40,030 nt of DNA from Chitinophaga pinensis. Lineage in GTDB: Bacteria > Bacteroidota > Bacteroidia > Chitinophagales > CAMDFR01. How positions within the stretch are numbered: position 1 is the first letter of the stretch; the number at the start of each line of letters is the position of its first letter. The DNA is taken from the NCBI GenBank assembly GCA_945860705.1, contig CAMART010000029.1, positions 1 through 40,030 of the forward strand. The letters run 5' to 3'. The translations under genes were made by a program, and so were the position numbers. Positions 1 through 40,030 of the stretch are shown here, in pieces. The notes beneath the pieces were generated by a model that did not search any database, had not been told where the DNA came from, and saw only the letters and a program-made list of their open reading frames with translations.

Positions 1-40
1 TTATGAAATTGAGCATAAAAATCGATACTATTGATTCCTT

Positions 41-68
41 CAAACATATTCTTGTATTTTTTTACAAG
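41..68 (-). promoter_or_regulatory. Possible leftward promoter at window edge
   Basis: Read on the minus strand, positions 48-41 give TATGTTTG, a full match to the Bacteroidota -7 consensus TAnnTTTG, with CTTG at 68-65 sixteen bases upstream as a possible -33 element. It would drive a leftward gene lying outside the window. No gene end or start can be supported in bases 1-228, which are AT-rich and otherwise unremarkable apart from a weak hairpin (CTTGTA/TACAAG, 51-68) that overlaps this site. Confidence 0.3.
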
Positions 69-228
69 TATAATAGACCAAAACGCAACCTATTTGCATT
101 CAACTATCAGTTATATTAATATTTGCGACCTAAATGGTTAATCCAATTATTTTATTATATGTGTTTGCTGTTTTATGGTTTTTTTTTAGCATTTTTGTGA
201 AAAGTAAAAAGAATAGATATAGAATCAA

Positions 229-1923
229 ATGAATACTAATGATTTAATAAAACAACTAGAGCTACTCCTTCAGGAGGAAATAACTGAAAATACGAGTAGT
301 AAGTTGGATGCAATACATCATCAATATTATGCATTACAAAAAACCACTGTTGCGACAGCTAATATTGATAAGGGTGCAACAGATGAGTCTGAACCAATTG
401 AAATAGTACCTTCTGATGAAGAAATAAAATATAAACAACTATATACAGATGCAAAAGCATCTATAGAAAAATATGTAATAGCAAAAGCTACTAATAAGAA
501 TAATAATCTTATAGCTAAGAGAGAAATAATAGTTCAACTAAAAGAACTAGCTGAAAGCCAAATGGATTCATTGGGTGATTCTTTTAAAAAATTTAATGAA
601 CTAAAAGATAAATGGCGTACAATAGGCAATGTACCTGAAAAGCATTATATAGCTTTACAGAGAGATTATCGTTTTTATAATGAACAGTTTTTTTATACAA
701 TAAAAATATTTAAGGACTTACAAGAACATGACCTAAAGAAAAATGGGATACTCAAAAATGAAATCATAGAAAAACTACAAAAACTATCTACTTTAGAAAA
801 TATAAAGGAACTAGAATCTGGTGTAAAAAGTCTTCAAAACGAATGGGATGAAATAGGACCTACCATAGATACTGAATGGGAAAAATTAAGAGATAGTTTC
901 AAAGAACTACTCAATACCATCTACCAAAAGATACAAGCACACCATCATGCAATATACGAAAGCATGAGCAAAAATCTAGAGCTAAAAAACGAACTAATAG
1001 AGCGTATAAGTGCTTTAGATACTAGTAATTTTATCTCGCCAAAACAATGGGAAGATGCAACAAAATTGGTTTTATCTACTCAAGAGGCATATAAAAAAAT
1101 AGGATTTGCTAAGAAAAAGGAAAATGAAGATTCATGGATTAAATTTAGAGAACTGTGCAACAGCTTTTTTGATAATAAAAAAGAATACTATAATGCACTA
1201 AAATCTAAAAATGATATAGGTAAAAATGCAAAAGAGTTTTTGATAAAAAAAGCGGAGGAACTAAGCAAAAGCATCGAGTGGAATATTACTACTCCAAAAA
1301 TATTGGCTCTACAAAAAGAATGGAAAGAAGCCCCAAGTGCGGGACATATCACAGATAATAAACTATGGGAAGCATTCAGAACACATTGTGATTTTTTCTT
1401 TAATGCAAAGAAACAAAACTATGAATCGCTCATACAAACAGAACAAGAAAATCTTTCTAAAAAGCTACAACTCATTACTCGTATACAAGGATTTAGTAGC
1501 GTAGGTGAGTTGCCAAAAGATTTAGCTCAAATACAGGCATTCAAAGACGAATGGAATAGTATAGGTTTTGTACCGAAAGCTGAAAAAGATAAAGTAACAA
1601 AACTATACAATGATGCTATACAAGACACCCTCAAAAAACTAAATGTATCTGAAGGACAATTGAATGAAATAAAATTCAATTCGATGGTAGATAATATTAA
1701 AAATAATCCAGAAGCTAGTCAACTAGCTAAAGCGGAAAAAATGAAGTTAAAAGAAGAGCTCAATAAGCTAGAAAATAGTATCAGTCAAAAAGAAAATAAT
1801 CTGTTGTTTTTTGCAAAATCTAAAAACGCCAACTCGATGCTAGATGATGTGAAAAAACAACTAGAAAATGAGAAAGCACAAGCACAAATACTTAAAGATA
1901 AAATTAAAAAACTGGTTTTTTAA
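229..1923 (+). CDS. DUF349-repeat coiled-coil protein
   Basis: A 564-residue protein built from about five tandem DUF349 units. Each unit carries a W/Y-x-x-I/A-G/P core (WRTIG near residue 129, WDEIG near 206, YKKIG near 290, WKEAP near 365, WNSIG near 442) followed by a helix rich in F, K and Y, with a period of about 77 residues. The last 65 residues are Lys/Glu-rich and look like a coiled coil. There is no signal peptide or membrane segment, so it should be cytoplasmic. The family is common in Bacteroidota and its function is unknown. The stop lies two bases from the convergent prfC stop, leaving no room for an intergenic terminator. No clear TAnnTTTG promoter was found upstream. Confidence 0.88.
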   Translation: MNTNDLIKQLELLLQEEITENTSSKLDAIHHQYYALQKTTVATANIDKGATDESEPIEIVPSDEEIKYKQLYTDAKASIEKYVIAKATNKNNNLIAKREIIVQLKELAESQMDSLGDSFKKFNELKDKWRTIGNVPEKHYIALQRDYRFYNEQFFYTIKIFKDLQEHDLKKNGILKNEIIEKLQKLSTLENIKELESGVKSLQNEWDEIGPTIDTEWEKLRDSFKELLNTIYQKIQAHHHAIYESMSKNLELKNELIERISALDTSNFISPKQWEDATKLVLSTQEAYKKIGFAKKKENEDSWIKFRELCNSFFDNKKEYYNALKSKNDIGKNAKEFLIKKAEELSKSIEWNITTPKILALQKEWKEAPSAGHITDNKLWEAFRTHCDFFFNAKKQNYESLIQTEQENLSKKLQLITRIQGFSSVGELPKDLAQIQAFKDEWNSIGFVPKAEKDKVTKLYNDAIQDTLKKLNVSEGQLNEIKFNSMVDNIKNNPEASQLAKAEKMKLKEELNKLENSISQKENNLLFFAKSKNANSMLDDVKKQLENEKAQAQILKDKIKKLVF

Positions 1924-1925
1924 TT

Positions 1926-3527
1926 TTATACTTTTTGCTTCGTTTTAAACTCACTAGTAAAGTGAAATTCTATCTCAGGAAAATTGTCTTGTGCTACTTT
2001 GAGTACCCAAGCACTCTCTGCTAAGAATACAATATTTTCATCTTTATCTTTATAGATATATTGATATTTTACTCTGCAAAATTCCGTCAGTTTTGCTTTG
2101 TCATCTGACGTAATCCAACAAGCTTTGTACAACGAAATAGGCTGAAACATACAAGATGCTTTGTACTCATGTTGCAGACGATATTGTATGACCTCAAACT
2201 GAAGATCACCTACAACACCTACTATTTTTTTATTACCCATTTCATGAGTAAAAAGTTGCGCTACTCCTTCATCAGTGAGCTGTTGGATTCCTTTCTCCAA
2301 TTGTTTAGTTTTCATTGGATCCGTATTTACTAACTCTTTGAAAAGCTCAGGAGAAAAACTAGGTATGCCTTGAAAATTAAAATCTTTTCCTTCAGTAAGC
2401 GTATCTCCTATTTTAAAATTACCTGTATCATAAAGTCCTATCACATCTCCTGGAAACGCCTCATCTACAATGTTTTTGGCAGATGCTAAAAATGAAAAAG
2501 GAGATGAGAAACGCATATTTTTATTGGTACGTACTTGATGAAAAAATTTATTTCGTTCAAACTTACCACTGCATACTCTCAAAAATGCAATTCTATCTCT
2601 ATGTTTTGGATCAAGATTGGCGTGTATTTTAAAAATAAATCCACTAAAATTTTTATCCGTAGGTTGTATTTCGCCATGGTCTGTAGGTCTACTTCTTGGT
2701 GTAGGTGCAAGCTCTAAGAACGACTCCAACAATTCTTTCACCCCAAAATTATTGATAGCGCTACCAAAAAATACTGGAGCGATAGTACCTTCCAAATAGG
2801 TATTTTTATCTAATGGTCCATAAACTCCTTCAATCAATTCTACATCATCTCTGAGTCTACGTGCATCCTGCTCTCCTACTTGTTTTTCAAGTATAGCATC
2901 ATTGATATCACTGATAGAAACAACTTCTTCCTCTACTCTTTGTGAGCCTGCTCTGAAAAGATTGAGTGATTTTTTATGTATATTATATACTCCTTTGAAA
3001 AGCGAACCCATATTGATTGGCCAAGAAAGTGGATGTACTTTTATTTTTAGTTTTTCTTCTATTTCATCTAGCAAATCAAAAGGATCTTTTCCTTCTCTAT
3101 CCATTTTATTGATAAATACTATCACCGGTGTGCTGCGCATTCTGCATACTTCCATGAGCTTTTGTGTTTGTTCCTCAACTCCTTTTACGCAGTCTACAAC
3201 CAATATTACACTATCTACAGCTGTGAGGGTTCTATAAGTATCCTCAGCAAAGTCTTTGTGACCAGGAGTATCTAAAAGATTTACCAAATTGCCATCATAT
3301 TCAAACGACATCACAGAAGTAGCCACAGAGATACCTCTCTGTCTTTCTATCTCCATAAAATCTGAAGTAGCACTCTTTTTTATTTTATTAGATTTTACGG
3401 CACCTGCGGTTTGTATAGCTCCACCATATAATAGAAATTTTTCTGTAAGGGTAGTTTTGCCCGCATCTGGGTGACTGATAATTCCAAATGTTTTACGCTT
3501 TGCTATTTCTTCTTGAATAGTACTCAT
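1926..3527 (-). CDS. prfC: Peptide chain release factor 3
   Basis: A 533-residue translational GTPase that recycles RF1/RF2 from the ribosome after termination. The GTP-binding motifs are intact: G1 HPDAGKTT (residues 19-26), the switch region with [11 protein letters not shown]3 DTPGH (near 86) and G4 NKMD (near 138). The RF3-specific C-terminal region follows, and the length is that of the family. I start at the ATG giving MSTIQEEI. The frame runs 17 codons further to a GTG, but that extension overlaps the hairpin at 3560-3586 and is not conserved-looking. Only 80 bp separate it from secDF upstream, and I see no TAnnTTTG site there, so expression may depend on readthrough past that hairpin. 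Confidence 0.95.
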
Positions 3528-3559
3528 TATATATTTTTTCCTATTTGTGTTTAAATAAT

Positions 3560-3586
3560 AAACCTCAGTGAAATTCACTGAGGTTT
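3560..3586 (-). terminator. Hairpin terminator after secDF
   Basis: A perfect inverted repeat with 12-13 bp arms (AAACCTCAGTGA and its complement) and a loop of 1-3 bases. It lies 22 bp beyond the secDF stop. On the minus strand it is followed by TTTATTATTT, a broken U-tract, so it may be leaky and let some transcription reach prfC. Confidence 0.7.
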
Positions 3587-3607
3587 ATGTTATATATTCA
3601 ATAAAAA

Positions 3608-6600
3608 TTATTTTCTTGCTTCTTCTAAATTACCTTTCAATAAATGATAAGCTACTGGAGCTGCTATAAAGATAGATGAATAAGTACCTACCAAAATACC
3701 TAAGATCATAGCAAAAGAGAATCCTCTTACACTCTCACCACCAAAAATAAAGATGATAACCATAGTTGTAAATGTATAGAATGAAGTCATGATAGTTCTA
3801 CTCAATGTGCTATTCATCGCGTGGTCAAATAACTCTTTCAAAGTAGCATGTTTACCTTCTCTAAGGTTTTCTCGAATACGGTCAAATACTACAACAGTAT
3901 CATTCATCGAATAACCTATCAATGTAAGAACTGCAGCTATGATTGTTTGATCTACTTCTAATGAGAATGGAAGTATCCCTTTGAATAGTGAGAAGATACC
4001 TAAAGTAAATGCAACGTCATGTATCAATGATACCACAACACCTGCACCAAACTGCCATTTTCTAAAACGGATAACTATATATATAAAAATACCTATGATA
4101 GCTATGAGTGCTGTGTAGATAGAACTACTTTTAATATCTTCTGCAATAGTAGCACCAATTTTACTTGTACTTTCTACATATTTGGTAGAGTTAAATGTCT
4201 TTAAATCTGGAGCTACTTTATAATGTTTTTTAGCAGCTTCGTATACTTTTTCAAGTACTTTAGCATCAGCTACAGCATTATCTTCATTTACTAATTCTGA
4301 TGTAGTCACTTGAACTCTATCACCTGTTGTACCAAAAGTTTTAACAATAGGAGCACCACCTAATGATGCAACCATATCTTTGCTTATATCTGTAAGAGCA
4401 ACTTCCTTATCAAATTTGATTACATATTTTCTACCACCTTGAAAATCTACCCCTAAATCAAATCCTCTTGTAAGTGCAGATATAGAACCAATGACAATAA
4501 CAATCACTGAACCGATAATAAACATTTTACTTTTTCCAATAAAATCAAAGTTGAAGTTTTTAAAAAGTCCTTTTGAAAAACCTGTATCAAATTTCACATT
4601 TTTACCTCTAGCTATAAAGAAATCTTCTAGTATAATTCTAGATAAGATAACCCCTGTGATCATTGAAGATAAAATACCTATCATCAAAATAGCACCAAAA
4701 CCTTTAATAGGGCCTTTACCAAATAAATAAAGTATTAAAGCCGTATAGAAGTTGGTCACGTTGGCATCGATGATAGCAGAATATGATTTAGTGAAACCAT
4801 CACTTACAGCAAGAGCAAGACTTTTACCTTTGGCAAGTTCCTCTCTGATACGCTCAAAAATAATGATAGAAGCATCTACCGCCATACCAATAGTAAGGAT
4901 AATACCTGCTAAACCAGGAAGTGTAAGTGCAGTACCAAAACCGATGATAGCACAAATAATAAAGAATAAGTTTACTACTAATGAAATATCTGCAACAATA
5001 CCTGCAGTATTGTAGTATAGTAACATAACGATACATACAATCACAAGTGCTATCAAGAATGACATGATTCCTTTTGAGCTAGCTTCTTTACCTAGTGTAG
5101 GACCTACTACTGATTTTTCAATGATTCTAGTTTTAGCATCTAGCTTACCTGCTTTAAGAATATTAGCCAAATCTTGAGATTCTTGAATTCCGTTTTTAGC
5201 AGAACCCATTGTAATTTGAGACTCACCACCTGCTATTTCGCCGTTTACTACTGGAGCAGAGAAAACTCTATTATCAAGTACGATAGCTATTTGTTCTTTA
5301 GGATCTTCTATGTCTCCTTTGTGACTTGATGCTTCTGCAGTCATCATTTTCCATTTTTCAGCACCAGTAGCATCCATTTTAAGGCTTACTATAGGATTAC
5401 CTGATTGATCAAAACTTGGAGTTGCATCTACGATAGCATCACCAGAAAGTGGAGCTGCTTTTAGATTACCTTTATCTCTGATAGCATGCAATCCATATAT
5501 TTTATCTTTATCACTGATACTTTGAGCAGTCCAGAATAATTTACAGTCTTGTGGTAATAAAGCTTTGACTTGGTCATAAGCTAATAATGCGTCTACTTTA
5601 GACATATCTGCTTGACGAGCGTAGCCAACTAGAGAACCTTGTCCCCACATTTGACCTTTTCCTCCACCTTCCATTTCTGTAACATTTGGAGAAAGTACTT
5701 CAAATAAAGGATTGAATGTAGAATCTACTTTATCTGCTTTTGCAGTATTTGCTTTTGTAGTATCTATTTTGGTTGAATCTGATTTGCCACCTGCCAAAGC
5801 TGACAAAGAACTAGTAGGCTCAACTGCAGCATTCACTATATTCGTATCTGTTTTAGCAATTTTATTCTTTTCTAAAGTTTTGATATCTCTCAATACTTCA
5901 TTTCCTCTATTAAATAAGATATTACCGATAACTCTGTTTTCGTATGTTCTCCAAAAGCCTAATTCAGCTGTTGTTTGTAATATACTTTCTACTCTTTTTG
6001 GATCATCTACACCTGGTAGCTCAAGAATAATTCTACCTGTAGATTTTTCTAAGTTAACGTTTGGCTGAACTACACCGAACTGATCGATACGAGCTTTTAC
6101 AACGTTGAAAGTATTACCAACAGAAGCATCTACTTCTTTTCTTAAAACTTCTACAACTTGACTATTGCTCATACCAAAATTGATTTTACCATCAAATTTT
6201 TGGTTCATAAACAAACTAGCTAATTTCGAATTAGCATTGATTCTTTCAAACTCATCTTTAAAAATATCTAAATATGGTCTAGAGTCAGATTTTTGTCTTT
6301 CATTTGCTTTTGCTAATGCATTATTGAACTGTGGGTCTTTAGAGTTATTTGAAAGTTGTTTTAAAACATCATCTTGTTCAATAGCCATCACCACACTCAT
6401 ACCACCTTTTAAATCTAGTCCTAGACTTAACTGACGTTCCATAGCTTTTGATAAGGTGATACCCGCTCCACCAGATACATCTTTACCGCTCAATGAATCT
6501 AAAAATGCTCTTTTATATTGAGATTTTAAATAATTTACAGAATCTTTTACCTCAATAGTTGCGGTATTTTCATTATAGCCTTTCAATTTTGAAAGTGCAT

Positions 6601-6712
6601 AATTGTCAGCTTTTTTTTCGTAACTTCTAGATGTAACTGTATAGAATATAGGGAAAATACATACTAGGGCAAGTAATACTAAAAATACTTTGATCATTCC
6701 TTTTGCCTGCAT
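3608..6712 (-). CDS. secDF: Fused SecD-SecF protein translocase subunit
   Basis: A 1034-residue inner-membrane protein that uses the proton gradient to pull preproteins out of the SecYEG channel. SecD half: N-terminal TM (about 7-27), the signature LGLDLKGG (97-104), a long periplasmic domain to about 545, then a TM bundle ending with the SIIIFERIREEL region. SecF half: GVDFQGG (near 754), a small periplasmic domain, then a TM bundle with VVVFDRIREN. Fusion into one chain of about 1000 residues is usual in Bacteroidota. A Thr/Lys/Ala-rich, low-complexity stretch near residues 305-335 looks like a lineage-specific periplasmic linker. The start MQAKG matches the usual beginning of these fusions. 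The protein would support export of the four T9SS cargo proteins encoded nearby. Confidence 0.96.
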   Translation of the reverse strand: MQAKGMIKVFLVLLALVCIFPIFYTVTSRSYEKKADNYALSKLKGYNENTATIEVKDSVNYLKSQYKRAFLDSLSGKDVSGGAGITLSKAMERQLSLGLDLKGGMSVVMAIEQDDVLKQLSNNSKDPQFNNALAKANERQKSDSRPYLDIFKDEFERINANSKLASLFMNQKFDGKINFGMSNSQVVEVLRKEVDASVGNTFNVVKARIDQFGVVQPNVNLEKSTGRIILELPGVDDPKRVESILQTTAELGFWRTYENRVIGNILFNRGNEVLRDIKTLEKNKIAKTDTNIVNAAVEPTSSLSALAGGKSDSTKIDTTKANTAKADKVDSTFNPLFEVLSPNVTEMEGGGKGQMWGQGSLVGYARQADMSKVDALLAYDQVKALLPQDCKLFWTAQSISDKDKIYGLHAIRDKGNLKAAPLSGDAIVDATPSFDQSGNPIVSLKMDATGAEKWKMMTAEASSHKGDIEDPKEQIAIVLDNRVFSAPVVNGEIAGGESQITMGSAKNGIQESQDLANILKAGKLDAKTRIIEKSVVGPTLGKEASSKGIMSFLIALVIVCIVMLLYYNTAGIVADISLVVNLFFIICAIIGFGTALTLPGLAGIILTIGMAVDASIIIFERIREELAKGKSLALAVSDGFTKSYSAIIDANVTNFYTALILYLFGKGPIKGFGAILMIGILSSMITGVILSRIILEDFFIARGKNVKFDTGFSKGLFKNFNFDFIGKSKMFIIGSVIVIVIGSISALTRGFDLGVDFQGGRKYVIKFDKEVALTDISKDMVASLGGAPIVKTFGTTGDRVQVTTSELVNEDNAVADAKVLEKVYEAAKKHYKVAPDLKTFNSTKYVESTSKIGATIAEDIKSSSIYTALIAIIGIFIYIVIRFRKWQFGAGVVVSLIHDVAFTLGIFSLFKGILPFSLEVDQTIIAAVLTLIGYSMNDTVVVFDRIRENLREGKHATLKELFDHAMNSTLSRTIMTSFYTFTTMVIIFIFGGESVRGFSFAMILGILVGTYSSIFIAAPVAYHLLKGNLEEARK

Positions 6713-6753
6713 AGTTTCTTATTTTGTTTGTTTTACTGTATAAAAATGAGGTG

Positions 6754-6761
6754 CAAAACTA
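6754..6761 (-). promoter_or_regulatory. -7 promoter element for secDF
   Basis: The minus strand reads TAGTTTTG, a full TAnnTTTG match, about 42 bases upstream of the secDF ATG, implying a short 5' leader. No clear -33 TTG is seen; the region upstream is TTTTC-rich. Confidence 0.5.
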
Positions 6762-6905
6762 GTGTTTTTTTATTGAAAATGCTTTTTTTAAGCATAATAT
6801 ATGAGAGAAAAATAAAAAATAACCTGAAATAAGCTTTTTAATAGTCTATTTAGCTATAAACAATTGAAATTTAATAGTTTGATAAACATTCTATGAATTG
6901 AATTG

Positions 6906-6937
6906 TTGGGTTAATCTATAAAACACTAATTTTATAG
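6906..6937 (+). promoter_or_regulatory. Promoter and palindromic operator candidate
   Basis: TTG at 6906-6908 and TAATTTTA at 6928-6935 (one mismatch to TAnnTTTG) are spaced 19 bp. A perfect inverted repeat, CTATAAAA-N6-TTTTATAG (6916-6937), covers the -7 element and ends 13 bp before the ATG at 6951. A dimeric regulator bound here would block the promoter. Confidence 0.4.
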
Positions 6938-6950
6938 TTAACTATTAATT

Positions 6951-7862
6951 ATGCAAAACAAAATGATATTGGTAGCTGGTGCTACTGGCAACTTAGGAGA
7001 ACGAATTGTGCGTGCGCTTTTACACATGAATATTCCGGTCAGAATACTTACAAGAGAATCAAGTAATAAAGAAAAAGTAATACAACTCGAAAATCTTGGA
7101 GCACAAGTATTTACTGTTGATATGAATAATGTAGAGGAAATAAGTAATGCTTGTTTAGGAGTGAGTTGTATAGTTTCAGCTATAGCTGGATTGAAAGATG
7201 TTGTGATAGACCAACAAAAAAGAATATTAGATGCTGCTATAAAAGCAGGTGTCCCTAGATTTATTCCTTCTGATTATTCACTTGATTTTATTCCTTTCAA
7301 AGATGGAGAAAATAGAAATCTTGACTGGAGAAGAGAATTTCATAAATACTTAGATAAACAAGCAATAAAGGCAACTTCTATATTTAATGGTGCTTTTGCT
7401 GATATGCTTACTAAAGAAATGCCTCTTATTTTATTTAAAAAACATAAAATTTTCTTTTGGGGTAATGAACATCAACTAATGAATTTCACTTACATGGACG
7501 ATGTAGCCCACTATACTGCTTTGGTAGCAATTGATGATCATTCACCTAGGTATCTTCATATTGCAAGCTCACAACTATGCGCCTTGGATTTTAAAAATAT
7601 GATGACAGAATTAAGTGGCAAAAAATATAGCTATTTAAGACCTGGTGGTTTAGGTTTATTTAAAATAATGATAAAACTGACTCAGTTTTTTTCACCAAGT
7701 AAAAACGAACTTTATCCTGCATGGCAAGGTATGCAATACATGCATAATATGCTTGATGCTCGCTCTATTGTAAATCCTTTGGATAATGACAGATATGATA
7801 CGATGAAATGGACAAATGTGAAAGATGTATTGAAAGAATATTTGAAAAACAATCAACTTTAA
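6951..7862 (+). CDS. NmrA-like NAD(P)-binding Rossmann protein
   Basis: A 303-residue protein of the atypical short-chain dehydrogenase/NmrA class. The N-terminus holds the dinucleotide-binding motif GATGNLG (G10, G13, G16) on the first beta-alpha unit. RILTR at 31-35 is where NADP-preferring members bind the phosphate, and PRFIPSDYSLD (about 102-112) matches the isoflavone-reductase/NmrA pattern P-S-x-F/Y-G. Members are oxidoreductases or redox sensors; the substrate cannot be told from the sequence. It stands alone on the plus strand between two minus-strand genes, converging on dnaB with 6 bp between the stops. A palindrome overlaps its likely promoter. Confidence 0.82.
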   Translation: MQNKMILVAGATGNLGERIVRALLHMNIPVRILTRESSNKEKVIQLENLGAQVFTVDMNNVEEISNACLGVSCIVSAIAGLKDVVIDQQKRILDAAIKAGVPRFIPSDYSLDFIPFKDGENRNLDWRREFHKYLDKQAIKATSIFNGAFADMLTKEMPLILFKKHKIFFWGNEHQLMNFTYMDDVAHYTALVAIDDHSPRYLHIASSQLCALDFKNMMTELSGKKYSYLRPGGLGLFKIMIKLTQFFSPSKNELYPAWQGMQYMHNMLDARSIVNPLDNDRYDTMKWTNVKDVLKEYLKNNQL

Positions 7863-7868
7863 AATTTT

Positions 7869-9485
7869 CTAAAACGGTGCGTCTGGTGTAAATCCAGTAT
7901 CTGTAGTAAACTGATTATCTAAATCCTCATCATTCATTTTTGATTTGAGAGTTCGATATTGCTCAGTCGGAGTATTTGAGTCATCTGCATTACTTGCTAC
8001 AGAATAGATATTGCCTGGTTTGAATCCGTCAAATCCATTAGGGTCATAATCCATAAACTTAGCGAAGTTATTGATAAACTTGGTTTTCACCGTTTTGAGT
8101 GCTCCATTTCTATGCTTAGCTATGATTACCTCTGCCAATCCTCTAGTGTCATTGCCTTCTTCATCTTGATAAATCTCGTAGTATTCTGGTCTATACAAGA
8201 ATATAACCATATCGGCATCTTGCTCTATAGCTCCTGACTCCCTCAAATCTGAAAGCATAGGTCGTTTTACTCCTCCCCTAGTTTCAACAGCTCTACTCAA
8301 CTGTGAAAGTGCTATCACTGGTACATTTAACTCTTTTGCTATACTTTTAAGTGAACGAGATATTTGACTGATTTCTTGCTCTCTATTTCCACTAGATTTT
8401 CCATCTGAATTTCCTCCAGACATCAACTGAAGGTAATCTATCATGATCATTTCTATACCATATCTTTCTTTATATCTTCTACATTTTGCACGAAGCTCAA
8501 ATATATTTAACGACGGTGAATCATCAATAATAATAGGTGCTTTTTGAAGTTTATCTACTCGTGTGGTCAATTGAGTCCATTCATGAGGTTCTAGAGTTCC
8601 TTTACGTAATTTGTCTGCATTGATCTCTGCTTCCATAGATATCAAACGTTGTACGAGTTGATTAGTGGTCATCTCTAGAGAAAACAATGCAACAGGCTTA
8701 TTCATATCTAGTGCTGCATTACGAGCAATAGCCAATGTGAAAGAGGTTTTACCCATACCTGGTCTTGCTGCAAGAATAATCAAATCTGACTTTTGCCAAC
8801 CAGAAGTAGTTCTATCTAGCTCTAAAAATCCAGAGCCTACTCCAGTGAGCACTTCACCATCTTTAGATTTTGCCATACGTTTAGAAATTTCTTCAAGCTC
8901 ATTGGTAATGACATTTCCGATTTGATCTCCATTACGCTTTAGGTTTTCTTCAGCTATAGCAAAAAGATTTTTTTCTGCATCATCAAGAAGCTCAAAAACA
9001 TCTGTACTATCTTCATAAGCATCTTTAATTATATTTGACGAAACACGTATCAACTCACGTTGAATATATTTTTCGGATACGATACGAGCATGATATTCTA
9101 CATTGGCTGCAGAGGCAATTCTATTAGTCAATTCTGCAAGGTAAAATGGTCCGCCTATTTGTTCTAGCTCGCCAGAGGTGCGCAACTGCTCAGCTACTGT
9201 AAGAATATCTATAGGTTTTACAGCTGCATTTTTACTTTCGCCATAAAGAGTTTTTATAGCTCTATATATTTTTTGGTGAGCATCCAGATAAAATGAATGT
9301 GGTTGTAAGATATCTACAACTACATCCAAAGCTTCTTTTTCTATCAAACAAGCTCCAAGAACTGCTTCTTCAAGATCTATAGCTTTTGGTGGTATTTTTC
9401 CAAACTCATATGTAGACAAATCCAAACCCGATTTTTTTCGAGTACTTCTAGTTAAATTTTTAATTGATTCTGACATTTCAGACAT
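7869..9485 (-). CDS. dnaB: Replicative DNA helicase DnaB
   Basis: A 538-residue hexameric helicase that unwinds DNA at the fork. The N-terminal primase-interacting domain spans about residues 30-130 (PKAIDLEEAVLGACL onward). The RecA-like ATPase domain has Walker A ARPGMGKTS (about 240-248), SLEMTTNQLVQRL, Walker B IDYLQLMSG (near 351) and SDLRESGAIEQDAD. There is no intein: the ATPase domain is uninterrupted. The C-terminal 60 residues are acidic and probably disordered. The start is fixed by a strong Shine-Dalgarno sequence, TAGGAGGAAG at 9491-9500. Upstream lies a structured 315-bp region with DnaA-box-like repeats that may control it. Confidence 0.96.
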   Translation of the reverse strand: MSEMSESIKNLTRSTRKKSGLDLSTYEFGKIPPKAIDLEEAVLGACLIEKEALDVVVDILQPHSFYLDAHQKIYRAIKTLYGESKNAAVKPIDILTVAEQLRTSGELEQIGGPFYLAELTNRIASAANVEYHARIVSEKYIQRELIRVSSNIIKDAYEDSTDVFELLDDAEKNLFAIAEENLKRNGDQIGNVITNELEEISKRMAKSKDGEVLTGVGSGFLELDRTTSGWQKSDLIILAARPGMGKTSFTLAIARNAALDMNKPVALFSLEMTTNQLVQRLISMEAEINADKLRKGTLEPHEWTQLTTRVDKLQKAPIIIDDSPSLNIFELRAKCRRYKERYGIEMIMIDYLQLMSGGNSDGKSSGNREQEISQISRSLKSIAKELNVPVIALSQLSRAVETRGGVKRPMLSDLRESGAIEQDADMVIFLYRPEYYEIYQDEEGNDTRGLAEVIIAKHRNGALKTVKTKFINNFAKFMDYDPNGFDGFKPGNIYSVASNADDSNTPTEQYRTLKSKMNDEDLDNQFTTDTGFTPDAPF

Positions 9486-9490
9486 ATATT

Positions 9491-9500
9491 CTTCCTCCTA
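9491..9500 (-). promoter_or_regulatory. Strong Shine-Dalgarno site of dnaB
   Basis: The minus strand reads TAGGAGGAAG, with AGGAGG ending 8 bases before the ATG at 9485. Bacteroidota genes usually lack such sites, and most other genes in this window have none, so this one both decides the start and suggests a specially strong initiation. Confidence 0.75.
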
Positions 9501-9558
9501 TTTTATATTGAATTCTTTAATGTAAACTAAAGAATAAGTATTTATTAATTGAATACTA

Positions 9559-9566
9559 CAAAGGTA
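9559..9566 (-). promoter_or_regulatory. -7 promoter element for dnaB
   Basis: The minus strand reads TACCTTTG, a full TAnnTTTG match, giving a transcript start near 9553 and a leader of about 68 bases that includes the Shine-Dalgarno site. No convincing -33 TTG is present at the expected spacing. Confidence 0.5.
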
Positions 9567-9670
9567 TTTTCTAATGACTTTGCATTTATGAAAGATACAA
9601 AATACTTGCTAATAACTAATACACTTTTATTGTTCATTATTTAAATAACTCATTATGAGCACTTAAAAAT

Positions 9671-9803
9671 TTTTGCACATCTATTGCTTTTCGAAAAAGT
9701 AGAAAAACATGTGCGAAAGCATAAAAATACTGTGTAAAAAACAAAAAATCATGTGGACAAAACATGATTTTTTGTGAATAGTATGTTAATTTGCTGTGGA
9801 CTA
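9671..9803. repeat. Helically phased array of DnaA-box-like 9-mers
   Basis: Five 9-mers starting with TGTG, all in the same orientation, begin at 9710 (TGTGCGAAA), 9731 (TGTGTAAAA), 9752 (TGTGGACAA), 9773 (TGTGAATAG) and 9795 (TGTGGACTA). The intervals are 21, 21, 21 and 22 bp, about two helical turns. They match the DnaA-box consensus TGTGGATAA at 6 to 8 of 9 positions. An inverted one, TTTTGCACA, sits at 9671-9679. The array fills the stretch between the end of the acyl-CoA dehydrogenase gene and the AT-rich dnaB promoter region. Binding by DnaA is inferred only. Confidence 0.45.
9741..9775 (-). terminator. Terminator of the acyl-CoA dehydrogenase gene
   Basis: A perfect inverted repeat with 14-bp arms (ACAAAAAATCATGT and its complement) and a 7-base loop. 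It lies 26 bp beyond the stop at 9801, and on the minus strand its right arm runs into a TTTTTTGTTTTTT tract. It shares bases with two of the phased TGTG boxes. Confidence 0.8.
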
Positions 9804-10979
9804 TCTAAAGGCATCCATACCTGTCACATCCATACCAGTGATAAGTAAATGTATATCGTGTGTACCTTCGTATGTCAAAACGGTTTCTAGATTCATCATA
9901 TGACGCATGATAGGATATTCGCCCGTGATACCCATACCACCGAGCATCTGACGTGCTGTACGTGCTACAAATAATGCCATATCACAGCTATTCCTTTTTG
10001 CCATAGATATTTGAGCAGGAGTAGCTCTACCTTCATTTTTCAATACTCCCAATCTCCACACTAATAATTGTGCTTTGGTGATTTCAGTAATCATCTCTGC
10101 CAATTTTTTTTGTGTCAATTGAAATCCTGCTATGGGTTTGCCAAATTGTTCTCTTTCTTTTGTATATCTCAAAGCAGTATCATAACAATCTAATGCAGCA
10201 CCAATAGCTCCCCAAGCAATACCATATCGTGCAGACGAAAGACATGTCAAAGGCCCTTTCAATCCTTTGATATCTGGAAATAAATTTTCTTTTGGTACTT
10301 TCACATTATTAAATACTAATTCTCCTGTGATACTAGCTCTAAGTGACCATTTGTTGTGTGTTTCTGGAGTAGAAAATCCTTCCATACCTCTTTCTACTAA
10401 TAAACCTCTGATTTCACCTGCTTCATTTTTTGCCCAAACTACTGCTACATCAGCAATTGGTGAATTTGAAATCCACATTTTAGCACCATTCAAAAGATAG
10501 TGATCGCCCATATCTTTAAAATTAGTTTCCATACCAGATGGATTAGAGCCATGATTGGGCTCTGTAAGTCCAAAACAACCTACCATTTCTCCTTTAGCAA
10601 GTTTTGGTAAAAACTTTCTTTTTTGTTCTTCAGTACCAAATTTATAAATCGGATACATCACTAATGAACCTTGAACAGATGCAGTAGAACGAAGACCAGA
10701 ATCTACTCTTTCTATTTCTTGCATCATGATACCATAAGAAATATCATCGAGTCCTGCACCACCATATTCGGTAGGTATAGTAGGTCCGAAAGCACCTAAA
10801 TCTCCAAATATTTTGATACATTGATTGGGGAATTCAGCTCTTTGCGCATAATCATTGATGACTGGGCTCAATTCTTTTTTGAGTGTGTCTCTTACTGTTT
10901 GTCTTATAAGTTTATGCTCTTCTGTAAGCAAATCATCGATCATATAATAATCGTGATATTGAAATTTGTCAACTGTCAT
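9801..10979 (-). CDS. gcdH: Acyl-CoA dehydrogenase, glutaryl-CoA type
   Basis: A 392-residue FAD flavoenzyme closest in motifs to glutaryl-CoA dehydrogenase, which oxidises and decarboxylates glutaryl-CoA to crotonyl-CoA in lysine and tryptophan breakdown. Diagnostic segments are RSTASVQGSLVMYPI (which includes the substrate-binding Arg of this subfamily), CFGLTEPNHGSNPSG for FAD contact, ARYGIAWGAIGAA, KREQFGKPIAGFQLTQKKLA and TYEGTHDIH, where Glu371 is the expected catalytic base. Length is normal. It is monocistronic, with its own hairpin terminator. The gene symbol rests on these motifs, and another short-chain acyl-CoA substrate cannot be excluded. Confidence 0.87.
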   Translation of the reverse strand: MTVDKFQYHDYYMIDDLLTEEHKLIRQTVRDTLKKELSPVINDYAQRAEFPNQCIKIFGDLGAFGPTIPTEYGGAGLDDISYGIMMQEIERVDSGLRSTASVQGSLVMYPIYKFGTEEQKRKFLPKLAKGEMVGCFGLTEPNHGSNPSGMETNFKDMGDHYLLNGAKMWISNSPIADVAVVWAKNEAGEIRGLLVERGMEGFSTPETHNKWSLRASITGELVFNNVKVPKENLFPDIKGLKGPLTCLSSARYGIAWGAIGAALDCYDTALRYTKEREQFGKPIAGFQLTQKKLAEMITEITKAQLLVWRLGVLKNEGRATPAQISMAKRNSCDMALFVARTARQMLGGMGITGEYPIMRHMMNLETVLTYEGTHDIHLLITGMDVTGMDAFR

Positions 10980-11010
10980 ATTAATCTTAATTTTGAAATA
11001 TAATTAGGAA

Positions 11011-11018
11011 CAAAATTA
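11011..11018 (-). promoter_or_regulatory. -7 promoter element, acyl-CoA dehydrogenase gene
   Basis: The minus strand reads TAATTTTG, a full TAnnTTTG match, giving a leader of about 25 bases to the ATG at 10979. It lies only 7 bp from the divergent folB -7 element. Confidence 0.5.
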
Positions 11019-11025
11019 AGAAGAA

Positions 11026-11033
11026 TAAGTTTG
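11026..11033 (+). promoter_or_regulatory. -7 promoter element for folB
   Basis: TAAGTTTG is a full TAnnTTTG match ending 19 bases before the folB ATG, giving a leader of roughly 13 bases. The divergent promoter at 11011-11018 occupies its upstream side, so the two polymerases should exclude each other. Confidence 0.5.
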
Positions 11034-11052
11034 GAATGTTTAATAAAATGCT

Positions 11053-11400
11053 ATGGGAAAGATAAGAATAGAAAATATGAGTTTTAAAGCCTATCATGGA
11101 GTATATCCAAAAGAGAATAAAATAGGTGGGGAATTTGTAGTAGATGTAGAACTCAATGTAGATATAGTAAAGGCTGGAAAAAGCGATAAACTTGAAGACA
11201 CCTATGATTACTCTATAGTATATGAAATATGCAAAAGAGAGATGACGATAGTTTCTAAACTCATAGAATATGTGGGAACTCGTATAAAAACTTCTATAGC
11301 AAAGGAACTTAAAATAAAAAAGAAAAATATTTCAGTAAAAATCACTAAAAAAAATCCACCTATAAAGGGTTTTAATGGTGAAGTGAGTGTGGAACTTTAA
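11053..11400 (+). CDS. folB: Dihydroneopterin aldolase
   Basis: A 115-residue cytoplasmic enzyme that splits 7,8-dihydroneopterin into 6-hydroxymethyl-dihydropterin and glycolaldehyde in folate synthesis. The family features are present: FKAYHGVYPKEN near residues 12-23, with the active-site Glu in the P-x-E-N turn; DTYDYSIVYEIC (about 49-60), the dimer and pterin-binding segment; and a C-terminal VKITKKNPP strand with the conserved Lys. Length is typical. It is not clustered with folP, which lies about 12 kb away on the other strand. A 16-bp perfect palindrome follows the stop. Confidence 0.92.
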   Translation: MGKIRIENMSFKAYHGVYPKENKIGGEFVVDVELNVDIVKAGKSDKLEDTYDYSIVYEICKREMTIVSKLIEYVGTRIKTSIAKELKIKKKNISVKITKKNPPIKGFNGEVSVEL

Positions 11401-11405
11401 TTTTG

Positions 11406-11436
11406 TCACGCTATAGCGTGATTGAATTTATTCAAT
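11406..11436. other. Back-to-back palindromes after folB
   Basis: TCACGCTATAGCGTGA (11406-11421) is a perfect 16-bp palindrome and runs straight into ATTGAAT-TT-ATTCAAT (11421-11436). There is no clean U-tract on either strand, so it is not a standard terminator. It is followed by TTGAAAATTTGAAAAT-type AT-rich repeats to 11475. The role is unknown: mRNA 3' hairpin, protein-binding site or repeat debris. Confidence 0.5.
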
Positions 11437-11584
11437 TTGAAAATTTGAAAATGAAATAATTTGAAAATTGTAGTTATGTCATTTCAAAAATATATTATCA
11501 ATACTTAATTGAACAAGATTAATCAATCTAAAAAAAATTTACGCCTATTTCTATAAAAAAAATACTTAATAAAATAATTATGTT

Positions 11585-11592
11585 TATTTTTG
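11585..11592 (+). promoter_or_regulatory. -7 promoter element for tRNA-Cys
   Basis: TATTTTTG is a full TAnnTTTG match, 20 bases upstream of the tRNA 5' end. No clear -33 element was seen. Confidence 0.45.
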
Positions 11593-11612
11593 CAGTCCAT
11601 TCATTTGGAAAT

Positions 11613-11683
11613 GGTCGGTTGGCCGAGTGGCTAGGCAGAGCTCTGCAAAAGCTCGTACGACGGTTCGAATCCGCCACCGACCT
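11613..11683 (+). tRNA. tRNA-Cys (GCA)
   Basis: A 71-nt cloverleaf. The acceptor stem is GGTCGGT/ACCGACC with discriminator T(U), as in cysteine tRNAs. The D-arm lies in the TGGCCGAGTGGCTAGGCA region, the anticodon stem GAGCT/AGCTC encloses loop CTGCAAA (anticodon GCA), and the T-arm contains GGTTCGAATCC. The CCA end is not encoded. Confidence 0.96.
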
Positions 11684-11690
11684 CATCAAG

Positions 11691-11725
11691 AAATCCTCTT
11701 TGTTTATTCAGAGAGGATTTTTTTA
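11691..11725 (+). terminator. Terminator of tRNA-Cys
   Basis: Arms AAATCCTCT (11691-11699) and AGAGGATTT (11712-11720), a 12-base loop and a following T-run to 11725. It starts 8 bases after the tRNA and overlaps the stop and last codons of the convergent acetyltransferase gene, so the same DNA encodes the protein end and the terminator. Confidence 0.75.
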
Positions 11726-12570
11726 TTGAACTCTACATCAGTAAAATAAGCTATAGGTTGATATCCTATTTTTTTGTAGATACTATTTGAAGTAGGATTA
11801 CTTGCATCTGTAAATAAACCACATGCTTTTTTGCCTTCAGTAAGGATTATACTTTCACTTAGTACTTTTACTAAATTTGATGCATATCCTTTGCCTCTAT
11901 ATGCAGGAGGAGAATAAACTAATGATATAATGCCAATGTTTTTAGTTTCTCTAGTATATGCAGCAATACTTACTATATCATAGTCATCTATCCAAACAAA
12001 CAATCGTTTTAGTTCAATTCGATTTAAAGTATTTGCTCTTATAGTTTCTAATGATTGAAGTGGGAATAATGATGCGTCTTTTTGAAAAGAATCAATATAC
12101 TTTACTAGTATATCTATGTCTGATTTTTCTGCTATGCTCATTTTACCCGGACATGTTTCAATCTGGCTTACTTCATCTAATTGATGTGCGATAAGAGATT
12201 TGGATTGAAGTATTTTGATTGATGTATTTGATAATAGCAAAGGCAATAATCTTTCTATAAGAATGCTCAAGCCACTAATAGTAGTAAATTCTATATTATT
12301 TATTAGTATATAATTGGCTAATTCTCGTAGTGCAATATCATTCAAATCTAATGCATTTATAAAAAGTCTATTATTAGATATAAAACAACTTGCTTTAATT
12401 TCATGATTGTTTATAAGATTGAAAAATGTATAATTATTATTTTCTGTGTTTTTATTAGAGATTGCATTTACTACTCCGAGAGTAATATTACTTATCAATT
12501 CATTTTTTAATAAATAATTTTCTGTTGCATCGATATATGCTTGTGGGGTATTGTATTTTATTATTTTCAT
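11704..12570 (-). CDS. GNAT-family N-acetyltransferase
   Basis: A 288-residue protein. The C-terminal half (about residues 130-285) is a GNAT fold: IGIISLVYSPPAYRGKGYASNLV contains the acetyl-CoA pyrophosphate-binding R-G-K-G-Y-A motif, followed by DASNPTSNSIYKKIGYQPIAYF, the usual N-x-x-S-x-x-x-Y-x-x-x-G-Y/F segment. The N-terminal 130 residues show no motif I can name and may be a degenerate second GNAT lobe. The acceptor substrate is unknown. It follows the secreted FG-GAP gene but is separated from it by a strong terminator, and I found no TAnnTTTG site in the short gap. Confidence 0.82.
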   Translation of the reverse strand: MKIIKYNTPQAYIDATENYLLKNELISNITLGVVNAISNKNTENNNYTFFNLINNHEIKASCFISNNRLFINALDLNDIALRELANYILINNIEFTTISGLSILIERLLPLLLSNTSIKILQSKSLIAHQLDEVSQIETCPGKMSIAEKSDIDILVKYIDSFQKDASLFPLQSLETIRANTLNRIELKRLFVWIDDYDIVSIAAYTRETKNIGIISLVYSPPAYRGKGYASNLVKVLSESIILTEGKKACGLFTDASNPTSNSIYKKIGYQPIAYFTDVEFNKKILSE

Positions 12571-12582
12571 ATTTTATTTTTT

Positions 12583-12620
12583 TTATAAAAAAAACCGCCT
12601 CATGTATCATGAGACGGTTT
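12583..12620 (-). terminator. Terminator of the FG-GAP gene
   Basis: Arms AAACCGCCTCATG (12592-12604) and CATGAGACGGTTT (12608-12620). The single mismatch becomes a G-U pair in the minus-strand RNA. A TTTTTTTTATA tract follows on that strand. It lies 27 bp after the stop at 12647. Confidence 0.85.
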
Positions 12621-12646
12621 CAATTATATTATTAAAATTCTAGTCT

Positions 12647-15532
12647 CTATTCTATCATTAATTTACAATTTACTTTTTGATTGTTTTTAGTTACTTCCAT
12701 CAAATACATTCCTTTAGCAATGTCAGATACATTTACAATAGTCTCTTTAGATAGAGTAGCAAATTCTTTGATAATATTACCTGAAATACTAAATATTTTC
12801 ACCCCTACTTCTGTAGCATCATTATTAATGATAGTAAACTGAGTGGTGCTAGGGTTTGGATAGAAACTTATACCAAGATCGATTGGTGTAGCATTTATAC
12901 CTACGTTTGAAGTGTCTTGTGTAGTATCAGCAATAACAGTGATTGTAACTGGCACGTATGCACTGTAACAAGTTGTAGATTGTTTTTCGATATTCCAATC
13001 GTACGAATAGAAATAATAGGTATTTCCAAATGAAGAATTGGTAATAGATACAGCGCCAGATACATTATAAGGGAATGATACTCCACTACTGTTTCTTTTA
13101 AATCTAGGTGATTTATTACCCCAAGTAGGAATAGCCATGTTTGTTGTAGAATCTGTACCGATAGTATAATCTGTACCAATAACTAAAGGCCAATTAAGCG
13201 TAACGATTTGAGTATCTAAAGTAACATTTACGCTTGTACTTTGTAAAATAGTACCACTACTATTTCTCAATTCAAATTTACGAGTACCATCAAGGTCGCT
13301 ATATACTTTTATAGTTTTGAGTGTACATGGCTCAGTAACATCAAAGAACATAAGTCCATTTGTATTATTGCTACCACTATATGAAGAAGTACCTGAATGG
13401 TTTATCATACCTTCTTTTACGATTCCGCCACCTACAGTTGTAGATGATTGCATATAATAAGTAGCATCACTTGTTAAAATAGGAGTAGTATAAGTATTTC
13501 CTGTTCCAAGTGCTGTACCTCCTGTGCTAGTAGGATACCATGTGATATTACTACCTGTGGCTGTAATAGTAGTACTATTGTTTTCAATAATGGTAGTGCC
13601 TGGAGCAGTAGGTGCAGTAGCTGTTATTACATCTACATTAATAGTATTAGATGGCAACATATTGCACAATCCATTTACTTCTACACTATATGCACCTGAA
13701 GTACTTACAACAATGCTAGAAGTACTTTCTCCATTTGACCAATCATATGTAGTGTATCCACTAGGTGCATTAAGAGTGACAGAACCACCATTACAAAATA
13801 GTAAATCACCAGCAGCAGTAATAGTAGGATTAGTCTCAGCTTGAGGTGGACCTACATAAACCGTTCTAGAGATTCCTTTACAGGTATTGCCAGCTTGAGT
13901 AACTTCAACATTATAGTCACCTATAGTACTTACGGTTATAGATTGAGTAGATGCTCCAGTATTCCATAAATATGTATATCCTGCTGGCGCTGATAAAGTC
14001 ACTGTATTACCAGGACATAAAACAGTAGAACCTGAAGCTGATACAGTAGCCGGTGGTGATGTACAAACACCTTCTTTTACACTTACAAATTGATCTACCG
14101 CAGGATTTAATATAACTTGTCTAGTGCCTGATGGCCAAGCAATCACTACAGAATCAACTAATGTATTTGTACCGATTCCAAAATGAACTTGTTGAGAATT
14201 TACCGTACCATAACTTTCACCATTTCTTACTTCTCTCACTTGTACTCCCCAAGCACCATATATCCAAACTTTTGTGCCTATAGCATCTCTATTACTAGCC
14301 ACACCTTCTAAATTGAATGTAATAAAATGATTTGCATTTTTATTGTTGAGCCATAATACATCATCTGTAGAACCTGATGGAGTCACATAAATTCTACCAT
14401 AGCTGGAATATAAATCTATAAAACCGTCATGATTAAGATCCCCTGTAGCAAAAGAAAGCATATTATTATTGTCAAAAATACCTGTAACTAATGAGAAAGT
14501 ACTACCACCCATATTTCTATATAATCTGTGCGCAGAACCAGAAACCATGATATCTATCAAACCATCATTATCAAAATCTTCCATCATACTTTGAATAGGA
14601 GTAATATCTGTAATATCAAAACCAGTGGTAGCTGTAATATCCGTATAATGACCAGTACCATCATTTCTTAAAATTTGGCTTTCATGGTCATGATTGGTAA
14701 GCATCAAATCCATATCTGCATCATTATCTATATCACCAAATGCAGCTGTCCAAGACTGCCATCCAATAGCTAATCCATATGTAGCAGCCATTTCTGTAAA
14801 ATTGCCTGCACCATCATTTACAAATAGGGTATTGATTCTTCTACCATCAGTAGGACTGGTAACTGATTGCCTACATTTTGCAACATATAAATCTAGGTCA
14901 CCATCATTATCAAAATCTGTCCAAACACTACCATAATTTCCTGAGTCATCTGTTGTTGTCACATCAAAATCCATAGTGGTTGTAGAAATATTAAATACTC
15001 CTGCTCCATTATTTAAATATATATGGCTTTCTGCATTGTCATCACAAGCAAAAATATCTATCCATCCATCATTATTAAAATCTCCCATTGTAAGGTTTTG
15101 TAAAAAAAATGCTGATGATGGCAAATTGACTAATGTAGCTCCAGTACCAGTAGAATTGGTCATTAATATCCTTACAGAAGTACTATTTCCTCCTGCTATG
15201 ATGTCTTTATATCCATTTTTATCTACATCTGCTACCGCCATAGCCCAAGCCCAGCCACTTGTAGTACTAAAACTTCCAAGATACACTGAATCAAAGGTGC
15301 CATTTGCTTTTTGTACTTCTACATATGCTCTACTTCCTCCACCTTGTAGCCTCACAATATCATCTCTTCCATCATTATTCCAGTCAATAACAGTTACTGG
15401 ACCACCACTTCTAAAAGATGGTTTTTTAAGTTTAGCATTAGAATTGGTAAATGCTATTTGCGCTGAAAGCTCAACTGTTGTTATTAAAATTAGAATAACA
15501 AGTAAGAAATTGAAGAGTGAATTTTTTTTCAT
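12647..15532 (-). CDS. T9SS-secreted FG-GAP/ASPIC-UnbV repeat protein
   Basis: A 961-residue surface or secreted protein. It has a signal peptide (about 1-25, ending SAQ) and a seven-bladed-propeller-like run of FG-GAP/VCBS repeats with calcium-binding loops (DWNNDGRDD, DVDKNGYKD, DFNNDGWID, DFDNDGDLD, DIDNDADMD, DFDNDGLID, DLNHDGFID; about 50-390). An ASPIC/UnbV domain follows (GTKVWIYGAWGVQVREV to about 490), then two Ig-like modules with LCPG/LFCNGG starts, a beta-sandwich, and a C-terminal T9SS sorting domain (FYPNPSTTQFTI, ending KLMIE). This layout matches CRTAC1-type proteins, whose role in bacteria is unclear. It lies 48 bp downstream of the cytochrome gene, probably co-transcribed. 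Confidence 0.88.
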   Translation of the reverse strand: MKKNSLFNFLLVILILITTVELSAQIAFTNSNAKLKKPSFRSGGPVTVIDWNNDGRDDIVRLQGGGSRAYVEVQKANGTFDSVYLGSFSTTSGWAWAMAVADVDKNGYKDIIAGGNSTSVRILMTNSTGTGATLVNLPSSAFFLQNLTMGDFNNDGWIDIFACDDNAESHIYLNNGAGVFNISTTTMDFDVTTTDDSGNYGSVWTDFDNDGDLDLYVAKCRQSVTSPTDGRRINTLFVNDGAGNFTEMAATYGLAIGWQSWTAAFGDIDNDADMDLMLTNHDHESQILRNDGTGHYTDITATTGFDITDITPIQSMMEDFDNDGLIDIMVSGSAHRLYRNMGGSTFSLVTGIFDNNNMLSFATGDLNHDGFIDLYSSYGRIYVTPSGSTDDVLWLNNKNANHFITFNLEGVASNRDAIGTKVWIYGAWGVQVREVRNGESYGTVNSQQVHFGIGTNTLVDSVVIAWPSGTRQVILNPAVDQFVSVKEGVCTSPPATVSASGSTVLCPGNTVTLSAPAGYTYLWNTGASTQSITVSTIGDYNVEVTQAGNTCKGISRTVYVGPPQAETNPTITAAGDLLFCNGGSVTLNAPSGYTTYDWSNGESTSSIVVSTSGAYSVEVNGLCNMLPSNTINVDVITATAPTAPGTTIIENNSTTITATGSNITWYPTSTGGTALGTGNTYTTPILTSDATYYMQSSTTVGGGIVKEGMINHSGTSSYSGSNNTNGLMFFDVTEPCTLKTIKVYSDLDGTRKFELRNSSGTILQSTSVNVTLDTQIVTLNWPLVIGTDYTIGTDSTTNMAIPTWGNKSPRFKRNSSGVSFPYNVSGAVSITNSSFGNTYYFYSYDWNIEKQSTTCYSAYVPVTITVIADTTQDTSNVGINATPIDLGISFYPNPSTTQFTIINNDATEVGVKIFSISGNIIKEFATLSKETIVNVSDIAKGMYLMEVTKNNQKVNCKLMIE

Positions 15533-15580
15533 TATTTGTGTTTGGTTTTAAGTTTGATATATAAAATTAGCCCTTTTAAA

Positions 15581-17530
15581 TTAAATTCTTAAAAGTTTTT
15601 TTGAAATATTTCCTTTTTGGGTAATTATGTTTATGTAATAAAGTCCTTTTTCGTCTGGTAATAATATCTTTTGTGATTTTAAGTTACTTTTATTATTGAT
15701 ATTCAATACTAATTGTCCTTTTGAATTAAAAACTTGAATTCCCATTATAGCACTAGTTTTTGATTCAATATATACTGCACCATCAAGGGTCGGATTTGGA
15801 AAAACAGAAATAGAATTTGACAAACTAATATCCAATACACTATTTATTATATTAATATTTTTAATAGAATCTATAGCTATTTGAACTGGAGCTTTATCAG
15901 AGGCTATATACATAGCATTGAATGCATCTATTTCAGTAGAAGAACCAAGCCAAGAAAACATTTCTGTAAGAAATGATGGGGGTAAAACTACATAATGCAT
16001 AGAAGCATAAGTATGTACTTTCCCCACGTATCCATTGAGTGGTATTTGAAAATGCACTATATCACTTCCGGTGCCTTGTATACCAGCATTTTTATTAAAA
16101 TCCGAATCTGCATTTGCTAAAGCATCCATTTTTACTGTATCATAGGTATAATGTGAAGTAGAGAATCCTTTAGGCACTAATCTATTATCTTTAAGTAATA
16201 TAGATGAGCGCTCTAATACTGTAGTTTTATTGCCACTAACATCACCCATGACCATTTCATATATTTGAGATTGGTTTTGGCTATTTATAAAATTATGGTG
16301 AGGCTCATAGCCACTGCTAGGTGTTTGGAGCATTTCCCCTGCATTATTAAATTTACCTGATGCAAAAAGTGTATCCCCATTTTCTTTTACTACTACAAAC
16401 TGCAAAATAGCTCTACGAGATGGATACCCACTTGGAAACTTATGACCCGCTTTATTTTCTAGTTTTACTTCAAAATTGATAGAGTCACTAGCTTGTGATA
16501 TAAAAGACACCTCTAAATTAACTGTATTATTTTTAAGATTATCGGTAATATCTCTAAGTGTTTCATCAAAATTTACATCTCTAGCTGAAATTCCTAGAGT
16601 AGTTTTATTATTTTTAATAAGATTGACCATATAAGAATTAGCTCCTGTAAATTTATGCTGATTGAATGGAGTTCTACCTGGAATTGCAGTATATCCTACA
16701 GCAATTTTTACAGGTTCTTCTATTTGTGGCATGTGGCATTTTTGACAAGATTTATCAAGTGCAGGATACGAAGAGTTTAACCACTCATGATATGTAGCTT
16801 GCTCTACAAATGTACCACCAGTAGGATTTCCGCTAAGATCAACAGTATTCGAAATAAGCGTATGGCATGGAGAACAGAATCTGCCTTCGCTTACATGTGG
16901 GCTATACATGGGTAAGATTCCTACATATAGTTGCATAGGCCCTTCCATCACTCCTACAAATGGTCCGTAGGCTACATGATTGGTATCATAGGGTATGTCA
17001 CCTGTAAAACGTGAACCAAGATTTTCGTCTTTGATACTATGGCATCCCATACATGCTACACCTGCTTGCCCAAGTGAATCTGTAGCAAGATTTGCTAAAG
17101 AATATGGTGCTAAGCCATTGAAAAAAGCTTTATAATGCCCCATAGGTGCATGACAAGAAGTACATAAATTTTGAAGTTCTCCAGCATGAGCCGGGTTTAC
17201 TAGAGATTCATGTCTTACTTTAGCAAGCCATAATGGATCTTTTCCAGCTAGACCCATCATAGAAGTTTCCCAGTCATCTACTAAATTAATATCATTGCCA
17301 TCTGCATCTATATTAGCGATATGTAAGGAATCATAACCATGACAACCTGCGCATCTTGTAGGGTGCAAAAAATGTTCATCTGGCTCTATAGGTCCGCCTC
17401 TTAAAGTGCCTTCTATACTTTTATATGCTATATGAGATGGAAATCTATCTGATGGTGCATCAAAATTTGCAAAGGATAACAATGTTATAATTAGTGTAAA
17501 AACAGTAACAATTAGTAAGTTCTTTTTCAT
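15581..17530 (-). CDS. Pentaheme c-type cytochrome with T9SS tail
   Basis: A 649-residue exported protein with a signal peptide (about 1-21). Five CxxCH haem-binding motifs lie at residues 60-64, 123-127, 160-164, 219-223 and 262-266. Many other His residues (H33, H53, H56, H107, H115, H132, H185, H212, H248) could serve as distal ligands. Residues about 310-540 form a haem-free, beta-rich region (KLENKAGHKFPSGYPSRRAILQ), and the last 80 residues are a T9SS sorting domain (SVFPNPTLDG, ending SKKLLRI). It resembles the multihaem c554/NapC-like superfamily, but the exact family cannot be fixed by eye. A haem protein needs covalent haem attachment in the periplasm before outer-membrane export. 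It is first of a two-gene unit with the FG-GAP protein. Confidence 0.87.
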   Translation of the reverse strand: MKKNLLIVTVFTLIITLLSFANFDAPSDRFPSHIAYKSIEGTLRGGPIEPDEHFLHPTRCAGCHGYDSLHIANIDADGNDINLVDDWETSMMGLAGKDPLWLAKVRHESLVNPAHAGELQNLCTSCHAPMGHYKAFFNGLAPYSLANLATDSLGQAGVACMGCHSIKDENLGSRFTGDIPYDTNHVAYGPFVGVMEGPMQLYVGILPMYSPHVSEGRFCSPCHTLISNTVDLSGNPTGGTFVEQATYHEWLNSSYPALDKSCQKCHMPQIEEPVKIAVGYTAIPGRTPFNQHKFTGANSYMVNLIKNNKTTLGISARDVNFDETLRDITDNLKNNTVNLEVSFISQASDSINFEVKLENKAGHKFPSGYPSRRAILQFVVVKENGDTLFASGKFNNAGEMLQTPSSGYEPHHNFINSQNQSQIYEMVMGDVSGNKTTVLERSSILLKDNRLVPKGFSTSHYTYDTVKMDALANADSDFNKNAGIQGTGSDIVHFQIPLNGYVGKVHTYASMHYVVLPPSFLTEMFSWLGSSTEIDAFNAMYIASDKAPVQIAIDSIKNINIINSVLDISLSNSISVFPNPTLDGAVYIESKTSAIMGIQVFNSKGQLVLNINNKSNLKSQKILLPDEKGLYYINIITQKGNISKKLLRI

Positions 17531-17551
17531 CTACAAATTTAATTATATATC

Positions 17552-17559
17552 AAAGTTAA
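17552..17559 (-). promoter_or_regulatory. -7 promoter element, cytochrome gene
   Basis: The minus strand reads TAACTTTG, a full TAnnTTTG match about 22 bases before the ATG, with TTTCG nineteen bases upstream as a weak -33. A second match, TAAATTTG at 17542-17535, lies too close to the start to be the main site. Confidence 0.5.
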
Positions 17560-17601
17560 AATATATAAATGAAAAAACGAAATGTGTTGAAGATTGGTTG
17601 C

Positions 17602-17624
17602 TTATTTATATTAGATATAAATAA
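17602..17624. other. AT-only inverted repeat after clpX
   Basis: TTATTTATAT-TAG-ATATAAATAA, a perfect 10-bp stem 22 bp beyond the clpX stop. It lacks G-C pairs and has no U-tract, so it is a poor terminator. It may be a protein-binding site upstream of the cytochrome promoter. Confidence 0.3.
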
Positions 17625-17645
17625 ACATAATAAGATGATTTTTTT

Positions 17646-18878
17646 TTACGCTGCTTTCAGCATATGAATCTTAGACTTATTGAGTTTTTCTGCTGCTATA
17701 TCTTTCGTTACTTCGAAAGCTTTCACATCACTCATAGATGGAAGTTCGTACATAATATCGGTCATGATAGCCTCACATATAGAACGAAGTCCTCTTGCGC
17801 CCAATTTATATTCAATAGATTTTTCTACTATATACTCTAGTGTATCTTCTGGAAACTCTAGCTTCACTCCTTCCATTTTCATCAATTTTTTATATTGTTT
17901 GATGAGTGAGTTTTTAGGCTCCGTAAGTATGGCTCTGAGTGTTTTTTTGTCTAATGGATTTAGGTGCGAAAGTACAGGCAAACGACCTATCAACTCTGGT
18001 ATAAGTCCAAACTGACGCAGGTCTGAAGGATTGATATATTGAAGCATATTCGCTTCATCTATTTCATTTCCTTTTATACCTTTATTAAATCCAATAACTC
18101 CTGTTTTTAGTCTATTGGAGATGATTCGTTCTATACCATCAAATGCACCACCACAAATAAATAAGATATTAGTAGTATCTACTTTTACCATTTTCTGTTC
18201 AGGGTGTTTTCTTCCTCCCTGAGGTGGTACTAATACTTCACTACCTTCCAATAATTTAAGCATGGCTTGTTGTACGCCTTCACCACTCACATCTCTAGTG
18301 ATGCTTGGGTTATCGCTTTTTCTAGCTACTTTATCTATTTCGTCTATGTATATGATTCCTTTTTGAGCTGCTTCTACATCATAGTTGCATACTTGAAGCA
18401 AACGACTCAATATACTTTCTACATCTTCGCCTACGTAACCTGCCTCTGTAAATACAGTAGCATCAACTATAGTAAATGGAACATTAAGAAACTTAGCAAT
18501 AGAACGAGCTAATAATGTTTTGCCTGTACCGGTACTACCTGTAAGGATTATATTAGATTTTTCTATTTCAATTCCATCTTCTTCTACTGACTGATTTAGT
18601 CTTTTGTAGTGATTGTATACAGCTACTGACAATACTTTTTTTGCATCGTTTTGACCGATTACATATTGATCTAGAAATTTTACAATCTCTTTTGGTTTTA
18701 TAGATTTACCCAAAGTAAATTTGTATTTACTTTGTTTTTGACTAAGCTCCTCTGTGATGATTTGCTGTGCTTGAGCCACACATACTTCGCATATATGACT
18801 ATCTATACCCGCTATTAATATTTGGGTTTCAGATTTTCTTCTATTGCAAAATGAGCAAGTTTGTTCTTGTTTAGCCAA
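17646..18878 (-). CDS. clpX: ATP-dependent unfoldase ClpX
   Basis: A 410-residue AAA+ ATPase that unfolds substrates and feeds them to ClpP. The N-terminal zinc-binding domain has C8, C11, C30 and C33. The ATPase has Walker A GSTGTGKT (about 114-121), the pore loop in [10 protein letters not shown], Walker [10 protein letters not shown], an arginine-finger region and sensor 2 in [14 protein letters not shown]. The ClpP-docking loop appears as GFNKGIKG (the canonical form is IGF). Third gene of tig-clpP-clpX, with 38 bp to clpP. Confidence 0.97.
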
Positions 18879-18916
18879 TTTATGTATCCTTTTTTTGTAA
18901 AATTAATTATTAAAAA

Positions 18917-19621
18917 TTAAAATTCTTCTTCGTCTTTTGTTTTTTTATGGCTTCTTACTAATACTTCATCTATCAACCCATATTCTTTAGCTTCTGAAGC
19001 TATCATCCAGTAATCTCTTTCCGAATCTTTTGCTACTTTATCATATGGCTGACCGCTATGTTCAGAAATGATATCGTATAATTCTTTTTTAATTTTTTTG
19101 ATTTCATTTACAGTAATCATGATATCTGTAGCTTGACCACCAGCACCACCTAATGGCTGATGTATCATCACTCTACTGTGTTTTAGAGCTGTACGTTTAC
19201 CTTTAGCACCACCACATAAAAGTACTGCTGCCATAGATGCTGCTATACCTGTACAGATAGTAGCCACATCTGGATTGATATAATTGATAGTATCATAAAT
19301 CCCTAGACCAGCGTAAACTTCACCACCTGGGCTATTTACATATATTTGAATGTCTGAGTTAGCATCTGCACTTTCTAAAAATAATAATTGTGCTTCTATA
19401 ATATTAGCTATATAATCATCTATAGGTGTACCTAAGAATATAATTCTATCCATCATCAATCTAGAAAAAACATCTACTTCTCTAAAATTCATAGGACGTT
19501 CTTCGATAACCGTACGAGTCATGTTTGTAATAGCTGACGTATACTTTTCCAAGTGCATATTGCTTATACCCTTGTCCTTGGTTGCGTATGATTTAAATTC
19601 TTTAATTAAATTGCTACTCAT
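18917..19621 (-). CDS. clpP: Clp protease proteolytic subunit ClpP
   Basis: A 234-residue serine peptidase forming the tetradecameric chamber used by ClpX. The catalytic triad is visible: Ser in GIAASMAAVLL (near 127), His in VMIHQPLGG (near 153) and Asp in SERDYWM. The N-terminus carries about 30 residues before the conserved core, so a propeptide may be removed on assembly. The acidic tail KDEEEF is unremarkable. It sits between tig and clpX, a standard arrangement, with 29 bp to tig. Confidence 0.97.
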   Translation of the reverse strand: MSSNLIKEFKSYATKDKGISNMHLEKYTSAITNMTRTVIEERPMNFREVDVFSRLMMDRIIFLGTPIDDYIANIIEAQLLFLESADANSDIQIYVNSPGGEVYAGLGIYDTINYINPDVATICTGIAASMAAVLLCGGAKGKRTALKHSRVMIHQPLGGAGGQATDIMITVNEIKKIKKELYDIISEHSGQPYDKVAKDSERDYWMIASEAKEYGLIDEVLVRSHKKTKDEEEF

Positions 19622-19650
19622 AAATTTTTATTTTTAATAGTAATAAATTT

Positions 19651-21051
19651 TTAAGAAACAGTTGCATCAGCAAGTTCAGTTTCTTGATTTACTGCTTCTA
19701 CCTTTTTATTATAATCTTCCAAAGATATAGGCTTTTCATTTATTACAATAAATTGTTTCAAATGGTTCATTACTTTTTCTTCTAAAAGCAATTCGTGTGT
19801 TTTTTGTATATGTTTCTTATCTTCCATATATCTTTTGCCAAAATTGTCTAATTGCTCATCAGGCATCTGTCCTAAACCGTACTGAATCAATTGGTTTTGA
19901 ACCATTTGTCTTGTATATTGTTTGATTTCTTCTGGAGTCACTTGCATCTCATGTTCTTTAGTCACTTTGCCTACTATCATGCTCCATTTTAGTTCTTTGG
20001 TAAACAAATCGAATTCTTTTTCTATTTGTTCGTCGCTGATAGGTTTTTCATTACTTGCTTTAATCCATCTTTTCAAAAACTCTTTAGGAAATTCCATTTC
20101 AGTTTTTTCTATCAAATCTTTAGCAAGCTCTTGCAATACTTTTCTTTCCGTAGTTTTCATGAAGTATTCTTTCACATCGCTAGTGATTTTTGCACGCATT
20201 GCTGCTTCGCTTTTTATTTCATCGCTAGGGTATGCTTGTGCAAAAAACTCTTCATTCATTTCTGCAGGCATGAGTCTATTTACATTTGAAAGGGTCATTT
20301 TATAATAACTCCCTAATGTATCATATTGTTCAGGTTTTGCATTCAATATAAATTTCATAATGTCTTCTCTCGTTTTGTCAAAAACATCAAAAACATTCAA
20401 CACGATATTATCGCCTTTTTTCAAAGCCATAAACTCTGTTTTTTTTGCTCCATCTTTTAGCATATTTACATTAAATGAAGTAGCATTGGTGAATGCTTCT
20501 TCTTTATCAGAGCCATCTTCATTTACTTCTTTTAGTTCGATGTATACGATATCATTTTCTTGTACATCTTCTGGGCTTTCGTTTTTGCCATATCTTTTGG
20601 TAAGCATTTCTACTTCTTCGTCTATCATTTTTTCATCTATTTGTATAGCTTCTTGGTCGTAGGTAGGTTTGCTATTCAAATAAGCCATTTCAAAAGATGG
20701 TTGCAATCCTATTTCATAATCAAACGAATATTCTTCTGGCTTATTGATATCTAGAGTTACTTTTTGGTCGTTTACAGGCAAAGGCTGACCAAGAATATCT
20801 AATTTATTGTCTTCTAGGTATTTGAATAATTCGTCTTGCAACAGGATATTAACTTCTTCTGCAAGGATAGAATTTCCGTATAGTTTTTTTATCATACCAG
20901 TAGGCACTTGTCCTTTTCTAAATCCTTTTATGTCTACTTTTTGTGAATGTTTTTTTAATGATTTTTCTACTAAAGGCATATAGTCTGTGGTAGAAATAGT
21001 AATCGTAATCTTATCTGTAAGTGTTGCTACGTTTTGTCTAGAAATTTGCAT
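19651..21051 (-). CDS. tig: Trigger factor chaperone
   Basis: A 466-residue ribosome-associated chaperone. The N-terminal domain has the ribosome-docking loop GFRKGQVPTGMIKKLYG (about 42-58), the GFRxGxxP signature. The middle region, where FKBP-type peptidyl-prolyl isomerase would lie (about 150-245), is divergent, as is common in Bacteroidota, so isomerase activity is doubtful. The C-terminal helical substrate-cradle domain follows. First gene of tig-clpP-clpX. I could not identify a TAnnTTTG promoter in the 143 bp before it. Confidence 0.93.
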   Translation of the reverse strand: MQISRQNVATLTDKITITISTTDYMPLVEKSLKKHSQKVDIKGFRKGQVPTGMIKKLYGNSILAEEVNILLQDELFKYLEDNKLDILGQPLPVNDQKVTLDINKPEEYSFDYEIGLQPSFEMAYLNSKPTYDQEAIQIDEKMIDEEVEMLTKRYGKNESPEDVQENDIVYIELKEVNEDGSDKEEAFTNATSFNVNMLKDGAKKTEFMALKKGDNIVLNVFDVFDKTREDIMKFILNAKPEQYDTLGSYYKMTLSNVNRLMPAEMNEEFFAQAYPSDEIKSEAAMRAKITSDVKEYFMKTTERKVLQELAKDLIEKTEMEFPKEFLKRWIKASNEKPISDEQIEKEFDLFTKELKWSMIVGKVTKEHEMQVTPEEIKQYTRQMVQNQLIQYGLGQMPDEQLDNFGKRYMEDKKHIQKTHELLLEEKVMNHLKQFIVINEKPISLEDYNKKVEAVNQETELADATVS

Positions 21052-21121
21052 GATGAAATATAATTGAATTTAATGTTATGATTATTTATTGATTTACTTA
21101 AAATCGTCTTTAAACAAAAAC

Positions 21122-21186
21122 AACCAATTTTCAAGCTCTAAAAATTTCAAAAAAATGAATGATTTAGATAACATTGAAAATTGGTT
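21122..21186 (-). terminator. Long-loop inverted repeat after tRNA-Leu
   Basis: Arms AACCAATTTTCAA (21122-21134) and TTGAAAATTGGTT (21174-21186), a perfect 13-bp stem with a 39-base AT-rich loop. On the minus strand it begins 8 bases after the tRNA-Leu CCA and is followed by GTTTTTGTTTAAAG, so it could terminate the tRNA transcript, although the loop is long. It also forms the leader region of tig. Confidence 0.45.
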
Positions 21187-21194
21187 ATCATTGA

Positions 21195-21279
21195 TGGTGC
21201 GGGTGGAGGGACTCGAACCCCCATGCCTCGCGGCGCCAGATCCTAAGTCTGGTATGTCTACCAATTTCACCACACCCGC
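21195..21279 (-). tRNA. tRNA-Leu (TAG)
   Basis: An 85-nt class II tRNA. The acceptor stem is GCGGGTG/CACCCGC with discriminator A, and the 3' CCA is encoded (21197-21195). The anticodon stem CCAGA/TCTGG encloses CTTAGGA (anticodon TAG, read UAG). A long variable arm (CGCCGCGAGGCAT region) and a T-loop with GTTCGAGTC are present. Confidence 0.96.
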
Positions 21280-21313
21280 AGTATTTTGTATATATAAGAA
21301 CAAAATTGGAGTG

Positions 21314-21321
21314 CAAAGATA
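21314..21321 (-). promoter_or_regulatory. -7 promoter element for tRNA-Leu
   Basis: The minus strand reads TATCTTTG, a full TAnnTTTG match 34 bases before the tRNA 5' end. No clear -33 element was seen. Confidence 0.45.
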
Positions 21322-21461
21322 ATGATTTTTTATTAAAAGTATAATTTTTAGATGATTTATATTTTTTTAAGATTTGACCGTTTTCTGCTCAAAATTTAGG
21401 AGTACTATTGAAAGATTTTTGCTTTTTACGAAATTTTTTTTTCTATTATTACAAACTAAAT

Positions 21462-23693
21462 ATGCCAGATAAAGTAAAAATAAATATCGAAGAAGAAAAT
21501 AAGCTGATTCTCAAAGAGTATAAGCATTTGCTTCGATCGCTCAAGCCAAAGCTGACCAGCAATAGCGAGAAAGCAGACCTGCGAAGAGCTTTTGAAATGG
21601 CTGTAGAGGCGCATAAATCTATGCGAAGAAAAAGTGGTGAACCCTACATACATCACCCAATAGCTGTAGCTCAAATAGTAGTAGATGAGATAGGTCTGGG
21701 TCCTCAATCTGCCATTTGTGCACTCTTGCATGATACTGTAGAAGATACAGATATCACACTGGAAGATATAGAAATGAATTTTGATAAACCTACTGCCAAA
21801 ATAATAGATGGACTCACCAAAATATCTGGTGCATTTGAGCTCAATATGGACACGAGCCAACAAGCAGAAAACTTCAGAAAACTTTTGCTTACACTGACAG
21901 ATGATATCCGTGTAATATTAGTAAAAATAGCTGACAGACTTCATAATATGAGAACCATGGACAGCATGGCTACTCACAAACAAATGAAGATAGCTTCTGA
22001 AACTTTATTTATCTATGCACCGCTGGCACACAGGTTAGGCTTGTACAATATAAAAACTGAACTAGAAGATTTAAGCCTCAAATACACGCAAGCAGATAAA
22101 TATAATGAAATATCGAAAAAACTTGCCGATACAAAAAAAGATAGAACTAAATATATCAATGAATTTATCCATCCTCTCAAAGAATTATTGATAGAAAAAG
22201 AATATGATTTTGAAATATATGGTAGACCAAAATCTATTTATTCTATCTACAATAAAATCACTACCAAACACGTGCCTTTTGAGGAAATATATGATTTGTT
22301 TGCTATCAGAATCATATTGGATTCTCCACTAGATGAGGAAAAAAGCGACTGCTGGGGAGTATATTCTGTGATCACTGACCTCTACAAGCCACAACCAGAA
22401 AGACTCAGAGACTGGATAAGCAATCCGAAAACGAATGGATACGAAGCACTGCATACTACAGTGATGGGACCTCAGGGCAAATGGGTAGAGGTGCAAATAC
22501 GTAGCAAACGTATGCACGAAATAGCTGAACTAGGTTTAGCAGCTCACTGGAAATATAAAGAAAATTCTCAAGACAATGCACTCGACGAATGGATAGAAAA
22601 CATCAGAGAGACCTTACAAAACCCTGATACCAATGCGCTAGATTTTGTAACCAATTTTAGACAAGAATTATTCAATGAAGAGATTTTTGTTTTTACACCA
22701 AAAGGACAACTAAAAAGACTAAAAGCTGGAGCTACAGCATTAGACTTTGCATTTGAAATACATAGCGAACTAGGACTAAAATGTATTGGAGCTAAAATAA
22801 ATCATAAACTAGTACCACTGAGCCACAAACTCAGCAATGGCGACCAGATAGAAATTCTTACTTCTAGCAAACAACTCGTAAATGAAGATTGGCTAAAATT
22901 TGTAGTGACAAGTAAAGCTATTTCTGTTATACGAAAAACACTGCAAGAAGAGAAGCGAAAACAAGCAGATTTAGGTAAAGAAACTTATGAAAAGAAACTG
23001 AAGCAGTTTGATATTCCACTTACAGATTACAACTTAGCTATAGCTGTAAAATACTATAAATATCAAAGTCCTTATGATTTTTATTTTTATATACAGACAA
23101 AAAATCTTACTCTCACAGACCTAAAAGAACTAAAACTACAAGGTGGCAAGCTGATGCTACCCAATTCTAAAATAGAGGTAAAAGAAAGCATAGAAGAAAC
23201 CGTAAAAAAAGAACTGAAAAAGAATGCGGAACTCCTCATCATGGGAGAGAGCAGTGATAAAATAGCTTATAAGTTTGCAAACTGTTGCAATCCCATACCG
23301 GGCGATGATGTTTTTGGTTTTATCACTATAAACGAAGGAATAAAAATACATAGAACTAACTGCCCGAATGCAGTGCAACTGATGAGTAAATATGACTATA
23401 GAATCGTGCGTACTAAATGGAACAAACAGCATGAAATAGCCTTCCTCACCGGAGTGAAAATAAATGGTATAGATGATGTAGGTGTCATCAATAAACTCAC
23501 TAATATCATCACTGGTCAACTAAAACTCAATATGCGCAGTATATCTTTTGATACGGATGATGGAATATTTGAAGGGAAAATAATGGTGTATGTACACAAC
23601 ATAGAACAACTCGATAGACTGATCGAAGAACTCAAAAGTCAACAAGGGATTTTTAGTGTCAGTAGAATTGCAGAAAACGAATTGGAGAAGTAA
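21462..23693 (+). CDS. Bifunctional (p)ppGpp synthetase/hydrolase
   Basis: A 743-residue long RelA/SpoT homologue for the stringent response. The hydrolase domain is intact: HHP near residue 62, HDTVEDTD near 88 and DRLHNMRT. The synthetase domain has YGRPKSIYSIYNKI, IRIILD, RLRD (the RxKD class with Lys replaced by Arg) and NGYEALHTT. A TGS domain (about 407-470), a CCNPIPGD zinc/RIS segment (near 607) and a C-terminal ACT domain complete it. I start at the ATG giving MPDKVKIN. An in-frame TTG at 21408 has AGGAG 5 bases upstream but would add 18 unusual hydrophobic residues. Its stop is 8 bp from the convergent folP stop. Confidence 0.95.
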   Translation: MPDKVKINIEEENKLILKEYKHLLRSLKPKLTSNSEKADLRRAFEMAVEAHKSMRRKSGEPYIHHPIAVAQIVVDEIGLGPQSAICALLHDTVEDTDITLEDIEMNFDKPTAKIIDGLTKISGAFELNMDTSQQAENFRKLLLTLTDDIRVILVKIADRLHNMRTMDSMATHKQMKIASETLFIYAPLAHRLGLYNIKTELEDLSLKYTQADKYNEISKKLADTKKDRTKYINEFIHPLKELLIEKEYDFEIYGRPKSIYSIYNKITTKHVPFEEIYDLFAIRIILDSPLDEEKSDCWGVYSVITDLYKPQPERLRDWISNPKTNGYEALHTTVMGPQGKWVEVQIRSKRMHEIAELGLAAHWKYKENSQDNALDEWIENIRETLQNPDTNALDFVTNFRQELFNEEIFVFTPKGQLKRLKAGATALDFAFEIHSELGLKCIGAKINHKLVPLSHKLSNGDQIEILTSSKQLVNEDWLKFVVTSKAISVIRKTLQEEKRKQADLGKETYEKKLKQFDIPLTDYNLAIAVKYYKYQSPYDFYFYIQTKNLTLTDLKELKLQGGKLMLPNSKIEVKESIEETVKKELKKNAELLIMGESSDKIAYKFANCCNPIPGDDVFGFITINEGIKIHRTNCPNAVQLMSKYDYRIVRTKWNKQHEIAFLTGVKINGIDDVGVINKLTNIITGQLKLNMRSISFDTDDGIFEGKIMVYVHNIEQLDRLIEELKSQQGIFSVSRIAENELEK

Positions 23694-23701
23694 AGTTAAA
23701 A

Positions 23702-24526
23702 TTATTTTATCTTCTCATATAACTTCACACACTCCACTGCTTCTTTTACATCATGAACTCGTAAAATAGTTGCACCGTTTTGGAGTGCAATCATATTTAA
23801 TGCTGTTGTTCCGTTTAGTGCATCATTAGGGGAAACTTCTAATATTTTACATATCATACTTTTTCTTGAAAGTCCTGCCAAAATTGGTTTGCCCAATGAT
23901 TGAAAATGGTTTAAGTTTTTTAGTAATTCAAAATTCTGTTCTACAGTTTTAGCAAAACCAAAACCAACATCAAGTATAATATTGTGAAAGTTGAACAAAG
24001 AAAGTTGTACTATTTTTTTTTCAAAATAAGAATACACTTCTTCTACAACATTATCATATTCTGTAAGAGATTGCATATTACTTGGTATACCTTTCATATG
24101 CATAGCTATGTAAGTACAATCATATTTTTTAAGCACTGAAAATATCTGCGAATCTATCTCGCCAGCACTGATATCATTTACTATACTAAACCCTTTATCT
24201 AAACAATAGTTAGCAGTTTCGCTATTAACTGTATCTATACTAAAAATCGTATGTGGAAATTCTTTAAGGATATTTTCTACTGGAATTTTCAATCTATTTA
24301 TTTCTTCACTTGCTGATATTATTTCACTGCCCGGCTTGCTACTCATAGCTCCTACGTCTATAATAGTAGCACCATCCTCTATCATTTTTTTTATATGATG
24401 AATATAATCGTGCGTATGTTTAGCACCATCATAAAAAGAGTCTGGAGTAAGATTAAGTATACCCATGACTATAGGCGTACTAAATTCTTTATTGCCCGAT
24501 GCTGTTTGTAAAGAAAAAACATACAT
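23702..24526 (-). CDS. folP: Dihydropteroate synthase
   Basis: A 274-residue cytoplasmic TIM-barrel enzyme joining 4-aminobenzoate to hydroxymethyl-dihydropterin pyrophosphate, the sulfonamide target. Motifs: MGILNLTPDSFYDG (loop 1), IIDVGAMSSKPGSE (loop 2, where many enzymes have GESTRPG; the Ser-Ser-Lys form departs from it), FSIDTVNSETA, NDISAG, MHMKG, DVGFGFAKT, AGLSRKSMI and the final RVHDV. It is the last gene of a tightly packed run, 3 bp after the M42 peptidase gene, so it is probably translated from the same mRNA. Confidence 0.95.
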   Translation of the reverse strand: MYVFSLQTASGNKEFSTPIVMGILNLTPDSFYDGAKHTHDYIHHIKKMIEDGATIIDVGAMSSKPGSEIISASEEINRLKIPVENILKEFPHTIFSIDTVNSETANYCLDKGFSIVNDISAGEIDSQIFSVLKKYDCTYIAMHMKGIPSNMQSLTEYDNVVEEVYSYFEKKIVQLSLFNFHNIILDVGFGFAKTVEQNFELLKNLNHFQSLGKPILAGLSRKSMICKILEVSPNDALNGTTALNMIALQNGATILRVHDVKEAVECVKLYEKIK

Positions 24527-24529
24527 GAA

Positions 24530-25540
24530 TTAAATCGTATTGATATAGGCCATGCACAAATCTATAGTAGCCTCTATTCCATTTTTGTGTGTACGCTCTA
24601 CACCATGCGAAGCTGCAACACCCATACCGATTAATGCCACTCTAAATTGATGTCCGGCACGCCATGCAGCACTACCATCACTTCCATAAAAAGGATATAC
24701 ATCTACACGATGAGCTATATTATTTTTTCGAGCTATGTCTACTAGCGTTTTTCTAAAACTATAATCATAAGGACCACTGCTATCTTTCGCACAGATACTG
24801 CATGCTTCTTCCACTCCTTCTACATTGCTTCCCACTACTCCCATATCTATCACGAGCATATCTTTAATGGTATTTGCATAGCCACCAGTTGCACCATGTC
24901 CTACTTCTTCATAGTTAGAAAAGAACAATTCTACAGGATAAGTTTTACCACTTTCTTTTGCACGTCGTGCTATTTCGAACAACACTAAACATCCTGCTTT
25001 ATTATCTAAATATCTAGACTTGATAAATCCACTTGGCAACTCTTCATATCGAGTATCAAAAGCAATAATATCTCCCACTGAAATACCTAATTTAGATACA
25101 TCCTCTTTTGTTTTTACCAATTCATCTATTCTGATATGCATTCCATCTGTATTGCGCTCAAGCGTACTTACTTTATTATTGGCATGTACACTCGGATTAT
25201 TTAGTAATAATGTACCTGTATAAACTTTCCCATCATGAGTATGTATTCTACAATATTCACCCTCTGCCATATTGAGCGAAAGTCCATTGAGTAGTGAAAT
25301 CTGAAGCGTACCATCAGATTTAATGCTCGAAACTATAGCACCAAGTGTATCTATATGAGTAGCTATGCTTAAAGTTGGATTTTCACCAAGACTACATGTC
25401 ACAGCACCTTTTTGGGTCAGTTTCGGGCTATAACCTAATTTACTTAGATAGTCCATACAATATTGTGCTGCATGATGTGTAAATCCTGTAGGAGAATCAA
25501 TTTCTATTAATTCTTTTAATGCATTATAATCAGTACTCAT
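24530..25540 (-). CDS. M42-family metallo-aminopeptidase
   Basis: A 336-residue cytoplasmic dinuclear-metal peptidase of the M42 (FrvX/glutamyl aminopeptidase, TET-forming) family. Putative metal ligands are in sequence order: His/Asp in ATHIDTLG, Asp in SRYLDNKAG, Glu-Glu (general base and ligand) in NYEEVGHGA, Asp in VIDMG and a final His in AASHGVERTH. Length is normal. Close members clip N-terminal residues from peptides; specificity cannot be assigned. It lies 3 bp from both neighbours, the secreted beta-propeller gene upstream and folP downstream. Confidence 0.9.
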   Translation of the reverse strand: MSTDYNALKELIEIDSPTGFTHHAAQYCMDYLSKLGYSPKLTQKGAVTCSLGENPTLSIATHIDTLGAIVSSIKSDGTLQISLLNGLSLNMAEGEYCRIHTHDGKVYTGTLLLNNPSVHANNKVSTLERNTDGMHIRIDELVKTKEDVSKLGISVGDIIAFDTRYEELPSGFIKSRYLDNKAGCLVLFEIARRAKESGKTYPVELFFSNYEEVGHGATGGYANTIKDMLVIDMGVVGSNVEGVEEACSICAKDSSGPYDYSFRKTLVDIARKNNIAHRVDVYPFYGSDGSAAWRAGHQFRVALIGMGVAASHGVERTHKNGIEATIDLCMAYINTI

Positions 25541-25543
25541 AAG

Positions 25544-26650
25544 TTATTTTTGAAATGATGTTTTAAAAGTTTTTGTATAAATACCATCACTTATAGAAAA
25601 GAGGTAAATACCATTAGACATATTATTAGTTTCAATAGTAGTATATCCATCTGCCAACTCTGCAATCGTTATTTTTCTACTTAAAATCATTTCACCTTTT
25701 ATAGAATAAATATTCAAGTTCAAATCATTTTTTGAAGAACTTGCCCATTTACATATCAAGTCATTATTTGCATTTTGAAACACATTGAAATACTGAATTG
25801 TATTAGCTGGTCTTATAGACGTATTAGTACTATCTATAGTAGTATCAACTGTAGTATCTACTACTCCAAAAAAATGAAAGGATACAGAATCTCCACTTGT
25901 GTTAGGAACAGCTAAAGTATCTGTAGCTAGATTATAATATATATCTGCTGGATTGCTCAAACCAGATACAACTTGAATAACGCTAGTCAATGCACTATCT
26001 ACTTTCAATATTCCTTGTGCACTCCAACTACTGATATAGTAGTTGTGATGATTGTCTTGCACTACACCATCAAAACTTCCAAATGTAGTAGTTCTGATAG
26101 ATGACACTGTACTATCGCTCATATTGACTGCAAATAATCCGGCATTGGTTCCCCAAGTGCAATAAACTAATCTACCTGCACTAGCATCCCAAAGAATCCC
26201 ATTGGGAGTTTTTGTACCTGTACTTGCAAAAACAGATGAAGTACTCGTAGAAAGATTTACTTTATATATTCTCTTTGCATTAAAATCAGTAACATACAAA
26301 AAACCTGAACCATCTGTACAAATTCCATTAAGAAAAGTTCCCCCTATTATCGAATGAAACATTTGAGTACCTGTAGTAGTATTATATCCTTTTACATCAC
26401 CATTAGTGCATACATATACATTATTGCCAATACATACCATGCCATAGGGTGCACTTACAGGAGATACTAGAGTAGTAGGTGTACCACCTTTTACTACATT
26501 ATATATTTTATTATCAGATGGACTCGATGCTATGTATTTATTGTTTACTGCATCATATTCTACACTCTCAGCTCCATTGACAAATGAAACTTGTGCATTC
26601 ATGTTTTTTATTAAAATAAAAACAAATAATAATTGTAAATAATATTTCAT
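25544..26650 (-). CDS. T9SS-secreted SMP-30/NHL-like beta-propeller
   Basis: A 368-residue exported protein with a signal peptide (about 1-20, MKYYLQLLFVFILIKNMNAQ). Repeated blades of the SMP-30/NHL type follow (PYGMVCIGNNVYVCTNGDV, LNGICTDGSGFLYVTDFNAKRIYKVN, PNGILWDASAGRLVYCTWG, FDGVVQDNHHNYYISSW, NPADIYYNLATDTLAVPN) with a WD/SMP-like N-G-I/P-x-G-I rhythm. The C-terminal 80 residues are a T9SS sorting domain (LNIYSIKGEMILSRKI, ending FKTSFQK). I start at the ATG with a signal peptide; the frame extends to a TTG inside the upstream terminator. First gene of the run with M42 peptidase and folP. Ligand or enzyme activity unknown. Confidence 0.82.
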   Translation of the reverse strand: MKYYLQLLFVFILIKNMNAQVSFVNGAESVEYDAVNNKYIASSPSDNKIYNVVKGGTPTTLVSPVSAPYGMVCIGNNVYVCTNGDVKGYNTTTGTQMFHSIIGGTFLNGICTDGSGFLYVTDFNAKRIYKVNLSTSTSSVFASTGTKTPNGILWDASAGRLVYCTWGTNAGLFAVNMSDSTVSSIRTTTFGSFDGVVQDNHHNYYISSWSAQGILKVDSALTSVIQVVSGLSNPADIYYNLATDTLAVPNTSGDSVSFHFFGVVDTTVDTTIDSTNTSIRPANTIQYFNVFQNANNDLICKWASSSKNDLNLNIYSIKGEMILSRKITIAELADGYTTIETNNMSNGIYLFSISDGIYTKTFKTSFQK

Positions 26651-26687
26651 AATAGTATAAGATTTAGTTCTTGTAAAACTAATTATA

Positions 26688-26721
26688 AAAAAAGCAATAC
26701 TCAAATGAGTATTGCTTTTTT
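26688..26721 (-). terminator. Terminator of the outer-membrane protein gene
   Basis: Nearly perfect 16-bp stem (AAAAAAGCAATACTCA and its complement) with a 2-base centre, 22 bp after the stop at 26744. On the minus strand it ends in a run of T followed by ATAAT. Confidence 0.85.
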
Positions 26722-26743
26722 ATTTATAAATATGGAATATTGA

Positions 26744-27361
26744 TTATTTACTTCCTCCCATTTTTAGCACCATTCCTACATTTGCTATTGTTTTTCCATA
26801 TCCTACTTCTGCAGTGATTCCTATATTTGATTTTGGATAGTATCTAATACCTACTTGTGGGCCTACAAACATAAACCCTGAAGCAACCACGCTACCTCCA
26901 TAAAAACCTATAGATGGTCCACCTCCTAGATTTATACCAGCATAAACATCCAATTTCTCTGCAAAAGATTTACCAGTCTTATCAGCAATAAGTTGCAAAA
27001 AGTGGAAATTGCCTTGTACGCCCAATGGTATATCTAAACTTACATTTCTTCTACCATATATTGAAGTACTAATACCAAAAAGAGGTGCAATACCGACATA
27101 TTTATGTATGCCTATTTCGATATTTGCATTGATAGAAACGGTAGGACTAAAAGCTCTATAATAGCTATAGTAATAAGGATATCCATAGTAATAAGAATTG
27201 TAATAATTTCTATATCCTCCAAAATGAATAAAATGAGATACCCCTACTCCAAGAGTAAAATATTTAGACCCTTTACCAGCAAATGCCTGTGCTTTAGTAT
27301 TTGTAGAAGTAAAAAATAATAGAGTAATTATACTCAACAAAATAAATAGTGTTTTTTTCAT
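26744..27361 (-). CDS. Putative outer-membrane beta-barrel protein
   Basis: A 205-residue protein with a signal peptide (about 1-24, ending TKAQ). The mature chain shows alternating hydrophobic and polar strands ending in aromatic or Gly residues (YFTLGVGVSHFIHFGG, FSPTVSINANIEIGIHKYVGIAPLFG, DVYAGINLGGGPSIGFYGG, IGITAEVGYGKTIANVGMVLKM), as in small outer-membrane barrels. Residues about 51-69 hold a striking Tyr cluster (13 Tyr within 20 residues), probably an exposed loop. The family is not recognised. It has its own promoter and terminator, so it is monocistronic. Confidence 0.68.
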   Translation of the reverse strand: MKKTLFILLSIITLLFFTSTNTKAQAFAGKGSKYFTLGVGVSHFIHFGGYRNYYNSYYYGYPYYYSYYRAFSPTVSINANIEIGIHKYVGIAPLFGISTSIYGRRNVSLDIPLGVQGNFHFLQLIADKTGKSFAEKLDVYAGINLGGGPSIGFYGGSVVASGFMFVGPQVGIRYYPKSNIGITAEVGYGKTIANVGMVLKMGGSK

Positions 27362-27386
27362 AATTTTTAAGATTTAGTTTATAAAA

Positions 27387-27414
27387 CAAAAGTAAGATAT
27401 TATCTAAAATCAAA
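27387..27414 (-). promoter_or_regulatory. Promoter of the outer-membrane protein gene
   Basis: On the minus strand TTTG (27414-27411), 16 bp, then TACTTTTG (27394-27387), both matching the Bacteroidota -33 and -7 elements. The -7 ends 25 bases before the ATG. Confidence 0.6.
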
Positions 27415-27444
27415 TTTACAGAATTATACTTTTTTGTGATAAAA

Positions 27445-27473
27445 TTTTGTCTCATACAAAAGGACTATATTTG
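27445..27473 (+). promoter_or_regulatory. ychF promoter with internal inverted repeat
   Basis: TTTG (27446-27449), 16 bp, then TATATTTG (27466-27473), a full -7 match, giving a leader of about 70 bases to ychF. The spacer contains TTTTGT-N5-ACAAAA (27445-27461), a perfect 6-bp inverted repeat covering the -33 element, which could be an operator. Confidence 0.55.
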
Positions 27474-27549
27474 CAAACTCTTTTGAAATACAAATGATTA
27501 ATTTGTACCTATCAATTAGTGTTTAGCATACAATAAATTAAATATAAAT

Positions 27550-28650
27550 ATGGCATTACAAGTAGGTATCGTAGGACTACCCAATGTAGGAAAATCTACA
27601 TTATTTAACACACTAAGCAAAGCAACAAATGCTACTGCAGCAAACTTTCCATTCTGTACTATAGACCCAAACATAGGTGTAATAATGGTACCAGATCCTA
27701 GACTAAAAAAACTGGAAGAAATGGTACAACCCGAAAAAGTACTCCCTACTACAATAGAAATAGTAGACATAGCAGGACTTGTAAAAGGAGCTAGTAAAGG
27801 TGAGGGACTCGGAAATCAATTTCTTGGAAACATAAGAAGCGTAGACGCAATCATACATGTGGTAAGATGCTTTGCCGATGACAATGTAATACATGTAGAT
27901 GGAAATGTAGACCCAGTAAGAGATAAAGAAATAATAGACACTGAGCTACAACTAAAAGATATAGAAAGTGTAGATAAAAAAATAGACAAACTTCAAAAGG
28001 CAGCAAAAAATGGAGATAAAGAATCTGTAAAAGGTGTTGAAATATTAAAAATATATAAAGCACATCTAGATAGTGGACAAAGTGCTAGGAGCGCTCCTGT
28101 ACAACCCGAAGAAAAACGTTTTATTGAAGACTTACAATTACTTACTGCTAAACCAGTTTTATATGCTTGTAATGTAGATGAGTCTAGTGTAGTAAATGGA
28201 AATGAATATGTAGAAAAACTAAAAGAAGCGGTAAAAGATGAAAATGCTCAAGTAGTAATCATCTCAGCTAAGATAGAAAGTGAAATTGCGCTTTTAGAAA
28301 GTGAAGAAGAACAACAAATGTTTTTGCAAGATTTAGGATTGACTGAAAGTGGTATGGATAGATTGATTCATCAGGCATATTTACTATTAGATTTAATCAC
28401 TTATTTCACTGCTGGAGTAAAAGAAGTAAGAGCTTGGACTATCACTAAAGGTACTAAAGCTCCCGGAGCTGCAGGTGTGATACACAGCGATTTTGAAAAA
28501 GGATTCATTCGTGCAGAGACTATGGCGTATGACGACTATGTAAAATATGGCTCTGAAAGCGCTTGTAGAGATGCCGGTAAACTAAGACTTGAAGGCAAAG
28601 AATATTTAGTACATGATGGCGATATTCTTCATTTTAGATTTAATGTATAG
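27550..28650 (+). CDS. ychF: Ribosome-associated ATPase YchF/OLA1
   Basis: A 366-residue Obg-family P-loop NTPase that prefers ATP and associates with ribosomes. Motifs: G1 GLPNVGKST (residues 8-16), FPFCTIDPNIG (switch I), G3 DIAGLVKGASKGEGLGNQFL, the altered G4 (NVDE in place of NKxD) expected for ATP preference, and the C-terminal TGS domain with FTAGVKEVRAWTITKGTKAPGAAGVIHSDFEKGFIRAE. Length is exactly that of the family. Monocistronic, with its own promoter and terminator. Confidence 0.97.
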   Translation: MALQVGIVGLPNVGKSTLFNTLSKATNATAANFPFCTIDPNIGVIMVPDPRLKKLEEMVQPEKVLPTTIEIVDIAGLVKGASKGEGLGNQFLGNIRSVDAIIHVVRCFADDNVIHVDGNVDPVRDKEIIDTELQLKDIESVDKKIDKLQKAAKNGDKESVKGVEILKIYKAHLDSGQSARSAPVQPEEKRFIEDLQLLTAKPVLYACNVDESSVVNGNEYVEKLKEAVKDENAQVVIISAKIESEIALLESEEEQQMFLQDLGLTESGMDRLIHQAYLLLDLITYFTAGVKEVRAWTITKGTKAPGAAGVIHSDFEKGFIRAETMAYDDYVKYGSESACRDAGKLRLEGKEYLVHDGDILHFRFNV

Positions 28651-28667
28651 ATAATAAATAAATTATA

Positions 28668-28703
28668 AAAAAAATGCCTAAATAAAACGTAGGCATTTTT
28701 TTT
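28668..28703 (+). terminator. Terminator of ychF
   Basis: Arms AAAAAAATGCCTA (28668-28680) and TAGGCATTTTTTT (28690-28702) with a 9-base loop, ending in a run of 8 T, 18 bp after the ychF stop. Confidence 0.88.
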
Positions 28704-28727
28704 GTTAAATTATTGAAGCATCAATTC

Positions 28728-28797
28728 TTTCTTGTCATGCTGAGCATAGCGAAGCATCTATTTTTTCTTGTCATGCTGAGCATAGCGAAGCATCTAT
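28728..28797. repeat. Two tandem copies of a 34-nt REP-like repeat
   Basis: Identical 34-nt units at 28728-28761 and 28764-28797, separated by two T. The core is TCATGCTGAGCATAGCGAAG followed by CATCTAT, and each unit can form a hairpin with ATGCT/AGCAT arms. The core resembles a short interspersed sequence I know from many bacterial genomes (TCATTCTGAGC...CGAAGAATCT type). The pair lies exactly between the ychF terminator and the terminator of the convergent giant gene. Confidence 0.8.
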
Positions 28798-28805
28798 CAT
28801 CAAAT

Positions 28806-28840
28806 AAAAAAATGCCCACATTAGAAACGTGGGCATTTTT
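28806..28840 (-). terminator. Terminator of the giant surface protein gene
   Basis: Arms AAAAATGCCCAC (28808-28819) and GTGGGCATTTTT (28829-28840), a 9-base loop and, on the minus strand, a run of 7 T. It is 18 bp after the stop at 28858. Confidence 0.88.
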
Positions 28841-28857
28841 ATATAAAGTGATTTATA

Positions 28858-31800
28858 CTATTTAGTCGACTTTACAAGTCTAGTATTTATATGTTTTCCA
28901 TTGATCAATACATCTACTATATACATTCCATCTGCTAAATCTCCTGTTTGTATAGTCGTATTATTCATACCAGCTATACAATTAATAGCACCTTCAGATA
29001 CTATTTTACCAGTGATATCATGTATCGTATACGTAGCTTCAGCATTTTCTTGTACATCTATACTAAGTGTCGTGATATCGTTTGTAGGATTTGGATATAC
29101 AGATACTACTGCGCTAGTAGATGCATTAGACATTCTAGTAAGTATAATCATATTTGTAGTAGTAGATTTACCATCAAAGTCTACTTGTTTCAATCTATAG
29201 TAGGTAGATGGCATATTATATTTATAATCATTAAAGCTGTATTGATGAGTCTCTGTAGTAGTGCCATGTCCACTTATGGTAGCTAGTGTAGTAAAGTTTT
29301 TACCATCTACAGAACTTTCCAATTCAAAATGATCATTATTCAACTCACTCGCTGTAGTCCATTGTATATGATTATGAGCTTCTTCTACATTGCCTGCAAA
29401 ACTTACTAATGTCACCGGAAGACCTACTCCACCTGAATGTGGTGTAAATCCTATTCCACCGCTACCACCAGAGAAACTAGTGATATTATCAAACTGTACA
29501 TAACTTACTCCATTGAGAGTACTCATAGCACTAGGTGTCAATTCAATATTTGAGAAAGAAAAATTATTACCGTCATTGATCAATGCAGGTGTAAAAGCTA
29601 CACCTACTGTTTTAAACCATTTCCATGGAGTAGCATAATAAGGATTTCCTCCTGGTGAAGCTGTAGCATAAGCTACTCTATTTACATCCATCGAATCTCT
29701 TGCAGCAGTTGTATCTGCTGGGTCATAGAAAAATCTGATTTTTACAGGTGTACTTCCTGGATTTAGTGTAGCATTATTTACATTCCAGTATCTTCTCAAA
29801 ATGTATGCTCCATCATAGTCTGCACTAGAGCCTGGTCTTTGTTTCACATCTTTTATTACACCAGTAGTATTATAGTCAAGTACTATTTGAGCAGTACTTT
29901 TTGCTACAATATTCGTATCCCAGTCTATACCAAATAGCCATCTATTATTATTACTTGGGTCTGCATAGTATGTCCATCCTGCATCTTCACAATCAAGTGT
30001 AAGTGGTGAGCCATTAGTGCTTGCACTAAATAATGCAATACTTGAACTAGAAGACTTAATTACGTATTTAGCAGTATCTGAAGTACTACATCCATTTAAT
30101 GTTGCTGTAGAAATATAATTGGTATTCACGGTATTCTTTGCATATAAAGTCAATGAGTCTCCACTAGTATATCCATTAGTTGCTGGTGCATTTGTATATA
30201 GACTTGCTGTAGGAGTCCAAGAATAGGATGTAGTATTTCTGTAATAAATATCTATAGAATAACTAGTCAAAGTACCTAAATCTGTAGGAGCATCATCAAA
30301 TGCCGTTAAAGTCCAGTTTCCATTGGCTGTAGTAAATAAATCTGAAAAAGTACTTGTCAAATTTGCACCAAATGACCCTTTAAGTGAACCTGCCACAGTA
30401 GCATTGGCTCTATATGTACCACTTATAGGTGTACTAGTTGAGCTCAATGCAGGATTTGCACTATTTGATGATATTCTAGTATTTACATAACTACCTGTAC
30501 CTGATGGGCCTTGATCTGCAGCTAAAGCTATTACTTTCCCATTTGGTGCAGTAAGAGTGACTTCAGCATCAGCTAAATAAGCATGATTTAAATTAAAAGT
30601 AACAGCTACACTATCAATAGTAGCTCCTGTTGGTACTGTAGATAAATTTAATATAGAAGAAATTCCTGTAGCACTATTATCAGGTATTGCTAAACTAATG
30701 GTACCTGAAGTAGCACTTGCTGTTCCACTATTAAATCCATTGGTGATATTTAATGGTTGTACTGTACCATTACAAAGGTATACCGAATCTACATTCAATA
30801 TTGGTTTTGTAGGGTAAGGTCTTACTTGTACTATGGTGTCTTTACTTGCTCTACATCCAGTAATAGCATCATATGCATTTACTGTATAAGTTGTAGTTGA
30901 ACCAGGAGTTACAGTTTGAGAAGCTCCACTTAAAGAACCAGGATTCCAAGTATAAGTGTAATTTGGATCATTTGGACTAGTTACATTCAGAGCTACAGAT
31001 TCTCCAATACATACAAATGTAGGAGCAGTAGCAGAAATGGTTGGTGGCGTATTTCTTACTACTACTACAGGAGTTCTTGATGATTGACAATAAGTAGTTT
31101 TTGTTACTGACCAATCATAGAAGAAATAATATGTACCGGTAGTAGTTCCTCCCCATTCGCTTGATGGCAAAGAGATTGGACTACCCACTGTTGAATATGC
31201 AAATCCTGGTGCTGGTGGTGTTTCTCTATGTAAACCAGTAACTGTAGTTGCAGCTTCTACTATCATCTTATACCCTGTACCTGCAGTAGGAATAACAAAA
31301 TTGACTGGTACTATTACTTTTGTACCTATTTGACCTACAGTTATATTCATCGAATAAGTTCCAAAAATAGTAGGAGTAGTCATACTGCTCTGAGCTCTTA
31401 TAGAAATTATTCCCGCTGTGCTTGGGTATATTGCTACAGAATTAATCACACAAGGTTCGCTTGCATTGAATGTGATACCCCAATTATTACTAATAAAATA
31501 AGATAGCGCTGCTACTCTTGCAGGTGGACCAACATTGTATGTATTTGTACCTGTAATTACAGTAGCTCCAACATAAAATGTATCATTTGCAGATAAAACT
31601 GTATCTAGATTTGCACCAAATTTTACTATATTAGTTCCAGTTGCACTTCTATACCATACTATGCTATCTCCTGCATTTGCTGTTGCTGAAAGACGCGCTG
31701 TATCTGTTCCACAAATTGTATCTCCTAATACAGTTAATATTTGCGGACTTATAATTGTCACAGTTATACTATCTATATCTACATTAGTATTATTATCAGT

Positions 31801-34800
31801 CACTGTCACATAATATTTTGTAGTAGTTGTAGGTTTTGCTTTTACAGATGCCGTACTTCCCAATCCTCCTGACCATGAATAGGCATAAGGTGGACAACCA
31901 CCCAAGACAGTAGTTGATAATGTAGTAGAATCTGTATAACAATATGAATTATTAGTAGTATTCATGGCAGTGATATTTGGATTTCCTCCACCCAAAAATA
32001 TCTTTACTGTAGAATCTAATGCACTACATCCTCCCGCCTCTGTCACTACTATTTGAAATTTACCAGTATCAGTTATAGTAGCTACTGTAGTAGGCAATGT
32101 AGTATTGATAAGCGTATTACTAGGATTTAAACTAGTCCATGCATATGTTAATGTTGGTGGTGTGAAGGTATACATCGTTCCAGATGCTGGCCAAGTACTA
32201 ACAGTTGTTGTTGCTATTGAATTTCCAGTAACAGCATTCATATATGTATTGGCAATATCTACGATACCTATAGTTCCATTTGAACCTGGTGTACCTATAC
32301 TAGTGCCATAAATAATTTCAATTTTTCCAGGAGATGAACTTGTACTTCCCCAAAGTACTATTTGGGCATTTACATAAGAGGTTGCACTTGCAACACCTCC
32401 GCCACCACCCGAATTATTATTAAATTGAATCACATATTTACCACCTGCTGCTGCTCCATGTGTTATACTACCTCCATTAGCTGTATTTAAATTTGCATCT
32501 CGTCCAAACATAAAAATTCCTGTAGTTGAACCAATGCTTGTTAATGAAGAAGGAATATTCGTTGCTGGAGCTGCAGTTAGCATTTTCATCCATCCATTTG
32601 TATTCACATTAAAATCAGTATAATTTACTCCTGCAAATGGAAAGCTAAATGTAGGAGAAGGTGTTACTGGATTTGATCCATCATCTACTGAACCATTTAC
32701 AACAGTTGTTAATGTTGTTGGACTAGGTATTGTTAAGAAACTTGCACCAGTTCCAGATGAAAATGCATACGAACTAGCTGTAGAAGCTACACTTGCTACT
32801 ACAGTGATACTATCTGTACCTCCACTACAAGCACTCAAAGTTTGAGGTGTTACAGATGTTATAGTTACTGGACTACCCACTGCTATTGTTCTTGTGGTAA
32901 TTGCTGTACAAGTATTGGCATCTGTTACTGTTACTGCATATGTAGTTGCACTTACTGGTCTTGCATACATCGGATTTTGGTTGGCTCCTGCTGTATACGC
33001 AGTTGTTGCTGCTGTTGTTGTAAACAATCCTGTCACTGCTGCACTTCCATTTACACTCCATCTGTAAGTAGCTCCTCCACTTGCTGTAAGCGTCACTGGT
33101 GAAGTACCGCAAACAGTAACTGTACTTGGCGATATACTTGCAGTTACGATTGGATGTACATTTACAGTATACGAACCTATAACTACTTGCGATGATGCAT
33201 CTGTAATCGTATCATAATAGGTTGTTGTCACAGTTGGACTGATTGTTAATGTAGTTGTAGTTGCACCTGTGTTCCATTTATGAGTAAAAGGTGAACATCC
33301 TCCAATTAAACCAGTATTACTTAATGTAACACTAGTACCTGGACAAACTTTAGCAGCAACTGTAGCTACTGGTATTGCCGAGATAGTATCTGTAGGTACT
33401 CCACCACCTAATGTTACTGTTAAAGATGAATCTAATGCACTACATCCTCCAGTTTCTGACACTACTATTTGATATTTTCCAGTTGCATTCACTGTAGCCA
33501 CTGCAGTTCTTAGTGTATTATCAATTAATGTATTGCTTGGATTTAAACTTGTCCAAGCAAATATAGCAGATGGTGGTGTGAAAGTATACATCGTTCCAGA
33601 TGCTGGCAATGTTGTATTTGATGTTATTGTTGAAGTTGAAGAAAGCCCCGTAGATACTGCTACACTTTGATAATTTGTTGTAGTTGCTCCACTCAATCCT
33701 ATACCATGTGCAGGTGTTCCTGTTGATGCCATGCTTCCAAATCTATATTCTATCTTTCCACTTGTTTCATATAACCATACTTGGAATGTACAGTTAATTG
33801 CTGTTGTTGTACTCCATGTATGTTTTGTTTTAAATTGTACTTTAAATATTCTATTTGGTGCTGTTCCTGTTAATACATAAGAAACTCCTCCATCAGTTCC
33901 TGAACCCATATCGGCACCTGCTACTGACAGTAATAATGATTGTCCTGTGATGCTTCCATATTGAGTGGTGCTTACTGCTGCACTTCCTAATCTCATTACT
34001 CCATTTTCCGATATAGTAAATTGTGTTTGATTTACACCTTCATAAGGAAAAACAAACCCAGAAGGGAAAGTGGTTAAAGTATACGAACCTGCAGCATTAT
34101 CTATACCCGATCCAAAATATACTGTTGCTCCTGTCATTGGATCTAAGCTTGCTCCTGTACTTGAAGCAAAAGCATAACTACTAACTGGTGCCACAACACT
34201 TGCTACAACACTGATACTATCAGTACCACCTGCACAAGCACTTGGAGATTGAGCTGTTACTGAACTGATAGTGACAAATGTACCTTTATTAACAGCGATA
34301 GTACTAGATGCTGTACAACCCGAAGTAGTACCCACTACTGTATATGTGATATTTGCATTCGCTTTACTATAAACAGGATTGGCATCTAACAACGAAGTAT
34401 ATGCTGTAGTTCCTGTAGCATTGGTAAATAAATCTGTGATAGCACTCCATGTGTAAGTAGTTGCACCACTTGCTGTAAGTGTCACGGGTGTATTTCCACA
34501 ATATTTTGTAGCAGAGCCAGAAACTGTAACTGTAGGTGTAGTATTGACTGTAAGTGTATATACTGCTGTAGAATCTACACTTGATGAAGTAGTACAAGTG
34601 ATGATACATTTATAATAAGTAGTCGCTGATAATGCACCTGTTGCTTGTGTACTACTAGTTCCCATGTTTGAATATGGACCAGCCAAAACACTTGCAGTCT
34701 GCCATTGATAAGTAATACCCACGCCAGAAGTAGCTCCGCTTAGAGATAATGTAGTACTTGCTCCACTACACAATGGACTGGTAGCTGCTGTAATCGTACC

Positions 34801-36420
34801 TGCTGTTGGTGCTCCAGTACATACTGGCAATCTAAATTCATCAGCACCTATACATGGAGGATTATTTCTAGACTCTGCATCTATATCTGTAGTAACAGAT
34901 GCTAAATATTCTCCTGTTTGAAAAAGTTGAATATTAGTTGCTGTACTTGCAGTATCAATGTGTAAGTCAGTAGTAGATTTAAATACTGGATTTACATTTT
35001 TTGAATTTGCATCTTTAGATGTGGCAGTTTGCCAATCTGATAGTGTAGTTCTATTTCCGGCATTATAATATCCAACATGACCACCTGGCACATTATAATT
35101 ATTATTATTAACTGTACCTCCTGAAATGTTAAGTGTAGTATTACAATATAATCCGAATGCAAAGGTTGATGTTACTGTATTAGCAATTATATTATTTTGA
35201 AAACTAGAAATTCTTACTCCGGCTAAACTAGCATTAACACAAAAAGATGAGAAATTTGTTCCACTACCTAATTGAGTTCCCATTACTATAGTGTTATTAT
35301 TGAAATTTACTCCTGTAGCTCCTGCTGTAAAAAACACACCACATGGAATATAAGTACTAGTTGAAGAGGTTTGATAAACAACCATTTTACAATCTCTAAT
35401 AAAATTATTTGTGATAGTAGACAATGTATTATTAGTACTTCCTGTAATATAAATTCCATGTGCTCCATATCCACCTGTATTAGGCTGGTTAATATCATGT
35501 ATATTATTACGTGTAACTGTAACTCCATAATTTACAGTACCTATTTCTAAACCTGCAATAGTAGTAGCATATCCAGTACTTCCATAATCACCTACTCTAA
35601 TATCATTACCTTGAACTAATGCACCAGTGCCAGTAGTGGCTGTATAAGAAAGTAAAATACCTCTGCTACCAATATTATTTGCAGATGTTGCACTACCGAT
35701 TATATTACCTAAAATTTGTGTACCTGTATTTGGATATGTTGCAGAAGTTCCTTGTGCATAGATACCATGATAACATCTTGTTATTGTATTATTTTGAATA
35801 ATGGTATTTATACTTGAGTATGCTCCAACAGTAGTTGTGATAGCTGCAGATGCATTTGAAAAAACAATACCATAGTTTGTTACTGTAGATGTAGCTGAAC
35901 TTCTTGCACCTATAATATTACAGTTTTTAATAGTATCATTATCAGCTCCATCTGTACCAGTAGTAGAATTTGAAGATAATCTGATTACCGCTTGACCAGT
36001 AGTAGTTGCTGTTACAGACTGAATTGTTAAATCTTTTGTAGTTCCTCCTACAGTTGCACAACCATCTATTGTTACATTGTCTGCACCAAGCAATTCAATA
36101 ATACCTCTTCCTGTTGTTGGTGTAGCTGCAGAATTTATTACTATTCCACTAGAGTTTGGTTTAATTCTAATTTTAGTATAACTTGAAGGTGCTGCACTTC
36201 TTAAAAGTGGAACAGGTGTAGCTGGTTCTGTGGTGTTTGCGGTGATGTTTACATTTATGACTCCCTGATGCGTACCAGCATTTATGGCTGTAAACGCTGC
36301 ATTTAAAGTAGTATAGGAAGTTGGGCCTGTAGTACCAGCAGTAGCAGTTACGCTTACTTGAGCTGTAGAATGAAACACAAATGCAATAATAATTGCGACA
36401 AAAAGAATAATCTTCTTCAT
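28858..36420 (-). CDS. Giant mosaic T9SS surface protein
   Basis: A 2520-residue Thr/Ser-rich secreted protein, probably an adhesin or matrix protein. Order: signal peptide (1-21, ending STAQ); right-handed parallel beta-helix (about 25-530, with NNTITRCYHGIYAQG- and TRNNIHDI-type rungs); Ig-like modules starting SPLCSG; a nidogen-like beta-sandwich starting near residue 713 (SACAGGTDSISVVASV to LGGG near 1005) and a diverged second copy near 1183-1475; further Ig-like domains; a proprotein-convertase P domain (about 1895-2058); a concanavalin-like region; and a T9SS sorting domain (VSVYPNPTNDIT, ending LVKSTK). No enzyme active site was recognised. The two sandwich copies use ACA/GCA codons more than neighbouring parts. 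Monocistronic. Confidence 0.87.
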   Translation of the reverse strand: MKKIILFVAIIIAFVFHSTAQVSVTATAGTTGPTSYTTLNAAFTAINAGTHQGVINVNITANTTEPATPVPLLRSAAPSSYTKIRIKPNSSGIVINSAATPTTGRGIIELLGADNVTIDGCATVGGTTKDLTIQSVTATTTGQAVIRLSSNSTTGTDGADNDTIKNCNIIGARSSATSTVTNYGIVFSNASAAITTTVGAYSSINTIIQNNTITRCYHGIYAQGTSATYPNTGTQILGNIIGSATSANNIGSRGILLSYTATTGTGALVQGNDIRVGDYGSTGYATTIAGLEIGTVNYGVTVTRNNIHDINQPNTGGYGAHGIYITGSTNNTLSTITNNFIRDCKMVVYQTSSTSTYIPCGVFFTAGATGVNFNNNTIVMGTQLGSGTNFSSFCVNASLAGVRISSFQNNIIANTVTSTFAFGLYCNTTLNISGGTVNNNNYNVPGGHVGYYNAGNRTTLSDWQTATSKDANSKNVNPVFKSTTDLHIDTASTATNIQLFQTGEYLASVTTDIDAESRNNPPCIGADEFRLPVCTGAPTAGTITAATSPLCSGASTTLSLSGATSGVGITYQWQTASVLAGPYSNMGTSSTQATGALSATTYYKCIITCTTSSSVDSTAVYTLTVNTTPTVTVSGSATKYCGNTPVTLTASGATTYTWSAITDLFTNATGTTAYTSLLDANPVYSKANANITYTVVGTTSGCTASSTIAVNKGTFVTISSVTAQSPSACAGGTDSISVVASVVAPVSSYAFASSTGASLDPMTGATVYFGSGIDNAAGSYTLTTFPSGFVFPYEGVNQTQFTISENGVMRLGSAAVSTTQYGSITGQSLLLSVAGADMGSGTDGGVSYVLTGTAPNRIFKVQFKTKHTWSTTTAINCTFQVWLYETSGKIEYRFGSMASTGTPAHGIGLSGATTTNYQSVAVSTGLSSTSTITSNTTLPASGTMYTFTPPSAIFAWTSLNPSNTLIDNTLRTAVATVNATGKYQIVVSETGGCSALDSSLTVTLGGGVPTDTISAIPVATVAAKVCPGTSVTLSNTGLIGGCSPFTHKWNTGATTTTLTISPTVTTTYYDTITDASSQVVIGSYTVNVHPIVTASISPSTVTVCGTSPVTLTASGGATYRWSVNGSAAVTGLFTTTAATTAYTAGANQNPMYARPVSATTYAVTVTDANTCTAITTRTIAVGSPVTITSVTPQTLSACSGGTDSITVVASVASTASSYAFSSGTGASFLTIPSPTTLTTVVNGSVDDGSNPVTPSPTFSFPFAGVNYTDFNVNTNGWMKMLTAAPATNIPSSLTSIGSTTGIFMFGRDANLNTANGGSITHGAAAGGKYVIQFNNNSGGGGGVASATSYVNAQIVLWGSTSSSPGKIEIIYGTSIGTPGSNGTIGIVDIANTYMNAVTGNSIATTTVSTWPASGTMYTFTPPTLTYAWTSLNPSNTLINTTLPTTVATITDTGKFQIVVTEAGGCSALDSTVKIFLGGGNPNITAMNTTNNSYCYTDSTTLSTTVLGGCPPYAYSWSGGLGSTASVKAKPTTTTKYYVTVTDNNTNVDIDSITVTIISPQILTVLGDTICGTDTARLSATANAGDSIVWYRSATGTNIVKFGANLDTVLSANDTFYVGATVITGTNTYNVGPPARVAALSYFISNNWGITFNASEPCVINSVAIYPSTAGIISIRAQSSMTTPTIFGTYSMNITVGQIGTKVIVPVNFVIPTAGTGYKMIVEAATTVTGLHRETPPAPGFAYSTVGSPISLPSSEWGGTTTGTYYFFYDWSVTKTTYCQSSRTPVVVVRNTPPTISATAPTFVCIGESVALNVTSPNDPNYTYTWNPGSLSGASQTVTPGSTTTYTVNAYDAITGCRASKDTIVQVRPYPTKPILNVDSVYLCNGTVQPLNITNGFNSGTASATSGTISLAIPDNSATGISSILNLSTVPTGATIDSVAVTFNLNHAYLADAEVTLTAPNGKVIALAADQGPSGTGSYVNTRISSNSANPALSSTSTPISGTYRANATVAGSLKGSFGANLTSTFSDLFTTANGNWTLTAFDDAPTDLGTLTSYSIDIYYRNTTSYSWTPTASLYTNAPATNGYTSGDSLTLYAKNTVNTNYISTATLNGCSTSDTAKYVIKSSSSSIALFSASTNGSPLTLDCEDAGWTYYADPSNNNRWLFGIDWDTNIVAKSTAQIVLDYNTTGVIKDVKQRPGSSADYDGAYILRRYWNVNNATLNPGSTPVKIRFFYDPADTTAARDSMDVNRVAYATASPGGNPYYATPWKWFKTVGVAFTPALINDGNNFSFSNIELTPSAMSTLNGVSYVQFDNITSFSGGSGGIGFTPHSGGVGLPVTLVSFAGNVEEAHNHIQWTTASELNNDHFELESSVDGKNFTTLATISGHGTTTETHQYSFNDYKYNMPSTYYRLKQVDFDGKSTTTNMIILTRMSNASTSAVVSVYPNPTNDITTLSIDVQENAEATYTIHDITGKIVSEGAINCIAGMNNTTIQTGDLADGMYIVDVLINGKHINTRLVKSTK

Positions 36421-36483
36421 TAATTAGTGGTGTTTGTTAGTTAAATTTTATATTTCCTTATAAATTATATTATTTAAGGGATG

Positions 36484-36515
36484 CGAATTTAACTAATAAT
36501 TAATTAATTTACAAA
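36484..36515 (-). promoter_or_regulatory. Promoter of the giant surface protein gene
   Basis: On the minus strand TTTG (36515-36512), 20 bp, then TAAATTCG (36491-36484), one mismatch to TAnnTTTG, giving a leader of about 57 bases. Confidence 0.45.
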
Positions 36516-36580
36516 TTTTTAACATTAGATTAATACATGTATTTTTTTTAATGTATGTAAAATCAAAAGTCGATTCAATA

Positions 36581-36692
36581 ACATGGCTGGTGCCAAACCG
36601 AACATAATTTACACTTTTTGCGCTGTTAGGTCAAACTATTTATAACAAAACAATATACATAAATTCGAGCTCCGAAGGAGCAACCTATTTCT
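36581..36692 (+). repeat. Composite hairpin repeat, copy 1 (A-C-D, decayed)
   Basis: Contains element A (CATGGCTGGTGCCAAACCG), a degraded element C (GCGCTGTTAGGTC, then the conserved ACTATTTATAACAAAACA and ATATACATAAA) and element D (GAGCTCCGAAGGAGCAACCT, hairpin GCTCC-GAA-GGAGC). Element B is missing between A and C; a B element (CGATGCCT-GTCTT-TAGGCATCG region, 36727-36750) instead follows D. Aligning C and D with copy 2 shows high identity over about 56 bases. Confidence 0.7.
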
Positions 36693-36726
36693 ACGATTAG
36701 CAATGTCACGATGCTTCACTTTCGCC

Positions 36727-36931
36727 TCGATGCCTGTCTTTAGGCATCGACTTATTTTCCTTCCTCATGGCTGGTGGCAAACCAGACATTATTATTCTAA
36801 ATTTTTCTTTCGCTTTACCTCGATGCCTATCTTCTGACATCGATATGTTTTCTTTTGCCCCGTAGGGGCATACTATTTATAATAAAACAGTATACATAAA
36901 TGTGAGCTCCGTAGGAGCGACCTATTTCTAA
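36727..36931 (+). repeat. Composite hairpin repeat, copy 2 (B and A-B-C-D, intact)
   Basis: After a free-standing B hairpin (36727-36750) comes the full unit: A, CATGGCTGGTGGCAAACCAG (36766-36785, stem CTGGT/ACCAG); B, CGATGCCTATCTTCTGACAT (from 36820); C, GCCCC-GTA-GGGGC hairpin (36857-36869) followed by ACTATTTATAATAAAACAGT; D, GAGCTCCGTAGGAGCGACCT (36904-36923, stem GCTCC/GGAGC). C and D share the N5-GTA-N5 hairpin form. It ends 109 bp before the ABC exporter ATG. Together with copy 1 it fills most of the 619-bp gap 36421-37039; no gene was found there. Confidence 0.78.
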
Positions 36932-37027
36932 AACACTTATTAATAAAAATGCATTAGTACTTCAGAATTAAATATTTTACTTAACTTAATGAACTATTTC
37001 TATTCACATTCTATTAAAATACTATTA

Positions 37028-37035
37028 TACCTTTG
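37028..37035 (+). promoter_or_regulatory. -7 promoter element for the ABC exporter
   Basis: TACCTTTG is a full TAnnTTTG match ending only 5 bases before the ATG at 37040, so the transcript would be leaderless or nearly so. It argues against the upstream in-frame ATG at 36989. Confidence 0.5.
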
Positions 37036-37039
37036 CATT

Positions 37040-38821
37040 ATGTCAGAAACCGAAAAAATAAAACCTAAAAAACTCACTAAAGAATCTTTTAAAAAACTAC
37101 TCGGTATCTATAAATATATACTTCCTTACAAAGGCAGTTTCATATTAAGTATGATTTTGCTTGGGGTTTCTACTGGTGTGTTTTTTTTATTGATGAATCA
37201 AATCAAAGACATAATAGGTGCAAGTAGTATCAACGAAGTGAATACTATAGCCTTAGAAATGCTTTTAATACTAGTATTTCAGGGCATTGTGTCATATATT
37301 AGAGTTGTTATCACCACCAAATTTAGCGAACAAGTATTAGCAGATATACGTATTTCTCTTTATAATAAAATCATTACCTTGCCCATATATTTTTTCGAAA
37401 AAAACAGGGTAGGTGATTTGAATAGTAGAATCACCAATGATGTAACGCAACTTCAAGAAATGCTCACTTGGAGTCTCAATGAGCTATTCAGACAAGTAAT
37501 AGTATTAGTTGTTGCTATTACATATATTTTTTATACTAATGCAAAACTTGGATTGGTGATGATTTCTACCTTTCCTATTACAGTAGCACTTGCTTTTATT
37601 TTAGGAAAATATGTAAAAAAACTTTCCAAAAAATCTCAAGATACATTAGCTGAAGCCAATGTGATAGTAGAAGAAACTTTTCAAGGCATTCAAATGGTGA
37701 AAGCCTATACTAGTGAACTTTTTGAAAGCCTTCGATACAAAAAACATATTGACGAATCTGTAGTATACGCCAATAAAACAGGTAAATTTAGAGGAGGCTT
37801 AGTTACTTTTATCATATCTGGAGTATTTGGAGGTATGATATTGATGCTCTGGTATGCGTCATATCTCATACAAAACGGACAATTAAAATCAAATGAATTA
37901 TTTTTCTTTATCATCATGACAGGTGCAGTAGGTACATCATTAGCTACATTAGGTGATTTGTATGGCCGTCTTGTCAAAACTATAGGGGCTAGTGAGCGAC
38001 TACAAGAAATACTTGAAGAAAAAGTAGAAGTAGAAATAAGAGATATATCAAAAACATCTATAAAACAAGGTAAAATTTCTTTTGAAAATATTTCATTTTC
38101 ATATCCAAGTAGATCAGATATAGAAACCCTAAAAAATGTATCCCTCAAAATCAATGAAGGAGAAAAGATAGCATTAGTTGGTTCGAGTGGTTCTGGTAAA
38201 TCTACCATTACACGATTACTATTGGGATACTATCCATATAGTTTAGGTAAAATATTTGTAGATGATATAGAACTCATCCACTATAATATATCTGAACTTA
38301 GAAAAGGAATAGGTATAGTACCTCAAGAAATTTTATTATTTGGTGGAAGTATCAAAGAAAATATACTTTATGGTAAAGCAGATGCTACAGATGATGAGAT
38401 AATACAAGCCTGCAAACAAGCCAATGCTTGGGAATTTATAGAAAGGCTACCCGAAGGAATTCATACTATGGTAGGCGAAAGAGGAGTTCAACTTAGTGGC
38501 GGTCAAAAACAACGAGTTGCTATAGCTCGTGCGGTTCTAAAGAATCCTAAAATTTTAATTCTGGATGAAGCTACCAGCTCATTGGACTCACAAAGTGAAA
38601 AATTAGTACAAGATGCACTAGAAAAACTGATGATAGGTAGAACGACTATAGTTATTGCTCATAGGCTCTCTACGATACGAAATGTAGATAAAATATATGT
38701 ATTACATCATGGAGAAATCACTGAAGTAGGTACACATCAGGAACTACTAGCAAAAGACGGTATGTATTCCAATCTTCTAAAAGCTCAATACGAACAAAAA
38801 GAAGATATACAAATTGCATAA
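37040..38821 (+). CDS. MsbA-type ABC exporter, fused TM and ATPase
   Basis: A 593-residue half-transporter that would work as a homodimer in the inner membrane. The N-terminal ABC-exporter membrane domain (about 25-330) has six TM segments, including FILSMILLGVSTGVFFLLM and LGLVMISTFPITVALAFILG. The ATPase domain has Walker A GSSGSGKST (about 380-388), Q-loop PQEILLFGG, signature LSGGQKQR (near 484), Walker B ILILDEATSSLD and switch His in IAHRLSTI. MsbA-like members flip lipid A-core or other lipids, and some export peptides or drugs; substrate not determinable. I start at the ATG giving MSETEKIK. Composite repeats of the same orientation lie on both sides, which may reflect insertion or past rearrangement. 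Confidence 0.9.
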   Translation: MSETEKIKPKKLTKESFKKLLGIYKYILPYKGSFILSMILLGVSTGVFFLLMNQIKDIIGASSINEVNTIALEMLLILVFQGIVSYIRVVITTKFSEQVLADIRISLYNKIITLPIYFFEKNRVGDLNSRITNDVTQLQEMLTWSLNELFRQVIVLVVAITYIFYTNAKLGLVMISTFPITVALAFILGKYVKKLSKKSQDTLAEANVIVEETFQGIQMVKAYTSELFESLRYKKHIDESVVYANKTGKFRGGLVTFIISGVFGGMILMLWYASYLIQNGQLKSNELFFFIIMTGAVGTSLATLGDLYGRLVKTIGASERLQEILEEKVEVEIRDISKTSIKQGKISFENISFSYPSRSDIETLKNVSLKINEGEKIALVGSSGSGKSTITRLLLGYYPYSLGKIFVDDIELIHYNISELRKGIGIVPQEILLFGGSIKENILYGKADATDDEIIQACKQANAWEFIERLPEGIHTMVGERGVQLSGGQKQRVAIARAVLKNPKILILDEATSSLDSQSEKLVQDALEKLMIGRTTIVIAHRLSTIRNVDKIYVLHHGEITEVGTHQELLAKDGMYSNLLKAQYEQKEDIQIA

Positions 38822-38936
38822 ATAGATTTTAGAAATTCTTACTATTCTCCCATTATCTGCAATTAAACCACTATTTCTTTTTCACTATTGGATAGTTTTG
38901 TCAAGCAATAACATGATTGCCGATCAAAATTCCTAT

Positions 38937-39140
38937 TCCATAGCTGGTAACAAAACATACATTATTGCTTTTTTGCATCAATGATAGTATTCTCTCATGG
39001 CTGGTGGCATACAAGTCATTATTACTCTCTCCTCGATGTATGACTTCATAGAATGACATGTTTTCTTTTGCCCTTTAGGGGAAAACTATTTATTACAAAA
39101 CAATATACAAAAAGTGAGCTCCAAAGTAGCGACCTATTAG
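38937..39140 (+). repeat. Composite hairpin repeat, copy 3 (A-A-B-C-D, decayed)
   Basis: Two A elements (38937-38968 and 38995-39023, the second CATGGCTGGTGGCATACAAG), then B (from 39030, CCTCGATGTATGACTTCATA), C (CCCTTTAGGGG, then ACTATTTATTACAAAACAAT) and D (GAGCTCCAAAGTAGCGACCT). Element order and strand match copy 2, but the stems of A, B and D are broken by substitutions. It lies between the ABC exporter and the rRNA operon in a 567-bp region that otherwise holds nothing recognisable up to the 5S terminator. Confidence 0.7.
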
Positions 39141-39344
39141 AAAATTACACAGTAATTATATAAATTATAAAGAAATAAAATATTATTTAGATATTTTGAT
39201 TTGATTTATCATAGATTATTTTGCTACACATCAGCAAAACATTAAGAATTATAAGCATTAGTATCATTTGTTTGTCATGTTTTATTAACTATATAGATAG
39301 ATACAAATACTGAATAGGTTGCAAGAAGTTGAAATAAAGGACAT

Positions 39345-39377
39345 AAAAAAACCCGTCATGACAAAAGCATGACGGGT
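39345..39377 (-). terminator. Terminator of the rRNA operon
   Basis: Arms ACCCGTCATG (39351-39360) and CATGACGGGT (39368-39377) with a 7-base loop and, on the minus strand, a run of 7 T. It is 11 bp beyond the 5S rRNA 3' end. Confidence 0.9.
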
Positions 39378-39388
39378 ATTTATAAAGG

Positions 39389-39498
39389 TTTGGCAGCGAC
39401 CTACTCTCCCTGGTGTAACCCAAGTACCATCGGCGCAGCAGGGCTTAACTACTCTGTTCGGAATGGGAAGAGGTGATCCCCTGCGCTACAGCCACCAT
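39389..39498 (-). rRNA. rrf: 5S ribosomal RNA
   Basis: The minus strand reads TGGTGGCTGTAGCGCAGGGG at the 5' end, through the conserved CCCATTCCGAACAGAG and TAAGCCCTGCTGCGCCGATG to GGTACTTGGGTTACACCAGG and a GGTCGCTGCCA end. About 110 nt; ends are accurate to a few bases. It lies downstream of 23S, as expected. Confidence 0.95.
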
Positions 39499-39544
39499 TA
39501 AAATTTAGACATATTGGAAATTAAGAAAATTAATAAAATATAAT

Positions 39545-40030
<486 letters not shown>

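Follow-up and report, generated by a model that had tools for sequence, protein, structure and literature searches.

Two genes on the minus strand of the window (the whole stretch of DNA analysed, 40,030 nucleotides) raise the question of what a multihaem cytochrome and a propeller protein with the same secretion tail do side by side. The first (15581..17530, minus strand) encodes a pentahaem c-type cytochrome of 649 aa, assigned to the c552/ExtKL (PHC) kind from its ORF, Pfam/TIGR04183 matches, AF2 model and fold match to 5ze8. The second (12647..15532, minus strand) encodes a CRTAC1-like FG-GAP/UnbV_ASPIC protein of 961 aa, assigned from its ORF, domain matches, AF2 model and match to murine CRTAC1 (9etn_A). 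The cytochrome gene is the transcriptionally upstream member, and the intergenic gap (15533-15580) is 48 bp. A terminator scan of 12300-17900 gave no terminator-like site between the two genes; the sole site, an intrinsic terminator-like hairpin of 14 pairs followed by a T run (12591..12621, minus strand), lies directly 3' of the CRTAC1-like gene, and since one site compares with a shuffle mean of 2.3, its placement and not its number is informative. At E 1e-6, UnbV_ASPIC matches the genome itself once, and the pentahaem cytochrome is present there in a single copy (a second match spans a tail only), so chance adjacency is unlikely.

The sequence-only reading had proposed a cytochrome with five CxxCH motifs and a C-terminal T9SS sorting domain, lying 48 bp from a CRTAC1-like FG-GAP/ASPIC-UnbV protein with the same tail, and our domain searches agreed on both proteins. 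The bit scores for TIGR04183 (T9SS type A cargo, cut-off 23 bits) were 40.9 for the cytochrome (residues 576-647; 15590..15805, minus strand) and 46.2 for the CRTAC1-like protein (residues 891-960; 12653..12862, minus strand). The cytochrome tail also resembled the tails of T9SS substrates in structure (8gl6_D, Z 11.1; 8glk_D, Z 10.3). The same profile was matched at E <=0.01 by 72 of 73 aligned cytochromes and by all 41 aligned partners. SprA (2434.7 bits) is encoded in the same genome together with two above-cut-off matches to Cytochrom_C_asm, and thus both T9SS and c-haem attachment are available there. We infer that the cytochrome would be exported as a holoprotein.

In the cytochrome, the haem-binding region (residues 60-266; 16733..17353, minus strand) has CxxCH motifs starting at residues 60, 123, 160, 219 and 262. 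Five non-motif His (212, 248, 292, 363 and 411) were each present in at least 99% of the 73 aligned rows; judging by the alignment, they would be enough to ligate all five haems and are compatible with bis-His ligation of every haem. The AF2 model (pLDDT 91, built without haem) matched the fold of the pentahaem c552 of Thermochromatium tepidum (PDB 5ze8; Z 25.5 (VIA), rmsd 2.8, 347 aligned, 22% identity, model residues 51-558). Five CxxCH motifs with a predicted c552-like fold place the protein among the pentahaem c552/PHC cytochromes, and a HxxPxGxPxR motif is common to it and 5ze8. Profile alignments located the GHKFPSGYPSRR motif at residues 362-373 (16412..16447, minus strand) and aligned Tyr369 with Sec325 of MccSep and with Ala in c552. 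Tyr occupied this position in 98 of 100 in-class cytochrome ORFs (duplicates counted), the motif being unreadable in the other two. Thus the window cytochrome differs from c552 in this residue and in its T9SS tail, with which no segment of 5ze8 aligns. It shares a GH..P.G motif with the ExtKL/MccSep pentahaem (seleno)cytochromes (NF040886; PDB 9wt8) but has Tyr instead of Sec325, and the T9SS tail besides. Its score for NF040886 (ExtKL, equivalog) was 35.6 bits against a cut-off of 250, and 71 of 73 relatives matched this profile at E <=0.01. Selenocysteine was rejected: the internal TGA of G002, the sole close relative showing one, falls within the tail region, close to the end of a contig and away from the Sec-equivalent position 369, and therefore was not taken as selenocysteine. 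One out-of-class relative (genome G369) has one internal TGA in its cytochrome gene.

The partner contains FG-GAP_3 (six stretches), UnbV_ASPIC and Ig_7 domains ahead of its tail. Structure match and motif alignment define an FG-GAP propeller (residues about 25-400; 14333..15460, minus strand) that contains seven Ca-type motifs and is followed by UnbV_ASPIC (residues 417-483; 14084..14284, minus strand; Pfam, 65 bits, cut-off 23.4). According to its AF2 model (pLDDT 87.8), the propeller and UnbV/ASPIC core is that of vertebrate CRTAC1 (murine, 9etn_A; Z 39.3, rmsd 2.6, 436 aligned, 18% identity), to which the window protein adds the Ig-like region, the T9SS tail, the cytochrome-gene partner and a set of subfamily residues. 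Four of these, W96, Q145, Y200 and W261, stand in blades 2-5, six residues ahead of the first Asp of each motif. Within the score groups linked to cytochromes, these four and Cys220 were conserved, and they were almost absent in other UnbV proteins. Cys163 was conserved in the linked groups too but was present in 26% of other UnbV proteins. The four residues would lie on one face, where they may serve in recognition, or they could have a structural role instead. In a tree of 118 propeller rows, the cytochrome-linked propellers formed one 79-row group (SH-aLRT 100).

The sequence-only reading had named a lack of conserved neighbours in relatives as a refuting result; the pair withstood this comparison, persisting from family to family as the genes around it vary. 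Among 80 related cytochrome loci, the partner was immediately downstream in 34 and, in 12, no more than 6 kb away on the opposite strand; 11 ended at a contig edge, and 23 had no linked partner (7 with partial and 16 with full flank). Nevertheless, 25 of 26 genomes searched with a partnerless locus encode a CRTAC1-like partner elsewhere, the exception being G446. Seven of 59 relatives were cytochrome-positive, with the partner immediately downstream in five, a contig end in one and the partner on another contig in one. Within four genes of 83 cytochrome loci, the CRTAC1 cluster had 52 members (50 score CRTAC1-like) and the next clusters 6 each. The co-occurrence that the sequence-only reading asked to have checked was found, even where the genes are unlinked: in 60 genomes of the class, the CRTAC1 subfamily was present in 13 of 14 cytochrome-positive (all except G506) and 0 of 46 cytochrome-negative genomes (Fisher 2.7e-12, a value that overstates significance because the genomes are related).

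Linkage to a cytochrome was not a general property of UnbV proteins. In a census of 66 distinct UnbV ORFs, a c-type cytochrome was directly upstream in 12 of 20 high-scoring ORFs and an upstream CxxCH protein in only 1 of 46 lower-scoring ones (background, 5/363 ORFs). This split is not independent of linkage, since cytochrome-linked sequences went into the profiles from which the score thresholds were taken. The census covers 67 of 68 matches, two of which share one ORF; the match outside it (G539:C2) belongs to a genome already counted positive. The phylum-wide sample alone, with only 3-4 candidates scored per genome, gave no overall coupling, because 21 of 24 cytochrome-positive genomes were out of class and had no CRTAC1 match at E 1e-60. 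Judging by these 21 genomes and the 16 full-flank partnerless loci, the pentahaem cytochrome may function independently of the propeller. Conversely, 13 of 16 CRTAC1-positive genomes in that sample had no pentahaem gene (11 of them in f24/f25). Two further cytochrome-negative genomes (G033, G045) had a CRTAC1-group member.

In f24/f25 genomes, a protein with two CxxCH motifs was encoded directly upstream of the CRTAC1-group gene in 9/9 loci fetched. Four such proteins scored 270-289 bits with TIGR03806 (SO2930 family), below its cut-off of 313.3. Part of the cytochrome-linked propeller group adjoins an SO2930-like dihaem cytochrome, so the propeller was apparently retained while its cytochrome was replaced. 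The SO2930 family offers a parallel, since its dihaem cytochrome gene is paired with that of a large beta-structured protein, beta-helix or PQQ-dehydrogenase-like (TIGR03805/TIGR03606); among its neighbours tested, two matched TIGR03805 and one weakly TIGR03606. A subgroup of this family with lower scores provides the CRTAC1-like group with its alternative cytochrome, whereas the pentahaem cytochrome of the window is another family. SO2930-family members scoring low on a dihaem profile built on CRTAC1-linked members (L161-L163, L172-L175, L177) had no CRTAC1-like neighbour, and thus the link is limited to one SO2930-family subgroup. A MauG/CCP identity of the dihaem partner was rejected, as six partners scanned with Pfam at E <=0.01, and NCBIfam, lent it no support; a sequence search of one dihaem protein against solved structures gave no match. 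A lipobox-like pattern appeared in 14 of 22 dihaem ORFs, by an ad hoc expression for which several matches look misplaced.

These results suggest that the gene pair, often side by side in many related bacteria, is an undescribed electron-handling device at the cell surface. Among the literature matches listed, with most subscription papers outside their coverage, we found no description of this pair. We rate at about even the chance that its products make up a surface redox module with two components in Bacteroidia, the propeller serving to recognise a substrate or partner and the cytochrome to carry electrons. The cytochrome would receive its five haems in the periplasm, fold and then pass T9SS by its tail, and the propeller would also exit through T9SS. 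Once on the cell surface, the calcium-type propeller would recognise a substrate or partner through the subfamily-specific aromatic and amide residues that recur at matching positions in four of its blades; the two proteins would form a complex, and the cytochrome would supply or remove electrons. The propeller would be the constant part, one branch of the family having swapped the pentahaem for the SO2930-like dihaem cytochrome. A further step would make the clade's UnbV/ASPIC propeller the subunit that binds the substrate, and possibly the catalytic one, in a surface oxidoreductase with an exchangeable cytochrome subunit (pentahaem T9SS cargo or SO2930-like dihaem by branch); it is tentative, and we consider it rather doubtful. 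In another report, hydrazine-synthase-like clusters (clades I-III) also carry an FG-GAP/CRTAC1 gene, next to genes for HZS-subunit homologs of which some have haem motifs; the likeness to our pair is one of description, and these clusters have other subunits and belong mainly to other phyla (PMC12758564).

The cytochrome might instead aid calcium binding and folding of the propeller without electron transfer, for which the seven Ca-type motifs provide a possible object. The precedent is TfcP, which has one haem. In Myxococcus xanthus, this cytochrome c promotes the binding of calcium to PilY1, so that a cytochrome c serves a calcium-binding surface protein as it might here, but in a T4 pilus context (PMC8833165). 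The same paper describes TfcP as periplasmic with noncanonical His/Cys haem ligation and calls a role in electron transport unlikely, while the window cytochrome, which has its own T9SS tail and, besides five CxxCH motifs, five conserved His to spare, is not of the single-haem, His/Cys type. A shared redox role would also account more readily for two cytochrome families in one slot, and we regard calcium aid as improbable. An extracellular electron conduit, with the cytochrome acting as a wire, or as terminal reductase of minerals or partners, and the propeller as a mere anchor or adhesin, would suit the c552 fold match. A paper on cable bacteria connects c552 with ExtKL-type pentahaem cytochromes and with the AvECN nanowire (PMC11976967), and in a sludge secretome study multihaem cytochromes of Bacteroidota are predicted to be secreted and extracellular electron transfer is put forward (PMC11495043). 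However, an unsystematic look at the window noticed neither a second multihaem protein nor a porin conduit beside the pair, and such a conduit appears unlikely.

The sequence-only reading had left the choice between a surface redox or electron-transfer module and a haem-dependent modification; conservation and co-occurrence fit the former, while the latter has been weakened. MauG and MbnH are models for haem-dependent oxidation of protein residues, and the cytochrome might likewise oxidise conserved Trp/Tyr of the propeller, a reading that the near-restriction of W96, Q145, Y200, W261 and Cys220 to cytochrome-linked groups would favour. However, the window cytochrome had no Pfam match to a CCP/MauG-type profile at E <=0.01, it resembles pentahaem c552, and its conserved His would suffice for bis-His ligation throughout, which makes modification quite improbable. 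That two T9SS cargo genes merely stay together through vertical descent or shared ecology agrees with the correlated distances of cytochrome and partner (29 pairs, r 0.83) but is very unlikely, as the pair persists while other neighbours change, presence is coupled even when the genes are unlinked, and a second cytochrome family fills the same slot.

The bacterial CRTAC1-like proteins studied here bear family names only; a clade of them that is tied to cytochrome genes of two kinds and marked by its own signature residues turns a bare name into a testable redox hypothesis. The 72 tailed relatives among 73 make up a large candidate set of T9SS-exported multihaem cytochromes, which raises the testable question of how a folded, haem-loaded protein would exit through T9SS, and, for surface electron transfer in Bacteroidota, whether there is a route besides the porin-cytochrome conduit. 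If an oxidoreductase with an exchangeable cytochrome were true, a bacterial CRTAC1 clade would gain a function, and finished multihaem cytochromes would be routine T9SS cargo.

The cytochrome gene occupies 15581-17530 on the minus strand and encodes 649 aa, with five CxxCH motifs and, at the C-terminal end, a T9SS type A tail; after a gap of 48 bp the partner gene follows on the same strand (12647-15532; 961 aa, with FG-GAP repeats, UnbV_ASPIC, Ig_7 and a T9SS type A tail). ORFs, motifs and domains thus bore out the sequence-only reading, which had placed a T9SS-tailed five-haem cytochrome just upstream of a T9SS-tailed FG-GAP/ASPIC-UnbV protein. A terminator search found none between the two genes, and a terminator-like hairpin of 14 pairs lies 3' of the partner gene; the ORF preceding the cytochrome gene (17646-18878, minus strand) is 115 bp away. 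The genome holds one copy of the cytochrome and one UnbV_ASPIC match at E 1e-6, encodes SprA, and has two Cytochrom_C_asm matches over the cut-off. Elsewhere in the window, 28858-36420 encodes a T9SS-tailed protein of 2520 aa with Ig_7 and a proprotein convertase P-domain.

The AF2 model of the cytochrome (73-row alignment, pLDDT 91) matched 5ze8, the pentahaem c552 of Thermochromatium tepidum, with Z 25.5, rmsd 2.8, 347 aligned residues and 22% identity. Structure comparison matched its tail to solved T9SS substrate tails, and 72/73 aligned relatives carry such a tail. At 35.6 bits, where the cut-off is 250, the profile match to ExtKL/MccSep was weak. A 2025 study of cable bacteria places ExtKL, Gsu2801 and related proteins in one family of pentahaem cytochromes, which is structurally homologous to c552 and for which it suggests a connection with the AvECN nanowire (PMC11976967). 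Five histidines outside the motifs (212, 248, 292, 363 and 411) were conserved in at least 99% of the 73 rows, which would be enough to give every haem a candidate second ligand. Tyr369 was invariant in the same rows; profile alignment placed Sec325 of MccSep and an Ala of c552 at this position. The Tyr was kept in 98/100 in-class ORFs, but of the ten out-of-class loci that match the tail profile (L109-L118), eight have Ile there; the site may be a functional switch, Tyr versus Ile. Other out-of-class pentahaem relatives (556-589 aa), in which a T9SS tail was not found, adjoin a single-CxxCH protein (L119-L122, L124-L128); the two such neighbours scanned with Pfam both matched Cytochrome_CBB3. 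As for the partner, its AF2 model (41-row alignment, pLDDT 87.8) matched murine CRTAC1 (9etn_A; Z 39.3, rmsd 2.6, 436 aligned), and the T9SS tail was present in 41/41 aligned partners.

The cytochrome occurred in 7/59 relatives, own genome counted. In five of the seven the partner is the next gene downstream, in the same orientation; in the other two, one contig stops 66 bases on and one genome has the genes on separate contigs. A scan of genome contigs gave 388 cytochrome relatives, and among the best 80 of these the partner was adjacent on the same strand at 34 loci, and at 12 it lay on the opposite strand no more than 6 kb away; the contig ended within 1 kb downstream at 11, and the partner was not found at 7 loci with partial and 16 with full flanks. 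The stop-to-ATG gap had a median of 59 bases (29 pairs). Within four genes of 83 cytochrome loci, the CRTAC1 cluster had 52 members, of which 50 scored as CRTAC1-like; each of the next-ranking neighbour clusters had 6. Of the 34 loci at which no partner was visible, 28 went into a genome search; these represent 26 genomes, and in 25 of them the partner was encoded elsewhere (E 1.5e-67 or better). At L047, L052 and L083, CRTAC1-like genes and the cytochrome are on opposite strands; CRTAC1-like copies flank the cytochrome in L047 and L052, and L083 has them only upstream. These layouts suggest that the pair was duplicated or rearranged.

Presence was coupled as well. The cytochrome was found in 14/60 class genomes, and a UnbV protein of at least 570 bits against the partner profile, itself built from cytochrome-linked sequences, was encoded in 13 of these 14 versus 0/46 cytochrome-negative genomes (Fisher 2.7e-12, the genomes counted being related), G506 being the sole exception. 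Linkage alone fails to explain this coupling, because some of these proteins are encoded apart from the cytochrome (G476, G477, G512, G513, one copy each in G099 and G485). Two genomes in the relatives sample (G033, G045) have a CRTAC1-group member and lack the cytochrome. Outside the class, no CRTAC1 match at E 1e-60 was found in 21 of 24 cytochrome-positive genomes of the 392-genome phylum sample, with only 3-4 candidates scored per genome.

The census of UnbV_ASPIC proteins comprised 66 ORFs, covering 67/68 profile matches. A c-type cytochrome was directly upstream on the same strand for 12/20 proteins scoring at least 330 bits (nine pentahaem, three dihaem), versus a CxxCH protein for 1/46 below that score; CxxCH occurred in 5/363 background ORFs. 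Genomes of families f24 and f25 have the CRTAC1-like gene and lack a pentahaem match. In 9/9 fetched of 11 such genomes, a two-CxxCH protein of 364-385 aa was directly upstream of the CRTAC1-like gene, and the four scanned reached 270-289 bits against TIGR03806 (the SO2930 family), under the cut-off of 313. A search for that family found a CRTAC1-like neighbour at 11/11 fetched loci of the dihaem subgroup (L158-L160, L164-L171; L158 is from the same genome as L103), and none at fetched loci of lower-scoring members. Among canonical SO2930-family members, two that were tested have a TIGR03805 beta-helix neighbour, and the neighbour of one at L135 (2486-3946) bears a weak resemblance (67 bits; the cut-off is 434) to PQQ-dependent glucose/sorbosone dehydrogenases. 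The own genome also encodes a canonical member, a dihaem cytochrome that clears the SO2930-family cut-off at 407 bits (G000:C15:27975-28922, L176 6913-8079). It adjoins a TIGR03805 beta-helix gene, which makes a second gene pair of cytochrome and beta-structure.

In a midpoint-rooted tree of 118 UnbV proteins, 79 rows formed one group (SH-aLRT 100): 38 pentahaem-adjacent, 14 with a pentahaem gene nearby, 17 dihaem-adjacent, one with a dihaem gene nearby and nine without. None of the remaining 39 rows was adjacent to either cytochrome, and one had a dihaem gene nearby. The rows were partly collected via the cytochrome, so the tree informs on grouping, not rates. Pentahaem-linked L097 was the first branch of a 20-row group with dihaem-linked rows (SH-aLRT 99), consistent with the trace expected from an exchange of cytochrome partner in either direction. 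Residues W96, Q145, Y200 and W261 of the partner belong to blades 2-5, each at position -6 relative to the first Asp of the Ca-type motif. Together with C163 and C220 they were conserved at 86-100% in high- and middle-scoring UnbV proteins (57 and 22 rows), versus 0-3% in the 39 low-scoring rows (C163, 26%). Topology suggests that they share one face of the propeller channel.

Neither protein family is new, and a study of sludge has already predicted that Bacteroidota there secrete multihaem cytochromes (PMC11495043; the terms T9SS and type IX are absent from its main text). In the literature searched, mostly openly available and judged by title and abstract opening, we found no description of the pair and its conservation, of the pentahaem subfamily with T9SS tails, of the CRTAC1 clade linked to cytochromes and its signature, or of the partner exchange. 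These sequence patterns are most simply explained by a putative surface redox module in which the propeller stays constant and the cytochrome can be exchanged. Alternatively, the cytochrome might stabilise a propeller that binds calcium, the role that TfcP has towards PilY1 (PMC8833165). Two different cytochrome families occupying one slot speak for electron transfer as the need they share. In the same direction as the redox module, though in other bacteria, HZS-like clusters include a CRTAC1 family gene (PMC12758564). In such a module the cytochrome would handle electrons and the propeller would be the constant component that confers specificity, a role for which its persistence, together with that of its signature residues, speaks.
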